Shown: positions 1 through 57,327 of the stretch, piece by piece
Position numbering within the stretch: position 1 is the first letter of the stretch
How the letters are laid out: every line of letters begins with the position of its first letter
Assembly: GCA_003243975.1 (NCBI GenBank)
Contig: QHBJ01000015.1
Coordinates: 92,066-149,392, forward strand
Reading direction: 5' to 3'
DNA length: 57,327 nucleotides
Origin: Candidatus Meridianibacter frigidus
Lineage (GTDB): Bacteria > Vulcanimicrobiota > Vulcanimicrobiia > Vulcanimicrobiales > Vulcanimicrobiaceae
Notes under the pieces: model-generated
Database searches by the model: none
Seen by the model: the letters and a program-made list of their open reading frames with translations, nothing else
Told to the model about the DNA's origin: nothing
Program-made: the position numbers and the translations under genes

Positions 1-103
1 CCGCCATAACGGCGCCTGCTTCGGAGAGTTTTTCAATTGCGCGCTCGACGTTTGCGACTGAATCGCCGATATTTGAGCCCAGACTGATCGTCGCGAGCGC
101 CAT
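1..103 (-). CDS. folK: FolK (HPPK), N-terminal fragment cut by the window edge
   Basis: Reading leftward from an ATG at 103, the 34 visible residues start MALATISLGSNIGD and continue NVERAIEKL. LGSNIGD followed by N-x-x-x-A is the opening of 6-hydroxymethyl-7,8-dihydropterin pyrophosphokinase, which pyrophosphorylates the pterin just before dihydropteroate synthase. The catalytic residues lie outside the window. The ATG directly follows the folB stop (TAAATG), so the gene is the last visible member of the folC-folP-folB-folK run and is probably translationally coupled. Identity rests on the short N-terminal motif plus the folate operon context. Confidence 0.85.
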   Translation of the reverse strand, partial: MALATISLGSNIGDSVANVERAIEKLSEAGAVMA

Positions 104-466
104 TTATGCGGAAAAGCGAGGGTTCTTGCGGCGCAGCATTACCGCCGGCGTGGCACCGTCGAGAATCCGGAGCTTTGAAATGCTGACCTCGGCGGCTGAC
201 ACTCGCGCATCCCGAAAGATTTCGTCCATTAGCGCACCGGCCAAGCGTTCCAGCAACGCGTAGGAGCGTTCCTTAATAATAATGCACAATTGTCTGTGCA
301 GCAGGTCGTAATCAATGGTGTCGGCCAGGTCGTCTGAATCTTGCGGGGCGCGCAGGTCGGTTTCCAGCCGAACGTGCACGTCAAAGGGCTGCACGCGATC
401 GCGTTCGCCCGGCGAAGCGCCGTGCCGGCCATGCGCGCGCAACCCCGAAATCTCGATTACGTCCAA
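104..466 (-). CDS. folB: Dihydroneopterin aldolase FolB
   Basis: A 120-residue cytoplasmic enzyme that cleaves 7,8-dihydroneopterin to 6-hydroxymethyl-7,8-dihydropterin and glycolaldehyde. The normal family length and the opening VIEISGLRAHGRHGASPGER match the FolB fold, in which an early aromatic or His-Gly element is followed by the EISK-type strand (here AEVSISKLRIL, about residues 92-102). The start is TTG at 466, with GGAGG eight bases upstream. It overlaps the folP stop by 10 bases, so translation is probably coupled. It sits between folP and folK, the classical clustering of the pterin branch. Confidence 0.93.
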   Translation of the reverse strand: MDVIEISGLRAHGRHGASPGERDRVQPFDVHVRLETDLRAPQDSDDLADTIDYDLLHRQLCIIIKERSYALLERLAGALMDEIFRDARVSAAEVSISKLRILDGATPAVMLRRKNPRFSA

Positions 467-1326
467 CCGTGGGGCCTCCAGCCGCGCTCGATCGCATCGC
501 TTACGCTGACGGCGTCGCGCATCTGCGCAACATCGTGCACACGAACGATATCGATTCCGGCCGCAATTCCTAGCGCAATGGTCGCGGCCGTTCCGTACGT
601 GCGCTCCTCCGGTTCGCGCCCCGTCAGTTTCCCGATCGTCGATTTGCGTGAGGTTCCCAAGAGGGTGGGAAAGCCCAGCGACACCAGCCGGTCGAGCGAT
701 TGCAGCACCGCAATGTTGTGGTCGGCGTCTTTGCCGAATCCAATACCTGGATCGACGATCACGTGTTCGGCCGGAATCCCGGCTCGTACGGCGCGTTCTG
801 CAGCCTCCGCGAGGAATGCCACAACCTCATCAACCACGTCGTTCTCGTAGATCGCAACCGCTTTATTATGCATGATCACGACCGGTACGCGCAGCTCGGC
901 CGCCACGGCTAGGAGTTCGTCCGGCATTCCCCAGATTGAATTGAGGATATCCGCGCCGGCAGCATGCGCATCACGGAAGATGTTCGCTTTGAAAGTGTCG
1001 GCCGAAACGATGACACCCTCCCCGAGCCGTCCGCGAATTCCCGCGAGTACCGGGAGCAAGCGCTCACGTTCCACTGCCTCGGAGAGGGGCGTGTGACCCG
1101 GACGCGTTGACTCGGCGCCGACATCGATGATGTCCGCCGTTTGCTCCGACTGCCTTACGGCATAGTCGACCGCGTCGGAAGCATCGGGACGTCCGTCGCC
1201 CGAAAACGAATCAGGCGTGGCGTTGACGATCCCCATGAGATAGGTGCGCGCGCCCCATTGGAGGCTCCGGCCTCGCAGGTTGAGCGCCCCGCGGCTGCTA
1301 CTGCGCGACAGCTTCGGAAGCGACAT
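457..1326 (-). CDS. folP: Dihydropteroate synthase FolP
   Basis: Condenses hydroxymethyl-dihydropterin pyrophosphate with p-aminobenzoate, the sulfonamide target step. About 289 residues from the ATG at 1326. Visible motifs in order are MGIVNATPDSFSGDGR (about 31-46), VGAESTRPG, VVIMHNKA, IVDPGIGFGK and GTSRKSTIG, so the pterin and pyrophosphate pockets are complete. The MHNKA version of the usual MHxRG loop is a variant. Upstream in-frame codons back to 1416 belong to the end of folC, so ATG 1326, which overlaps folC by 29 bases, is preferred. The gene is embedded in the folC-folP-folB-folK run. Confidence 0.94.
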   Translation of the reverse strand: MSLPKLSRSSSRGALNLRGRSLQWGARTYLMGIVNATPDSFSGDGRPDASDAVDYAVRQSEQTADIIDVGAESTRPGHTPLSEAVERERLLPVLAGIRGRLGEGVIVSADTFKANIFRDAHAAGADILNSIWGMPDELLAVAAELRVPVVIMHNKAVAIYENDVVDEVVAFLAEAAERAVRAGIPAEHVIVDPGIGFGKDADHNIAVLQSLDRLVSLGFPTLLGTSRKSTIGKLTGREPEERTYGTAATIALGIAAGIDIVRVHDVAQMRDAVSVSDAIERGWRPHGWT

Positions 1327-2632
1327 TTTCAAGCCACCAGCTTCGCAAGTCCGCAACGATGAACGTTGACCCCGTAACCACCACCACGTCGTTTGCGTCC
1401 GCATTACGGCGCGCAACGGTCAAAGCTTCGACCGGATCGTTGATCGCGCGACCCCATACGCCCAGATCCCCCGCCAAACTTGCCAGGCGCTGCGGTTTCG
1501 TTGCAACCCGCCCAGTGGCCTCAAAGCTGGTGAAGATGAACGAGGCCGAAAGCTGCGAGCTGAACGCCCGAATGATCTCCCGCTGATCCTTCAACTCACC
1601 CACAGCCAAGACGAACGCGTAATGCTGCTCCGCGCCAAAATGCTCGCGCAGAGATGCCGCCAGGTTGCGCGCTTTATCGGGGTTATGAGCAATGTCGAAA
1701 ACGACGGCCGGATGCGTTGGAAATACCTCCATGCGCCCCGGTAGGGAAACGCGCGCGAAGCCCTCTTCTACCTCTTCCGATGTGGGCCGAAAATCGGGCG
1801 GCAGCGTTTCCAGGGCCACGATCGCGGTCGCAGCGTTGGCTCGCTGGAATTTCCCGAGCAGCGGCATTTCGATGCGGTACGGGCCCTTCGCTGTCCGAAT
1901 TTCACATACTTGGCCATAGTTGCTTTCCTGAATCAACGCAACGTCTTCGACCATGGCGGCGACGTCTACAAACGGCGCGCCTACCTCCGCGCATCGAGCC
2001 TGGACGATGGCTTTTGCGCCGGACTGCTCCACCGACGAAACCAACGGGATGCCCGGTTTTGCGATGCCGGCCTTGTCTTGCGCAATCGCTTCAAGGGTGT
2101 CCCCTAGAATCTCCATATGATCTAAGCCGACGTTGGTGATCACGCTAGCCAATGGCACCAGAACGTTCGTACCATCCAGCTTTCCACCCACGCCGACCTC
2201 GATCACCGCGATGTCAACATGCTCTTGCGCAAAATACAGAAAGGTGAGGGCCAAGAGGGTTTCATAGTATGATGGTCGGCTGTACTCGTGCATGGTTTCA
2301 TCGATCGCTGGTTCCATCTGCGTAAGAAGCTCGGCAAACCGCTGCGGTTCAATAGGCACTCCGTTGATGCGGGCGCGTTCAGTCATGGAAGAGAGATGCG
2401 GTTTGGTGTGCAGTCCGACGCATTTTCCCTCCGCGCTGAGCACGAAAGCGATCATCGTTGAGGTCGACCCTTTGCCGCTGGTACCGCCCACGTGAACGGC
2501 CGGATACGTGCGATGGGGATTTCCGAGCGCCTCAAGCAGCGCTTGCATTCGCTCTAAGCGGTACGGGACGCGGCGCGAGATCGTCTCGTTGACGGTGCCG
2601 AGCAAATACTGCTGCGCCTGCTCGAAGTTCAT
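1298..2632 (-). CDS. folC: Bifunctional folylpolyglutamate/dihydrofolate synthase FolC
   Basis: A 444-residue Mur-ligase-family enzyme. It joins glutamate to dihydropteroate and adds further glutamates to folates, using ATP. The P-loop HVGGTSGKGSTSTMI (about 46-60), the VIEVGVGGKLDGTN segment (about 143-156), TNVGLDHMEILG and the C-terminal VFDIAHNPDKARN box are all in family order, and the length is typical. The ATG at 2632 overlaps the mogA stop as ATGA. It closes the folate set with folP, folB and folK downstream. Confidence 0.95.
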   Translation of the reverse strand: MNFEQAQQYLLGTVNETISRRVPYRLERMQALLEALGNPHRTYPAVHVGGTSGKGSTSTMIAFVLSAEGKCVGLHTKPHLSSMTERARINGVPIEPQRFAELLTQMEPAIDETMHEYSRPSYYETLLALTFLYFAQEHVDIAVIEVGVGGKLDGTNVLVPLASVITNVGLDHMEILGDTLEAIAQDKAGIAKPGIPLVSSVEQSGAKAIVQARCAEVGAPFVDVAAMVEDVALIQESNYGQVCEIRTAKGPYRIEMPLLGKFQRANAATAIVALETLPPDFRPTSEEVEEGFARVSLPGRMEVFPTHPAVVFDIAHNPDKARNLAASLREHFGAEQHYAFVLAVGELKDQREIIRAFSSQLSASFIFTSFEATGRVATKPQRLASLAGDLGVWGRAINDPVEALTVARRNADANDVVVVTGSTFIVADLRSWWLENVASEAVAQ

Positions 2633-3141
2633 CCGTCCACAACGCTTCCGGCCAGCAACTCCAAGGCATGCGGCAGCACCGATACGATAACGTCTAGTGA
2701 CTCGGCAACGGCTTTCGGGCTACCCGGTAAGTTCACGATTAAGGAGCGGTGGCGCACGCCCGCCATCAATCGCGAGAGCATCGCAGTCTTGATGATTTGG
2801 CCGGATGACGCTCGAATCGCCTCGGCAATACCGGGCACTTCATAGTCGAGGATCGCGGCGGTGGCCTGCGGGGTTCGATCGCGCGGACTCAAGCCCGTGC
2901 CCCCACTGGTTAGCACGAGCGCCGCTTTACCGGTGTCGCACAACTCGATCAACCTGGCTTGCAATTCCCCCGCATCGTCTGCTAGCACAGCTTCCTCGAC
3001 AATGTCGTACGCAGGCCCCAAACGCTCCTTCATAACCGGCAAGCATCCGTCTTCACGCTGGCCCGACGCCGCACGGTCGGAAAGTACGAGCAGAGCGGCG
3101 CTAAATCTCACTGGCTCGCCGCCATGAACCGCTCTTGCCAC
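2629..3141 (-). CDS. mogA: Molybdopterin adenylyltransferase-like protein (MogA/MoaB family)
   Basis: About 170 residues. The family adenylylates molybdopterin before metal insertion by MoeA. The signature LTSGGTGLSPRDRTPQAT (about 96-113) and LPGSPKAV near the C-terminus are diagnostic, and the AALLVLSDRAASGQREDG start is typical. MogA and MoaB cannot be told apart by eye. The GTG at 3141 has GGAG seven bases upstream; an internal GTG at 3111 is the alternative. The gene overlaps moaC by about 40 bases and runs into folC by ATGA. It follows moaC in an operon, and moeA is elsewhere in this window. Confidence 0.88.
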   Translation of the reverse strand: MARAVHGGEPVRFSAALLVLSDRAASGQREDGCLPVMKERLGPAYDIVEEAVLADDAGELQARLIELCDTGKAALVLTSGGTGLSPRDRTPQATAAILDYEVPGIAEAIRASSGQIIKTAMLSRLMAGVRHRSLIVNLPGSPKAVAESLDVIVSVLPHALELLAGSVVDG

Positions 3142-3580
3142 CGTGCTTCTCCAGCAGCTCGACGGTCTCGATCGTGATTCCCTTGTCCAAGCTCTTCATC
3201 ATGTCGTAGATTGTCAGAGCTGCCACGCAGGCAGCTACCATGGCCTCCATTTCTACCCCAGTAGCGGCGTTCGTGCGGGCAAGCCCTTCGATTTGCAACA
3301 CATCATCGTCCCACGCGAAACTCACCTGCACCTCGCTCAGCGGAATCGGGTGCGCGAGCGGAATAAGCGTCGCCGTTTGCTTGGCAGCCATAATCCCCGC
3401 AATCTGAGCCGCGGCGAAGGCATCGCCTTTGTCAAGGCTCGCAGCTACGAGCGCCTCTTTGGCGGCGCGAGCTAAACGCACACGCGCGCGTGCGCGTGCC
3501 GACCGATGGGATAAATTCTTATTTGAAATATCCACCATTGCGATCGATCCGTCCGGGGTGATATGCGAGCTTTGCTGCAC
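3101..3580 (-). CDS. moaC: Cyclic pyranopterin monophosphate synthase MoaC
   Basis: About 159 residues. It converts the MoaA product to cyclic pyranopterin monophosphate in molybdenum cofactor synthesis. The conserved pattern is complete: SSHITPDGSIAMVDISNK at the start, KQTATLIPLAHPIPL in the middle, ARTNAATGVEMEAM and the C-terminal YDMMKSLDKG...GGKSGSW. The GTG at 3580 keeps the family's usual pre-MVD segment and overlaps the stop of the small membrane gene by one base. The ATG at 3538 would cut that segment off. No moaA is visible in the window. Confidence 0.93.
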   Translation of the reverse strand: MQQSSHITPDGSIAMVDISNKNLSHRSARARARVRLARAAKEALVAASLDKGDAFAAAQIAGIMAAKQTATLIPLAHPIPLSEVQVSFAWDDDVLQIEGLARTNAATGVEMEAMVAACVAALTIYDMMKSLDKGITIETVELLEKHGGKSGSWRRASEI

Positions 3581-3777
3581 TAGGCCTCCGTTGGTGCGCT
3601 CGCGCTGAAGCGCATCCACACCAAGCACAAAATGCCCAGAACGAAATACAGGATCCCGTGTTTGAGATGGTGCGTTCCATCGATACCCAGCGCTGGGAGG
3701 AAGGCGGCGATTCCGCTCCACGCCAGTAAGGCCAGAACAAAGAGAATGATTGCTAGGACGAGCGCAAGGGTTTTCAT
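3580..3777 (-). CDS. Small two-helix membrane protein, unknown function
   Basis: 65 residues from the ATG at 3777. There are two hydrophobic helices (about 4-28 and 38-54) joined by a short loop with HHLKH, and a short polar tail. The start overlaps the uppP stop as ATGA and the stop touches the moaC start, so it is a genuine link of the operon rather than a random ORF. I recognise no family. Tight coupling between uppP and moaC gives no functional hint. Confidence 0.6.
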   Translation of the reverse strand: MKTLALVLAIILFVLALLAWSGIAAFLPALGIDGTHHLKHGILYFVLGILCLVWMRFSASAPTEA

Positions 3778-4631
3778 GCGATTACTCCTTTTAGTGCAAG
3801 AATCAAACAGATGCCCCCGGCCAGCAGACAGTACCATCCGAACGGCTGCAGATCATTGTGTTGGAAATACTTCGTCAGGAACGCCACGGATGCATACGCG
3901 GCGATTCCGGCCAGCAGGCATCCCGCTATCGCCTGCATCGCGACCACGTGCGCCGCAGGGTCCCAGAGTTTTGGAATCTCAAGCAGCGAAGCGGCGGCGA
4001 TAACCGGCGTCGCCAGCAGAAACGAGTAGCGCGCCGCATCCTCATGATCCAAATCGGCCAGCAAGCCCGCGACAATCGACGAACCCGAACGCGAAATTCC
4101 CGGTAACAGCGCCAGTGATTGGGCGAGGCCGATCATGACACTCTGCGCGAACGAAAGTTCTTCGAGCCGTTTGTAGCTCTTGCCGTCCCGATGCTGGCGG
4201 CGCCGTAGATACTCCCCAAGAAACATAACCAATGCGTTGAGCATCAAAAAAATGGCGACCGGAACCACCGATCCAAAGAGCGCTTGCACCGGCTTCTCCA
4301 GGAAGAATCCCAGGATGCCCACCGGAATCGTTCCGACCACGAGCAGCCACCCGATGCGCTCGTCGCGCGAGCCGCCCATCTTGCCGCGCACGAGACTCTT
4401 GAACAGTGCGCCAGCGATCGCGGACCACTCCCGGCGGTAAAACAGCACCAACGCAATAGCCGTGCCCAAGTGCAGCACTACGACGAAAGCCAAAAAGGTT
4501 GGATCGTTGCGGCGGATGTTGTTCCATTGGAGAAGCGCCGGCAGAAGAATGGTGTGACCCAAACTGCTGATCGGAAAGAGCTCGCTCACGCCTTGCAAGA
4601 GCGCCAGCAGAAGCGCTTGTACGGTCGTCAC
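3774..4631 (-). CDS. uppP: Undecaprenyl-diphosphatase UppP (BacA family)
   Basis: A 285-residue polytopic membrane enzyme. It dephosphorylates undecaprenyl pyrophosphate to recycle the carrier lipid for peptidoglycan and other surface polymers, and confers bacitracin tolerance. The two family boxes are present: QGVSELFPISSLGHTILL near residues 14-31 (SSLGH in place of the common SSTGH) and LLPGISRSGSSIVAGLL near 177-193, with the RSGS catalytic core intact. About eight helices are apparent. The GTG at 4631 overlaps the upstream tonB stop as GTGA. Position between tonB and Moco genes is unusual. Confidence 0.95.
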   Translation of the reverse strand: MTTVQALLLALLQGVSELFPISSLGHTILLPALLQWNNIRRNDPTFLAFVVVLHLGTAIALVLFYRREWSAIAGALFKSLVRGKMGGSRDERIGWLLVVGTIPVGILGFFLEKPVQALFGSVVPVAIFLMLNALVMFLGEYLRRRQHRDGKSYKRLEELSFAQSVMIGLAQSLALLPGISRSGSSIVAGLLADLDHEDAARYSFLLATPVIAAASLLEIPKLWDPAAHVVAMQAIAGCLLAGIAAYASVAFLTKYFQHNDLQPFGWYCLLAGGICLILALKGVIA

Positions 4632-5338
4632 TTGGTCGCGAATTTCACGCGGTAAACGTACTCACTCGCAACGCGTTTGCAAGCTACGACATTGGGCGTG
4701 TAGATTGCAGCCCGGGCCATGTTTACGGCAATGGAGTCCAACTCGGCATTGCCGCTGCCGACTTGCACCGTGGCATTCAGAACAGCGCCCACATCCGATA
4801 AGCTGACGTGAATCTGCGCTATACCGCTTACGTTTGGCGCACGAGCGCTCGCCGGGATCTCCGGCACCGGTGCGGGCGAGCTTACGGCAGCCGGCGCATT
4901 GGTCTTTAAGCACCCGCCTGCCGACGCACTCGGTGCGGGAGTCGGAGAATGACGAGGCGTCGGGCTCGCCGCAGGGGCCGTAGGCGAAGGCGGCGCCATC
5001 GCCACCGATTTTCCGGGACCTTCTCCAGATGCGGCTACCGGCGGCACGTTGATGTGTGTCTGCGCTTTGTGCGCGGCAGGCGGCCTAGAGGCAGCCGGTT
5101 GTGGCGTGCGAGGCGGCGGCGTGTGCTGGGCGATCTTCACGACGATCATACGCGCAATAGTTGTGCTCTCAGGCGGCTCGACGGGCGAGGCAATGGTCCA
5201 CCGCACGACGCGCGCGGCAAAGAGATGAATTGCGATTGAGAGCACAAACGCGAAGAGAAGAACTCTTCGCGATCGCTCAGCTATTGATTCGGATCGAACT
5301 GCGCGCGGAACGAATACACGCCGGCGACCGGGACACAA
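4628..5338 (-). CDS. TonB-like energy transducer with proline-rich linker (second copy)
   Basis: 236 residues: a basic N-terminus, one helix (about 27-45), a long Pro/Ala/Ser-rich periplasmic spacer, and a C-terminal TonB-family domain (GIAQIHVSLSDVGAVLNATV, then a variable tail). It would carry force from ExbB/ExbD to outer-membrane receptors. The preferred start is TTG at 5338: GAGG lies seven bases before it, and it provides the basic residues that precede the helix, at the cost of a 58-base overlap with the upstream tonB. GTG 5242 would truncate the helix. The C-terminal domain is less canonical than in the first copy, with two cysteines in the protein (GGCLK and VVACK). Confidence 0.75.
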   Translation of the reverse strand: MCPGRRRVFVPRAVRSESIAERSRRVLLFAFVLSIAIHLFAARVVRWTIASPVEPPESTTIARMIVVKIAQHTPPPRTPQPAASRPPAAHKAQTHINVPPVAASGEGPGKSVAMAPPSPTAPAASPTPRHSPTPAPSASAGGCLKTNAPAAVSSPAPVPEIPASARAPNVSGIAQIHVSLSDVGAVLNATVQVGSGNAELDSIAVNMARAAIYTPNVVACKRVASEYVYRVKFATK

Positions 5339-6039
5339 TTTCTGACCTCGGGCGCGTACGAAGAATGCCTCGCCGAACGGAGCGCCTCTTGATCAAGCGC
5401 GCTATTATTTCCGCTCTGAATAATGGAGGTGTCCAGAACCGAGCCGCCGGCGGAAAGCGCAACCTTCACGATTACGACGACCGGTCCCAAATTCGCCGTT
5501 TTTGCACTCTCCGGATACTCGGGCGCGACTAGACTGGTGGCGACTGCATCCTTATTTGGCTCAGCACACTGGGGCTTCGGGGTGGGGGTCGGAGTCGCGG
5601 CGGCTACCGGACCCGGGGAACCGGCGCCCGAAGGCGTGCTGGCCGCCGTGCCGTTGGGAACGCCGTTCTGCGAACCATGCACCGGCGCAACGTATTTCGT
5701 TTCGCTGGGTCCGCCGCCCTTACTCGTGGTCTTCGGAGGCTGAACTTTGAGCTGCGGCACGACCTGATGCGGCACCGGCTTCGGCGGCGGCGTCGTCTTG
5801 GGCTGCTCGGTCGGCTTGGGCGTCGGCGTAGGCGGCGGTGGCGTAGGCACCTTGATCTTGGCCTTGTGCTCGACCGAAACTTTCTCCGTCTGCTGATCTT
5901 CGGTGTGCGCCTGTTTGAATGGAATGAGCGGACCGAGAACGGCGTGGGCAAAGAGCGAGATCGCCAGCGCCCACCAGAAGAAGTTGCGGGCCCGCTCGCC
6001 GGTGGTTAGAAACGGAGAGTTTTTCGTGCTAACGGCCAT
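5281..6039 (-). CDS. tonB: TonB family protein (first copy)
   Basis: 252 residues with one N-terminal helix (about 21-40), a Lys/Pro-rich spacer full of PTPPPPTPTPKP-type repeats (about 60-115), and a C-terminal TonB domain with APEYPESAKTANLGPVVVIV and the conserved strand-helix pattern. It spans the periplasm and energises outer-membrane transporters with ExbB/ExbD encoded immediately upstream. Paired cysteines (PKPQCAEPN and VRNCVPV) flank the domain and could form a disulfide, matching the pair in the second copy. ATG at 6039, three bases after the exbD stop. Confidence 0.85.
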   Translation of the reverse strand: MAVSTKNSPFLTTGERARNFFWWALAISLFAHAVLGPLIPFKQAHTEDQQTEKVSVEHKAKIKVPTPPPPTPTPKPTEQPKTTPPPKPVPHQVVPQLKVQPPKTTSKGGGPSETKYVAPVHGSQNGVPNGTAASTPSGAGSPGPVAAATPTPTPKPQCAEPNKDAVATSLVAPEYPESAKTANLGPVVVIVKVALSAGGSVLDTSIIQSGNNSALDQEALRSARHSSYAPEVRNCVPVAGVYSFRAQFDPNQ

Positions 6040-6042
6040 CGT

Positions 6043-6459
6043 TTAGGACTTTTGACCCTCGGGCTTGTTGGCGAGGCCGAAGTCTGTTAGATCTTGGGAC
6101 TTCGCCGCGTCCATCACTTGCAAAATCGTGCCGTAATTGGCCGCCGGGTCGGCTTTGATGATCACGCTCTTGTAGACTTTATTGGTCTGCTCTTGCAGCG
6201 TCTTGAACGTGTCCGACACCTGATTGATTGGCACGTCGGTATTGGAGCCGATTTGAATCTTGTTGTCTTTGTCGACGATCACCACGATCTGCGAAGGGTG
6301 CACCTTGTCGCGGTTCTTGGCCGGAGGCATCTTGGGTTCTTTGGTAACCGCGGCGAGAATGATGAAGATGATCAGGAGCACCAGCAGCACGTCGGTAAAC
6401 GGCGTGATGTTGATGGTCGACATAACCTCTTCTTCGCCTTGACCGGTCGAAACAGCCAC
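6043..6459 (-). CDS. exbD: ExbD/TolR family biopolymer transport protein (second copy)
   Basis: 138 residues: a short cytoplasmic tail, one helix carrying the INITPFTDVLLVLLIIFII signature (about 16-34) with the essential membrane Asp, then a periplasmic domain. It forms the proton-using stator with ExbB and drives TonB. GTG start at 6459 with AGGA six bases upstream. The periplasmic domain differs clearly from the adjacent first copy although the helix is nearly identical, suggesting an old duplication with divergent TonB partners. Confidence 0.93.
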   Translation of the reverse strand: MAVSTGQGEEEVMSTINITPFTDVLLVLLIIFIILAAVTKEPKMPPAKNRDKVHPSQIVVIVDKDNKIQIGSNTDVPINQVSDTFKTLQEQTNKVYKSVIIKADPAANYGTILQVMDAAKSQDLTDFGLANKPEGQKS

Positions 6460-6476
6460 GTGCTTTCCTTCCCTGC

Positions 6477-6890
6477 CTAGGACGTAACGAAGCCGACGTC
6501 TTCGAGGCCGGCGATCTTCGCCGCATCCAAAATGCGGATGATGATCCCGTAGGGCGCTTTGGCATCCGCAATGATGGAGACGTGTTTGTGCGGCTTCTTG
6601 ATGGACGCTTCTTGCATATCGGCGTAAATATGTGCGACATCGCTCTTCTTGGCATCCACGAAGATGACGCCCTTGTTGTTAACATCGACTTCGATGTTGT
6701 CTTTTTTGTTCTGGTTTTCGTTCGCGTTCGTGCTGTTCTTGTTGGGCAGCTCTTTCTCGAAGCCGGGCGGAGTGATCAGGGCAGCCAAGATCATGAAAAT
6801 AATGAGCAGCACCAGCAGCACGTCGGTGAACGGCGTGATGTTGATCTCCGCCATGACCTCATCTTCTTGCTTGGCCGATAACAGCGACAC
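6477..6890 (-). CDS. exbD: ExbD/TolR family biopolymer transport protein (first copy)
   Basis: 137 residues. EINITPFTDVLLVLLIIFMI (about 15-34) contains the conserved Asp of the ExbD/TolR helix. The following region is rich in Asn/Lys (NKNSTNANENQNKK), then a periplasmic domain ending FVTS. GTG start at 6890, 12 bases after the exbB stop. Two ExbD proteins with one ExbB in the same operon match the two TonB genes downstream and may form alternative energising complexes. Confidence 0.93.
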   Translation of the reverse strand: MSLLSAKQEDEVMAEINITPFTDVLLVLLIIFMILAALITPPGFEKELPNKNSTNANENQNKKDNIEVDVNNKGVIFVDAKKSDVAHIYADMQEASIKKPHKHVSIIADAKAPYGIIIRILDAAKIAGLEDVGFVTS

Positions 6891-6902
6891 GGAAACCCGT
6901 CC

Positions 6903-7595
6903 CTACGTGGTGGCCGAACGCGTTGCCGGAGCGGTTCCCGGCTGGTAGAGATCGGTCGGAATCGGTGCGCCGGTATTGTGGAAGTGCAGCATCTCGGCCA
7001 GTTGGTTGGCCGCGACGATCATCTCCTGGTTGTACGCCTTGATGCGCGTCTTGAAGTAGTTGAAGAAAATAACGGCCACGACCGCTACGAACAAACCGGC
7101 GGCCGTGGTGATGAGTGCTTCGGAGACACCGGCCGCAACGACGGCAGGGGTCGAGTTGCCCTTGAGCGCGATATCTTCGAACGCGCGAATGATGCCCAAG
7201 ACGGTTCCGAACAGACCCACGAAGGGTGCGATGACCGCGATGGTGCCGATGATGCCGAGGTTGCGCTCGAGCGAATTGAGATGCTCCATCAATGCGATGG
7301 AGAGCGCGTCAGTAATGTCGGCGCGGTTCTTCTCGCCGCGCAGCAGGCCGAACTCCAGAATTCTGGGCAGCATCCCCTTCTGATTGCGGCATACCGAGAT
7401 CGCGCCGTCGATGTCATCGGCCGCAATTTTCGTGCCGATGTCTCGCAGCAGGCCCTTGGTATCGCCGTGCTGAGATGAGAAGAAAACCAGACGCTCGATG
7501 ACGATCGCTACGACCGCGATCGAGCAGACGAGCAGCATCCACATGGCGGGCCCGCCCTTTTGGATGAAGGTGTAAAATCCGGCAAAGTAGTCCAC
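6903..7595 (-). CDS. exbB: ExbB/TolQ proton channel family protein
   Basis: About 230 residues with three helices: FIQKGGPAMWMLLVCSIAVVAIVIERLVFF near the start, IGTIAVIAPFVGLFGTVLGIIRAF in the middle and EALITTAAGLFVAVVAVIFFNYF towards the end. This is the MotA/TolQ/ExbB fold that makes the pentameric proton channel. The GTG at 7595 is preceded by AGAGGG at good spacing, so the longer reading to 7658 is not preferred. It heads the run exbB-exbD-exbD-tonB-tonB. Confidence 0.95.
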   Translation of the reverse strand: MDYFAGFYTFIQKGGPAMWMLLVCSIAVVAIVIERLVFFSSQHGDTKGLLRDIGTKIAADDIDGAISVCRNQKGMLPRILEFGLLRGEKNRADITDALSIALMEHLNSLERNLGIIGTIAVIAPFVGLFGTVLGIIRAFEDIALKGNSTPAVVAAGVSEALITTAAGLFVAVVAVIFFNYFKTRIKAYNQEMIVAANQLAEMLHFHNTGAPIPTDLYQPGTAPATRSATT

Positions 7596-7679
7596 TCTAT
7601 TCGACCCTCTTTCGGTGCGCGGTGCGCTCTGTGGCGTGAAGGCGGACCATTGGCCCACCCCCGGGCGGATTCCTACCCC

Positions 7680-9053
7680 CTATTTATTGACCTGTTTTAG
7701 GATGTTTTCGATGGATGTCGCCAGCCCGATATTGTTTGCGGCTTTCGCTTCTGCGTCGGCCTTATTAAGGAAACTGATGCCCTGAATTTTCAGAGAGTTG
7801 TCCCGTTTTTGTTGCGAGAGGTCCAGGAGAGCTAGCCCCTCGGCGTAATTGGCGAGCGCATCATCGCTCTTGGCAGCGATGGCGCGGTCGGCATCGGCTT
7901 TCTCGCGGTCTAAGTTCGGCTTGTCCATCCTGCGAACAGTTAACGCGGCGTTGGCGTAGGCCGTGACTAGCGTGAGTTGGTCGCTGGAGTTCGCACTGCC
8001 GGCCGCTTCGAACTCCTGGGCGGCAACATCGAACTTGTTCGCGTCCATCGCCACCTTCGCGTTAGCGAAATGCGTGTTCGCCATCGCGACCCCCGCGGCG
8101 TTACTGCTGGGATCCAGCTGCTTGATCTCGCCTGCGATGGTGGCGGCGCCAGCCTGGTCGCCGGCCTTCGTATATGCTTCGAGCAGTTTTTGATCGATGC
8201 CAATCTTGTCCCGCGCGGGAATTCTTGAATTTGCGAAGGCGATATCGTGCGCGCGCTTGAGGTTGGTAACGGCCTCGGAGGTGCTACCGCTGGCCAATTG
8301 GGCGACGCCCATTGCGAAGTAGGTGTTTCCGTCCTTCTGCATAGCGAAGGCCTTCTGCGCATATGCCAGCGCCTGATCGGCTTGGGTCGCGCTCATCTTG
8401 ACCGCGGCCACGGCGTACGCTTGGGCGGCCGCGGAGCGGTACTCCGACGGTATTGTGTTGAGCTTGTCAAACGCGTCGGCCGCGCCCTGGCTGTCGCTCG
8501 TGCTGGCGTCCGCCAAAGCCAAGAAGAGCTGGACGCCCTGATCGGTGGGATGCTGGCCTAAGTAACTGGTGGCCTCTGCCTTGGCGCCCGCATAGTTACC
8601 GTTATGCAGCATATGATTGACTTTGATCGCTTCGGCGGAAAAGCCGGACGAAGACGACATTCGCGTACCGCTGCCGCCACTGCTGGGGTACGAGCCCCCC
8701 GTGGAAACCGACTTTCCCCGGAAATGAATGGTGAAGTCGTAGAACTTCATGGCCGGCTTGCCGCCTTGTAGCGCCGGACGATAGGTTGAGTGCGCGGCAA
8801 TATCCATCGCGGCCGGGTTGTCGGCCCTATTGGTGGATTTTATGACGCGTTGCACTCGAAACGAACCATCAGCATTGACGAGCACTTGAACGATCACGGT
8901 GCCGGTGCCGGCAATCGGAACGGTGCTCCTGCCAAGTGTTTTCAGTTTAGCGGGCACATAGTCGGCCTTATATGCTGCAGTTACCGGAAGGGCGCTCCAA
9001 ACCAGGGCTCCGAAAGCGGCCGCCACGGCCGCGGCGCGTAGGATGGACTTCAT
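7680..9053 (-). CDS. Secreted TonB-domain plus TPR-repeat protein
   Basis: 457 residues. A signal peptide (about 1-26, ending VTAA) is followed directly by a TonB/TolA-like C-terminal-type domain (about 30-112: TGTVIVQVLVNADGSFRVQRV...AAHSTYRPALQGGKP). A Ser/Gly linker follows, then a long helical region with TPR-like repeats (about 135-455: AKAEATSYLGQHPTDQGVQLFLALADA, ALAYAQKAFAMQKDGNTYFAMG and so on). The start has GAGGT five bases before the ATG. It lies 84 bases upstream of exbB, and a link to that complex is inferred. The domain order is the reverse of ordinary TonB proteins and there is no transmembrane anchor beyond the signal peptide. Confidence 0.75.
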   Translation of the reverse strand: MKSILRAAAVAAAFGALVWSALPVTAAYKADYVPAKLKTLGRSTVPIAGTGTVIVQVLVNADGSFRVQRVIKSTNRADNPAAMDIAAHSTYRPALQGGKPAMKFYDFTIHFRGKSVSTGGSYPSSGGSGTRMSSSSGFSAEAIKVNHMLHNGNYAGAKAEATSYLGQHPTDQGVQLFLALADASTSDSQGAADAFDKLNTIPSEYRSAAAQAYAVAAVKMSATQADQALAYAQKAFAMQKDGNTYFAMGVAQLASGSTSEAVTNLKRAHDIAFANSRIPARDKIGIDQKLLEAYTKAGDQAGAATIAGEIKQLDPSSNAAGVAMANTHFANAKVAMDANKFDVAAQEFEAAGSANSSDQLTLVTAYANAALTVRRMDKPNLDREKADADRAIAAKSDDALANYAEGLALLDLSQQKRDNSLKIQGISFLNKADAEAKAANNIGLATSIENILKQVNK

Positions 9054-9141
9054 AAATTACCTCGATGTAGCGATAATTGCGAGGGGCTTCTGCCCGATGC
9101 TTTCCGCAGAATAACGTTCTGCAAACGTCTTTCGTTGAGGC

Positions 9142-9981
9142 CTAGGCAGCGAGGGTAGCGGCGGGTACTCCGCGGCCCGCGGCCCGAGCCACGGCCGGCA
9201 ACACACGCATCAGATGCTCGAACTGTTCGAAGGTCAGTGACTGGGGGCCATCCGAGGCGGCGCTTGCCGGGTCGGGATGCACTTCAACCAGCAATCCATC
9301 GGCGCCCGCCGCCACGCCGGCCAAGGCCATGGGTTCCACCAAAGCGGCGATGCCGGTCCCGTGCGAAGGGTCGACGATTACCGGTAAATGCGTGAGGGTT
9401 GCCAGCAGCGGGATAACCGCCAAATCGAGTAGGTTGCGCGTCGCCGAATCGAATGAGCGCACGCCGCGCTCGCAGAGGATGATCCGTTGGTTGCCGGTCA
9501 GGGCGATATACTCGGCCGCCATCAGCCACTCGTTTACGGTCGCCGAGATCCCGCGCTTGAGCAAGACCGGCATTCCCGACTCGCCCACTTCGCGCAGCAA
9601 GCTGAAGTTCTGCATGTTTCGCGTGCCGATCTGCAAGATGTCGGCGTAACGTGAAACCAGCTCCACGTCGCGCACGTCCAACACCTCGGTTACCACGGCC
9701 AAGCCATTGCAGCCGGCGGCCTCGCGCATCATCCGCAGGCCCTCTTCGCCCAACCCCTGGAACGCATAGGGCGACGTTCGCGGCTTAAAGGCGCCCCCGC
9801 GCAGCACGTTGGCACCTTGCTTGGCCACCGCGGATGCCGTGCGCTCGATTTGCTCGCGCGATTCGATGCTGCAGGGCCCGGCACAGACCGCGAGCACATC
9901 GCCACCGAACGACGCCCCGTTCTTTAGGTGGACGATCGTTCCTTCGGTGCGGGCCTCACGCCGGACAAGCTGGTTTTCCAC
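9142..9981 (-). CDS. aroF: 3-deoxy-7-phosphoheptulonate synthase (DAHP synthase, AroF/AroG Ibeta type)
   Basis: About 279 residues. It condenses phosphoenolpyruvate and erythrose 4-phosphate, the first step of the shikimate pathway. Motifs in order are AGPCSIESREQ, LRGGAFKPRTSPYAFQG, LQIGTRNMQNF, LLKRGISATVNEW, ILCERGVRSF and VIVDPSHGTG, covering the metal and substrate ligands. No N-terminal regulatory ACT/FLD domain is present. The start is taken as GTG 9981, which overlaps rluB by 58 bases; no better in-frame ATG/GTG/TTG precedes the conserved core and there is no clear ribosome site. Confidence 0.93.
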   Translation of the reverse strand: MENQLVRREARTEGTIVHLKNGASFGGDVLAVCAGPCSIESREQIERTASAVAKQGANVLRGGAFKPRTSPYAFQGLGEEGLRMMREAAGCNGLAVVTEVLDVRDVELVSRYADILQIGTRNMQNFSLLREVGESGMPVLLKRGISATVNEWLMAAEYIALTGNQRIILCERGVRSFDSATRNLLDLAVIPLLATLTHLPVIVDPSHGTGIAALVEPMALAGVAAGADGLLVEVHPDPASAASDGPQSLTFEQFEHLMRVLPAVARAAGRGVPAATLAA

Positions 9982-10703
9982 TGCCGCGGGGTCTTCGCCG
10001 TGGCGGCGCGCAGCGCTGCTATCTCGCGTCCGGTGAGGGAGCGCACGGCGCCGGCCGCCAGCGCACCTAGCGCAAGTGGACCCAAACGCATGCGCTGCAG
10101 ATCCAGCACGGGATGGCCCAAAGCCTCGAACATACGTCGCACCTGCCGGTACTTGCCTTCGTGAATGGTCACGTCCACGATCGTGTGATCTCCCCGCGCA
10201 GCGATCACGCGCAGCTTTGCGCCGCCCGCGCGAAATTCTTCCAACTCGACGCCGGCTTGGAGAGCCTGCATTGCGCGCTGGGTGAGTTGCCCGCGCACGC
10301 GCGCACGATAGGTTTTCTCCACACCGAATCGCGGATGCGTCAGTTTGAACGCCAGCTCGCCATCGTTGGTCAGTAGGAGAACGCCCGAGGTGTCGTAGTC
10401 CAACCGACCCACCGGGACGACGCGAGGCGTTCCCTTCGGAATGAGATCCACGATCGTGCGCCGCCCTTGCGGATCGCGCATGGTCGTCATCACGCTAGCA
10501 GGTTTGTTCATTATCAAGTACGTGAACTTTGAAACGGCGCGCGCCCGTTTGGCATCAACCGTAACGCGAGCGTTTCCTTCAACGCTCGTGCCGAGTTCGC
10601 GCACAACGTGACCGTCAACCGATACGCGCCCCGCAACGATCAGTTCCTCGGCCTTGCGGCGCGACGCAATTCCCGCCAGCGCGAGATACTTTTGCAGGCG
10701 CAT
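9924..10703 (-). CDS. rluB: 23S rRNA pseudouridine synthase, RluB/RsuA family
   Basis: About 259 residues. An N-terminal S4 RNA-binding domain (MRLQKYLALAGIASRRKAEELI) is followed by the RsuA-type catalytic domain with PVGRLDYDTSGVLLLTNDGELA, where the Asp of GRLDYDTSG is catalytic, and EGKYRQVRRMFEALGHPV. It makes pseudouridine in 23S rRNA; RluB versus RluE/F cannot be decided by eye. The ATG at 10703 lies one base after the acetyltransferase stop. The C-terminal 60 bases overlap aroF. Confidence 0.9.
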   Translation of the reverse strand: MRLQKYLALAGIASRRKAEELIVAGRVSVDGHVVRELGTSVEGNARVTVDAKRARAVSKFTYLIMNKPASVMTTMRDPQGRRTIVDLIPKGTPRVVPVGRLDYDTSGVLLLTNDGELAFKLTHPRFGVEKTYRARVRGQLTQRAMQALQAGVELEEFRAGGAKLRVIAARGDHTIVDVTIHEGKYRQVRRMFEALGHPVLDLQRMRLGPLALGALAAGAVRSLTGREIAALRAATAKTPRQWKTSLSGVRPAPKERSST

Positions 10704-10704
10704 C

Positions 10705-11226
10705 TTATTCCGAACGCAGCTTTGCAAGCAGGTGGCCGTCGTAAAATGTGCCGTCCTTGAAGATGTGGCGGCGATGCGTGCCTTCGAATGTGAGGCCGGC
10801 TTTATCCAGAACGCGGCGCGAAGCGGCGTTCAGGGCGAATACGTGAGCTTGCAAGCGTTCGAGATTGGTATTTTCGAAGACCCACGGAAGAAAACCGCGG
10901 ATGGCGGCGGTAGCAATGCCTTTACCCCACACCGCTTCACCGAGCCAATATCCGAACTCAGCCGTATACAGATAATCCAGCTGCAAGCGCCGAAATCCGA
11001 TTCCACCTGCGTACCGACCTTTATATTCGATGGCGAAGTTCTCTTCGGGCAGATCAATGTCCATGCAGTGGCCGATCCACTTGCGCCCCTCGGCTACGGT
11101 GTATGGCGACGGAAAGCGTGAGGTCATGTAGCGCGCAACATTCGGATTGTCGGCGTGCGTTACGAGCGCGTCGATATCGTCATGCCGGTACGACCGGATG
11201 ACGCAAACTCCACAATCAATCCTCAT
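10705..11226 (-). CDS. GNAT family N-acetyltransferase (RimJ/RimL type)
   Basis: 173 residues with the typical RimJ/RimL layout: IRSYRHDDIDALVTHADNPNVARYM at the start, AEFGYWLGEAVWGKGIATAAIRGFL (the acetyl-CoA binding loop, here WGKGIATAA) and ANAASRRVL-like FALNAASRRVLDKAGLTFEG. It probably acetylates a protein N-terminus or small amine; the substrate is unknown. It is the first gene of a three-gene unit with rluB and aroF and starts just beyond the rho terminator. Confidence 0.85.
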   Translation of the reverse strand: MRIDCGVCVIRSYRHDDIDALVTHADNPNVARYMTSRFPSPYTVAEGRKWIGHCMDIDLPEENFAIEYKGRYAGGIGFRRLQLDYLYTAEFGYWLGEAVWGKGIATAAIRGFLPWVFENTNLERLQAHVFALNAASRRVLDKAGLTFEGTHRRHIFKDGTFYDGHLLAKLRSE

Positions 11227-11264
11227 GAGCAGTTTAGTTCTGGCTAGCCGCGCCTCGTAACTTC

Positions 11265-11304
11265 AAACTAAAGAAACGCGCCGTTAAGCGCGTTTCTTTA
11301 GTTT
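11265..11304 (-). terminator. Perfect intrinsic terminator downstream of rho
   Basis: Two 16-base arms, 11265-11280 and 11289-11304, are exact inverted copies around an 8-base loop. The stem has a G/C core next to the loop and A/T-rich outer halves, so each strand ends in a T-rich run and the structure could terminate in both directions. It sits 16 bases after the rho stop and before the acetyltransferase operon. Confidence 0.85.
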
Positions 11305-11320
11305 CCAGTTGATTGCTGAA

Positions 11321-12619
11321 TCAGTACTTGCCGTTACCGCTGTCTTCGTTGTATCCCCGTGAAAGCGACATCGCTTCCTTGGTAACGGTTTGTAGGAACT
11401 CGTCATTGGTGCGCGTTTGCGCCATGCGATCGAGGATAAGCTCCGTGATGTCGCCTGCGTTGAGCACAGCGGTGGCACGGCGCAGCATCCAGATCTTGCG
11501 CATCTCCTCTTCGTTCAGCAGCAGCTCTTCGTGGCGGGTGCCCGAGCGCTTGATGTCAACGGCAGGGAATACGCGCGACTCGGCCAGTTTCCGCGTCAAG
11601 TTGAGTTCCATATTGCCCGTGCCCTTGAACTCCTCAAAGATCACGTCGTCCATCTTCGATCCGGTTTCGATGAGCGCGGTGGCAATAATGGTGAGCGATC
11701 CGCCTTCCTCTATTTTGCGGGCGGCGCCGAAGAAGCGCTTGGGCTTGTGCAAGGAGGCCGTGTCGAGACCGCCCGACAGCGTGCGACCCGAGGTCGGAAT
11801 GACTTGGTTGTAGGCACGCGCCAAGCGCGTAATCGAGTCCAGCAAGATCACGACGTCCTTGCCCAGCTCCACCAAACGCTTTGCGCGTTCCATCGTCAGC
11901 TCGGCTACAGCGGTGTGGTTCTCGGGATGCTCGTCGAAGGTGGAGGCCACGACCTCGCCATCGATGGTGCGCTGCATATCCGTCACTTCTTCCGGACGCT
12001 CGTCGACCAGCAGTGCGATGATGTGCGCGTCGGGGTGATTGATTGAAATCGAGTTCGCGATGTTCTTGAGGAGCGTGGTCTTGCCGGCTTTCGGCGGGGA
12101 AACGATTAGCGCGCGCTGCCCCTTGCCGATCGGACAGAACACGTCGATGACGCGCGTCGAGAGCTGCGTGGAGCGAACTTCGAGTTTGAAACGCTCCTGC
12201 GGATAGATCGGCGTGCCTTTTTCGAAAACGCGGCGTCCGCGAATCGCTTCCGGGTCGAACCCGTTGATGGTTTCAACCTTAATCAGGCCGTAGTATTTTT
12301 CGCCCTCTTTGGGGCGGCGCACTTGGCCGTCCACCAAATCGCCGCGGCGCAGTTCGAAGCGGCGAATCTGCGACTGGCTCACATAGATGTCGTCGGGCCC
12401 AATGAGGTAGCCGTCGCGGCGAAGGAAGCCGTAGCCCTCCGGCAAGACGTCGAGCACGCCGTTGGCCATCTCCAATCCCGAGCGGATAGCCTGAATCTCA
12501 AGAATCTTCGGAATGAGTTCGTCTTTTTTTAGTTTCAGCGGGTTCTCGATGTCGAACTCTTTGGCTAGCGTGTTCAGTTCGGTCTTGGTCTTCTCGTCGA
12601 GTTGCTGCGCGGTGAGCAT
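11321..12619 (-). CDS. rho: Transcription termination factor Rho (conserved part)
   Basis: 432 residues from ATG 12619. There is an N-terminal Rho_N helix region (TELNTLAKEFDIENPLKLKKDELIPKILE), then the RNA-binding cold-shock domain (GVLDVLPEGYGFLR...PDDIYVSQSQIRRF), then the RecA-like ATPase with P-loop SPPKAGKTTLLKN, VDERPEEVTDMQR, LLDSITRLARAYN and the Q/R loops. The hexameric helicase ends factor-dependent transcription. There is no ribosome site before ATG 12619, and a coding-like Arg-rich extension in the same frame reaches upstream (separate entry), so the true start is probably further upstream. Confidence 0.95.
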   Translation of the reverse strand: MLTAQQLDEKTKTELNTLAKEFDIENPLKLKKDELIPKILEIQAIRSGLEMANGVLDVLPEGYGFLRRDGYLIGPDDIYVSQSQIRRFELRRGDLVDGQVRRPKEGEKYYGLIKVETINGFDPEAIRGRRVFEKGTPIYPQERFKLEVRSTQLSTRVIDVFCPIGKGQRALIVSPPKAGKTTLLKNIANSISINHPDAHIIALLVDERPEEVTDMQRTIDGEVVASTFDEHPENHTAVAELTMERAKRLVELGKDVVILLDSITRLARAYNQVIPTSGRTLSGGLDTASLHKPKRFFGAARKIEEGGSLTIIATALIETGSKMDDVIFEEFKGTGNMELNLTRKLAESRVFPAVDIKRSGTRHEELLLNEEEMRKIWMLRRATAVLNAGDITELILDRMAQTRTNDEFLQTVTKEAMSLSRGYNEDSGNGKY

Positions 12620-12798
12620 CGGCGGCCCGATGGCTTCGACTTGTGGAAAGTGCTCGGCGCTGGGGTGTTGGTTGAAGCGCCGGCCATGGTGCCGCGGCCT
12701 GCGACGGCGTCCTGCGCCTTGATCCGGGCGGCCGCCTGGGTTGGGTCGATTTTGGAATTCGATTGGTCTGTCTCTCTCGTAGAGTCGCGCATCATCAT
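12620..12798 (-). other. rho: Probable N-terminal extension of Rho without an in-frame start codon
   Basis: In the rho frame, codons from about 12802 to 12620 read without a stop and give a basic Gly/Arg/Asn segment (RPNPGGRPDQGAGRRRRPR, then HHGRRFNQHPSAEHF). This is the kind of disordered insert known at the start of Rho in several phyla. The frame contains no ATG, GTG or TTG and is closed by TGA at 12806-12808. In the neighbouring frame three consecutive ATGs (12790-12798) open MMMRDSTRETDQSNSK; joining the two readings needs one extra base, for example in the run of four A (minus strand) near 12758-12761. This could be a sequencing or assembly indel, a real frameshift or a rare start codon. 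Confidence 0.55.
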
Positions 12799-12905
12799 AC
12801 GCAAATCAATTCAGGCGAGGCTGCCTGGACCGACCGGTGAGGAAAAACGCGGGGGAATGAACACTGCCACCGCGGCCATAGATCGGCCGCCTTGGCGTCG
12901 AGGTC

Positions 12906-12935
12906 ACTATAGCACAGGCCGCCTTTTTTCTGCAA
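12906..12935 (-). promoter_or_regulatory. Sigma-70-type promoter of rho
   Basis: On the minus strand the -35 element TTGCAG (12935-12930) is followed by an 18-base spacer and TATAGT (12911-12906). TGC just before the -10 makes it an extended -10. The start of transcription would be near 12899, giving a leader of about 100 bases to the ATG triplet at 12798 or 280 bases to ATG 12619. Confidence 0.65.
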
Positions 12936-13112
12936 GAGTCGAGTCGAAAAGGCACACGTGGGCCGGTCAACGTTCGGAATTCCGTCCATGGAAGTTTGAG
13001 CCAGCGGGAAACGTCCACTGCAGAAACCGCTCGCAAATTGCCGTCCATGGCAATCTTGCTGCTTCCTGCTTTTTCAAGAGAACGAAGTTTTGAAATAAAA
13101 TCGTGTTAGCTT
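12936..13112. other. Intergenic region between the rho promoter and mpg
   Basis: No convincing coding sequence was seen. The ten-base string CCGTCCATGG occurs twice (12982-12991 and 13041-13050), the second inside a small imperfect hairpin. Its role is unknown. Confidence 0.4.
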
Positions 13113-13146
13113 GAAAAAGTCAGAGCTTTCTGCAGAGCACTTTTTC
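13113..13146 (-). terminator. Possible terminator hairpin downstream of mpg
   Basis: Arms GAAAAAGT (13113-13120) and ACTTTTTC (13139-13146) are exact inverted repeats flanking an 18-base interior that holds the palindrome TCTGCAGA. It lies 20 bases after the mpg stop. The stem is A/T-rich, so efficiency is uncertain. Confidence 0.4.
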
Positions 13147-13165
13147 CGACGGTCCTTTTAGTAAG

Positions 13166-13780
13166 TTATGGGTTTAGGTGCTTGGGACCGGACACAAATG
13201 GGTTGCCGCGTTCGTAGAAGCGCAGATGGCGGTGCGCCGCTTTGGTGATGCCGATCCGTTTGCTCTTTCGAATAAGCGGACTTGCGAATCGCGCGTCCGC
13301 CAAATAGAGGTCCGCCGAGCCGATAAGATCCTGGCCGTCGTCATTACTATCTATGGAAAGTGCCTGACACAAACGTCCGGGTCCCCGGCATAGGTCACGC
13401 ATGCGCTGAGTGCCGCGCCGCTCCATCATCAAGGGAAGCCCCTCGAGCGGCTCGAGCGCACGAACGAGAACGGCTTCGCCTTCGCCTTCGGATTGGGCGG
13501 TGACATTGAAGCAAAACGACGTCCCGTAGATCCGGTAAACGTAGGCGCGAAATGGTTCGAGAAACATAGAACGATTGCGCGAAGTCTGGCCGCGGTACGC
13601 ATGCGAGGCCGGATCGTTGCCGACGTAGGCCTCAACCTCCACGATCTTTCCCGCGCAAAGGCCCGCGCGCGCGTCGCGCACCAGCACTAAGCCGATCAAC
13701 GTCTTGGCCAAGGCGAGGGTATCGTGCGGCAACGCTTCGCGCCGTATCCTTTGAAGGGTCAACTTCTTGTGAAGGGTCAA
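13166..13780 (-). CDS. mpg: DNA-3-methyladenine glycosylase (Mpg/AAG family)
   Basis: About 204 residues. It excises alkylated purines such as 3-methyladenine and hypoxanthine. The family core is clear: DTLALAKTLIGLVLVR, GKIVEVEAYVGNDPASHAYRG with the catalytic Glu in VEVEAY, NRSMFLEPFRAYVYRIYG, the CFNVTAQ strand and DLCRGPGRLCQAL. The start is unclear: TTG 13780 or TTG 13762 fall in an 18-base tandem duplication that repeats KKLTL(H/Q) at the N-terminus, and neither has a good ribosome site. It follows an RNase H-like gene that has a LexA-type operator, suggesting damage-inducible co-expression. Confidence 0.92.
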   Translation of the reverse strand: MTLHKKLTLQRIRREALPHDTLALAKTLIGLVLVRDARAGLCAGKIVEVEAYVGNDPASHAYRGQTSRNRSMFLEPFRAYVYRIYGTSFCFNVTAQSEGEGEAVLVRALEPLEGLPLMMERRGTQRMRDLCRGPGRLCQALSIDSNDDGQDLIGSADLYLADARFASPLIRKSKRIGITKAAHRHLRFYERGNPFVSGPKHLNP

Positions 13781-13787
13781 CTTCTTG
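13752..13787. repeat. 18-base tandem duplication at the mpg start
   Basis: TGAAGGGTCAACTTCTTG occurs at 13752-13769 and again at 13770-13787, head to tail and exact. On the coding strand this duplicates six codons at the very N-terminus of Mpg and creates two possible TTG starts. Confidence 0.9.
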
Positions 13788-13793
13788 GCCGCT

Positions 13794-14222
13794 TTAGGCG
13801 GCTACGTGCAGAGCGACCTCCGCGCGAGCACGGGCGGTGAGGTCTTGGGCCACCGCGCCCCCTGCTTGAACATAATACTCGGCGAAGCGATTCAGTGCGC
13901 AGCCCAAGCGAACGTACTCCAGAGCGAGCGGTAACGGCAGTTCGCTATGTGCCTGCGCGTCCTCAACCAGCCGGCTGTCCGGAACCTCGATCTTGAGCCG
14001 GCGACAGCCCAGATCAGCCAAACGCGTGACCACCGCGGTCGTTGCCGCATAGGAAACCTCGCGCTCAAGAAGCGACGGGTATCGCCGCACACGGAACGGA
14101 ACGCGGAGCAGCTTCTGATTCCCGTCGACGGTAAGCTTTGCGTAGGCCAAACCCTGCCCCGCTTCGTCGGCTGCGAAGCCCACGGCTACGTCGATCAAGG
14201 GGTGTCCGCGTTTGCTGCTCAC
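13794..14222 (-). CDS. Hypothetical protein, possible RNase H-like fold, SOS-type operator upstream
   Basis: About 142 residues from GTG 14222, which has AAGGA seven bases upstream. The ATG at 14240 has no ribosome site and sits close to the operator. I do not recognise a named family. The pattern suggests an RNase H-type fold: a first strand with Asp (PLIDVAVG), two antiparallel strands (LAYAKLTVDG, LLRVPFRV), a helix with Glu (SLLEREVSYAATTAVVTRL), a strand ending in Asp (LKIEVPDSRLVED), then LNRFAEYYV. This is inference from pattern only. It ends 13 bases before the mpg start codon, so the two are probably co-transcribed. Confidence 0.6.
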   Translation of the reverse strand: MSSKRGHPLIDVAVGFAADEAGQGLAYAKLTVDGNQKLLRVPFRVRRYPSLLEREVSYAATTAVVTRLADLGCRRLKIEVPDSRLVEDAQAHSELPLPLALEYVRLGCALNRFAEYYVQAGGAVAQDLTARARAEVALHVAA

Positions 14223-14245
14223 AATAATTTCCTTACCCATTCTAT

Positions 14246-14263
14246 ATCGAACATATGTTCGAT
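14246..14263 (-). promoter_or_regulatory. LexA-type SOS box
   Basis: An 18-base perfect palindrome, ATCGAACAT/ATGTTCGAT. Its core TCGAAC-ATAT-GTTCGA equals the mycobacterial/actinobacterial LexA operator pattern TCGAAC-N4-GTTCGA and closely resembles the Bacillus DinR box. It lies 24-41 bases upstream of the preferred GTG start of the RNase H-like gene, directly after the stop of the GT4 gene. The neighbouring DNA-repair gene mpg supports an SOS role. Confidence 0.75.
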
Positions 14264-14264
14264 G

Positions 14265-15419
14265 TCAAGTTGCGAGGGCCACGCGTCGAGCCAGCAAAGA
14301 GCGGTAAAGATCGAGCGTGTGCTCGGTTTGTAGCTCCGCCCGGAAGCGGCTAGCCGCTCCCAGCGCCATGTCGCGCTCCAATGCCGTTTGGTTCGACCCG
14401 GCTAGCTTCTCGAAGGCTTGTGCCAGCATTATGGCATCGTTGTCGACCAAGGTCCCGCAGCCACCGAGCACGTCGCGCGCCTGCGGAGTGTCTACGGCCA
14501 CGATCCGCGCGCCGGCCGCTAGCGCTTCGGCCAAAACCAGGCCCTGCGTTTCGCTCAGGCTGGGAAATGCAAAGATGTCGGCGCTAGCATACAGGTCGGG
14601 GAGCTGCTCGCGCGGGAGTTCGCCCGCAAAAATCACCCGATCGGCGATCTGCAGTCGCCCCGCTACGAGTTCTAAGTACGCGCGGTCGGGCCCACCGCCC
14701 ACCAGCACGAGCTGCAACGGCTGCTCGGCTCTGGCGACAGCCTCCAACAAAAGCTCCGTATTCTTTTCGCGCGCCAAGCGGGAAACGCAGAGAATCAAGA
14801 CCTGACCTCGCACGCTCCCAAAACGTGCACGCAAGTCTTCGCGTCGCACGCCCGTCCGAAAGAACTCTAAGTCAATGCCCGTTGGTATCACTTCAATAGG
14901 TGCTTGCACTCCAACTTGAAGCAGATGATCGCGCATGGCCATGGTGGGCACGATGACGGCGTCCGCCGCATTGGCATACGTGCGCGTCAGCGAGGATGCC
15001 GCGCGCCGCGTTGCTCCAGCCTCAAACGGAACGTAGTGCACGTATTTCTCCAACTGCGTGTGATATGTGTATACCAGAGGAATGTGAAAGCGACGAGCGT
15101 AGCGCATGCCCATCCAGCCCGTAACGAATGGCGAATGCGCGTGAATGATCGAAAGCCGCTTGATCACGCCGTTCAAGTTACCGCGGCTTACGAATGGTAG
15201 CGTGAGCCGGTACGCCGTCTTGACCGGCAAGGGCAGAGAGGGCATGCGGAAGATCGGCCCATCGGTTTCGGAGTAACCCGGCGCGTGCGGTGCAAAGCCG
15301 AACACCTCATGCCCCGCCTTGCGCAAGCCCTCCGCTAACGTGTCCACCGAGGCAACGATTCCATTGACGATGGGGTGGTAGCATTCGGTGAAGAATCCGA
15401 CGCGCAAGGCAGGCGCCAT
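14265..15419 (-). CDS. Glycosyltransferase family 4, glycolipid type
   Basis: 384 residues with two Rossmann halves. The N-terminal part (VGFFTECYHPIVNGIVASVDTLAEGL, with IIHAHSPFVTGWMGM and PLVYTYHTQLEKYVHYVP) closely resembles diacylglycerol glucosyltransferases and mannosyltransferases of GT4. The C-terminal half has LCVSRLAREKNTELLLEA, LVGGGPDRAYLE and the nucleotide-sugar motif FAFPSLSETQGLVLAEALAAGARIVA (EX7E). It probably glycosylates a membrane lipid; the acceptor is unknown. ATG at 15419. Divergent from the lipoprotein at 15487. Confidence 0.9.
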   Translation of the reverse strand: MAPALRVGFFTECYHPIVNGIVASVDTLAEGLRKAGHEVFGFAPHAPGYSETDGPIFRMPSLPLPVKTAYRLTLPFVSRGNLNGVIKRLSIIHAHSPFVTGWMGMRYARRFHIPLVYTYHTQLEKYVHYVPFEAGATRRAASSLTRTYANAADAVIVPTMAMRDHLLQVGVQAPIEVIPTGIDLEFFRTGVRREDLRARFGSVRGQVLILCVSRLAREKNTELLLEAVARAEQPLQLVLVGGGPDRAYLELVAGRLQIADRVIFAGELPREQLPDLYASADIFAFPSLSETQGLVLAEALAAGARIVAVDTPQARDVLGGCGTLVDNDAIMLAQAFEKLAGSNQTALERDMALGAASRFRAELQTEHTLDLYRSLLARRVALAT

Positions 15420-15486
15420 TTTATAGGCGTTTCGCCGCGGCTGGGAAACCCTGGAGCTTCACGCGTTGCGCTTCTCGGAGAAGATC

Positions 15487-16395
15487 ATGAACTTTCGCCG
15501 CCTCTTCCTTACTACGGCCGCCCTTATTGGACTGGCCGCCTGCACGTCGAATTCGAATACAATCACACCCGTTCCGCTCGCCCCTCAGCACCTCTACGTG
15601 GCGGATGCGCACAGTGGTGGCCCCATTCTTCAATACACGCTCCCCTTGACGGGCGCATCGATGCCAAGCGCCACGATCGGCTCGGGCGGCGAAGGTTCCC
15701 TTGCTCTGGACGCAGCCGGGAATTTGGCCGCGGGCAATACCGCCGGGCAAATCTCCATCTTCACAGCGCCGCTCACTTCTTCGAGCGTGCCGAGCGCGAC
15801 ATTCAACAACGGGGCCTCTACACCAGTCGGGCAGATGGCATTTAACAATGCGGGTGATCTCTTTGCTGCCACGGAGGATATCAGCGTTAATGTCTTCACA
15901 CATCCACTGACCTCCGCCAGCACCCCCTCGCAGGCAATAACCTCGGCAGGTCTGAGCGCCGCAATCGGTACCTTGCTCGATAGCTCCGGGAATCTCTACG
16001 TAAGCAACAGCGCAGGTGCAGGAAGCAACATTTACGTCTTTGCACCGCCCTATAGCGGCACCCCGATCATCACTTCGGTGCAGGCCGGCAAGGCGTACCG
16101 CAAAATGGCCGGCAGCGGCAACCAGCTCTTTGTCGCCAACGTATCGGGTGCGACCGGGAGCGTCGACGTGTACAATACCCCCCTCACAACCGCCAGCACC
16201 CCGGCATTTTCCATGACCAACGTCAATTCGCCCGAAGCGCTCGCCTTCGATAACGCCGGCAATTTGTACGTAGGAAATCTTGGCGACGGAACCATCCGGG
16301 TCTTTACACCGCCGTTCTCCGCCGCCAGCAGTCCGGCAGTCACGCTCGTGGAGTCAGGCAGCTTCGCCATCTTCGGGATGGCCATCGGTCCGTAG
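15487..16395 (+). CDS. Lipoprotein with NHL/SBBP-like beta-propeller repeats
   Basis: About 302 residues. A lipoprotein signal (RRLFLTTAALIGLAAC, lipobox LAAC) is followed by about six repeats, each with an HLYVAD or NLYVGN-type strand, a TPPF/TLPLT-type strand and a Gly-rich turn (for example LAFDNAGNLYVGNLGDGTIRVFTPPFS). This predicts an outward-facing propeller. The ATG at 15487 has GGAG six bases upstream. No catalytic motif is seen; binding or surface scaffold functions are possible. Confidence 0.8.
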   Translation: MNFRRLFLTTAALIGLAACTSNSNTITPVPLAPQHLYVADAHSGGPILQYTLPLTGASMPSATIGSGGEGSLALDAAGNLAAGNTAGQISIFTAPLTSSSVPSATFNNGASTPVGQMAFNNAGDLFAATEDISVNVFTHPLTSASTPSQAITSAGLSAAIGTLLDSSGNLYVSNSAGAGSNIYVFAPPYSGTPIITSVQAGKAYRKMAGSGNQLFVANVSGATGSVDVYNTPLTTASTPAFSMTNVNSPEALAFDNAGNLYVGNLGDGTIRVFTPPFSAASSPAVTLVESGSFAIFGMAIGP

Positions 16396-16476
16396 GTCGC
16401 TTGCTTTATTCGGCTTAGCAACCAGCTGCCAGCCGGCACCGACTTTTGCCATATACCGCTAAACGAAGGCCCGTGC

Positions 16477-16482
16477 TATAGT
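16477..16482 (+). promoter_or_regulatory. Extended -10 promoter of the 3D-domain gene
   Basis: TGC followed by TATAGT (16477-16482), the same TGCTATAGT string as in the rho promoter. No good -35 is present at the right distance, which is normal for extended -10 promoters. Transcription would start near 16489. Confidence 0.5.
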
Positions 16483-16488
16483 CCCCGG

Positions 16489-16697
16489 GTTACCGGAGCG
16501 CTCCGGCGCCCCGTTTTCAGGACAGAGTCGTGAGACCTTGCGAGGTCTCGGCCGTCCATGGTTACGGCGTTTCCGTGCCTTAAACGGATCCGTCAACCGA
16601 TTACTACCTCGAAGACGACCTTGTTGTTGAGCTTGAAGGGGCCTTGTAAGGCCATCCCTAGCCGCGGCGTGGCCGTCGTACCAGGAAAGGAGTTGGG
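16489..16697 (+). ncRNA. Structured 5' leader of the 3D-domain cell-wall gene, candidate riboswitch
   Basis: About 209 bases without an ORF. Several strong hairpins can be seen: CCGGAGCGCTCCGG (16493-16506), GAGACCT-TGCG-AGGTCTC (about 16532-16549), ACGGATCCGT (about 16584-16593) and GGCCT-TGTA-AGGCC (about 16640-16653). It ends in AAGGAG before a TTG start. In Gram-positive bacteria such genes often carry c-di-AMP (ydaO) riboswitches, but the canonical ydaO core boxes are not recognisable here. CCGTCA ... CTACCTCGAAG is a partial resemblance only. Confidence 0.4.
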
Positions 16698-17738
16698 TTG
16701 ATAGGACGCATCACCTCAAAAGCGAGCTTGCTCGCCGCGAGCGTTCTTACTCTCGGACTGACAATCGGGGGTATCAGCCACCCGGCCTTCGCGGCCCCCG
16801 CTGCAGCGGCAGCAACGAATCAAATCTCACATATCGTGGACTTCGTCTCCAACGGAGCGACCAGCGAACACGCCACGGCGGCGAAGACCGTGGGCGATTT
16901 TCTCAAAGAGCGCGGCCTCACTCTGGGGCAGTATGACTACGTCTACCCCGCATTGGACACGCTCGTCTCGGATCACCTGTCGATTACGTACCGTCAGGCA
17001 GTTCCGGTTCGCATCGTCACGGCCACTAGTTCGCGGACTCTTTTGACGTCGGCGCCAGATGTGGGTGCCTTGCTCGAAAGCGAAAACGTCGATCTGAATT
17101 CGCAAGACGAGGTAAGCGCCTCGCTTTCCGACACACTCGTCCCCAACGAAATCATTCGCATCACGCACGTTGCAAAGTGGACGAACACCACGAAGCAGAA
17201 GATCGCCCAGCGCATCGTCCGACGCATCGATTTCACGCTGCCTGCGGGTGCAACGCGCATTATCGCGCGCGGTGCTAACGGGCTACGCGAAACGGTCGTA
17301 TCATTCACTCAACGTGACGACGGGGCCGTTCAGCGACGCGTTATTGCCACGCGGGTTGTGCGCAAGCCGCGCATGCGGGTCATCGCGCAAGGAATCGGCG
17401 AATACCTCGCCTTTGCCACGATGGCGAAATACGGTTTGCAAAAGACCTCGTACCAAGCGGCAGCGGCGCTTAGCATGGTCGCAACCGCTTATACGGCGGG
17501 TTGCTCGGGATGCTCGGGCATTACGGCGAGTGGGTATCGTGCCGGTCACGGCATTGTGGCCGTCGATCCACGCATCATTCCGCTCGGCGCGCGCCTCTAT
17601 ATTCCCGGCTACGGCCTGGCCATAGCAGGCGACACCGGCGGAGCTATTGTCGGCAACCGCATCGACCTCGGGTTCAATTCGCTCTCCGACGCGCTGCAGT
17701 TTGGCCGGCGCACCGTGATGGTCTATCGACTTCGATAA
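16698..17738 (+). CDS. YabE/RpfB-like secreted protein with a 3D (MltA-like) domain
   Basis: 346 residues. Signal peptide (about 1-33, ending AFA). DUF348-like repeats follow (AKTVGDFLKERGLTLGQYDYVYP and PDVGALLESENVDLNSQDEVS). A G5-like segment (RRIDFTLPAGATRIIARGANG) comes next, and a C-terminal 3D domain with the three Asp of VAVDPRIIPLG, AGDTGG and NRIDLGF. It probably cuts or remodels peptidoglycan as a lytic transglycosylase-like enzyme. The start is TTG 16698, five bases after AAGGAG. It is preceded by a long structured leader. rsmA follows immediately, the same neighbour order as yabE-rnmV-ksgA in Bacillus. Confidence 0.88.
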   Translation: MIGRITSKASLLAASVLTLGLTIGGISHPAFAAPAAAAATNQISHIVDFVSNGATSEHATAAKTVGDFLKERGLTLGQYDYVYPALDTLVSDHLSITYRQAVPVRIVTATSSRTLLTSAPDVGALLESENVDLNSQDEVSASLSDTLVPNEIIRITHVAKWTNTTKQKIAQRIVRRIDFTLPAGATRIIARGANGLRETVVSFTQRDDGAVQRRVIATRVVRKPRMRVIAQGIGEYLAFATMAKYGLQKTSYQAAAALSMVATAYTAGCSGCSGITASGYRAGHGIVAVDPRIIPLGARLYIPGYGLAIAGDTGGAIVGNRIDLGFNSLSDALQFGRRTVMVYRLR

Positions 17739-17754
17739 AGACCATGCCCGTGCG

Positions 17755-18564
17755 CTGCTCGCGCGGGCGGGCCTTCGGCCCAGGAAGTCGCTCGGGCAGA
17801 ATTTCTTAATGGATGCAGGCGCAGCCGCGCGCATCGCAGCCGCAGTTGTGGAGGGCTCGCCACCGGGCGAGCCCTTCGCTGTTTTGGAGATCGGCGCAGG
17901 GACCGGAACGCTAACCAAAGCGCTTGCCGATCGCGGAGTGACCGTCCTCGCGCTCGACCTCGATCCTGCGATGGTCGACATACTACGAAAACGCGCCCTC
18001 CCGGGTGTATCTATAGAACAAGCCGACGCCCTGCGCTTCGACTACGCCCGCTTCGCGGGCAGGTACTGGCGCGCGACCGGAAACCTGCCCTACAACATCG
18101 CCACGCCCCTAATGCTGCAGTTGCTGGACATGCGCGACGGCCCGCAGCAACTCATCTTCATGATCCAAAAGGACGTCGCGGAACGGCTGATAGCCAAGCC
18201 GGGTACATCCGCTTACGGCAGTTTGAGCGTCGCGGTGCAGTATCTCGCCAAAGTTGAACGGCTCTTCAAATTGGGGCCATCCGTTTTTTACCCACGGCCC
18301 AAGGTGGATTCAACGGTCGTGCGTTTGAGGCGGCTACAGACTCCGGCCGTAACACCTCGCGACGTCGAATTTTTCAAGCAGGTTGTGCGCGGAGCGTTCG
18401 CGTACCGGCGAAAAACGCTTGCCAACAGCGTGTCACTTTCGCTGCGAGTCGACCGCGCACGCGTGGTTGCTGCGCTGGAATCGCTGCACTACAATCCGGA
18501 GATCCGTGGGGAACAACTCGACCTCGTTCAGTTCGCCGCCCTTAGCGACCGCCTCGGCGAGTAA
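17755..18564 (+). CDS. rsmA: 16S rRNA (adenine1518/1519-N6)-dimethyltransferase RsmA (KsgA)
   Basis: Dimethylates two adjacent adenines in helix 45 of 16S rRNA. The SAM-binding core is clear: LEIGAGTGTLTKALADRG, ALDLDPAMVDIL, ADALRFDY and the catalytic NLPYNIATP. FYPRPKVDS and the C-terminal helical domain follow. The family's essential opening box RKSLGQNFLMD lies before the first conventional start (ATG 17809). In-frame codons back to TGA 17716 hold no ATG/GTG/TTG, so CTG 17755 (or ATC 17725) is proposed. The opening ARALLARAGLRPRKSLGQNF matches the family well. Confidence 0.9.
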   Translation: MLARAGLRPRKSLGQNFLMDAGAAARIAAAVVEGSPPGEPFAVLEIGAGTGTLTKALADRGVTVLALDLDPAMVDILRKRALPGVSIEQADALRFDYARFAGRYWRATGNLPYNIATPLMLQLLDMRDGPQQLIFMIQKDVAERLIAKPGTSAYGSLSVAVQYLAKVERLFKLGPSVFYPRPKVDSTVVRLRRLQTPAVTPRDVEFFKQVVRGAFAYRRKTLANSVSLSLRVDRARVVAALESLHYNPEIRGEQLDLVQFAALSDRLGE

Positions 18565-18598
18565 ATTATCGCCGGCCTCGCGCGCGCTGCGTTTCTTA

Positions 18599-19309
18599 GT
18601 GGCGCTTGCGGGCGCACTGCTGGTTGCATTCATCTTCGCAGCGCTCGGCACGGGCGTGTACGTAACGGCCAACGGAGGGCATCCGCCGCGCCATCCCTCG
18701 ACCCTCGCTACCATCTTGGTCGGCATGTGCGCCGAGCTGCCATTGGTGCCGTACCTGCTCATCGTCGTCCCGCGGATGCTCGGGCAAACGTTGCGCGAGC
18801 TGGGGTTTCGTCCGCTGCGGCTGCGCGAAATCGGGATTGCTGCATTGGGCGCAGTTGCGATGATTATTATCGTGGACGGGCTCGCTTCGCTGCTGGCCAG
18901 CCTCTTTCACATAAAGAGTCAGCAGACGCCGGTGCAGATGCTGCAGGAAGCGGGAACCGGCGGGACGCTGCTGCTCTTCGTGATCTTCGCCACCGTCATC
19001 GCGCCCATCATCGAGGAGCTGTTTTTCCGTGTTTTCGTCTTCAACGCCGGTCGCGGATTTCTCGGCATCGTCTCGGCTGCACTCCTGAGCGGGCTGCTGT
19101 TTGGCGCCGCGCATTTTCAAGCGCCCGCGGGGCCATTCTTCCTTACATTTTTCGTGCCACTGGCTCTGGGAGGGATGATTCTGTGCTACGTCTACTACGC
19201 GAGTGCAAATGCATACGCCTCGATGGTGACGCACGGGCTCTTCAACTCGGCGACCGTATCCGGCGTGTTGCTCGCGCGCTTCGCTCCGCATGCGGCCCAT
19301 CTAAAGTAA
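18599..19309 (+). CDS. CPBP family intramembrane metalloprotease (CaaX/Abi-like)
   Basis: About 236 residues and about eight helices. The three motifs of the family are present: EELFFRVFVF (EExxxR), FGAAHFQ (FxxxH) and MVTHGLFNSATV (HxxxN). These form the zinc-dependent membrane protease site. The substrate is unknown; such proteins act in bacteriocin immunity, prenyl-protein processing or membrane signalling. The GTG at 18599 is used; CTG 18587 would add four residues and neither has a clear ribosome site. The 3' end overlaps the convergent GT9 gene by 9 bases. Confidence 0.88.
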   Translation: MALAGALLVAFIFAALGTGVYVTANGGHPPRHPSTLATILVGMCAELPLVPYLLIVVPRMLGQTLRELGFRPLRLREIGIAALGAVAMIIIVDGLASLLASLFHIKSQQTPVQMLQEAGTGGTLLLFVIFATVIAPIIEELFFRVFVFNAGRGFLGIVSAALLSGLLFGAAHFQAPAGPFFLTFFVPLALGGMILCYVYYASANAYASMVTHGLFNSATVSGVLLARFAPHAAHLK

Positions 19310-20386
19310 CTCGTAAGCGCGGGCGGCCACCGCCTGCGCCGGAACTACGGCCTGCGCTACGACCTCGCACGTATCCTTGAGTGCCTCGGGCTTGGTCACC
19401 GTGGCCGGCCGGCGCGCGAACCCGCGCCGCACGACGTCGGCACCGATCAAATGGACCGCGTTGCGATTGAGCTCGTCGTACCAGTCGGGGTGGTGTACTT
19501 GCCAAATGCCGATGATCGGGAGGCAGCCGTATGCCGAGGCCATATGCAGTGGTCCGGCGGGAACGCCGATAAAGAGTTTCGCGCGTGCAAGTAGGGCTTT
19601 GTATATAGCCGCAAACGGTTGTTCGCCACGGAAAAGCTCCGCAAATGAAAAAACCGCCCCTGCAAGTTCCGGGGGAACCGGTCCTTCGTCGAGCAACAGA
19701 AATGTTGCACGCGCGGCACGTGCGCGTAAGAGCGCGATCAGCTCGCGCGCCCGAACCGGAGGCCACGCTTTGCGTTCGTTCGTGTGTCCGCGCAAAGCCA
19801 ACAGAACCAAGGGATCCGCCGGCTGCATGTAATCCGCGAGCACCGATTCGACGAACGTATTTATTTCGGGCCGCACCGAAAAATCAATCGTCGACGCGAG
19901 CGCTTTGGAAAGGTCAAAATGTGCGATCCGCGGCGCCGCAACCAGGCTCTTAGCCAGCGCACGCGCCTTCGTGTGGAACGGAAAGGCCGCTCGCCCTTCC
20001 GGCTCGGGATAATCGGTATAAAAGAGCGTGTCGATGCGGGCCAACCTTACGTGCCGTTCTAACCAGTCCGGTAACGCAACGTCCATCAGCGCGCCCGCTA
20101 CGCGGCGAGGATCGATTCCCAAGTGGCGCGCGCCTTGCTCTGCTCCGTCTGAGAGTTTACGCGCTCCGCTGTAGAGAGGTCGCGCATATGCATTGCCTTC
20201 AATCACGCTCACGAAATCATCGCCAAACCGCGTGACGAAGTAGCGGTTGGACGGTTCGAGCAGCGGCAGAATCGTGCCAAGGTGCACCCAATCTCCCAGG
20301 CCATGGGGCCAGTAAATCAAGACGGTCGAATTTCGGAGCGCAGCAAAGTGACCACCGCGTTCGTTGAGTACGCGCATCTTGATCAC
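19301..20386 (-). CDS. GT9-type glycosyltransferase (heptosyltransferase-like)
   Basis: 361 residues with a GT-B fold. The N-terminus TVLIYWPHGLGDWVHLGTILPLL has the GLGD loop of the ADP-heptose transferase family. The C-terminal half has LLALRGHTNERKAWPP and LFIGVPAGPLHMASAYGCLPIIGIWQ, equivalent to the nucleotide-sugar site (FIGxxSGPxHxA). It is probably involved in lipopolysaccharide or another surface glycan. The GTG start overlaps the GT4 stop as GTGA. Last gene of the 12-kb operon that begins with moeA. Confidence 0.82.
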   Translation of the reverse strand: MIKMRVLNERGGHFAALRNSTVLIYWPHGLGDWVHLGTILPLLEPSNRYFVTRFGDDFVSVIEGNAYARPLYSGARKLSDGAEQGARHLGIDPRRVAGALMDVALPDWLERHVRLARIDTLFYTDYPEPEGRAAFPFHTKARALAKSLVAAPRIAHFDLSKALASTIDFSVRPEINTFVESVLADYMQPADPLVLLALRGHTNERKAWPPVRARELIALLRARAARATFLLLDEGPVPPELAGAVFSFAELFRGEQPFAAIYKALLARAKLFIGVPAGPLHMASAYGCLPIIGIWQVHHPDWYDELNRNAVHLIGADVVRRGFARRPATVTKPEALKDTCEVVAQAVVPAQAVAARAYELL

Positions 20387-21462
20387 TGCGCCGCGCGAAC
20401 TTCATTTACAATCGCGCGCAACCGCTCGATGAACCGCTGAGGCGCAAAACCCTCCGCGTGAGAACGCAGACGCACGCTAGAGAATGTGTCTTCGTCGAAC
20501 GTTCGCAACACCGCTGCCAGCGACTGCGCATCCTGGTGCGCGAAGAAGGTGCCCGTTTCGCCCTCGATCACGGTTTCTAACGCGCCCCCCGCACGGTAAG
20601 CGATCGCGGGGCGCCCGGCGGCGGCCGCTTCAAGCGGGACCAAGCCGAAGTCTTCTTCTCCCGGCACGATCACCGCGCGTGCGTTGGCCATGTAAGCGGC
20701 GAGGTCGTCATCGTGTATGAACCCGAGCATTCTCGTTGTGGTACCCTTCGCGACCTGCCGAAGCGCGCGCTCGGCAGGTCCCGTTCCCGCTACCAAAAGA
20801 GGTACGCCCGCCAGTTGTGCGGCTGCGATGGCCAGATCGATGCGCTTATACGGCAGCAGACGCGACGCGACGAAAAAGTATCCGCCGCCTCCGTTTCCAA
20901 CGCTGAAACGCTCGACGTCCACCGGACATGGCAGCACGTACGCATCGCGTCCGTAGTACTGCTTAACGCGAGCGGCAACGTTTTGTGAATTTGCAATGTA
21001 CGCTGTGGGGCGCCGCGCGGCGGCCAAATCCCAGCGTGCCAGCGCGGCTGCCAACGGCCGCGCCAGCTGTCGAACGCCGAATCCACCCACGTAGCGGTCG
21101 TACGCAAATAGAAAGCGGCTGACGGTATTGATGTAGCAGACGTGCACGGCACCCGTTGGCACGCGAATGCCTTTCGCCCACGCCGTGGTGGAGCTAACAA
21201 TCGTGTCGAAGCGGGAAAAGTCAAAACGCGCAAAGGCGGATGGATAGAGCGGCGCGAGCATGCGAAAGGATTGGTTCGCGAAAGGAACGCGCGCCAGCCA
21301 CGAGCGGCGGACGCGCGCGGGTGCGACGATGTCGCCGTTCAATTTCGCATCATAGAGCGCCGTGTAAACGGGTGCATCCGGGAAAGCTGCGGCAATGTGG
21401 GCGAAGACTCGCTCCGCGCCTCCGCGCTGGTTCAGGTAGTCGTGGACGAGGGCGGTTTTCAG
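20383..21462 (-). CDS. Glycosyltransferase family 4, CTG start
   Basis: About 359 residues. The N-terminus KTALVHDYLNQRGGAERVF is the classical opening of a WbaZ-type mannosyl/galactosyl transferase. YFFVASRLLPYKRIDLAIAAA, VAGTGPAERAL, ARAVIVPGEEDFGLVPLEAAAAGRPAIAY and EX7E follow. No ATG, GTG or TTG exists near the conserved start. The codon at the expected Met is CTG (21462), which overlaps the M16 stop as CTGA, the same 4-bp geometry used by the flanking genes. Upstream codons (to 21633) are the out-of-frame end of M16 and do not look like protein. It may act on surface polysaccharide. Confidence 0.88.
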   Translation of the reverse strand: MKTALVHDYLNQRGGAERVFAHIAAAFPDAPVYTALYDAKLNGDIVAPARVRRSWLARVPFANQSFRMLAPLYPSAFARFDFSRFDTIVSSTTAWAKGIRVPTGAVHVCYINTVSRFLFAYDRYVGGFGVRQLARPLAAALARWDLAAARRPTAYIANSQNVAARVKQYYGRDAYVLPCPVDVERFSVGNGGGGYFFVASRLLPYKRIDLAIAAAQLAGVPLLVAGTGPAERALRQVAKGTTTRMLGFIHDDDLAAYMANARAVIVPGEEDFGLVPLEAAAAGRPAIAYRAGGALETVIEGETGTFFAHQDAQSLAAVLRTFDEDTFSSVRLRSHAEGFAPQRFIERLRAIVNEVRAAQ

Positions 21463-22790
21463 TTCTGTGAAGCGTTGGTATCGCGCGGCAGCACGACCGC
21501 AAGGGTCGGATTGGCTAAGTACCCGCGGGCAACGCGCTGTAAATCCGCGGCGCGAACGTCCGCGATTGCCTGCAGCGCATGCGCGGCGTAATCCGGCGTC
21601 AGGCCCTGCGACACAAAAACTCCGGCCAGCCAAGCCCGATCTTCCAATGAGGAGGCCCCTTCGAGGTAACTGCCGGCAGCGATCGTCTTCATTTTGCCGA
21701 TGTCGCCCGCCAGCTTGCTATTGGCGAATATCTGCATGACGGAGAGGGCGGTGGAAAGCGGGCGCGTCGGATCGCCGAGCCCGCCGTTGATATAGAGCAC
21801 CACGCTGGCGGGACGCTCGTCAAAGTTGTAAAACGACCCGACCGCTCGCTCGGCAAAACGCGCGCTGGTTATGGTTGGATTGGCGGCCACGTCTTGCGTG
21901 GTGCGCTCCAGGAAAGACGCAAGCACCAGCATCGCGCCGAAGTCGGGCGATGTGAGCGGTGGAGCGGGAAACTGAGCCACCACCCACGGCACGGCAATGT
22001 CGCGATGCGTGACCAAACGGCGCGCGGAGCCGCGCAACGCCGGAATGCGCACGCGCACCGGGTCGCTCGACCCCGGCGCCAGCGCATCGACGATGCTGCG
22101 CAAGCTTTGGGAACCGCCGTTCGCAAACGCGCCGACAGCACTCACGACCGCGCCGCCGCTCCGGTAGTTGGCCGCATAGAATCTCGCGGCATCGGTGCCG
22201 CTTTGTTGCGCCAAGGTTCCGGGCAGACCGTATGGCGGCAGCCCTGCATTGGATCCCGTGAAAAACGAAGCGTTGAGCATCTCCAATCCGACGGTCAGCG
22301 GAATCTTCTGATCGTCGGCAATCTTTGCGTCCAGTTCGGCCCGCGCTTGCGCGAGCATCACCGGTTCGAAGTTCGGATGCGCGAGCGCGGTTGCAAATAG
22401 CGGAACGAGTGCCCGCTCGAATGCGCCGGCGATACCCTCCAGATAGAACCGGACGAAGCCCCCATCGATCACGAAGTCGACGGAGCCGCCTTGCGCCGCA
22501 ACTGCGTCGCGCAGGCCGAGATTGGATGGCCGAACGGGCGTAAGCAGAATGCTTTGGGCAACCAGCGCGGCCAAACCATTCTGGGCTGAGGTTTGACGAT
22601 CCAGGCCCGCGCGAATGAAGATCTGCGCCCCGCTGAGCCGCGCGGTCGCATCGGCGGCAAGCACGATGGATGCGCTCCGATAGCTTTGCACCTGTGGAAC
22701 CGGTAGCCGTATCGGAACGGCGGCGCGTGCGGGGACAATAGCGCATGATATTGCAAGTATCGACAACAACAGAATGCGCGCCGACTTCAT
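21459..22790 (-). CDS. Secreted M16-family protein lacking the HxxEH zinc site (second)
   Basis: 443 residues with a signal peptide (about 1-23). The order of strands and helices is that of the M16 (pitrilysin/PqqL-like) fold: an N-terminal domain with NGLAALVAQSILLTPV where active enzymes have the HxxEH helix, RFYAANYRSGGAVVSAVGAF and the second-domain HRDIAVPWVVAQFPAP. The zinc ligands are absent (AxxAQ), so it is unlikely to be a peptidase by itself. It overlaps the first M16 gene by ATGA. A pair of M16 proteins usually makes a heterodimer in which one partner is active, but neither is here. Confidence 0.82.
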   Translation of the reverse strand: MKSARILLLSILAISCAIVPARAAVPIRLPVPQVQSYRSASIVLAADATARLSGAQIFIRAGLDRQTSAQNGLAALVAQSILLTPVRPSNLGLRDAVAAQGGSVDFVIDGGFVRFYLEGIAGAFERALVPLFATALAHPNFEPVMLAQARAELDAKIADDQKIPLTVGLEMLNASFFTGSNAGLPPYGLPGTLAQQSGTDAARFYAANYRSGGAVVSAVGAFANGGSQSLRSIVDALAPGSSDPVRVRIPALRGSARRLVTHRDIAVPWVVAQFPAPPLTSPDFGAMLVLASFLERTTQDVAANPTITSARFAERAVGSFYNFDERPASVVLYINGGLGDPTRPLSTALSVMQIFANSKLAGDIGKMKTIAAGSYLEGASSLEDRAWLAGVFVSQGLTPDYAAHALQAIADVRAADLQRVARGYLANPTLAVVLPRDTNASQN

Positions 22791-24073
22791 TTGCCGCTCG
22801 CCGTCAGCGTAACAACGGTGGGCGTGACGAGATAGCGTTTGGCAATCTGCGCGACGTACTGCGGATCCAATGATCCCGCCAGCTGCACGTATTTGCCGGC
22901 ATCATCGCTGGGGGCATACGCCGGATCGCCTTCAACTGCATACCACCCGAAATTATCGGCGGCGTCGGCCGGTGATTCGGTGTCGGCCAAGATATGGTAA
23001 ATGAACGCAGTCCGCGCGGCAGCAAAAACGCTCGGCTCGAGCGGGGTTTGCGCGCGAACAACGCTCTCCAGGGCCGCTGTCGAGATCGAAACGTCGTTTT
23101 TTCCGGCAATCGCGACGAGCATGACACCCGGATCGTGCAAGGTGATGTATTGCCCCGAAAAATATGCATCGGGATATCGCGCGGCAGCGACCCGTGCTAC
23201 GACGCCGGTTTCATCGCGGAAGAGGTAGTCGGAAAGAAAGTCCATGGCGGTGCATGCTCTTGCATCGCTAATTGGCGGGCCACGCCACCCCAACCCAATC
23301 GCGTCTTCACCGAAGCTCCCACGGACGCTCTGCGGTGCGCCGAAAAGCAGCGACTCCACCGGTGCCGCGGCCGGCTGCCCATCCACTCTCCCCCCGCGGA
23401 CCGCGCTCGCAGGATTCGCACTGAGGTTGCCTGCGAGCGAAACGACCGCATTTGAAGAGCGGAACGCGCGACTGGCGAATGCGCGCACGTCTTGCGCGCT
23501 CAGGGTGCTGAGGGCGACGATGTTTTCGGGAAGTGTCGGGTAATGCGCCGGGCCTTCGGAGAAGATAGCAGCGAAGATTGCATCGCGCAATGTGACTTGC
23601 GGATCGAAAGATTTTTGCGTTGCGGCGACTACTGCGTCGCGCAAACCGGCGCGCAGACCATCGTTCGTGAGCTGCGGCGTAAAATAGGCGGCCGTCATGC
23701 TTCTCAAAACCGCAGCATCCGCGGTTGCGGGAACCGAAGCGGCAACCGCCAGCGCATCGGGATACACGCTGATCGAGAATGTGCCGCCCAAATCCTTGAC
23801 CGACTGGCTCAAAGTGCTGCCGGAAGCACCCTTCGAAGCCGCGACGGCCAGAGCCGCGTACCGGGCGAGCCCCGCGACCGGATGGCCGTAACCGGTCGAA
23901 GGTGCGCGAAACCACAGCTCCACCGTTGCGGTGGCAACGTTCGGATTGGGCGCCGCGATGAGTGTGCTGCCGAACGGTAGGACCGTTCGTTCCACCGTCG
24001 CGTCGGCCGGGCTCTCAAAGAGAAACAGCGATGCGCAGAGCATCGCTGTGAGTCCGGCGCCCGCGCGGATCAC
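22787..24073 (-). CDS. Secreted M16-family protein lacking the HxxEH zinc site (first)
   Basis: 428 residues, signal peptide (about 1-26). The opening [30 protein letters not shown] and the helix [12 protein letters not shown] sit where active M16 enzymes read GLAHxxEHMxF; the His and Glu ligands are Arg and Ala. [28 protein letters not shown] and the C-terminal lobe are typical. It overlaps ftsH by GTGA and the next M16 by ATGA. It is probably a periplasmic scaffold or chaperone-like unit, or a partner of the second. Confidence 0.82.
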
Positions 24074-25974
24074 GCCGGTTCCGGCGAAACGTTGGGCGGC
24101 AGGCGGGTCGGCTTGGATTCCGGTGCTTTGGCGCCCGGCTCCGGCGGCTTTGCGACTACAACCGGTATCTCCGGACGCGTGTACGGCTTGTCACCCAGAA
24201 TGGCGCGCACTTCTTCGGTCTCAACGGTTTCGTATTCGAGCAACGCCTCCACCATGCGCTCGAGCTTATGCCAGTTGGCATCCATAATCTCTTTGCCCCG
24301 CGCGTAGCACTGATCGATAATCTTGCGCACTTCGGTGTCGATTCGGCCGGCGATCTCTTCGGAGTAGTTGCGATCCTCTCCAAGCTCGCGGCCTAAGAAG
24401 ACTTGGTGATTTCCGCGTCCGTATTGGATCGGCCCCAAGCCCTCCGACATCCCGTATTGCGTAACCATGCGGCGCGCCAGTTCGGTGGCCTGTTCGAAGT
24501 CGTTGCTGGCCCCGGTCGTAACGTCTTTGAACTTCAGCTCCTCGGCCAAGCGGCCACCCATCGCTCGACAGATCATCGCCAGCAATTGCTCGCGCGTTTG
24601 GCTGTGACGGTCGTCCTCGGGGAGCGACCACGTGATGCCCAGGGCCATGCCGCGCGGAATGATGGTGACCTTATGAATCGGATCGCCGTGCGGGAGCATG
24701 CCGCCCACGATGGCGTGTCCGGCTTCATGGTAGGCTGTGACTTCTTTCTCTTTTTGCGACATCACAATCGAGCGGCGTTCTGGGCCCACCATGACACGGT
24801 CGATTGCCTCGTCGCATTCGATCATCTCGATCACGCTCTTGTCGCGCCGCGCAGCCAGCAGCGCCGCTTCGTTGAGCAAATTCTCCAGGTCCGCGCCCGA
24901 AAAACCGGGCGTACGCTTTGCCAGCACTTCGAGCGCGACGTCTTTTCCGAGCGGTTTGTTACGCGCGTGCACGCCCAAGATCGCCGTGCGGCCCTTGATG
25001 TCGGTACGATCCACGACCACCTGGCGGTCGAAGCGGCCGGGGCGTAGGAGCGCCGGATCCAAAACGTCGGGACGGTTCGTCGCTGCAATTAAGATAACGC
25101 CCGTGTTTTGATCGAAACCATCCATCTCGACCAGGAGCTGATTGAGCGTTTGCTCGCGCTCATCGTGGCCGCCACCCAAACCGGCGCCGCGCTGGCGGCC
25201 AACCGCATCGATCTCGTCGATAAATACGATGCACGGTGCCGATTTTTTGGCTTGGTCGAACAGATCGCGAACGCGCGATGCGCCAACACCCACAAACATC
25301 TCGACGAAATCCGAGCCCGAGATCGAGAAGAATGGCACACCCGCCTCGCCGGCAATGGCGCGCGCTAGCAAGGTCTTGCCGGATCCCGGCGGCCCTAGCA
25401 GCAGAACGCCTTTTGGGATGCGCGCACCAAGCGCCTGAAACTTCTTGGGGTACTTTAAGAACTCAACGACTTCTTCCAGCTCTTGTTTGGCTTCATCGAT
25501 GCCCGCCACGTCTTCGAACGTCACCTTCGGACGGTTTTCGGAAAGCATTTTCGCACGCGAGCGCCCGAACGAGAGTGCCTGGCTTCCACCATTCTGCGCC
25601 TGCCGCAAGAAGATGAACAAGAGTGCCGCCATCAACAAGAGCGGCAAAAGACCGAAGATGTTGGAGAGCAGGGCGCTGCTGCTGGCCTGTTCGTATTCGA
25701 TCGACACGCCGTGATTGATTAGCAGCATATTGAACTGATGGTCGTTGGGATCGGGTACCGAAACGGTATACTTCTCGCCGTTCCTTAGGTCGCCGTTCGC
25801 ATCGTGTCCCACGACGTGGAACGTCTTCACCGAGTTGTGCTGAACTTTTTCGTAGAATTGCGTATAGGAAAGGCGTGCGGTCGTGTTGGGCGGCAACACG
25901 AAGTACTTCACAATGAGGAAGACGGCCGCTATGGCGACAGCGGTCAGCAGGATGGTGCGGAGGTATTTTCCCAC
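24070..25974 (-). CDS. ftsH: ATP-dependent zinc metalloprotease FtsH
   Basis: 634 residues. Two helices (about 7-26 and 105-125) flank a periplasmic domain, then an AAA domain with Walker [10 protein letters not shown], Walker B IVFIDEID, the second region of homology [21 protein letters not shown] and the protease domain with HEAGH. It degrades misfolded and regulatory membrane proteins. GTG start at 25974 with AAAGG about nine bases upstream, 23 bases after tilS. The tilS-ftsH pair is conserved in many bacteria. Confidence 0.97.
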
Positions 25975-25997
25975 GGAGCGACACCTTTCTGGATAAT

Positions 25998-26915
25998 CTA
26001 AACGTTCTCTTCTGCGCGAACGGTTTCGCCGCGGCGGCGCTGCAGGGAAACTGCACCGCGATCGACGCGCAGCTCTACGCTCGAATTCATCGAAAAACGT
26101 CCTGAAGCGTTGCGTTCCAAGGCCCGCACGGCAGCCTCAATGTGCTCAAAATCTACATCCGCCAAGGCATCATTCTCTCGCAAAATGGCGCGGAGCCGGG
26201 CCCGCAGGAGCGCTCGCGGGGCGGCCTGCATCTCGTCAGCGCAGAGCCCGGCACCCCGGGCGGCCGCGCGGTCCAGGCCCGGAAAGAACGGTCGCAAGAC
26301 GTTTAGGGCCGAGCGCACCGCGTTGCGACGATATGTCAGGTCGGCGTTGCTGGGGTCCAGAGCGTACGGCAAGCAGAGCGCGTGACAGTACGAGCGCAGG
26401 GCCTCGTGGTCGTAGCGCAAGAGTGGTCGCAATAGCTGCACGCCCGGTCCCAAAACACGGCTGGCCGGCATGCCCGCCAGCCCCTGAGGGCCGCTGCCTC
26501 GAAAGAGGGCCAGAAGCACGGTTTCGGTCTGATCTTCGGCCGTGTGGGCTGTCGCAACGGATGCGGCTCCCCGCCGCGCGGCGATTTCGAGCAGCGCTCC
26601 GTACCGGGATGCGCGCAGCGCTGCTTCCCCTCGTCGGCGGCCCGGAAACGCGGCCACATCCACCGGCACGCGCAGGGTCGCGCCAAGCGCCAGCACGACC
26701 GCCTCGTCCTGCCAAGCCGACTCTCGCAAGCCGTGGTTCACGTGGGCCAAGCAAATCGTCAAACGCAAGGCCGGGGCAACCGCGGCCGCGGCAGCCGCTA
26801 GCGCCACGCTGTCAGCGCCGCCCGAACAAGCGATGAGTACCCCTTGGCCCGCAGTGAAAAGGGAATCACGCTGCAGCGAAAGTTCGAGCGCTCGCTGCGG
26901 TTTAGCGCCGCGCAT
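25998..26915 (-). CDS. tilS: tRNA(Ile)-lysidine synthetase TilS
   Basis: About 305 residues. It converts the wobble C of tRNA-Ile(CAU) to lysidine with ATP. The PP-loop [15 protein letters not shown] is near residue 24, [30 protein letters not shown] and [18 protein letters not shown] follow. The protein is on the short side and may lack the full C-terminal domain. ATG 26915 overlaps smpB by 14 bases. Upstream in-frame codons to 27017 are inside smpB. Confidence 0.92.
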
Positions 26916-27387
26916 GCTGCGCCAGCTCGCGTTGCACGTCGCGCTCGCGAGAGGCCGCGCGCTTATCCCACATCTTCTTCCCTCGCGCAAGGCCAATTTC
27001 AATCTTGACCTTTCCACGGGTGAAGTATAAACGAAGCGCCACGATGGTGAGGCCCTTTTCGGCGGCCCGGCTACCGAGGCGGGTCAACTGATCTTTATGT
27101 AACAGCAGCTTGCGCGGACGGCCCGGCTCGTGATTGGAAAAGCTGCCCTCCTTATAAGGAGGGATGTGCATGTTCAAGAGCCACAACTCTCCGTCGCGCA
27201 CGCGCGCGTATGCTTCATTCAAGCTCACGCCGCCGGCGCGGATTGACTTAATCTCGGTCCCCGTCAGGACGAGCCCCGCTTCCATCGATTCGAGGATCTC
27301 GTACTCGTAGCGCGCGCGACGGTTGTCCACCGCCGGCGCGCGCACGGCGGGTTTTTCTGCGGTCCGCAGCGTCTTACTCTTCGCCAC
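26902..27387 (-). CDS. smpB: SsrA-binding protein SmpB
   Basis: About 161 residues. It is the partner of tmRNA in rescue of stalled ribosomes. The family core ARYEYEILESMEAGLVLTGTEIKSIRAG, LWLLNMHIPPYKEGSFSNHEP and RPRKLLLHKDQL is complete, and the basic C-terminal tail carries WDKRAASRERD. GTG start 27387 (VAKSKTLRTAEK) overlaps the thioesterase stop by 14 bases; the longer reading to 27576 lies inside that gene. No tmRNA gene was recognised in the window. Confidence 0.95.
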   Translation of the reverse strand: MAKSKTLRTAEKPAVRAPAVDNRRARYEYEILESMEAGLVLTGTEIKSIRAGGVSLNEAYARVRDGELWLLNMHIPPYKEGSFSNHEPGRPRKLLLHKDQLTRLGSRAAEKGLTIVALRLYFTRGKVKIEIGLARGKKMWDKRAASRERDVQRELAQHARR

Positions 27388-27829
27388 GGTTCGAACGAAA
27401 ATCGACGACGTCCGTAACGCGCCCCTTGGCAACGAAGTATCCTTCAGCTTCGACCAAGACTTCAGCCTCCTCGCGCACTTCGGCCCGCACGGCCAACACG
27501 TTCCGGCGAATCCACACGACCTCACCGAAGATCTCGACCTCCCGCTCCAGCGGCACGGGCGCTCGAAAACGAACATCGAGTTTGGCGGTTACGCCTCGAT
27601 AACCGGCGGCCGCCGCCGCATGTGCCATGCCCTCATCCAAAAGGGCCATCGCGATGCCGCCGTGCGCGATCTCCTTCCAACCCTGAAACCGCGGCGCCAA
27701 ACGGATGCATGCATGCGCGTGACGATCGTCGGGGTAATCGAAACACAGTTGCAGACCGGCCGTATTCTGTGGGCCGCACGCGAAGCAACGGCCGTCGTCA
27801 ATCGGCACGGCGGCTAGCTGGGCCGGCAT
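27374..27829 (-). CDS. PaaI/hotdog-fold thioesterase family protein
   Basis: About 151 residues. CFACGPQNTAGLQLCF at the start and GWKEIAHGGIAMALLDEGMAHAA (the hotdog helix with the HGG signature) are typical of the 4HBT/PaaI superfamily. AKLDVRFRAPVPLEREVEIFGEVV follows. It probably hydrolyses an acyl-CoA or acyl-thioester; substrate unknown. The ATG at 27829 follows the phosphoesterase stop by one base (TGAAATG). Co-transcribed in the moeA-GT9 operon. Confidence 0.85.
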   Translation of the reverse strand: MPAQLAAVPIDDGRCFACGPQNTAGLQLCFDYPDDRHAHACIRLAPRFQGWKEIAHGGIAMALLDEGMAHAAAAAGYRGVTAKLDVRFRAPVPLEREVEIFGEVVWIRRNVLAVRAEVREEAEVLVEAEGYFVAKGRVTDVVDFRSNRGEE

Positions 27830-27830
27830 T

Positions 27831-28556
27831 TCAACGCCCGGCTTCAAGTCGCGACGCCAGCGCTTCCGGCAAAGCAGCAGCGTGCATCTTCTCCTGCACC
27901 GTTGAAATCGCGTAGTCATAGCGCCGGAAGCTTACGGTGCGCGTCTGAGGATCGTAAAAGACGAACGACGGCTGCGGATTGAGATCGCGCGGCTGCCCGA
28001 CGCTGCCCACATTGATAATGTAGCGGGCTCCTTCGTCTAAGGTGATCTCGCCACCGTTCTGCATGTGCGCGTGCGAGACCGTGCCGGCGCCATCCAAGCA
28101 GTAGTAATCCGCAATATGCGTATGACCGACGAAAATAATCGGCGCATCGGTGTTCTTAAAGGCGCGCTTCGCCGCGGCTTTGTCCAAAATATACTCGAAG
28201 TAATTCTTCGGTGCGCCATGCACCAAGAGATACTCGGGCGTGCGAATCTCATATCCCAAGCCATTCATCCAGTCGCGACTTTTTTGCGAAATGACGCCTT
28301 GCGTCCACTCGATGGCGGCTCGCGCGGCTGGGTTGAAGTACTCCACGCCAAAGTTCTCGAGGGCTGCGATGTCGTGGTTGCCGAGAACCGCCGATTGCGC
28401 GCGCTGCGAAATAAGATCGACACATTCGTTGGGGTTGGGACCGTATCCAACCATGTCACCCAAGCAAAGAACGGCATCGTCCTCCGGAATTTGAGCAAGT
28501 GCGGCCTGCAGGGACTCCAAATTACTGTGGATGTCGGAGATAACCGCGTATCTCAC
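27831..28556 (-). CDS. Metallophosphoesterase, YfcE/diadenosine tetraphosphatase-like
   Basis: 241 residues. All five metal-binding blocks are visible: DIHSN (about 8-12), GDMVGYGPNPNEC, GNHD, VHGAP and GHTHIADYY. The GPNP and long insertion match the calcineurin-like group related to bacterial Ap4A hydrolases and PrpE. The substrate is unknown. ATG 28556 overlaps the hisC stop as ATGA. Confidence 0.88.
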   Translation of the reverse strand: MRYAVISDIHSNLESLQAALAQIPEDDAVLCLGDMVGYGPNPNECVDLISQRAQSAVLGNHDIAALENFGVEYFNPAARAAIEWTQGVISQKSRDWMNGLGYEIRTPEYLLVHGAPKNYFEYILDKAAAKRAFKNTDAPIIFVGHTHIADYYCLDGAGTVSHAHMQNGGEITLDEGARYIINVGSVGQPRDLNPQPSFVFYDPQTRTVSFRRYDYAISTVQEKMHAAALPEALASRLEAGR

Positions 28557-29659
28557 GCTGCGGACACGGCGCGCAGGTGCGTGGCAAATGCGACGCGCTC
28601 AGGTGGGGTGCCGACGGTCACGCGGATGTATCCATCCAGCGGCGGCATGCCGGGCTTGCGAATAAAGACTCCGCGCTGCATGAGGGTGCGAACCACCCCT
28701 TCTGCTCGCGCCGCGCTGCCGAAATCGATGCAAACGAAGTTCGTGTGAGACGCAATGGATTTATGTCCCAGCGAATCGGCCAAGCGGACGTACTCATCAC
28801 GGCCACGCGCGACCTCTGCTACGACGCCCTGCATGTACCCGTCGTCTTGGAGGGCCGCGAGCGCGCCAATCTGCGCGTTCCGGTTTACGCCGTACTGCAA
28901 GCGAATTTTTTGAAACGTTTCGATCGTTCGGCGAGTCGAGATCGCATAACCGATACGGGCGCCCGCCATCCCATAGGCCTTGGAGAACGTGCGCATGCGA
29001 ACCAGCCGCGGATCGATGCCCGCCGGCAAGACATCCTGAGGTGCAAACTCTGCATAGGCCTCATCCAAGAGCAGTAGACTCTGGGATGGCATCGCTTCAA
29101 GCAACGCTTCCACATGCGGACGCGACACGAAGGTGCCGCTGGGATTGTCGGGATTGGCAAGATACACAATGGCGGGATGCAGCGCGCAAGCGCGCTCGAT
29201 GAGCGCCTCGACGGCAATGCTGCCGTTAGCACGATAATCGACGGTGCTCAATCCGCCCCCATACCCGGTGACGTGATAGGCAAACGTTGGATAGGTGCCG
29301 CGCGTCGCGAGTGCGAGCGTGCCGGGACCGACGAACGCGCGCACCGCCAGCCCCATTAAATCATCGATCCCCGCCCCCACGCAGATGTTTTCGATTTCGC
29401 AGCCCGCGCGCGCAGCCAGCGCTTCGCGCAGATCGTATGATTCCGGATCTCCATAGCGGCACACGCGGGGAAGCTCGGCGGCCATGGCGGCCACCGCGCT
29501 GGGAGAGGGACCGAAGTTGCTTTCATTGGCACCGAGGCGCAGCAGCGATCCATGCCCGCCTTCACGCATTAGTTCTTCCGGGCCGATGAATGGAATGGTG
29601 GGTGGGATGGCCTCGATGTGCGGAGCGGCGCGCAACTCGGGCTCGCGGGCGGTTTTCAT
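28553..29659 (-). CDS. hisC: Histidinol-phosphate aminotransferase HisC
   Basis: 368 residues of fold-type I PLP aminotransferase. LLRLGANESNFGPSPSAVAAM at the start, GAGIDDLMGL, YLANPDNPSGTF, LLLLDEAYAEFA and the PLP-lysine motif TFSKAYGMAGARIGY are in order. It transfers an amino group in histidine synthesis, although a role towards aromatic amino acids is possible. No other his gene lies nearby. The gene sits between a BON lipoprotein and a phosphoesterase, a mixed operon. Confidence 0.92.
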   Translation of the reverse strand: MKTAREPELRAAPHIEAIPPTIPFIGPEELMREGGHGSLLRLGANESNFGPSPSAVAAMAAELPRVCRYGDPESYDLREALAARAGCEIENICVGAGIDDLMGLAVRAFVGPGTLALATRGTYPTFAYHVTGYGGGLSTVDYRANGSIAVEALIERACALHPAIVYLANPDNPSGTFVSRPHVEALLEAMPSQSLLLLDEAYAEFAPQDVLPAGIDPRLVRMRTFSKAYGMAGARIGYAISTRRTIETFQKIRLQYGVNRNAQIGALAALQDDGYMQGVVAEVARGRDEYVRLADSLGHKSIASHTNFVCIDFGSAARAEGVVRTLMQRGVFIRKPGMPPLDGYIRVTVGTPPERVAFATHLRAVSAA

Positions 29660-29662
29660 CGT

Positions 29663-30214
29663 TTAGGGTGCGGCGATCCGATCGACAACCGATCGCACGC
29701 CGCCCACGCCGCGCACCGTCTGAAGCATGGTTTGTTTTGTCGCGATGGAGCGCACATGTCCGTCGAGCGTCACGACACCGTCGTGAACCGTGGGCTTGAT
29801 CGCGAGCGCGTTGATGCCGGTTTCCGCCGCCAATGCGCCGGCTACACGTGCGGTCAATGCGGCGTCGCTGAGGGTTTCCTTGGCGCCGCGAAGGTGAGGA
29901 TTGATTCTCGTGCGGTCATCGACACCTTTGACCCCGTCAACCGATCGCGCAGAGTTCTCAAACTCACGGCGCTGCTCTTCGTTCTTCGCCTCGCCCGTAA
30001 GAACCACTCGCCCGTCGGAAACGTCCACGCGAACGGCAGTCGTTGCATCCAGATCCACCGCCGATACCTTCGTTTTTACGGTCGCCGCGATTAGCGCGTC
30101 CTTGGCCTCTCCCGGGGCGGCGCTCGCGGCCTGTTGAGCTGATTTTTGCGCGCTGCCGCCGCATGCAGCAAGCATGAAGAGCGCCGCGAGCGTGATGTTT
30201 GGACCTCTCTTCAT
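29663..30214 (-). CDS. BON-domain lipoprotein
   Basis: 183 residues. A lipoprotein signal (ITLAALFMLAAC) is followed by two BON domains: IAATVKTKVSAV...VDVSDGRVVLTGEAKNEEQR (about 42-80), and LTARVAGALAAETGINALAI...VHDGVVTLDGHVRS (about 120-158), each with a final VDGVKGVDDRT-type motif. Such OsmY/DolP-like proteins bind phospholipid and support envelope integrity. The start overlaps the moeA stop by one base (TAATG). Confidence 0.9.
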   Translation of the reverse strand: MKRGPNITLAALFMLAACGGSAQKSAQQAASAAPGEAKDALIAATVKTKVSAVDLDATTAVRVDVSDGRVVLTGEAKNEEQRREFENSARSVDGVKGVDDRTRINPHLRGAKETLSDAALTARVAGALAAETGINALAIKPTVHDGVVTLDGHVRSIATKQTMLQTVRGVGGVRSVVDRIAAP

Positions 30215-31464
30215 TAATATGCCTCTCTAAAAAACCGAACGCCGACTTCTGTGCCCGCATCCACGTGTTCGATGTCTTCGCCTAACACGATGAAGCCCGC
30301 CGACCGGGCCAGCAAACTGCTCCACGACGAGCGCATGGGCAACGGCATTGCTACGCACCTACCGTCTGCTTCCTGCAGAGTCACGGGTAAAAACCACGTC
30401 CATCCGGCGCGCTTGTCGACCGGCGCGCCCAAAGGAAAAGCGACTTCGGACTCGCGCCGGCGTGCGCCCGTCAAAGCTGCAACAATGGGCGCGCCCACCG
30501 CCAGTAGGATCATCAGCGCGGAAGCCGGATTACCTGGAAGTCCCAGAACGGGCTTTCCTCCGGCGCCGCCCAGAACGGTGGGTTTCCCCGGCTTCACGCG
30601 CAGTCCGTGAACGACCACACCCGGACTTCCGAGCGAGGCGATGGCCCGGGGCGTAAAATCGAGCTGCCCGACCGAAGAGCCGCCGCTCATTGCGAGCGCA
30701 TCGCACTGCTCGAGCGCATCGCGCAAAGCGCGCGCGCACTCGCGCTCATCGTCACGCACGATCGGAAAATGCCGAACGCGCGCCCCCATCGCGCGCAGCG
30801 CCGCGGCAACGGCATATCGATTTGAGTCGCGAACTTTGCCCGGCGTCACCGATTCGCGCACCTCGATCAGTTCGTCGCCACCCGAGAGAACGCCAAAGAG
30901 CGGCTGCTGAAAAACCGGAACGCGCGCATATCCCAACGTTGCCAGCACCGAAATTTCCGGCGCACCAACGCGCCGCCCAGCCGGCAGCACGAGCGTGCCG
31001 GCGGCGATATCTTCTCCCGCCGCCGCGATGCAATCTCGCGGCAGAAGCGCGCGATCTACCGTAATGGTGCCATCTTTGGCATTCGAGTCTTCAATGGGCA
31101 CTACGCAATCGCCGCCATGAGGGATCACGCCGCCGGTGGGTACTTGCAGGGCCTCACCCGTCACCAGGCGCTCGGGCCAAGGCTTCGAAATCCGCGCGAC
31201 CCCGACGACTCGAAACGTTCCCGGCGTCTGCGCGGAGGCAATGGCAAAACCGTCCATCGTCGAGCGCGCGACTAGCGGAACGTCTTCGCGCGCGGTGATA
31301 TCGCCGGCCAAGAAGCGGCCCGACGCATCGTCGATGTCTACTTCTTCCGCGCCCAGCGGTCTCAGTGGAACGGCGGAGAGAAATGCAATCACCGCTTGCT
31401 GCGGGGCATGCAGCAATTGCGTTTCGAAACCGCGACCGGGTAGGAGAGCGTTTGCACCCCGCAT
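30214..31464 (-). CDS. moeA: Molybdopterin molybdenumtransferase MoeA
   Basis: About 416 residues. It inserts molybdate into adenylylated molybdopterin. RSTMDGFAIASAQTPG, VPTGGVIPHGGDCVVPIE, GVLSGGDELIE, VRDSNRYAVAAAL, MSGGSSVGQLDFTP and GLPGNPASALMI cover the MoeA domains, and a C-terminal domain IV follows. ATG 31464 is used; TTG 31416 and ATG 31485 are alternatives. The much longer open reading (to 32106) is antisense to serS and not real. It starts the 12-kb minus operon, facing serS across about 20 bases. Confidence 0.94.
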   Translation of the reverse strand: MRGANALLPGRGFETQLLHAPQQAVIAFLSAVPLRPLGAEEVDIDDASGRFLAGDITAREDVPLVARSTMDGFAIASAQTPGTFRVVGVARISKPWPERLVTGEALQVPTGGVIPHGGDCVVPIEDSNAKDGTITVDRALLPRDCIAAAGEDIAAGTLVLPAGRRVGAPEISVLATLGYARVPVFQQPLFGVLSGGDELIEVRESVTPGKVRDSNRYAVAAALRAMGARVRHFPIVRDDERECARALRDALEQCDALAMSGGSSVGQLDFTPRAIASLGSPGVVVHGLRVKPGKPTVLGGAGGKPVLGLPGNPASALMILLAVGAPIVAALTGARRRESEVAFPLGAPVDKRAGWTWFLPVTLQEADGRCVAMPLPMRSSWSSLLARSAGFIVLGEDIEHVDAGTEVGVRFFREAY

Positions 31465-31483
31465 AAAGCGCCGTTCGTTCTTC

Positions 31484-32773
31484 ATGCTCGACATTGCTCT
31501 TATTCGGCGCGACCCGGATCGTGTTCGTCGCTCGCTTCGGCGGCGCGGCATCGACTCGGCAATAGTCGCAGACCTGCTGCGGCTCGATGCCGAGTTTCGA
31601 AACGCGCTCGGGGAACTCGAACGGCTGCAATCGCAAAGGAATGCGCTCTCCGCCCAAATCGGACGCGCCGCCGATAAGGCCGCCGCAGCCGACGAGCACC
31701 GGAACGCGCTCGACGCGCTGAAGGCGCAAATTGAAAGCGCGCAGACGATGGTCGCCGCAACGGGGCCCGACGCCTCCGCGTCGCCGCTGGCCGAAGTCTT
31801 GCAGAACATCCCCAATCTGCTCGACGATGCCGTGCCCGACGGCGCGTCGGCCGCCGACAATGCCGTCCTACGAACTTGGGGCGCGCCGCCGGCGTTTGAT
31901 TTTTCACCGAAGCCCCATTGGGAGATCGGCACATCTTTGGGGATTCTCGATTTCGAACGCGCCGTCAAACTCTCAGGCAGCCGGTTCAGCATCCTTTCGG
32001 GAGCCGGAGCGCGCCTTTCACGCGCGCTCGCTACGTTCTTTCTCGAACGCGCAGCCCGCAATGAGTACACCGAGGTAGCTCCGCCGTACTTGGTGACACG
32101 CGACACAATGTGGTCAACGGGCCAATTGACAAAATTCTCCGATCAGATGTTCTTTGACCAGGCCGCGGATTTGTTCATGATTCCCACGTCGGAGGTGCCG
32201 CTGACGGCGTTGCGCGCAGATGAGGTTCTGGATTTCGGCGAGTTGCCGAAAAGATACACCGCATATTCGCCGTGCTTCCGCAAGGAGGCCGGCGCCGCAG
32301 GCAAAGACACGCGCGGACTCATGCGGCAGCATCAGTTCGAAAAAGTCGAATTGGTTTGGTTGACCGCTCCGGAGGGCTCCGATGCGGCGCTCGAGCGCTT
32401 AGTAGCCGATGCGGAATCACTACTGCAGGAATTAGGGCTTCCCTACCGCGCGGTGGCGCTCTGCGGCACCGACGTTGGATTCAATGCTGCCAAGACGATC
32501 GACCTCGAGGTGTGGCTGCCCTCGCAAGGGGTCTATCGCGAGATTAGTTCGTGCTCCAACTGTACCGACTTTCAAGCCAGAAGGGCGAACATTCGTTTTC
32601 GGCGCGACACCAAAGGCAAACTCGAGTTCGTCCACACGCTCAACGGTTCGGCGCTGGCGATCGGACGTACGTTGGTTGCAATTCTTGAGAATTGTCAGCA
32701 AGCGGACGGCTCCGTCCGCATTCCATCCGCGCTGGTCCCGCATTTCGGAGCGGATCGCATCGTACGCTCTTAA
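31484..32773 (+). CDS. serS: Seryl-tRNA synthetase SerS
   Basis: 429 residues. The N-terminal coiled-coil arm (about 25-105: LDAEFRNALGELERLQSQRNAL...NALDALKAQIESAQ) is followed by a class II catalytic core with motif 2 FRKEAGAAGKDTRGLMRQHQFEKVE, TSEVPLTA and motif 3 NGSALAIGRTLVAILEN. It charges tRNA-Ser and tRNA-Sec with serine. The ATG at 31484 gives the standard MLDIALIRRDPDRVR start. Divergent from moeA, with a CATAAA element as a possible -10 just upstream. Confidence 0.97.
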   Translation: MLDIALIRRDPDRVRRSLRRRGIDSAIVADLLRLDAEFRNALGELERLQSQRNALSAQIGRAADKAAAADEHRNALDALKAQIESAQTMVAATGPDASASPLAEVLQNIPNLLDDAVPDGASAADNAVLRTWGAPPAFDFSPKPHWEIGTSLGILDFERAVKLSGSRFSILSGAGARLSRALATFFLERAARNEYTEVAPPYLVTRDTMWSTGQLTKFSDQMFFDQAADLFMIPTSEVPLTALRADEVLDFGELPKRYTAYSPCFRKEAGAAGKDTRGLMRQHQFEKVELVWLTAPEGSDAALERLVADAESLLQELGLPYRAVALCGTDVGFNAAKTIDLEVWLPSQGVYREISSCSNCTDFQARRANIRFRRDTKGKLEFVHTLNGSALAIGRTLVAILENCQQADGSVRIPSALVPHFGADRIVRS

Positions 32774-32776
32774 GTT

Positions 32777-33230
32777 AGCGCGGACAATTGCGCGCCGTAC
32801 CACCTTGCCAACTCGCGCAGCGGCACGCTAGCATCACCAGACCACGTCGCATTGTGCATCTGCGCGAACGTGCGAGGGCAATGATGATGTCAAGATCCGC
32901 GCGTTTCTCCACTTTGCGTAGGCTCGCGAGGACTGTTTCTCGGTAGGGGCTGTCGTCTACGAGGTCGGCGCCCTTCAGGACAGCGCCATCGGGCCGCGTG
33001 ACACGGTAGAACCCGGTCACGTTATCGCGAACGACGCGGCTTGCGTCGCCGTCTGCAATGAATTCGAGAACGTCGTCTACCTGTTCGTTCTTACCCTTCG
33101 GTGTCTCCGCGGAACCGACGTGGGGAATGTGGATAACAGCCTTTTTGCGAGGTCGAGGACTTCTTCGATAGCATTTAGGTATGACTCGTCGCAACCGCAC
33201 CTCGAAAACCAAATTAGCACCACACACCAC
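32777..33230 (-). pseudogene. Disrupted gene of unknown function in three reading frames
   Basis: Protein-like text on the minus strand runs through three frames: SYLNAIEEVLDLAKRL near 33180-33140, then HIPHVGSAETPKGKNEQVDD and NVTGFYRVTRPDGAVLKGAD with DLDIIIALAR (33140-32870), then FAQMHNATW and LRELARWYGAQLSALT ending at 32777. Each join needs a single-base change. I do not recognise the family. It may be one roughly 150-residue gene broken by two indels. It fills most of the otherwise empty space between serS and the lipoprotein. Confidence 0.5.
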
Positions 33231-33366
33231 AATTCGAAGCGGCTTAAGGTTTGGGGCTAGATCATCCGGAGAACAGCGGCATCACGTAGCAACCCGACGT
33301 CTTGTATCATAAGGTCGCTTTGGTGGATTGATAGGAGTCGTCCAGCATATTGGGCATACTCGGTGA

Positions 33367-33936
33367 ATGCCGACAAGAACCGTATTGCTTGCACTTTGCG
33401 CCCTGTGTGCGACGCTCTGCGCGTGCGCAAGCAATCAGGCTGCTAAAATCAGGACCACTTCGAGCGCCGCTGTTGCGCACGGTGCCCAACGCGCCGACAC
33501 ACCCCTTCTTGCTGAGACAAGCCCTCCCGGCGACATTCCGGATTCGCAAGCATTTGTGGTGTACACGTCTCCAAATGGACATGTCACCGTCGCCTATCCC
33601 GAAGGCTGGGAGCGCACATCGCAGCCAGCCGGCGTTACGTTCGTTCATGATTTCAACGGCGAACGCATTCGGAAAGGCAGCGGTATTGCCGACGCATCCG
33701 CCGTTCGTGATCTCAAAAGCACGACCGCGAAGGCACCCGGCGGAGTAGCCACGCTTTTGACCTACAGTTCAAACTCGCTCCCGAATGCGATTACGGGCAA
33801 GCGAGTGCGCCTCCTAAACAACACCTACATCTTTAAAGCCCCAAGCGGTCCGGTGGCACTCGATCTCTGGGCGCCTTTAGGAGCTGACAACGTCGATCAG
33901 TGGAAACACATCGCATCCACATTTAAGACGCGTTGA
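33367..33936 (+). CDS. Lipoprotein of unknown function, ABC operon leader
   Basis: 189 residues. Lipobox-type signal (LLALCALCATLCAC, about 6-19) followed by a Ser/Ala-rich linker and one compact domain with VVYTSPNGHVTVAYPEGWERTSQPAGVTFVHDF, resembling PsbP/DUF-type lipid-anchored domains. Its stop overlaps the first ABC ATPase start as TTGA, so it belongs to the exporter operon and may be its periplasmic partner. ATG at 33367; no strong ribosome site. Confidence 0.75.
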   Translation: MPTRTVLLALCALCATLCACASNQAAKIRTTSSAAVAHGAQRADTPLLAETSPPGDIPDSQAFVVYTSPNGHVTVAYPEGWERTSQPAGVTFVHDFNGERIRKGSGIADASAVRDLKSTTAKAPGGVATLLTYSSNSLPNAITGKRVRLLNNTYIFKAPSGPVALDLWAPLGADNVDQWKHIASTFKTR

Positions 33937-34601
33937 GCGCGTCGTCGGTCCTCCGGGCGCACGACCTCTACCGCTTCTATCACGCAGGCGAGGAAGAAAC
34001 GTTAGCATTGCGCGGCGTAAGCTTGGAAGTGCACGCGGGTGAGGTCGTTGCAATAGCCGGCCCTTCGGGGAGTGGGAAATCAACGCTGCTCGCGTGTCTA
34101 GCGGGACTGGACGAGCCGGACGGCGGCAATGTTACGGTGGCGGGCGCGCGCATGACACGGCGTCCCGAATCCGTACGCGCGGAGTTGCGAGCGCGGCACA
34201 TCGGCATCTTGATGCAATCCGAAAATCTCTTGATGAATTTGAGCGTGGCCGATAACATCCGGTTGCAACTTGCGCTGGCCGGCGTGACCGATTCTAGCGC
34301 CGTCCACAGTGCGCTGCAGCGTGCCGAGATCGGCCACCGCGCCGGCGCAAAGGCGGGCCAGCTTTCGGGCGGTGAAATGGCGCGTGCGGCCCTGGCCATT
34401 GCACTTAGCACCAATCCTCCGCTGCTTCTCGCGGATGAACCGACCGGCGAAGTCGATGAGGAAACGGAAAGCAAGTTACTGCGCGTTCTCGACGATCGCC
34501 GTAAAAGCGGGGGCGCCACGATTATTGCAACTCACAGCGAAGCGCTTATGCGCTGGGCTGATCGCAACATCAAACTTCTGGACGGCCGGGTCATTGAATG
34601 A
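33933..34601 (+). CDS. ABC transporter ATP-binding protein, MacB/LolD type (first)
   Basis: 222 residues. Walker [14 protein letters not shown], signature QLSGGEMARAALAI, Walker B LLLADEPTGEVDEE and the His switch IATHS are complete. MSENLL-like MQSENLLMNLSVADNIRLQL is typical of LolD/MacB/FtsE-type exporters. TTG start (33933) by TTGA overlap with the lipoprotein. It overlaps the second ATPase as ATGA. Confidence 0.93.
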   Translation: MSASSVLRAHDLYRFYHAGEEETLALRGVSLEVHAGEVVAIAGPSGSGKSTLLACLAGLDEPDGGNVTVAGARMTRRPESVRAELRARHIGILMQSENLLMNLSVADNIRLQLALAGVTDSSAVHSALQRAEIGHRAGAKAGQLSGGEMARAALAIALSTNPPLLLADEPTGEVDEETESKLLRVLDDRRKSGGATIIATHSEALMRWADRNIKLLDGRVIE

Positions 34602-35254
34602 ACGGCGCTCTGCTTACGGCCGATCATGTTTCCAAAGTCTTTTATACTCCGGGCGAAGATGTGAGCGCCGTTCGCGATGCTTCATGCACCGTACCGCCCG
34701 CGGCTCGCATCGCGCTTCTCGGGCCTTCCGGAAGCGGCAAATCGACGCTGCTGCAACTACTCGGCGGACTCGACATTCCGACAAGCGGGACGGTTACCTG
34801 GCCCGCATTCGGGCCCGACGTGCGCCCTCGTAACCTCGCGTTCGTGTTTCAAAACCAAACGCTCATTCCGGCACTGAGCGTACTGGAGAATGTCGAACTC
34901 CCGCTCCAGCTTCAAGGCGCGAGCAATAGTGATGCGCGCGAGCGTGCACGTGCAGCCCTTCAGCGACTGGGGCTGAGGGCGCTTTCAGATAAGCTTCCCG
35001 AAGAACTCTCCGGAGGCCAGGCGCAGCGGGTTGCGTTTGCGCGCGCGCTCGTCGGCGAACCGCGATTGATTCTTGCCGATGAACCGACCGGGCAATTGGA
35101 TCATCACACCGCAAACGAATTCTTCGATGCCGTTCTCCCGTGGATCGAAGAACGGGGCAGCGCAATCGTTCTCGCCACCCACGACCGCACGGTCGGCGAA
35201 CGCATGAGTGAGCGCTGGACGATGCGCTTCGGCGTCTTGGAAGTACCGGGATGA
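34598..35254 (+). CDS. ABC transporter ATP-binding protein, MacB/LolD type (second)
   Basis: 218 residues. Walker [34 protein letters not shown], signature [18 protein letters not shown], Walker [15 protein letters not shown] and [11 protein letters not shown]. Its closest relation is to MacB/LolD. With the first ATPase it probably forms a heterodimer serving the single fused permease that follows. ATGA overlaps link all three genes. Confidence 0.93.
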
Positions 35255-37890
35255 TTGCGTTCGTCTGGCTGCGCGGCATTCTCTCAAGCCTGTCCGGACG
35301 GCTGCTGGGCGCGATTGCGGGCGTTGCCCTGACCATCGCACTTCTTGCCGCCCTCGGTGCATTTACTGCCTCAAGTGCGGCCTCAATGACAAAACAAGCG
35401 ATTGCAAACGTCAGCGTCGATTGGCAATTACTCGTCAACCATGGGGCAGATATCGCGGCCGTAAAAAAGGCCGTTGCAACCGCAACGCCGTTCACGGCAA
35501 TGCAGCAAGTCGAGTACGCCTCCGTTCCCGGCTTTGAATTGCAGTCCCGGGGCACCACTCAAACCACCGGTGCGGGCAAAGTTGTCGGCGTGGGCGCCAG
35601 CTATCAGTACGACTATCCACGTGAATTTCGCGCACTCGTCGGAAAGCCGGCTGGCGTACTGCTCGCGCAGCAAACTGCCGCGAATCTGCATGCGCGTGTC
35701 GGCGATCGCGTTACGATTAAGCGAGATGCGCTGCCGCCGGTCCAGGCACGAATCGATGGAATCGTCGACTTCCCCGACGCCGATGCATTTTTCCAAGCGG
35801 TCGGCTTGCCGCCTGGTTCGGCACCGCAGGCACCGCCCGACAATATTCTGATCTTGCCCGAAACGCTCTGGCACCAGTTCTTCGATGCGCAGACCGCGGT
35901 GCGGCCCGACTCGATGCGCACGCAACTGCACATTCGTATCTCGCACGATTTACCCGGCGATCCGCTCGCCGCATACAAGGTCGTTGACGGACGCGCAAAA
36001 AATGTTGAGGCGCGCATTGCAGGCAGCGGAATCATTGGCGATGATCTTGCCGCCAAGCTCTTGGGGACGCAAGCTGACGCTCTTTACGCGCGCGTGCTTT
36101 TCCTCTTCCTTGGCGTACCCGGCATTGTTCTTGCAATTCTGCTGACGATCGGCGTCACGACGTCGGGCCGCACGCGTCGCGATCGCGAACAAGCCTTGCT
36201 GCGTATTCGTGGCGCGTCGAGCTCAACGTTACTTGCATTGAGTTCGATCGAAGCTCTTGTCGTCGCAATCGGCGGCAGTGTGTTTGGAGCGGCCGCATTC
36301 TTGTTCTTGCACCCGCATCCCGTACGAGGCGACCTGCAGTGGCTGTTTGCAGCAATCGTCGCGGGCGTTTTTCTCGCCCTCGGGGCAGTGCTTGTGCCCG
36401 CTCTTATGCAAATGCGTTCGCGCACAGTTCGGACAAGCCGAAATGCAATCGGTCGTGCTACGGCACCATTGTGGGAGCGTTTGTATCCCGACGTTCTGCT
36501 TCTGGGAATTGCCGCTCTGACGTACTGGCTAACTGCGGCGAGCGGCTATCAGGTTGTGCTCGCCCCTGAGGGGGTGCCTCAAAGCGCCGTTCACTACCAA
36601 GCATTTCTTGGCCCCGTGTTGTTTTGGCTTGGTGCGGCCCTCCTGTCAATGCGTGTCTATCGTCTTCTCCTCGTCCACGGGCGGCCCGTGGTCGTCGCCG
36701 CTTCAAAGCCGCTCGCGGGCGCGCTTGCGCCGGCGCTTGCCTCTGCGCTGTCGCGGCAATGGAGTTTAATGACGCGAGCGCTCGTGCTGGTATTGCTGGC
36801 ATTCTCCTTCGGAACCGCAACTGCGGTTTTCAATGCAACCTACAACGCACAAGCCCTGGTCGATGCGCAGCTCACGAATGGCGCGGATGTCACGATCTCC
36901 GCTCAGGGTAGCGCATCACCGATGCAGGTCCTCCGCCGCTTGCGTGCCATCCCCGGCGTCCTTGCCGCGGAGCCGCTAATTCACCGGTTCGCGTACGTTG
37001 GCAACGATCTACAAGATTTGTATGCAATCAATCCGCCTACAATTTGGAATGCCACTCCGATGTCGGATGCATTCTTTGGCAACGCAGACGCAAAGGGATC
37101 ACTGGCGGCGCTTGCGGCGCATCTGGACGGCGTGCTGGTCTCTGAAGAAACCGTTACGAACTACCAACTGCAGCAAGGCGATCGACTCCAGTTGCGCTTG
37201 CAGGTTTTGCCGTCGCACCGGTACGTAGCAATTCCGTTTACCTTTATTGGAATCTCGCGCGAGTTCCCGACCGCACCCCATGACTCGTTCCTGATTACGA
37301 ACGCCTCATATGTTGCGCGCATGACGCAAAATCCGGGGGCAGAATATGTGCTTATCAACGTAGCCCCCGGAAACATCGAGCGGGTTGCAACCGAAGCGCG
37401 CAAATTCGTTGCCAACCTTCCCGGCGCTCATGTCACAACGATCTTGGAAGCACAGCTCGCCATCGGCTCGACCATGACCTCTATCGATTTGCGTGGACTC
37501 ACCGCACTGGAGCTGACATTTGCGGTCATCTTCATCGCCGCCGCAACCGGGCTTATGTTCGCGCTTGGGCTCGCGGAACGCCGGCGGGCGTTCGCGATTC
37601 TTACGGCCATCGGGGCGAAGCCCTCTCAGTTAGGCGCCTTTCTCTGGACCGAGGCCTTGGCGATCGCCGTGCCCGGAGCCGTTCTTGGGATCGCCCTCGG
37701 AATTGGTATCGCCCAAATGCTCGTTCGCGTCCTTACCGGCGTCTTCGATCCGCCTCCGGAGCATCTGGTCTATCCATGGAACTATCTGGCTCTATTAATT
37801 GTGGCAGCCATCGTGGCCACGGCAGTCGCCGTCGCTGCAGCACGAACGATGGTGCTGGCATCGGTCACCACGGAGCTGAGAAGGTTGTGA
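35251..37890 (+). CDS. FtsX/MacB-type permease, fused double-domain form
   Basis: 879 residues. The N-terminal helix (about 8-33) is followed by a large extracytoplasmic domain, three helices (about 280-385), a middle pair, a second helix-plus-periplasmic-domain unit (about 510-740) and three final helices with LTFAVIFIAAATGLMFALGLAERRRAFAILTAIGAKPSQL, the FtsX domain signature. This is the 10-helix architecture where one chain does the work of two. It probably extracts a lipid or lipoprotein or exports a peptide. The ATGA overlap fixes the ATG. Confidence 0.9.
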   Translation: MIAFVWLRGILSSLSGRLLGAIAGVALTIALLAALGAFTASSAASMTKQAIANVSVDWQLLVNHGADIAAVKKAVATATPFTAMQQVEYASVPGFELQSRGTTQTTGAGKVVGVGASYQYDYPREFRALVGKPAGVLLAQQTAANLHARVGDRVTIKRDALPPVQARIDGIVDFPDADAFFQAVGLPPGSAPQAPPDNILILPETLWHQFFDAQTAVRPDSMRTQLHIRISHDLPGDPLAAYKVVDGRAKNVEARIAGSGIIGDDLAAKLLGTQADALYARVLFLFLGVPGIVLAILLTIGVTTSGRTRRDREQALLRIRGASSSTLLALSSIEALVVAIGGSVFGAAAFLFLHPHPVRGDLQWLFAAIVAGVFLALGAVLVPALMQMRSRTVRTSRNAIGRATAPLWERLYPDVLLLGIAALTYWLTAASGYQVVLAPEGVPQSAVHYQAFLGPVLFWLGAALLSMRVYRLLLVHGRPVVVAASKPLAGALAPALASALSRQWSLMTRALVLVLLAFSFGTATAVFNATYNAQALVDAQLTNGADVTISAQGSASPMQVLRRLRAIPGVLAAEPLIHRFAYVGNDLQDLYAINPPTIWNATPMSDAFFGNADAKGSLAALAAHLDGVLVSEETVTNYQLQQGDRLQLRLQVLPSHRYVAIPFTFIGISREFPTAPHDSFLITNASYVARMTQNPGAEYVLINVAPGNIERVATEARKFVANLPGAHVTTILEAQLAIGSTMTSIDLRGLTALELTFAVIFIAAATGLMFALGLAERRRAFAILTAIGAKPSQLGAFLWTEALAIAVPGAVLGIALGIGIAQMLVRVLTGVFDPPPEHLVYPWNYLALLIVAAIVATAVAVAAARTMVLASVTTELRRL

Positions 37891-38149
37891 TGCGCAAATG
37901 GCACAGCATCTCTATTGGGGGTTGCAAAGGCGATATGGACCAGCCTGCTGAGAGTAATTGAGTCAGGTGATTCCGGCCTGAACAGGTTGCTTCCCACTAG
38001 AGTTCTAAGCGCGCTGCCCGAACGCGACTTCGTTCACTTGCGACTTGCCGCTAAGTCCTCCGGAGTCATCACCCAGCTGCCATCAATGGTTCGCCCGTGG
38101 AGAGCATTCGACCGGCCTGAAGATCGTGCCGGCTTTCCGGAACCATTTT
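37891..38149. other. Intergenic space after the ABC operon
   Basis: No convincing gene or terminator was seen. A 94-codon plus-strand ORF (37915-38199) has no recognisable family and runs antisense into the broken zinc-ribbon gene, so it is not called. Confidence 0.4.
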
Positions 38150-38561
38150 TCAATGTTTCCGTTGCACGTCGCATTTTCCGCAGAATTCTGTGTCGGTAAA
38201 AACTGCGTGAGGCCGCCAAACATGTTCGTGGTCCGATGTCGGGGGAGCTTCAAGGGCTGCGGGCTCTTCGCGGGTGCTTGAACTTTCACGCTGGCAGTAC
38301 CGACAAACCGTCGCGGCGGCGGGAATTTTGAGAAAGGCAATAAGGGCAATGCCGTACCGCGCCACTGGAGGGCGCGCCATGCTCCTGAACGGTGACGCGA
38401 ACAGGCTGCGGCGACGGCCAGACCGCCGCTATCAAGACGCCTATCGGACCAAGTAGAATGCCCCAGACGAACATAAGGCATCCATTGACGCCTCGAGCAC
38501 TGCCAATCGCAGCCGCCACAATTCCAAAAACCAGCCAAAGGACGACCCCCTCCACCATCAC
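38150..38561 (-). pseudogene. Frameshifted membrane protein with C-terminal zinc ribbon
   Basis: ATG 38561 opens two hydrophobic helices (about 5-25 and 28-50: MFVWGILLGPIGVLIAAVW) and a first zinc knuckle RHCPYC. The frame then runs off, but one base later the neighbouring frame continues FLKIPAAATVCRYCQRE, exactly ten residues between CPYC and CRYC, as in related zinc-ribbon membrane proteins. It ends with FCGKCDVQRKH at 38150. A single extra base near 38353, in a minus-strand TTGCCTTTC context, explains the break. The family role is unknown. Confidence 0.6.
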
Positions 38562-38607
38562 GCCGCATATTTGCCAAAACTTTGGTTATCACCACCCACA
38601 GGCTTGC

Positions 38608-39744
38608 CTAGAACGAGATTGAGCCGTTTTCATGAAAATCTGCCGTTTGCAAAGCAGGCTGCAGTGAACGCACTGCGCGAGGCACGCTGAAAGCCGAAAG
38701 CAATAGCGTCGCCAGCACCAAGGTCAACGTCACGTCGATAATGGTCGAACGGTTCTCGATACCGTGAGGAAGGCCGATTACCAATGCGAGGGCTAGCGCG
38801 CCGCGCGCTCCTGCCGCACGAATCACATTTAGCCATCCTGGCGGCGCAATGCGACCCAACGCCCAGGGCGTCAATACGTACGCAAGCGTCGCGCGCGCAG
38901 TCGCCATTCCGCTGAGCGCCGCAACTGCAACTAAGGGGGCGTGTGTGAGGCGCCCGATCTCCAGGGCCGCACCCGTGAGGAAGAATATGATTACGTTGGA
39001 AACAAACGTCAAGCGATCCCACACGCGCTCTACTTTTAAAGCAACATCCACCACGATCGACCGGCGCTCAAATTCGCGCAACGCAACGCCGAAGGCGATC
39101 ACCGCGACAATCGCCGATGCGCGTGCAATGTCAGCCGCAAAATAAACGATGTACGCCCCCGTAATTGTTGCAGCCAACTGAATGCCGCTTGCATTGCGCC
39201 GTACTACGAGCATTGCGAGAACGTATGCGGCCGCGATACCAAGCGCCAGTGCACCAAGCACACCCGCCAGGGTTTCGACCACAACGAGTCCTACGCCGGC
39301 ACCCGAGTGCAGCAACGTAATCACAAGTATCGTCCGATAAAGGACGACCGCCATCGCGTCATTGAGCAATGACTCGCTCTGCACGATAGTGCCGAGAGAC
39401 TCCGGGACCTTCGCGCGCTTGAAGGTTGCAACGATGGCGACCGGATCGGTGGCACTGATGATGGCGCCGATGAGTAAGGCACTCGTCCAGGGCAACCCCG
39501 CGAAGTGCACCGCAATCGCGACGATGGCCGTTGTAATGAAGACTCCCGGAACGGCAAGCAGAAAAATCGGACGCCACCAGGTGAGCAATTGCCGAGCACT
39601 CAAGTTCCATGCCGCTTCAAATAAGAGCACTGGTAAGAACACGTAGAGTGTCGCCGTTCCGAAGAGATGCTCAAAGCGCCCGGGTGCGAGCGCGCCGGCA
39701 CCTACGCCCGCAAGCACGAAGAGGAAAATTATCCAGGTCCGCAT
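38608..39744 (-). CDS. Na+/H+ antiporter, NhaP/CPA1 type
   Basis: 378 residues and about 11-12 helices. IGAIISATDPVAIVATFKRAKVPESL, with the Asp of ATDPVA, and SESLLNDAMAVVLYRTI carry the ion-binding Asp residues. VSNVIIFFLTGAALEIG and RAAGARGALALALVIGLP complete the fold. It exchanges Na+ (or K+) for protons. There is no cytoplasmic regulatory tail, so the protein is shorter than NhaP2 or NhaG. The ATG at 39744 follows a stretch with no clear gene. Confidence 0.93.
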   Translation of the reverse strand: MRTWIIFLFVLAGVGAGALAPGRFEHLFGTATLYVFLPVLLFEAAWNLSARQLLTWWRPIFLLAVPGVFITTAIVAIAVHFAGLPWTSALLIGAIISATDPVAIVATFKRAKVPESLGTIVQSESLLNDAMAVVLYRTILVITLLHSGAGVGLVVVETLAGVLGALALGIAAAYVLAMLVVRRNASGIQLAATITGAYIVYFAADIARASAIVAVIAFGVALREFERRSIVVDVALKVERVWDRLTFVSNVIIFFLTGAALEIGRLTHAPLVAVAALSGMATARATLAYVLTPWALGRIAPPGWLNVIRAAGARGALALALVIGLPHGIENRSTIIDVTLTLVLATLLLSAFSVPRAVRSLQPALQTADFHENGSISF

Positions 39745-40111
39745 CAGTGCGGAAGCGGCCCTTTGTAGGGCGCCGGGTCACTCACGGGCCTCATCTTTAA
39801 CCTCAAATGCGCAATCATTGGCGGTGCATTATCCATCGCGAACATGGCGGCGCTGCATCGTCGAATAAGAATCCACCCTAAAAGTGGAGTATCCCGCGGA
39901 TGATTCCAAAAAAGAACGCCGCGCAGAATCCAAAGAGGGCAGCAGCTCATGCTCACACGCTGCACCGCTTCAGCACTCGGCTGACCTGCACGGCGTTCCA
40001 GGAACTTTCCGCGTCGCGTGGTATCGCCGGCCTCGGTCAGTTTCTTGGCGATCTGTTGCAATGACAGGTTTAACAACCGGTCGTCTGGGTAGTTAAGGTC
40101 CCAGGCTTCCG
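39745..40111. other. 367-base region between antiporter and pump adaptor
   Basis: No confident gene. A minus-strand reading in the second frame after the adaptor gives TIWRLAEAWDLNYPDDRLL and LSLQQIAKKLTEAG, and another frame gives AALFGFCAAFFFGIIRGILHF near 39900, which resembles the end of a membrane protein. These may be remnants of a decayed gene, but no continuous frame exists. Promoter elements for the antiporter were not recognised. Confidence 0.35.
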
Positions 40112-41485
40112 CTAAGCGCCAGATGGTGCCAGTAATTGAAAGGCACCTTGCGTTGCAATCTTCTCACCTGGCCGCAGGCCAAAGAGAATAAGTGCTAGCG
40201 TCCCGTCGCTCTTTCCAATGCGTACCGAGCGCTGTACAAACGTGGTTGTCTCTTTTGTTTTTTGTTGAACAAACACGACGGTTTCGCCGCTTTGGGGATC
40301 TTGAACAACGGCGCTCTGCGGGATGATGACGCCGCGGTCTCGCCCCATAAAGATCGTCGCTTCCACCGAGTCACCGGGAATGGCGCCGGGGGGAACGCCG
40401 TTTACCACCACGGTCGCACGTTGGGTCGTTGGATCGACTGCCGCACCTACGCCGGCTACGTGGCCCGCCGCGGACGCATTGCCGTTTGAAAGTCGCAACT
40501 TGACGAACGCGCCAGGATGGATCTTGCGCGCATCGCCCGCGGCAACTTCCAACGTGACGACGTTCTGCGATGCCGGCCCGAGCGCTACCACTGGAGTCGT
40601 GGAGTCCACCGATTCGCCCGCGTGCCGATAGATGGCTGTAACAACACCACTGTGCGGGGCAAGAAGCGTACCGTTGTTCAGGTCGCGTTGCGCCCCCGCG
40701 GCGCGTGCGCGCGCACTCGCCGCCTGCCCCGAGAGCACACCTTGCTGAGCGCGCGCATTCTGTAGGTCTGTCAGCGCTTGCTGGTAATCCGCCCGCGCCT
40801 GCGTGAGCGCCCCGCCCACGCCATTCGAGGTTGCGGAGATTTTGGCAGCGTTGGCGCGGACGTCAGCAAGGTCGGCATTGAGCTGCGCTTGGGCGGCATC
40901 GACATCTTTGCGCGCAGCGACGCCAGCCGCGAAGAGCGTGCGTTGCCTCTGAAGCGTTTGCTCATCCAATTGCACCTTGATTTGAGTTTGGCGAAGTACG
41001 GACTGAGCTGAGGTGAGGTCGCTCTGTGCGGATCCGCCGCCACCCTGCAATGCCTGCAGGCGCGTGCGAGCCGCCTCGACCTTTGCGAATGCGCCTTGGA
41101 GTTGCGCTTGCGGAACCGCGCCGCCGCTGTAGCCGGCGGCGGCGGCGGCGGCGTCGGCTCGTGCCTGCTCCGCCGAGATCGCAAGCCCGCTGGTATCCAA
41201 GTGCGCTAACGGCTGACCTTGCGCTACCTGCTCGCCCACGCGTACATCAACGCCGGCGAGGATGCCGGGCAATGCAAACGCCGGCTTTGCAACTGCTCCG
41301 GCGGGGGCACCGACGCGGCCATACGCCGTAATGCGCGCGATATATTCTCCGTAACGTACCGTTGAAATTGTAACTTGAGGCTGCGCTTCGGGCGTGCTCA
41401 CCACTGACTTCTTATGAACAAACAGGAAGAGAGCACCGACGATAAGCAGCAGGACGGCCGTGAGTACCAATGGGTTTCTGGGCAT
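40112..41485 (-). CDS. RND efflux periplasmic adaptor (MFP/HlyD family)
   Basis: 457 residues. One N-terminal helix (about 5-25), lipoyl half-motifs (AKPAFALPGILAGVDVRVGEQVAQGQPLAHLDTSGL, about 66-101), a long coiled-coil hairpin (about 104-260) rich in Ala/Gln, beta-barrel (TPVVALGPASQNVVTLEVAAGDARKIHPGAFVKLRL) and a membrane-proximal domain. It bridges the RND pump and TolC. The start overlaps the TolC stop by one base (TGATG). Confidence 0.94.
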   Translation of the reverse strand: MPRNPLVLTAVLLLIVGALFLFVHKKSVVSTPEAQPQVTISTVRYGEYIARITAYGRVGAPAGAVAKPAFALPGILAGVDVRVGEQVAQGQPLAHLDTSGLAISAEQARADAAAAAAGYSGGAVPQAQLQGAFAKVEAARTRLQALQGGGGSAQSDLTSAQSVLRQTQIKVQLDEQTLQRQRTLFAAGVAARKDVDAAQAQLNADLADVRANAAKISATSNGVGGALTQARADYQQALTDLQNARAQQGVLSGQAASARARAAGAQRDLNNGTLLAPHSGVVTAIYRHAGESVDSTTPVVALGPASQNVVTLEVAAGDARKIHPGAFVKLRLSNGNASAAGHVAGVGAAVDPTTQRATVVVNGVPPGAIPGDSVEATIFMGRDRGVIIPQSAVVQDPQSGETVVFVQQKTKETTTFVQRSVRIGKSDGTLALILFGLRPGEKIATQGAFQLLAPSGA

Positions 41486-42714
41486 CAGCTTCCCATGAGC
41501 AAACGCAATGTCGCTCGTGCTTGCAATTCGGCATAGTAGGCATTGAGCTCGGCCAAGAGCGACTGCTCGTACGTTTGTCGCGCGGCGGTTACATCGAGAC
41601 TTGAACTCGCTCCGCTCCGGTAGCCGGTTTGCGTTGCCTTCAGCGTCGCCTCTGCTTGCAGGCGCGCCTGGCGCGCAGCAAGCGCGGCGACATGGTCGGC
41701 GTCGTACGTGCGCGTCGCCGCCGCAACCTCGATGCTGACCTTGCGGTTGACGGACTCGAGATGCGCTTGCGCCTGTTCGAGTTTCGCGCGTTCAATGTTC
41801 ACGCGCGCAGCGCCGGAGTTCGAGAGTGGTAAGCTCATTTGAATATTAGCGCTCGGCCCCGCGACGCGTTGGCCGGTATCGGTGCCGCGCGTATACCCAC
41901 CTTGAACGCTGACCGTCGGAAAGATGCCGCGCTGCGCTGCGCGCAGTGCCGAGATCTGCGCATCAACGGCCGCCCGCGCAGAAGCAACCTCCGGGCGCAT
42001 TAACAGCGCCCGTCCAACCGCATCCCGTGGTGCAATGCCCGGTTGAATTGTGACTACATCGGCAAACGCAATTTGCCCCGGCACGATTGTGGTTTCGACG
42101 GATAAGGCTTCGTACGCGTTGGCTTGGCCCGCTTGCGCGGTTGCAAGGTCAGCGCGGGCCTGATCAACCGCGACGTCGGCGCGCAGCACATCGAGGCGCG
42201 GCGCATCCCCGGCGAAGTACCGCAGACTCGCCGCGCGCTCGTCCGCTTGAGCAACGGCCAGCGCATTCTCACGGGCTTTTAGATTTGCCCACCCCCGCAG
42301 CGCGTCGTAGAAGAACGCGATGGCCTTCATTCGCTCCGCAGCCTGAGCAGCCAGCAGATCCGCTTGTGCGCTCTGCAGGTTGAACTGCGCTAAGCGGACC
42401 CCAGGAGAGTACGCAAGCAGATCACCCGACGTCGTTTGCAGCCCTATGGTGGAAAACCGTTGCGTTATGGTTTCGCCCGCGGCACCGGCCTGCGGCGCCT
42501 GTGTGTAGTTTGCGTAAGCGGAAGGGCCGATTATTCCCCGCGCAACGGCCAGCGCCGCCTGCATTTCGTGCACGCGTGCCGACGCGCCTTGAACCTCCGG
42601 CGAATGTGAAAGCGCGCTTTCTTGCGCAACCTGGGGGGTTAGATTCACAAAACCTTGCGGATAGGTCGACGTCGTAAACTGCGTCGCCGCCGCGAACATC
42701 AAAGGGGCGATCAT
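41485..42714 (-). CDS. TolC-family outer-membrane efflux protein
   Basis: 409 residues. Two repeats of long alpha-helical hairpins (ESALSHSPEVQGASARVHEMQAAL, and RPEVASARAAVDAQISALRAAQRGIFPTVSVQGGYT), each with the outer-membrane strand region, and ELNAYYAELQARATLRLL at the end. A weak signal peptide is present. The ATG overlaps the RND gene stop by ATGA. It is the exit duct for the pump. Confidence 0.92.
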   Translation of the reverse strand: MIAPLMFAAATQFTTSTYPQGFVNLTPQVAQESALSHSPEVQGASARVHEMQAALAVARGIIGPSAYANYTQAPQAGAAGETITQRFSTIGLQTTSGDLLAYSPGVRLAQFNLQSAQADLLAAQAAERMKAIAFFYDALRGWANLKARENALAVAQADERAASLRYFAGDAPRLDVLRADVAVDQARADLATAQAGQANAYEALSVETTIVPGQIAFADVVTIQPGIAPRDAVGRALLMRPEVASARAAVDAQISALRAAQRGIFPTVSVQGGYTRGTDTGQRVAGPSANIQMSLPLSNSGAARVNIERAKLEQAQAHLESVNRKVSIEVAAATRTYDADHVAALAARQARLQAEATLKATQTGYRSGASSSLDVTAARQTYEQSLLAELNAYYAELQARATLRLLMGS

Positions 42715-45700
42715 ATGTCTGCTTCCTCAATTACCTTGTTTCCCACAAAACCCGCGTACAGAACCGGTATCACCACCAGCGTAAACGCCGTCGCTGTCGA
42801 AAGCCCGCCGATGACCGCAATTGCAAGCGGGCGCTCCATCTCGGCGCCCGATCCCAAGCCCAACGCCAGAGGTAAGAGTCCGCCGATGGCCGCAAATGTC
42901 GTCATGACGATCGGGCGCAAACGCGTTCGGCCAGCCACCAATAGTGCGGTGACCGTAGCATCGCCCTGGGCGCGGCGCCGATTGGCAACGTCAACCAACA
43001 GAATACCATTTTTTACGACGATCCCTACGAGCAGTAGCAGGCCCATGAACGAGGACACGTTGAACGGCGTGTGCGTAAGAAAGAGGCCCAACGCTACTCC
43101 GATGAGCGCAAGCGGAATAGCTGTCAATATAACCAGGGGAACGCGAAACGAGCGGAATGCGGCAAGCATGACGGCAAAGACAAGGACGACTGCGATGAAA
43201 ATGACCGCGATGAACTCGCGAAACGATTGCTGCTGGGCACTGTACTGACCGCCGATTTCCGTCGTGTACCCGGCGGGCAGCCGAGCGTGCTTTAGCGCAT
43301 CCTGAATTCCGGCAATAACCGACGACAGGCTTCCGGCCGCATTGTTGGCGATCACACGCACGATTCGTTGCCCGTTCTCTTCGTTGATATCGCTGGAAAG
43401 GTGATTGTGCCGAATTCGCGCCACGTCGGAGAGTGCGACCGCTCCACTAGCCGTGGCAAGCAGAGCGTTGTCAGGCCCCTGTCCGGCGCCCGCGCTCATA
43501 ACGCGTACCGGTATGAGCTGCGTGGACCCGGCGACCGTCGTCGCAACTTGGCCTTGAGTCGTGGCCGCCAATGCATCGGCAATGTCGGCGTTTGTCAGGC
43601 CCAGCGCCGCGAGCTGCGAGCCAATGGGGGCGATGCGGATGGTCGGATCGTCATAGACTACGCCGTCGAACACATCCCTTACGCCAGGAACTTTTGAAAT
43701 CGCGTGAGCGACTTCGGCCGCCGAGAAGATTAACGACGGTTGCTCCGGGCCGCGCACACTCACCTCCAGCGGTGCCGGGGCTCCCGAAAGATCGTTCACC
43801 ATGTCTTCCAAAATTTGATGAAAATCCAACTGCGCTGCGGGCACAGCATCCGCAATATGCGCGCGCAGCCGTTCGGTGACCGCATCGTATCCCTCGCGCT
43901 GCGAACGCGCTTTCAGCTTCACACGTATGAGGCCGCCGCTCTGCGGAGTCGGCGAATATCCGTTTGAATCGACACCCGTCAAGCGGCCTTCACGGTCCAC
44001 CGCCGGATCTCGCAGGACGATGTGTTCGATGGCCGTAGCCGCAGCGTCGCTTGCGACCAGCGTGGTTCCTACCGGCATACGATACGTAATTTCGAATTGT
44101 CCTTCATCCAACTTGGGCAAGAAATCGCTGGGCAGGATCATCATCAGAAACACGGTGACGACAAGAATGAGGCCGGAGCCGATATATACCTTTGAACGAT
44201 TGTGCAAAGCCCAAGCGATGAGCGGATCGTAGCGTGCGAGCAAATTCCCGATAAATCCACTGTCATCGTGTGCCTGGGCCTCGTCGTGGATAAGCGCCTT
44301 TGCGAGGACCGGTGCTACGAAAAGCGCCAGACTTAACGATACCAGTAACGAAGCGGCGAGCGTGAAAGCCAGCGCACGGAAGAAAAAGCCGCTTACGCCA
44401 CTTAGCAGCGCCAAGGGAAGAAAGACGACCACCGTTGTGATGGTCGAGGCCGCCATTGGCAGGGCCAGTTGTCCCATGGCAATCGTAATGATATCCCGCT
44501 TGGGGAGATCCCGGTGGATGTGATAATTTCGGGCAATATTTTCGATAACGACGATAACGTCGTCGATAATGAGCCCAACGGCCACAGCAAGGCCACCGAC
44601 GCTCATCAAGTTGAGGGTTTCTCCGGCCCACTGCATGACAAAAAGCGTAATTGCCATCGCAATTGGAATGATTATTGCCGCAACGAGCGTCATGCGGAGA
44701 TTGCGCAAGAATGCGTAAATGACCAGAATAGCGAGCAGCGCTCCTAAAAGTATCGCATCGCGCAGCGAATGCTGCGACTCCACGACCAGATCCGTCTGAT
44801 CCCAAAAGCGGTCAACGGCGATCCCTACGGGCAGACGCGGCACGATAGCTGAAAAGCGCGCTTTTATTGCCTCGGCCATTTTGACCGCATCAGCTCCGGG
44901 CAACACGTATGCATTAAAAATCACACCATGCTTGCCGTTGTACGACACTTGGCTCTGTAAGGGAGCGACCCCAACGGCAACGGAGCCCAGTTCACTTAAG
45001 GGAAGCGGGTTTTTTTCGGCGTCAATAATGTTCACATTGCGAAGCGCCTCAGCGTTGGTGATCTTGGCGTCGAGCAAGAGCACGTTACTCTGATAGTATT
45101 GTTGCCGAATGCCTAAGGCGCTAACGGTGTTGGCGTCGGCGAGCGCCTTGGAAACCTGCTGCGGGCTTAAGCCGTGTGCTGCCAGGGCCGCAGGGTCGAG
45201 CAGGACGTGGAACTCCCGCTCGGGGCCGCCGGTAACTAAAATGCGCCCAAGCCCGGGCGTTCCATAAAACTGAGGCACGACGGATTGCTCGATCATCTCG
45301 CGTAATAGCGTCTGCGACATCGTTCTGGATGTAAATGCGTACGAGATAACGGGTTCGCTGCTCGGATTGATGATTACCGACACGACGCTGGATCCCGAAG
45401 GAAGACTCGAACGCACTTGGCTAATCGCGTCGTTTACATGCTGCAAGTCGATCTGTACATCGGTGTGCGTATCGAACTCTACAATAAGTTCGGATGAGCC
45501 CTGGGTAGAGGTTGTGCGCACGCGTGTAACCGAGGGAAGCGCTTGAAATGCCCGCTCCAGCGGTAAGCTCACGGCAATACGAATTTGATCCGGCGGAAGA
45601 TCGCCCGCATTTGCGACAACATCGATGCGCGCGAACGTCATGGTCGGAAAGATACTTTCCGGTACGACTGTATAAGCGTAGATGCCGAGAGCGGTCAACG

Positions 45701-45758
45701 CGCCCACTACGAAAATAATGGGCTTCTCAAAGCGCAGCCCGAACCGCGCCAAGTTCAC
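42711..45758 (-). CDS. RND efflux pump, HAE1-like inner-membrane transporter
   Basis: 1015 residues with the 12-helix double repeat of AcrB-type pumps. It exports drugs or lipophilic compounds using the proton gradient. MSVGGLAVAVGLIIDDVIVVIENIAR carries the helix-4 Asp pair of the proton relay, and LLLVGIVVKNGILLVDVANRRR carries the helix-10 Lys. Two large porter domains are between helices 1-2 and 7-8. First gene of the three-gene pump operon, with ATGA to TolC. A divergent OmpR/histidine-kinase pair lies about 410 bases away. Confidence 0.95.
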   Translation of the reverse strand: MNLARFGLRFEKPIIFVVGALTALGIYAYTVVPESIFPTMTFARIDVVANAGDLPPDQIRIAVSLPLERAFQALPSVTRVRTTSTQGSSELIVEFDTHTDVQIDLQHVNDAISQVRSSLPSGSSVVSVIINPSSEPVISYAFTSRTMSQTLLREMIEQSVVPQFYGTPGLGRILVTGGPEREFHVLLDPAALAAHGLSPQQVSKALADANTVSALGIRQQYYQSNVLLLDAKITNAEALRNVNIIDAEKNPLPLSELGSVAVGVAPLQSQVSYNGKHGVIFNAYVLPGADAVKMAEAIKARFSAIVPRLPVGIAVDRFWDQTDLVVESQHSLRDAILLGALLAILVIYAFLRNLRMTLVAAIIIPIAMAITLFVMQWAGETLNLMSVGGLAVAVGLIIDDVIVVIENIARNYHIHRDLPKRDIITIAMGQLALPMAASTITTVVVFLPLALLSGVSGFFFRALAFTLAASLLVSLSLALFVAPVLAKALIHDEAQAHDDSGFIGNLLARYDPLIAWALHNRSKVYIGSGLILVVTVFLMMILPSDFLPKLDEGQFEITYRMPVGTTLVASDAAATAIEHIVLRDPAVDREGRLTGVDSNGYSPTPQSGGLIRVKLKARSQREGYDAVTERLRAHIADAVPAAQLDFHQILEDMVNDLSGAPAPLEVSVRGPEQPSLIFSAAEVAHAISKVPGVRDVFDGVVYDDPTIRIAPIGSQLAALGLTNADIADALAATTQGQVATTVAGSTQLIPVRVMSAGAGQGPDNALLATASGAVALSDVARIRHNHLSSDINEENGQRIVRVIANNAAGSLSSVIAGIQDALKHARLPAGYTTEIGGQYSAQQQSFREFIAVIFIAVVLVFAVMLAAFRSFRVPLVILTAIPLALIGVALGLFLTHTPFNVSSFMGLLLLVGIVVKNGILLVDVANRRRAQGDATVTALLVAGRTRLRPIVMTTFAAIGGLLPLALGLGSGAEMERPLAIAVIGGLSTATAFTLVVIPVLYAGFVGNKVIEEADI

Positions 45759-45766
45759 GCTTTCAC

Positions 45767-46127
45767 TTAACCACCGGTGAAGACACTCTCCAAGCCATCA
45801 ACAGCAGCGCCGATCCCGCGCGCCGCGTTGGCAGCATTTATTCGGCGCTCCGTGGTAGCTGCGGCCAAGATGCCAATGTCCTTATCGAGCCTTTTGAGCT
45901 GTGCTACGCTCGCGTGTCCGCGACGCAATCGCTCGCGAAGTTGTAGCGACAGCGATCGGGTTTCTGAAACGGCTAGACAGATGCGCGATTGTGGCATCTC
46001 GCCCTCCGCAGTGGCCTCGCAGCGGTCTTCCACCCGTTGAAGGTCATCCAAGATTGCGGGAGAGCCCGCGCGCCGTGGCAGGCACGGCCAGAAGCGCTAG
46101 GATTGCCGCCGGGCCAGCATTCATCAT
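45767..46127 (-). pseudogene. Small secreted protein, signal peptide and mature part in different frames
   Basis: The ATG at 46127 has AGGA seven bases upstream and encodes a good signal peptide (MMNAGPAAILALLAVPATARG), but the frame stops at a TGA shortly after. The +1 frame from about 46065 continues SPAILDDLQRVEDRC, EATAEGEMPQSRICLAVSET and about 60 more helical residues to 45767. A single extra base in the GC run near 46065-46075 splits them. The reconstructed product is a small helical protein of about 115 residues with two cysteines. Function unknown; located between the pump and its putative regulators. Confidence 0.6.
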
Positions 46128-46167
46128 GCAGTCATCCTAGCCGGTCAAGCTGAAACTGACATGAACG

Positions 46168-46842
46168 ATGAAACTGCTGCTGGTTGAAGACGATCGCGCT
46201 TTGTGCGATGTCGTGCGCCGTGGTCTTTCAGAAAACGGCCATGTCATCGATATAGAGCACGATGGCGCCGGCGGGCTGAAGACCGCGCGCACTGAGCGCT
46301 TTGACGCCATCATCTTAGACGTTATGCTGCCTCACGTAGATGGCCTACAGGTCGCGCGCGAATTACGCGCTGCCAAAGTGCGCACGCCAATCTTGATGCT
46401 TACAGCCCGCGACACCGTTGAGGACATTATCACCGGGCTCGACGCCGGCGCCGACGATTACCTACGAAAACCGTTTGCCTTCGGCGAACTGGAAGCCCGC
46501 TTACGATCGATCGCGCGACGCGAAAACGCCCCGCAACGTGGCGAGTTGTGCGTAGCGAACCTTCGCATGGATCTCGGAACGCGCCGCGCTTTTCGCCAGG
46601 GCCGAGAAATCGCTTTGTCCGCGCGCGAAATTGCTTTCTTAGAGTATTTTATGCGAAATGAAGGCCTACTGGTCACGCGCGCAATGCTGGAGAATGCATT
46701 GTGGGAAACTGATCGCGATACGACATCCAATGTGATCGAAGTGTACGTGCGCAGACTGCGCGCGAAGCTTTCACCGGCTGGGGAGGCGCAACTCTTGCAT
46801 ACCGTCCGGGGCGCGGGCTATCGTTTTGGATTAGAAGGATGA
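46168..46842 (+). CDS. OmpR-family response regulator
   Basis: 224 residues. The receiver domain (1-118) has the acidic pair EDD, phospho-acceptor Asp in AIILDVMLPHVDG (about 51), Thr of MLTARD and Lys of YLRKPF. The DNA-binding winged helix (about 128-220) has SAREIAFLEYFMRNEGLLVTRAMLENALW and VEVYVRRLRAKL-like IEVYVRRLRAKL. Paired with the next gene. It is divergent from the RND pump operon and may control it. Confidence 0.95.
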   Translation: MKLLLVEDDRALCDVVRRGLSENGHVIDIEHDGAGGLKTARTERFDAIILDVMLPHVDGLQVARELRAAKVRTPILMLTARDTVEDIITGLDAGADDYLRKPFAFGELEARLRSIARRENAPQRGELCVANLRMDLGTRRAFRQGREIALSAREIAFLEYFMRNEGLLVTRAMLENALWETDRDTTSNVIEVYVRRLRAKLSPAGEAQLLHTVRGAGYRFGLEG

Positions 46843-48218
46843 GGCTGGGGGGCTCGACTCTTCGCGGCCAGCTGACGCTGGTATACGCTTTAGCCCTGCT
46901 GTTTGGGCTCGTGCTCTTCGCCGGGATCTCCGTGTTCTTCTTGGATCGAGCTGAACACGCAACGCTGGATCAGCGCCTCCAGACGGACATCCGTGCCAGT
47001 GCCGCGCTCATCGAAGCACGAAACGGAAAACTCGTTGTCGATTCAGATGATCGAAAGCAATTTGCACAGATCGTCGGTATCAACGCGAGCGGCGCGGTCT
47101 TTGCCGCTGCCGGCCACGTGCTAACTTCAACCGATGTCGTGGTACCGGAAACGCTGCGCCCATTCGCGCTTCATCCGTTTGCCAAAGCACAAACGATCAT
47201 GCTCGACGCCCAGACTGTGCGAGTTTTTACCTCGCCAATTATTGAGGGCAACAAGTGGTATGGGACGATCATGGTGTGGCGGCCGGTGGAGACAATCAAA
47301 GATCTCGACACGCGTTCCGCGCTTGTTTTCGGCATCGCAATTCCGATCGTGCTACTATTCACAATGTTCTTCGGCGGCGTCGTCGCCCGCCGCGGCTTGG
47401 CGCCTTTACAAGATCTCGCCGCCCTGGCTTCCGAGATCGAGGCGCATGATCTTTCGCGCCGGCTGGCGGTCGAAAAGGACGACAGCGAGCTCGCTGCCTT
47501 GGGCAGTAGTTTCAATCGTATGCTCGACCGCCTGCAGGCCGCTTTTGAGCGCGAGCGACGATTCACAAGCGACGCATCGCACGAGTTGCGTGGACCTATT
47601 GCCGTCATGCATGCCGAGGCCGAACTCGCTCTGCGTCGCGAGCGCACTACAGATGAATATCGGCGCGCGTTGCTCACTGTTTTGCATGAAAGCGAACACG
47701 TCGAATCATTGACCTCGCGCCTGCTCGCCGCGGCACGTCAACAGGTGCCCGAGGATTTCCAAGACTGTGACTTAAGTTGCGCCGTTACCGAAGTCTGCGG
47801 TCGCCTGTCCGTGCTGGCGGGCGCTCGGAATATCACGTTTCAACCCCACATCGCCTCAGGCATCTATGTGCGCGCGGAACCCACCTCACTGAGGCAAATG
47901 CTGTTCGCGGTCTTGCATAATGCGATGAAGTACTCAGGCGAACATGCGGTAGTAGGCGTGTCGCTTGAAAAACGGGGGAGTTCAGCTGCGATTCAGATCG
48001 ACGATCGCGGGCCGGGTTTTTCCGATCGAGCACGCATTCATGCGTTCGAACGGTTTTGGCGCGACGATGCGGCGAGATCGCGCGGAGGCGCAGGGCTTGG
48101 CTTGGCAATTGCCTATGAAATCGTCCAACGGCTGCGCGGCCAAATCCGCCTTCATAACCGCAGAAGCGGCGGAGCGTCCGTTGAAATTGAGCTACCGGTC
48201 CGCAGCGACTCGCAATAG
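46839..48218 (+). CDS. Sensor histidine kinase
   Basis: 459 residues. Two helices (about 13-36 and 165-185) bracket a periplasmic sensor. A HAMP domain (RRGLAPLQDLAALASEIEAHDLSRRL), HisKA with phospho-acceptor His in SDASHELRGPIAVMHAEAELALRRE (about 249), and an HATPase domain with HNAMKYSGEHA, DDRGPGFSDRA and GGAGLGLAIAYEIVQRL follow. The ATG overlaps the regulator stop as ATGA. The architecture resembles CusS/TctE-type kinases for metals or small solutes; the signal is unknown. Confidence 0.94.
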   Translation: MRLGGSTLRGQLTLVYALALLFGLVLFAGISVFFLDRAEHATLDQRLQTDIRASAALIEARNGKLVVDSDDRKQFAQIVGINASGAVFAAAGHVLTSTDVVVPETLRPFALHPFAKAQTIMLDAQTVRVFTSPIIEGNKWYGTIMVWRPVETIKDLDTRSALVFGIAIPIVLLFTMFFGGVVARRGLAPLQDLAALASEIEAHDLSRRLAVEKDDSELAALGSSFNRMLDRLQAAFERERRFTSDASHELRGPIAVMHAEAELALRRERTTDEYRRALLTVLHESEHVESLTSRLLAAARQQVPEDFQDCDLSCAVTEVCGRLSVLAGARNITFQPHIASGIYVRAEPTSLRQMLFAVLHNAMKYSGEHAVVGVSLEKRGSSAAIQIDDRGPGFSDRARIHAFERFWRDDAARSRGGAGLGLAIAYEIVQRLRGQIRLHNRRSGGASVEIELPVRSDSQ

Positions 48219-48423
48219 GCGTAGTTGCTTGTATACGGCCTCGTGCGTTCGCGGAGCGCATTCATGTCGCCATTGTTTTCGATGACGTAGTTTGCGAGCG
48301 CTCGTGCCTCTCGCGGAGCGATCTGGGCCGCCATGCGCGCTCGAATTTGGCCCTCCTCCAAAGGTCGCGTTTCTTGAGACGCTCCATGCGCAGCGCATCG
48401 AATCGCTCCATCATCGTAGCCAT
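48192..48423 (-). pseudogene. coaE: Remnant of dephospho-CoA kinase CoaE (C-terminal part)
   Basis: Three frames give successive CoaE-like pieces: MERFDALRMERLKKRD (from about 48408), then EEGQIRARMAAQIAPREAR with ALANYVIENNGDMNALRER, then HEAVYKQLRLLRVAADR ending at 48192. AAQ-x-x-REAR ... YVIxNNG is the distinctive C-terminal block of CoaE. The P-loop half is missing and two one-base deletions break the frame. A functional copy would have to be elsewhere because CoaE is essential. The 3' end overlaps the kinase gene on the other strand. Confidence 0.65.
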
Positions 48424-48715
48424 CTACGGCGGAGCGTGGGCGCGCTGATCTCCAGCCAACGACGCGCGACTCAATGAAGAGCTTGCGTCGTTAAACATCC
48501 AGCGCAGTTTTGAAACGGGCATAATGCCCTCGATAGCCTTGCAGACATTTTCGAATGTCGCTTCGTAATCCGGTGTGGAAAAGCAGCGGCTCTTCGGCGA
48601 CCACGAGGAACTGGTTGAACGTGAAGCCGTGCGGACCGGCCTCCGGAACGTAGGTAGAGATCCGGTAAATATCCGGCGCAATGTCGGTTAAAATCGTTTC
48701 CGTGGTTGCTCCCAT
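48424..48715 (-). pseudogene. Remnant of ODP/flavodiiron-type metallo-beta-lactamase protein
   Basis: ATG 48715 opens [39 protein letters not shown] and [12 protein letters not shown], the standard beginning of the oxygen-binding di-iron (ODP-like) beta-lactamase-fold proteins. After HTGL the reading shifts by one base to [21 protein letters not shown], then drifts into non-homologous text and stops at 48424. The metal-ligand HxExDH block is gone. It is a truncated, frameshifted remnant. Confidence 0.65.
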
Positions 48716-48760
48716 TGCTGTATTCTAGCACCTCAACGGACCGGTCCCCGTACCGGCGGC

Positions 48761-49117
48761 CTAAAGAATGCCGCCTTTCAGATGCTGCTCCAGCCGCTGG
48801 AGCGCGGCCGACGCTTTTGGGAGCTCGGCGTTGGCACTACGCCGGCTTTCCAGACGCACTTCGGTAGCGTGGTCATTCTGCCGCGTAAGCGAGCAGCTGA
48901 TGCGCTCGGAGAACAGTAAGCCAAATGCTCCCTCGATTACGCCGGCGGCGCGGTCCTCACGAGAGATATCCGCACCGAGAGTGTCGCGCATCCCACTGAG
49001 CGCACGCTCGAACACCCAGTCGTACGAAAACGGCACGGTGAAGGCGCGCGATGGCCGCACGGCAATGCTGGCCGGTCGCTCGATTCGTAGGCCGAGCCAT
49101 TTTACTAGAAAACTCAC
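48761..49117 (-). CDS. Hypothetical protein, no recognised family
   Basis: 118 residues from GTG 49117, four bases after the mgtC-like stop. A short hydrophobic start (VKWLGLRIERPASIAV) is followed by an alpha/beta pattern with FTVPFSYDWVFERALSGMRDTLGADISRED and AAGVIEGAFGLLFSERISCSLTRQND. The pattern hints at an SRPBCC- or lipid-binding-like small domain, but I do not recognise it. The immediate upstream neighbour suggests a shared transcript. Confidence 0.55.
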   Translation of the reverse strand: MSFLVKWLGLRIERPASIAVRPSRAFTVPFSYDWVFERALSGMRDTLGADISREDRAAGVIEGAFGLLFSERISCSLTRQNDHATEVRLESRRSANAELPKASAALQRLEQHLKGGIL

Positions 49118-49120
49118 CGC

Positions 49121-49798
49121 CTAATTGCTCGGCAGATGCTCGTTGGCGGAAACCGTCTGCACCCCGGGCAGCGCGGCCATCTCGCGAACGACCTCGGAGA
49201 GCGCGATCGTGTGCGGCAGAGCGACCTGAAAATGCATCTGGGTCAGCCGCCGGCCATCGGCATTGGAAACCATATATTCATCGCTCGCACGGTATTGGAC
49301 ATCACGGCTCGACAGCAGCTGCACGATGGCGACCGCGGCCGGCTCTCCGGCGTAGAGCACACTGACTTTAGCCTTCCGTCTGAAGATGCGGTCGAAAGCA
49401 CTATCGGAGAGCGCAAGTGCGATCACCGTAATAACCGTGGTTGCGCCTGCAAGCGTGATTGAAGATGGGTATCCGAACCCGATGGCCATGCCGATAGCCG
49501 CAGCCGCCCAAATGCTGGCGGCCGTAGTCAACCCGTGCGCGGTGACGCCGGCTCGAAAGATGGCCCCCGCGCCGATGAACCCGATGCCCGTGAGTACGTT
49601 GGCCGCGATGCGCGTGTCGCCTGAGAGCCGGCTAATCTCCACGAAGGCGCAGCAACCGACCGAAACCAGCAGGTGCGTGCGAAAACCCGCCGGCTTCTGC
49701 GCGGCCTGGCGCTGCAAGCCAATTGCGCCGCCCAGAATGGCCGATAAGATAAGCGAGGCGATGGGGTGCAAGTCGATCACACCCTGCGGCTTCGCCAT
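49121..49798 (-). CDS. MgtC/SapB-family membrane protein
   Basis: About 225 residues. Four to five helices with GGAIGLQRQAAQKPAGFRTHLLVSVGCC, NVLTGIGFIGAGAIFRAG and GLTTAASIWAAAAIGMAIGFG, which are the MgtC core motifs, then a cytoplasmic ACT-like domain (about 140-225). MgtC proteins modulate the F-ATPase and magnesium-stress survival. ATG 49798 is used; upstream in-frame codons are antisense to a decayed plus-strand gene and not credible. Confidence 0.88.
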   Translation of the reverse strand: MAKPQGVIDLHPIASLILSAILGGAIGLQRQAAQKPAGFRTHLLVSVGCCAFVEISRLSGDTRIAANVLTGIGFIGAGAIFRAGVTAHGLTTAASIWAAAAIGMAIGFGYPSSITLAGATTVITVIALALSDSAFDRIFRRKAKVSVLYAGEPAAVAIVQLLSSRDVQYRASDEYMVSNADGRRLTQMHFQVALPHTIALSEVVREMAALPGVQTVSANEHLPSN

Positions 49799-49799
49799 T

Positions 49800-50227
49800 T
49801 TGAGAGCAAACCGCTGCGCTTGCCTTGGGTCGTCGAGGAGTTGGGGAAACGCGCACTCGGAACGCCTGCGACGCTCCACTTCTGCGATACGCTGCGCGAA
49901 GTCTATGGTTCGCCCGATCCATCCACGGCCGCCGGCGCCTCGCACGGCATTGAAAACTGGGCCGCGAAAGGTTTCTGAAAAGAACTCATCGCCGGGTTGC
50001 GCATTTTTAAGCAGCGCGAACTACCCCAGTTGCCGCTGGGATTCTGGACCTGGCACGACCACTTGAAAGATACGCACGCCGCGCACACCGATGATGAAAT
50101 GGAGACGGCCTTTGCCGCTCCCGGATTCGACGAAGAGGGGTTTCTCACGGGCGCGCGTGCGGTGTTGGACGCATTGCGGGTCCTCTGGATGGGATTGATG
50201 GCAACACGCGGACGCAAAGTTGCGTGA
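49800..50227 (+). pseudogene. Remnant of haem-oxygenase-like iron-binding redox enzyme with in-frame TGA
   Basis: The plus-strand frame reads LPWVVEELGKRALGTPATLH, FCDTLREVYGSPDPSTAAGA and SHGIENWAAKGF, then TGA (49976-49978), then KELIAGLRIFKQREL, PLGFWTWHDHLKDTHAAHT and DALRVLWMGL. The family text expects Trp (KGFWKEL) at the TGA, so a TGG-to-TGA change is likely. The N-terminal third is missing; the mgtC-like gene starts where homology begins. Family assignment (iron-containing redox/heme-oxygenase-like) is from memory of such motifs and is moderately sure. Confidence 0.55.
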
Positions 50228-50243
50228 TCAAAGCGGTTGGGCC

Positions 50244-53200
50244 TTAAAGAGTTACCGGTTTCGCATCGGTAACGGTTTTCGCTCCCGCCGCCTTCAGTGC
50301 GGCGTTGAGCTTGACCACATCGGCATTCACGAACGCATTGTAGCCGCTAATCGCGCCGCGGTACTCCGGTTCGACGCGGGCGGCGACCTCGCGGATCGCG
50401 GGCGTTAGCACCCCCCACCCGCAAGAGCCCGACGAAGTCCTCCCGCACTTTTCCCGGATATTGAATGAAGTCTTCGCCGTTTTGGTAGTCTGCGGTAATG
50501 CGCTTGAAAACGTCGGTGCGCGTTGCCGAAGCGGCCTGAACTTGCGCCAACAGCGCGGCGTTCGCCTTGACCTTCGGATCGGCAGCCAACGCATCGAGTT
50601 GTTTCTTGATGCCGTCCAGCGTATTGAGCGCGGCGTCGATCACGCCGAACTCGCGATAGGTTCGCTTGGAGAAATTAAATGCATCCACCAAATCAGCTTG
50701 GCTGATAAGCGTTTTGGGATCGGCCTTTACCTCAAACCACTGCGTAGCGGATTTGCCCGCGGCGGTGAGGCGCACGCCGTAACGCCCCGGCGGAACGCCC
50801 GGCCCTGATTGCGGTCCCTTGAAAAAATCGCGGGCCGCGCCGTTCCATCGAACCGGGCCGTCGATGCCGAAGTCCCACGTATACCGGTTGATACCGGCTT
50901 TGTTCGGCGCGTTGGGAACCTCTTTGCTACCCACTGTCAGCGATCCGGAAATCGTACGAATTGGATGCCCGGCAGCGTTCAGAATCTCTAACTTGGGAAG
51001 AACCGTGCTCGGCGTGCCTAGGTAGTACGTAATGATGGCGCCATAGGGAGGATTGGCACCGACATAATCGGTGTAGGTCCCCTCATCATCGCTCTGCAGA
51101 TTGTATTCGTATGAGGTTCGTGGCGCAAAAAGCATGAAACCGGAAGCGCCCTCGCGCCGCATGGCTTGCAGCGGGCGCATGTCATCCATAATGTAGAGCG
51201 AGCGTCCGTGGGTGGCGATCACCAAATCGTTCCACTCCGGCTGGAATCGAATGTCGCGCACCGAGACGGTGGGCAAATTGTTCTTGAAATCTTGCCAACT
51301 GGCACCGCCATCAATCGAAATCCAGATGCCGTTCTCCGTGCCGGCATACACGATGCCGCGATCGTGCAGATCGGGACGAACGGCGCGCACGTATTGATCG
51401 GCCGGCAATCCTCGGCTAATGGGTTTCCAAGTTTGGCCGAAATTGCGGGTTACAAAGACGTAGGGCTGAAAATCGCCGGAACGGTGCCGATCGATGTTGA
51501 CGTATGCCGTGCCCGCGTCGAGGTCGGAGGGCGCGGTCGTTTCGACGCGGCCATACGGCAGGAGGCTGGGCGGCGTCACGTTCTTCCAATGCTTGCCGCC
51601 ATCGCGCGTTACTTGCACGAACCCGTCGTCCGTGCCGACCCAAATCTCGCCTCGACGCAACGGCGACCCTTCGATATCTAGGATCGTATCGGAGTTCTCC
51701 GCCCCGCTAACGTCTTTCTTGATCGGGCCGCCGGTGGGCTGCTGGTGCGACTTATCGTTGAGCGTTAAATCGGGACTGATGGCCTTCCAATGTCGGCCGC
51801 GGTCGACGCTCTGAAAGACCACGTTGCCGGCTAGCCATGCAATGTGCCCATCCCAGGGTGCAAAAGCAATCGGCGTGTCCCAGTTGTAGCGATACTTGCT
51901 TTTGGATATGTCGAAGCTTTCAAGGGAATTTGCGATGTACGGCTGCACGAAAATCGTGTCTTTGGTGTCCTTGTTGAACACGGTGACGGAGCCGTTCTGG
52001 GAATCGGCCCACACCCAACTCGGGTCAACCGGATCGGGCACGACCCACTCGCCGTCGCCGCCGGTCATGCTGCGCCAATGCTTATTCTGGATGCCGGACG
52101 GATCCAGCGAGTTCGAGGGCCCGCACCACCCGTTGTTATCTTGCCAGCCGCCGCAGACCCAATATGGGTTTTCCTTCAATGAAATTGCGACATGGTAAAC
52201 CTGACCGATCGGAATTGCGCGGCCATCGAACCACTTCGCGCCACCGTCGAGGGAGAGATGCACGCCGCCGTCATCCCCCACCACCATGCGCGACGGATTG
52301 GACGGATCGATCCACATTGCGTGAAAGTCGCCGTGAACGGCGAAGGCGGAAGGTTTAAAGGATTTGCCGCCATCGCGCGAGCTCGAAAATTGCGCCGAAA
52401 GCGCGAAGACGTGATCGGGATTCTTCGGATCGATCTCCATGCGCGAGAAATAGAACGGGCGCTGCACGACCAGCGTATCTTTATTTACCATGCTCCAATT
52501 TTGGCCGGCGTCGTCGGAACGCCACAGGATGCCGTCGGCCGATTCGATCATGGCGTAGACGCGCGCGCCGTTGCTGGGGGCCACCGCAAGTCCGACGCGC
52601 CCCGTGATTCCCGACGGCAAGCCGTGGCCGCTCAGCCGCGTCCATGTCAGGCCGCCGTCCGCCGAGCGAAAGAGCCCGTCATCCAGGCCGCCACTGGTAA
52701 AAGTCCACGGCTGGCGACGGAAATGCCACATTCCGGCGTACACCACCTCGGGGTGCTGTAGGTCCATCGCTAGATCGGAGGCGCCCGAGATGGGCGAGAT
52801 ATAGAGCGTCTTGCTCCACGTCGCACCACCGTCTTGTGTTACATAAACGCCGCGGTCGGTACTATCGCCAAAAACGTCACCGAGCGCGGCAACGATAACA
52901 TGGTTGGAGTTCCGCGGATCGACCAGGATGCGCGCGATATGGCGTGTCTTGGCTAGGCCCATGTTCTTCCAGGTATTGCCGCCGTCGGTGGTCTTATAGA
53001 TGCCGTCCCCATAGCTGACGTCGTTGCGCGGATTGGACTCGCCCGAGCCCACCCATACGGTCTTGTTATCCTTTGGATCGATTGCCAGCGCGCCGATGGC
53101 CGAAACGCTCTGTTTCTCGAAGACGGCGTTCCAGGTGTGCGTGCCGTCGGTCGATTTCCAAACGCCGCCGCCCGCCGCGCCGATGTAGTACAGCAACGGA

Positions 53201-53472
53201 TCGCTGGCCGAACCGGTAACCGCGGAGAGACGGCCGCCGGGTAACGCCGGACCGATTTCGCGCCACTGCATGCTCTTGTAGATCGGCCCTGCCGTCTCGG
53301 CCGGCGTGGGCTTCGGACTCGGCGACGGCGACGCGGAAGGCCTGGGCGTAACGTCCTCTTTGGCAGGCGCTGGCTTGGCAGGGGCGTTGGGGACTTGCGC
53401 ACGACCCGGATCGGCCGGCAGCATAATCAAGAGAGCCGCTGCAAAGAGAAAGACGGCTGAAAACCGCGTCAT
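50244..53472 (-). CDS. Secreted BNR/VPS10-like double beta-propeller protein, C-terminus frameshifted
   Basis: At least 1041 residues. Signal peptide (about 1-26), Pro-rich linker, then two large propellers with many Asp-box repeats (STDGTHTWNAV, TTDGGNTWKNM, SADGGLTWTRL, SIDGGASWQDF). A C-terminal domain with PPGRYGVRLTAAGKSATQWFEV follows. It may be a secreted glycan- or protein-binding protein of the glycosyl-hydrolase-BNR type. GAGG precedes ATG 53472. The continuous frame stops at 50347, but one base shift in a run of six C (plus strand, about 50411-50416) restores GVLTPAIREVAARVEPEYRG to a stop at 50244. Confidence 0.85.
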
Positions 53473-53567
53473 GGAAACCTCAATTCGTTGTGCGGAATTA
53501 AGAGCGCATACCGCGGTTCCTTTTTTGTCAAAGATGGCGGGAATTCAAATGTTTCTCAAACCCGAAC

Positions 53568-54641
53568 CTAGGGCTTCATGGGTACCGATTTCGGCGCCGC
53601 CGGAATCGCATTCAAATTGCCGCCAACTTTGCGCGAAGGAGGGTGCACGGTGCCGGCCATCATGTCGGTCCAAGCGCGCGTAAGACTCGGCAGCAGCGTG
53701 CCGAGCCAATGCTCGCCTGCCGGTTCCTCGTAGAAGCCGGTCGGGATCCCGGCGGAGTCCAAGAAAGACGCGCTCATCTCGCCGTACACCGAGGGGATCA
53801 CCTGATCTTGCTTACCGGTTACTACGTAGAACGGCGTATTGCGGAAGAGAAATGCGACACGCTGCGATTCGCTGTTGAGGATCGCCCCCGCAATGGACAT
53901 CAGTGCGGCCCAGCGCGACGCATGCAGCGGGCCCACCTTGTAGACCGAAAATCCGCCCATCGAATAGCCGGCCAGGTAGATTCGGCGCGAAGCGGCATGC
54001 ACGATACTGTTGACGTGATCGAGCGTTTGGTAGACTTCTTCGTCGGCCGGTGGCGGAAAGTCGTACAACCCTCGGCCGTATGGCGCCACTAAAACCGAGC
54101 CGGACGCGTCGGCAAGATTGCGAAAGTAGATCGAGCTCAAGATCTCGCTCTCGGTTTGCGGCTGACCGTGCAGAATTACGACGATTGACGGCGAGCTAGT
54201 GTGATAGTAGGAGGGTGGAATGTACACTGCGTATGGCTGCAGCGTCCCGTCGGCCTGCGCGCGGATCACGCCTTCAAAGAGGCCGGACTTACCGGCGTAC
54301 GACTGTTCGGAACCGGCTAGCAACTCACGGATGAGTGTCGCATCCAGTGTGATCGTCTCGTTCAAACGGGCTTGATAATCGGCCATCGCGTAGCCGGCAG
54401 GCAGCGTCTTTACTTCTAGTGCGGCCATGTCCATATTGAAGCGGCCGGCCAAATCTACGGCTAGGTTGTGGCCGCCGCTCCGCTCGATTTGGTCGTAGTG
54501 ATTTAAGAAGAGGCGGTTGGCAGCTAGTAGCCTGGCGTGAAGAGACGTGCCGCCCGCCGGCGCGACCCCCGTGAGCGCAACTAGCCCGAGCACCGCGGCG
54601 ATCACGCGCTTGGCGATTGCCCGGTGACGTAGGGAAGCCAT
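53568..54641 (-). CDS. Secreted alpha/beta-hydrolase, esterase D/PHB-depolymerase-like
   Basis: About 357 residues from ATG 54641. A signal peptide (about 1-31), an N-terminal helical segment, then an alpha/beta-hydrolase core: AVYIPPSYYHTSSPSIVVILHGQPQTE, YLAGYSMGGFSVYKVG with nucleophile Ser in GYSMGG, VVTGKQDQVIP (acid Asp), and GEHWLGT with catalytic His. It probably hydrolyses a carboxyl ester in the periplasm or outside the cell. A longer reading to 54848 carries a CFA-synthase-like fragment and is rejected. GAAGAG precedes the ATG. Confidence 0.82.
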   Translation of the reverse strand: MASLRHRAIAKRVIAAVLGLVALTGVAPAGGTSLHARLLAANRLFLNHYDQIERSGGHNLAVDLAGRFNMDMAALEVKTLPAGYAMADYQARLNETITLDATLIRELLAGSEQSYAGKSGLFEGVIRAQADGTLQPYAVYIPPSYYHTSSPSIVVILHGQPQTESEILSSIYFRNLADASGSVLVAPYGRGLYDFPPPADEEVYQTLDHVNSIVHAASRRIYLAGYSMGGFSVYKVGPLHASRWAALMSIAGAILNSESQRVAFLFRNTPFYVVTGKQDQVIPSVYGEMSASFLDSAGIPTGFYEEPAGEHWLGTLLPSLTRAWTDMMAGTVHPPSRKVGGNLNAIPAAPKSVPMKP

Positions 54642-54727
54642 ACTCTTCAATAGTGTTTCAGCGCTATGCTGTGACGGCAGCCGCGCGCTGCAAGTACAGA
54701 TCGCGACGCGTAGCCGGGAGTGCGGAC

Positions 54728-54848
54728 GAAACGCGACGCGTAGCGCTGCTGGATGGCTCAGGCACAAGGTGAACCGCGGGTCGATTTGCGCAGCATGCAC
54801 CGTTCCGTCCCAGAAGCGCACGGCAAAGTTGCCTTTAGCGATCGCCAA
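54728..54848 (-). pseudogene. Fragment resembling the N-terminus of CFA/mycolic-acid-type synthase
   Basis: Upstream of the hydrolase and in its frame, about 40 codons read MAIAKGNFAVRFWDGTVHAA then DPRFTLCLSHPAALRVAF, which resembles the opening domain (FxVRxWDG ... FTLxLxHPxALR) of cyclopropane-fatty-acyl-phospholipid synthase-like methyltransferases. The methyltransferase domain is absent. It is probably a relic or a rearrangement junction. It also contains a 13-base direct repeat (CGCGACGCGTAGC, copies starting at about 54706 and 54736) nearby. Confidence 0.45.
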
Positions 54849-54901
54849 AGATTAACCGCACGCCTTGGCGGCGCGCTCCACGTCGCCACGGTGCAGCGTG
54901 A

Positions 54902-55670
54902 TCAAACTCGGTGAGCGCTCGCGTACCAGCCGTCACGGCGCTCGCCGACCCAGTCGGCGGGCCAGCCGCCTAGCTCAACGGCGGCCGCGTATACGGCATC
55001 CGCAAACCTAAGAATGGTCGCGCGGGGGTGATCGCTTTTGCGCACGGCATCCCATCCCAAGGCAGAGAAATGAGCCGTTCTCGATTTTATCAGCGAATCT
55101 CTATGGCATAGTCCCGTCTTTGACCCACCTCCAAGCCGTCTGGTAGTGGATGCCCTGCTGTTTTGCCCAGGCGGAGAGCCGCATGCAAACGTATGTTCGC
55201 TGATAGAAAATGACACTCCCGCCAAACAGCTCCTAGCCCCCAAATAAGGCGGGCAGCTGCGGGATCGTAGGGCCGCCCCTCGATATCGGTATCGAAATGA
55301 GGTGAGCCGCAATCTCCGGCTCCAGCCTGTTGCTCGGTGCGGGGATTCCGAGTTTTGAAATCGCCTTGACGAAACTGGCATACGCATCTTCAATCGTGCC
55401 CGCCCTTAGCGGCAGCGAAGTTCGGCCGGTCGAGCGTTCACGACGATCCGGTCGTCGAGGATATCGTACTGCACCCGGAACGTAACTTGTCCCGACCACA
55501 AGACCGGCGTAGCAAAGCCGCGTGGCGTTACCGAGAGCGTGATGCCGCCCCAATTCGGTGAAACGGCTGATCAAGCGTATACTTACTGCCAATTGCACGA
55601 GCCGGTGAATGTGCTTCGCCGTCGGGGCAATCTGGTCGTATGGCAGTGCCGGCCACGGATCGGGCGGAGG
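54902..55670 (-). pseudogene. DUF5996-family gene broken by several frameshifts
   Basis: Pieces of one protein appear in different minus-strand frames: WPALPYDQIAPTAKHIHRL (near 55660), then WGGITLSVTPRGFATPVLW and YDILDDRIVVNARPAEL (about 55550-55430), then LPLRAGTIEDAYASFVKAIS (about 55400), then FDTDIEGRPYDPAAARLIWG (about 55280), and finally FSALGWDAVRKSDHPRATIL with FADAVYAAAVELGGWPADWV ending near 54930. The motif order matches DUF5996 (unknown function, about 300 residues). At least three indels separate them, so it is a decayed gene. Confidence 0.65.
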
Positions 55671-55675
55671 AATCA

Positions 55676-56659
55676 ATGCGCCGCGCCCGTTTCGAAAACA
55701 CGCTTCATGCAGTCCACTCCAAGGACCGCCCAGTCGCGCCTTCCGAGCGGTATTACTCGGCAAGAAAACCGAAGCGGGCGGCGAATAAAATCGTTCCAGT
55801 GCGACGAACACATCGGCTCGCCTGGATGCTCGGACTCGCGGTTGCTTCAGCTTTCGTCCTCGAAGCGATCGCCTCGCCCTCAACTTCTCGATCCCCTTCC
55901 CCCACTGTTACGCCGTCGGCCGCAGTTATCTCTGACCTTGCGCCGGCCGATGAATACTTTGGGCACGCGCATCTGAGCATCGTACGCATCCACCACCAAG
56001 TGTTCGCCCTGAAAGACGACATCCACCATCAACGCGGTCGCCCGGATGCGATTCTGCATGAAACCGACGATTTGAACGATGCATATCTCGATTGGGCGAA
56101 CCGCTTTCCCAAAGATCGCTGGCTGCCGCGCACGGGATGGGAACTCGCGACGCTCTATGAGGAGCTTCCCGGGGCTGCGGCGCGCGACCGGGCTGTCGCA
56201 TTGCTCAACTATTTGCAGAACCGCTTTCAAAGCTCTCCGTTCGCGGTGGAAAGCCGTAAAGAGTTGGCGCGGGGAGTGGGCATTCGACCCTGGCCGCAGG
56301 GGGCAGGGGTGGACGCCACGCGAGCCTCCACCGTCGCGATTACCGACTCTCCGAGTCTACTTCAAGCCATAAAGAATGTTGAAACGAAGAGCGCGGCAAG
56401 TTCCTCCCCCGATGATGGCGGTGTGAAGGCTGCTCAAAATCTCGAAACCACGTTCCGCACGCTTTCGCGTGACGGCTCCAACGCGGGTTATGCCCGGTGC
56501 GCTTGGGAACTTGCGGCGCTCTACCAGTTTCTGCCGGGAGAAGACGCGCGGGACGGCGCGATTCGGATGCTGGCGCTGGTGCTCGACCGCTATCCAAAAA
56601 CCGAATTCGCCACGTGGAGCATGCGCGATCTGCGACGAGGCGTGGGCGTTCGCGTTTAG
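55676..56659 (+). CDS. Membrane-anchored helical-repeat (TPR-like) protein
   Basis: About 327 residues. One helix (about 48-66) precedes a Ser/Pro linker and two helical repeats of similar sequence (LNDAYLDWANRFPKDRWLPRTGWELATLYEELPG and GYARCAWELAALYQFLPGEDARD), each ending RDLRRGVG or KELARGVGI. This is a TPR-like outer or periplasmic scaffold; function unknown. GGAGGA precedes ATG 55676 at good spacing. It overlaps the convergent DUF5069 gene by four bases. Confidence 0.7.
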   Translation: MRRARFENTLHAVHSKDRPVAPSERYYSARKPKRAANKIVPVRRTHRLAWMLGLAVASAFVLEAIASPSTSRSPSPTVTPSAAVISDLAPADEYFGHAHLSIVRIHHQVFALKDDIHHQRGRPDAILHETDDLNDAYLDWANRFPKDRWLPRTGWELATLYEELPGAAARDRAVALLNYLQNRFQSSPFAVESRKELARGVGIRPWPQGAGVDATRASTVAITDSPSLLQAIKNVETKSAASSSPDDGGVKAAQNLETTFRTLSRDGSNAGYARCAWELAALYQFLPGEDARDGAIRMLALVLDRYPKTEFATWSMRDLRRGVGVRV

Positions 56660-57102
56660 TCGAGCTTGGTGGCCTGCGGAACCGTCCGGCCTTCGTCGAG
56701 ATCCAACAGGTCGAACCACGTAACGATTTCACTACGTCCCGGCGCAACTTTGTCGCGAAGATCTTTGAAATACTTTTCGCTGCCCGTGCCCGGCTCTGGA
56801 TGCCAGCGCATACGCTCGGCATTGAACGCCTCGATATCAGCCGGGCTCTTCTTGGAGAGAGATTCACTTTGAACCCATCCGGCGATTGCGCCGTCCGTAT
56901 CCAATTCTTTAACTTTCCGCGCAAACGTTCCGCCGTCCGTCCCTAAGAACTCGAAGAGCGGTTTGTCGTGCGGGCAGTCGTAGTCGTACTCGCCGAGGTG
57001 TCCTTCATTATGCGCTTTGGCCTTGTCGATCGTGCGCTTGAGGGAAACCAAGCCGGCGTGTTTATCTTTGGGGCTACGCGGTGCGTTTTTCGTTAAATCC
57101 AT
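56656..57102 (-). CDS. DUF5069 domain protein
   Basis: 148 residues. DLTKNAPRSPKDKHAGLVSLKRTIDKAKAHNEGHLGEYDYDCPHDKPLFEFLGTDGGTFARKV is the DUF5069 signature, a compact domain of unknown role. A second short helical half follows (AFNAERMRWHPEPGTGSEKYFKDL). ATG at 57102. Convergent with the helical-repeat gene. Confidence 0.8.
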   Translation of the reverse strand: MDLTKNAPRSPKDKHAGLVSLKRTIDKAKAHNEGHLGEYDYDCPHDKPLFEFLGTDGGTFARKVKELDTDGAIAGWVQSESLSKKSPADIEAFNAERMRWHPEPGTGSEKYFKDLRDKVAPGRSEIVTWFDLLDLDEGRTVPQATKLD

Positions 57103-57135
57103 GAAACTACGAACTGCCTAAGATTCAAAGGGGTT

Positions 57136-57327
57136 TCAGGCGCGCTCCATCTTCGCGCGCAGACCTTCCTCATGCGCTCGAAGTTCTGGAGTAAACTCCT
57201 CGCCGAAGTCGGCAGCCTCCGCGATCTGGCGAATCTCGACGTCGCCCTCCGCGAACGGTGCACGCGAAATCCACTCGATCGCCTCGGCTTTCGACGGCAC
57301 GTCAATGATCCAGAAGCCGCCCACATT
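57136..57327 (-). CDS. YCII-related domain protein, partial
   Basis: The last 62 visible residues, GGFWIIDVPSKAEAIEWISRAPF and EGDVEIRQIAEAADFGEEFTPEL, match the end of YCII/DGPF-family proteins (dimeric alpha/beta barrel, often next to sigma factors). The N-terminus lies beyond the window. It ends 33 bases upstream of the DUF5069 start. Confidence 0.7.
   Translation of the reverse strand, partial: NVGGFWIIDVPSKAEAIEWISRAPFAEGDVEIRQIAEAADFGEEFTPELRAHEEGLRAKMERA

Follow-up and report, generated by a model that had tools for sequence, protein, structure and literature searches.

The window, that is the whole 57,327-nucleotide stretch of DNA analysed here, carries a LexA-type SOS promoter in front of a small gene, here called orf. 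The promoter is very likely controlled by LexA, and sequence comparison places orf among the core SOS genes of the window's class. Its product is most likely a lineage-specific SOS effector, predicted to act by binding rather than by cutting. As a whole account, an SOS promoter driving an operon of a non-catalytic RNase HI-fold effector and the DNA glycosylase Mpg is the explanation we consider probable. The host genome is 1.95 Mb long and 96% complete, and the window sits on its contig 19.

On the minus strand, the gene order is glycosyltransferase, box, orf, mpg and rho. The outer neighbours, a family-4 glycosyltransferase gene upstream (14265..15419, minus strand) and the gene for the transcription terminator rho downstream (11321..12619, minus strand), are syntenic in relatives. 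Between them lie orf (13794..14222, minus strand), which has a GTG start and encodes 142 amino acids ending in -HVAA, and mpg (13166..13780, minus strand), which has a TTG start and encodes a 3-methyladenine (methylpurine) DNA glycosylase of 204 amino acids. The initial annotation had placed an 18-base perfect palindrome 24–41 bases upstream of the GTG (14222-14220), and this is borne out to the base: the palindrome ATCGAACATATGTTCGAT occupies 14246..14263. Its two further observations were confirmed as well, namely a ribosome-binding site AAGGA seven bases before the GTG (14230..14234, minus strand) and a 13-base gap between the orf stop at 13794 and the mpg TTG start at 13780.

The SOS promoter begins at the stop codon of the upstream glycosyltransferase gene. 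Not mentioned in the initial annotation is a sigma-70-type promoter whose spacer the palindrome occupies, TTGACA-18-TAGAAT; it agrees at 11 of 12 positions and is the sole promoter match in the region scanned. The -35 hexamer TTGACA (14263..14268, minus strand) retains at least five of its six bases in 99 of 101 homologues; the spacer to the -10 hexamer TAGAAT (14239..14244, minus strand) is 17 or 18 in 95 of 101. An alternative -10, TATAGA (14241-14246, minus strand), overlaps TAGAAT. With the operator between -35 and -10, a bound repressor would sit where it blocks RNA polymerase. An upstream in-frame ATG at 14240 was rejected as the orf start because the -10 overlaps it; GTG is therefore the better start.

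Conservation of this arrangement was followed in 102 distinct orf homologues from the class, 101 of them with upstream sequence. The search for the same box upstream of homologues, a check proposed in the initial annotation, returned exact CGAACN4GTTCG in 100 of the 101 promoters and a single mismatch in the remaining one; no further exact copy occurs elsewhere in these loci, over 255,200 positions. The four middle bases of the box are mostly RTAY in these promoters, and information content around the box is high only at the box itself, the -35 and the -10. The shorter motif GAACN4GTTC, found at 41 places in this genome vs 34 for a reversed control, is too weak to be used alone.

The gene is a single-copy feature of the class: it is present once in 39 of 41 relatives' genomes searched. 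When 149 genomes of the phylum were searched by alignment, 105 had it, all of the window's class, and the other-class genomes listed gave no match. Loss of orf was considered for some genomes and set aside, the misses in G021, G039, G061, G071, G087, G095, G103 and G113 corresponding to an absent region, a contig edge or an N run (G127 is not counted among these explained misses). A Candidatus Eremiobacterota record (L067) contains a copy with 61% identity and the same neighbours. Searches of phages, plasmids and PHROGs found nothing of the family. Values of dN/dS between 0.03 and 0.35 in the closest pairs indicate purifying selection on orf. Within the window, ATCGAACATATGTTCGAT is the only match at up to three mismatches, and about 0.15 such sites are expected in a stretch of this size, which leaves chance some room; against it stand the near-complete exact conservation of the box, its absence from the rest of the same loci and the selection on orf. 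The notion that the palindrome or orf is a chance feature is rejected, its probability being negligible.

The window's genome encodes one LexA (PF01726 protein). It is full-length, with PF01726 and PF00717 (S24 peptidase) both over cut-off, and putatively self-cleaving; the cleavage motif VAAG is visible in its sequence. Comparison with the operator of the resident lexA, a second check proposed earlier, found the same type of site there: three near-consensus sites, CGAACGGACGTTCG, CAAACGCACGTTCG and CGAACATATGTTTG, lie upstream of it, and at least two such sites occur at all 30 lexA genes examined. An identical box, TCGAACATATGTTCGA, precedes imuA-imuB in this genome (RecA-like ImuA, Y-family ImuB). 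Relatives have similar boxes upstream of imuA-imuB and of a gene for a DNA polymerase III alpha with a PHP domain, which we take as dnaE2. The LexA-type SOS control claimed in the initial annotation is very well supported because the operators of the own lexA, the boxed mutasome genes and the class-wide footprint all point to it. The box would, very improbably, belong to another repressor with a similar motif: LexA binding is argued from motif identity, and elsewhere in some relatives there are weak hits to the DNA-binding profile of LexA, but the single PF01726 protein of this genome has three near-consensus sites at its own gene and the translesion genes imuA-imuB are fronted by the identical box.

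The regulon is not the textbook one, because recA lacks a clear box: in six relatives' loci (L314-L319) no recA site is closer than one or two mismatches, and recA may lie outside this SOS regulon. The promoter-proximal site of lexA is imperfect, whereas the orf operator is perfect, a difference that, by analogy with E. coli, suggests tight repression and late induction of orf.

Other LexA-like sites were observed. A weaker box, CGAACAGGTGTTCG, lies close to where the gene for a class II (B12-dependent) ribonucleotide reductase begins, both in this genome (L197, G000:C8:3706-3719) and in L114 (G004; PF08471), and in L107 (G028) CGAACATATGTTCG lies near a protein similar to that enzyme. The B12-dependent ribonucleotide reductase is likely a further SOS target, as a weaker candidate. 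In L287 (G032:C14:50515), the gene for a DinG-like helicase, which has a Helicase_C_2 domain, starts at a box, and in L109 and L311 (G005, G008) boxes have a radical SAM protein on one side and a divergent membrane protein on the other. The window itself has a LexA-like site, CAAACGTATGTTCG, at 55186-55199 with no clear gene start adjoining. In L204 (G000:C22:140569-140582), CGAACAAGTGTTCG lies between transglycosylase-like and MraZ-like genes, the latter heading a possible cell-division cluster. After imuB in L018 (240-797, minus strand) there is a gene with MUG113/T5orf172 (GIY-YIG-like) matches.

The gene downstream of orf is genuinely mpg, as first annotated: its product matches PF02245 (Pur_DNA_glyco) at E 2.5e-61 and 206.6 bits against a cut-off of 27, and NF002003 is above its cut-off. 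It directly follows orf in 79 of 102 loci, and in both the window's family and the sister family the two genes are as a rule adjacent and in the same direction; orf and mpg are probably co-transcribed. Within the window's family, rho comes directly after orf in L040, L062 and L064, and G009 and G023 show no mpg match at all. In the third family, opposite-strand genes follow orf in the loci read, and mpg, where found, lies further on before rho. No box of its own was found for a separate mpg in the loci checked. Possibly damaged mpg copies were seen in L055 and L189 (mid-match gap; in-frame stop). The SOS unit is primarily orf, since orf keeps its box without mpg and mpg without orf keeps none. 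The SOS-inducible pair originally proposed thus stands as a common neighbourhood but not as a fixed unit: mpg has been lost or moved in some relatives, and the box stays with orf.

The orf protein of the window belongs to no Pfam or NCBIfam family, and its RNase H fold is supported by structure prediction and profile comparison. An AF2 model built on an alignment of three sequences reached pLDDT 85.2 and pTM 0.83, and its predicted order of strands and helices is that of RNase H. Foldseek with this model found RNase HI at E 6.5e-7, with TM-scores up to 0.72 (archaeal RNase H1, 4e19); the best 50 PDB matches were RNase H proteins and variants, and many of the best named viral structure matches were also RNase H. 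Among PDB sequences, the family profile matched only an archaeal RNase H1, and weakly (E 0.53). Alignment by hhalign to the class's own RNase HI gave E 4.7e-5, with reversed and column-shuffled controls at 0.12–0.55. The window protein does not reach the cut-off of RVT_3 (PF13456), and one third-family relative does (23.2 vs 21.6 bits). The genome also has a canonical RNase HI at another locus (G000:C33), and its RVT_3 matches are otherwise to this canonical enzyme. The RNase H-like fold suggested at the outset, for which structure prediction had been the proposed check, is upheld by the model, the Foldseek matches, the controlled profile comparison and the one relative over the RVT_3 cut-off. 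Of the three findings named at the outset as refuting the proposal (no palindrome at orthologues, a different motif for the resident LexA, a fold unlike RNase H), none was made when they were checked.

The nuclease with an Asp-Glu-Asp site that had been read into the sequence fared worse. The best matches to that set, D19, E55 and D82, are all acidic together in only 44 of 102 homologues. The first catalytic Asp of RNase HI (Asp10) aligns to positions 14-18 of strand 1, each acidic in at most one of 102; this placement could be off by one or two residues, but in no nearby column are all sequences acidic. Glu48 aligns to position 57, acidic in 1/102. D82, acidic in all 102, is the equivalent of Asp70; the profile aligner puts it one residue off, and the match was made through the shared D-S-x-L-V motif. 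D127, the candidate for the last catalytic Asp, is acidic in 87/102 and is not found in the sister family or the third family. Among the positions of the four catalytic carboxylates of RNase HI (DEDD), only D82 is universal in the orf family. With the Asp10 and Glu48 positions not acidic and no universal acidic column near strand 1, the canonical site is degraded. Besides D82, the strongly conserved residues are F43, R54, Y58, D/E88 (acidic in 99/102), Y103, C108, N111, R131 and E135 (acidic in 87/102); they could make up a binding surface, or else a rearranged site.

The C-terminus offers a possible clue to turnover. An Ala-Ala end is found in 85 of 102 orf proteins; the corresponding figures for the Mpg and glycosyltransferase proteins from the same loci are 0/80 and 9/97. 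It is confined to the window's family, where it is kept even if no mpg follows; proteins of the sister family end in RSA, and those of the third family vary. After LexA cleavage, the N-terminal fragment is removed by ClpXP (PMC10584840). Cleavage of the own LexA at VAA-G would leave the same VAA end as the orf C-terminus. It is plausible that Ala-Ala acts as a ClpXP-like degron in the window's family only, and the orf protein is perhaps short-lived.

In the mechanism that we infer, covering repression and induction, co-transcription, the binding role and ClpXP turnover, LexA would sit in undamaged cells on the palindrome between -35 and -10 and block RNA polymerase. DNA damage would lead to RecA-stimulated self-cleavage of LexA and free the promoter, which would then express a short operon, the 142-amino-acid RNase HI-fold protein followed by the alkyl-purine glycosylase Mpg. 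The orf protein would act by binding, either to nucleic acid (an RNA:DNA hybrid or gapped DNA) or to a protein partner; of the four catalytic carboxylates of RNase HI two have been lost, which is why binding is preferred to cutting of the RNase H type. Once the response is over, the protein would be cleared quickly through an Ala-Ala end resembling ClpXP signals. In the fullest version of this account, the orf protein would be a damage-induced, short-lived core SOS effector of the whole class that has a non-catalytic RNase H fold and binds RNA:DNA hybrids, gapped DNA or a partner in the replisome or divisome, a role not known for this fold, with Mpg recruited in most lineages; we regard its chances as evenly balanced. 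Some points weigh against the preferred explanation: D82, D/E88, D127 and E135 remain and may form a rearranged metal site, three sequences underlie the AF2 model, recA shows no clear box in the six loci read, and Ala-Ala ends do not extend beyond the window's family.

The same four acidic residues favour the reading that orf instead encodes a catalytically active RNase H-superfamily nuclease, induced by SOS and working with Mpg in alkylation repair through a rearranged acidic site. They are strongly conserved, the predicted secondary structure puts several of them at those ends of strands and helices from which the active site of RNase H is built, and mpg follows orf in most relatives. A nuclease is nevertheless unlikely in view of strand-1 positions 14-18 and position 57, where acidic residues are almost never found, of the loss of D127 in two families and of boxed orf genes that persist where mpg is absent or distant. 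The most interesting rival is a checkpoint effector analogous to SulA, YneA or SidA, which would delay division until repair is done and be released by proteolysis; it is a special case of the preferred explanation, with a protein partner. The small size, lineage specificity and single copy of orf, its perfect operator beside the imperfect promoter-proximal lexA site, and the possible degron in the window's family would fit such a role, and the SOS division inhibitors known to us are unrelated between phyla. Pfam and NCBIfam scans gave no homology to any division inhibitor, and we know of no precedent for an RNase H fold as a division inhibitor. We hold the checkpoint role to be rather doubtful, and keep binding by a non-catalytic RNase HI-fold protein as the preferred reading.

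Comparison with known systems sets these features in context. Experimentally known Gram-positive LexA sites have the consensus CGAACRNRYGTTYG/C, and a predicted Firmicutes lexA motif is TACGAACATATGTTCGTA (PMC2248561). The operator consensus of the class is the same as that of the Gram-positive LexA/DinR (Cheo-box) operons, and TACGAACATATGTTCGTA has the same core; the class differs in that the family of the controlled gene has no entry of its own in Pfam or NCBIfam, that its lexA has two or three sites and that recA has no clear site in the six loci. The orf protein resembles RNase HI/RVT_3 (PF13456) in predicted strand and helix order, in the Foldseek and hhalign results and in the one relative over cut-off, but its family has non-acidic residues at the Asp10 and Glu48 positions. 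With the imuA-imuB-dnaE2 mutagenesis cassette orf has the box in common, although it stands at a separate locus and has no sequence relation to it. The downstream gene is an ordinary member of the Mpg/Aag glycosylases, set apart by apparent SOS control through the shared operon. SulA/YneA/SidA-type inhibitors are likewise small proteins under a LexA-type operator, without homology to orf in the Pfam and NCBIfam scans.

No paper naming both Eremiobacterota and LexA was found in the open-access literature. Footprinting by comparison of promoters defines the LexA operator of the class and part of its SOS regulon, comprising lexA, imuA-imuB, dnaE2 and orf. Within that regulon, orf combines an almost invariant operator with no known function. 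A pseudo-RNase H serving as an SOS effector would, if true, be a new use of the fold. In E. coli, control of alkylation repair runs through Ada and not through the general damage response; an SOS-controlled Mpg, if true, would tie alkylation repair to that general response.
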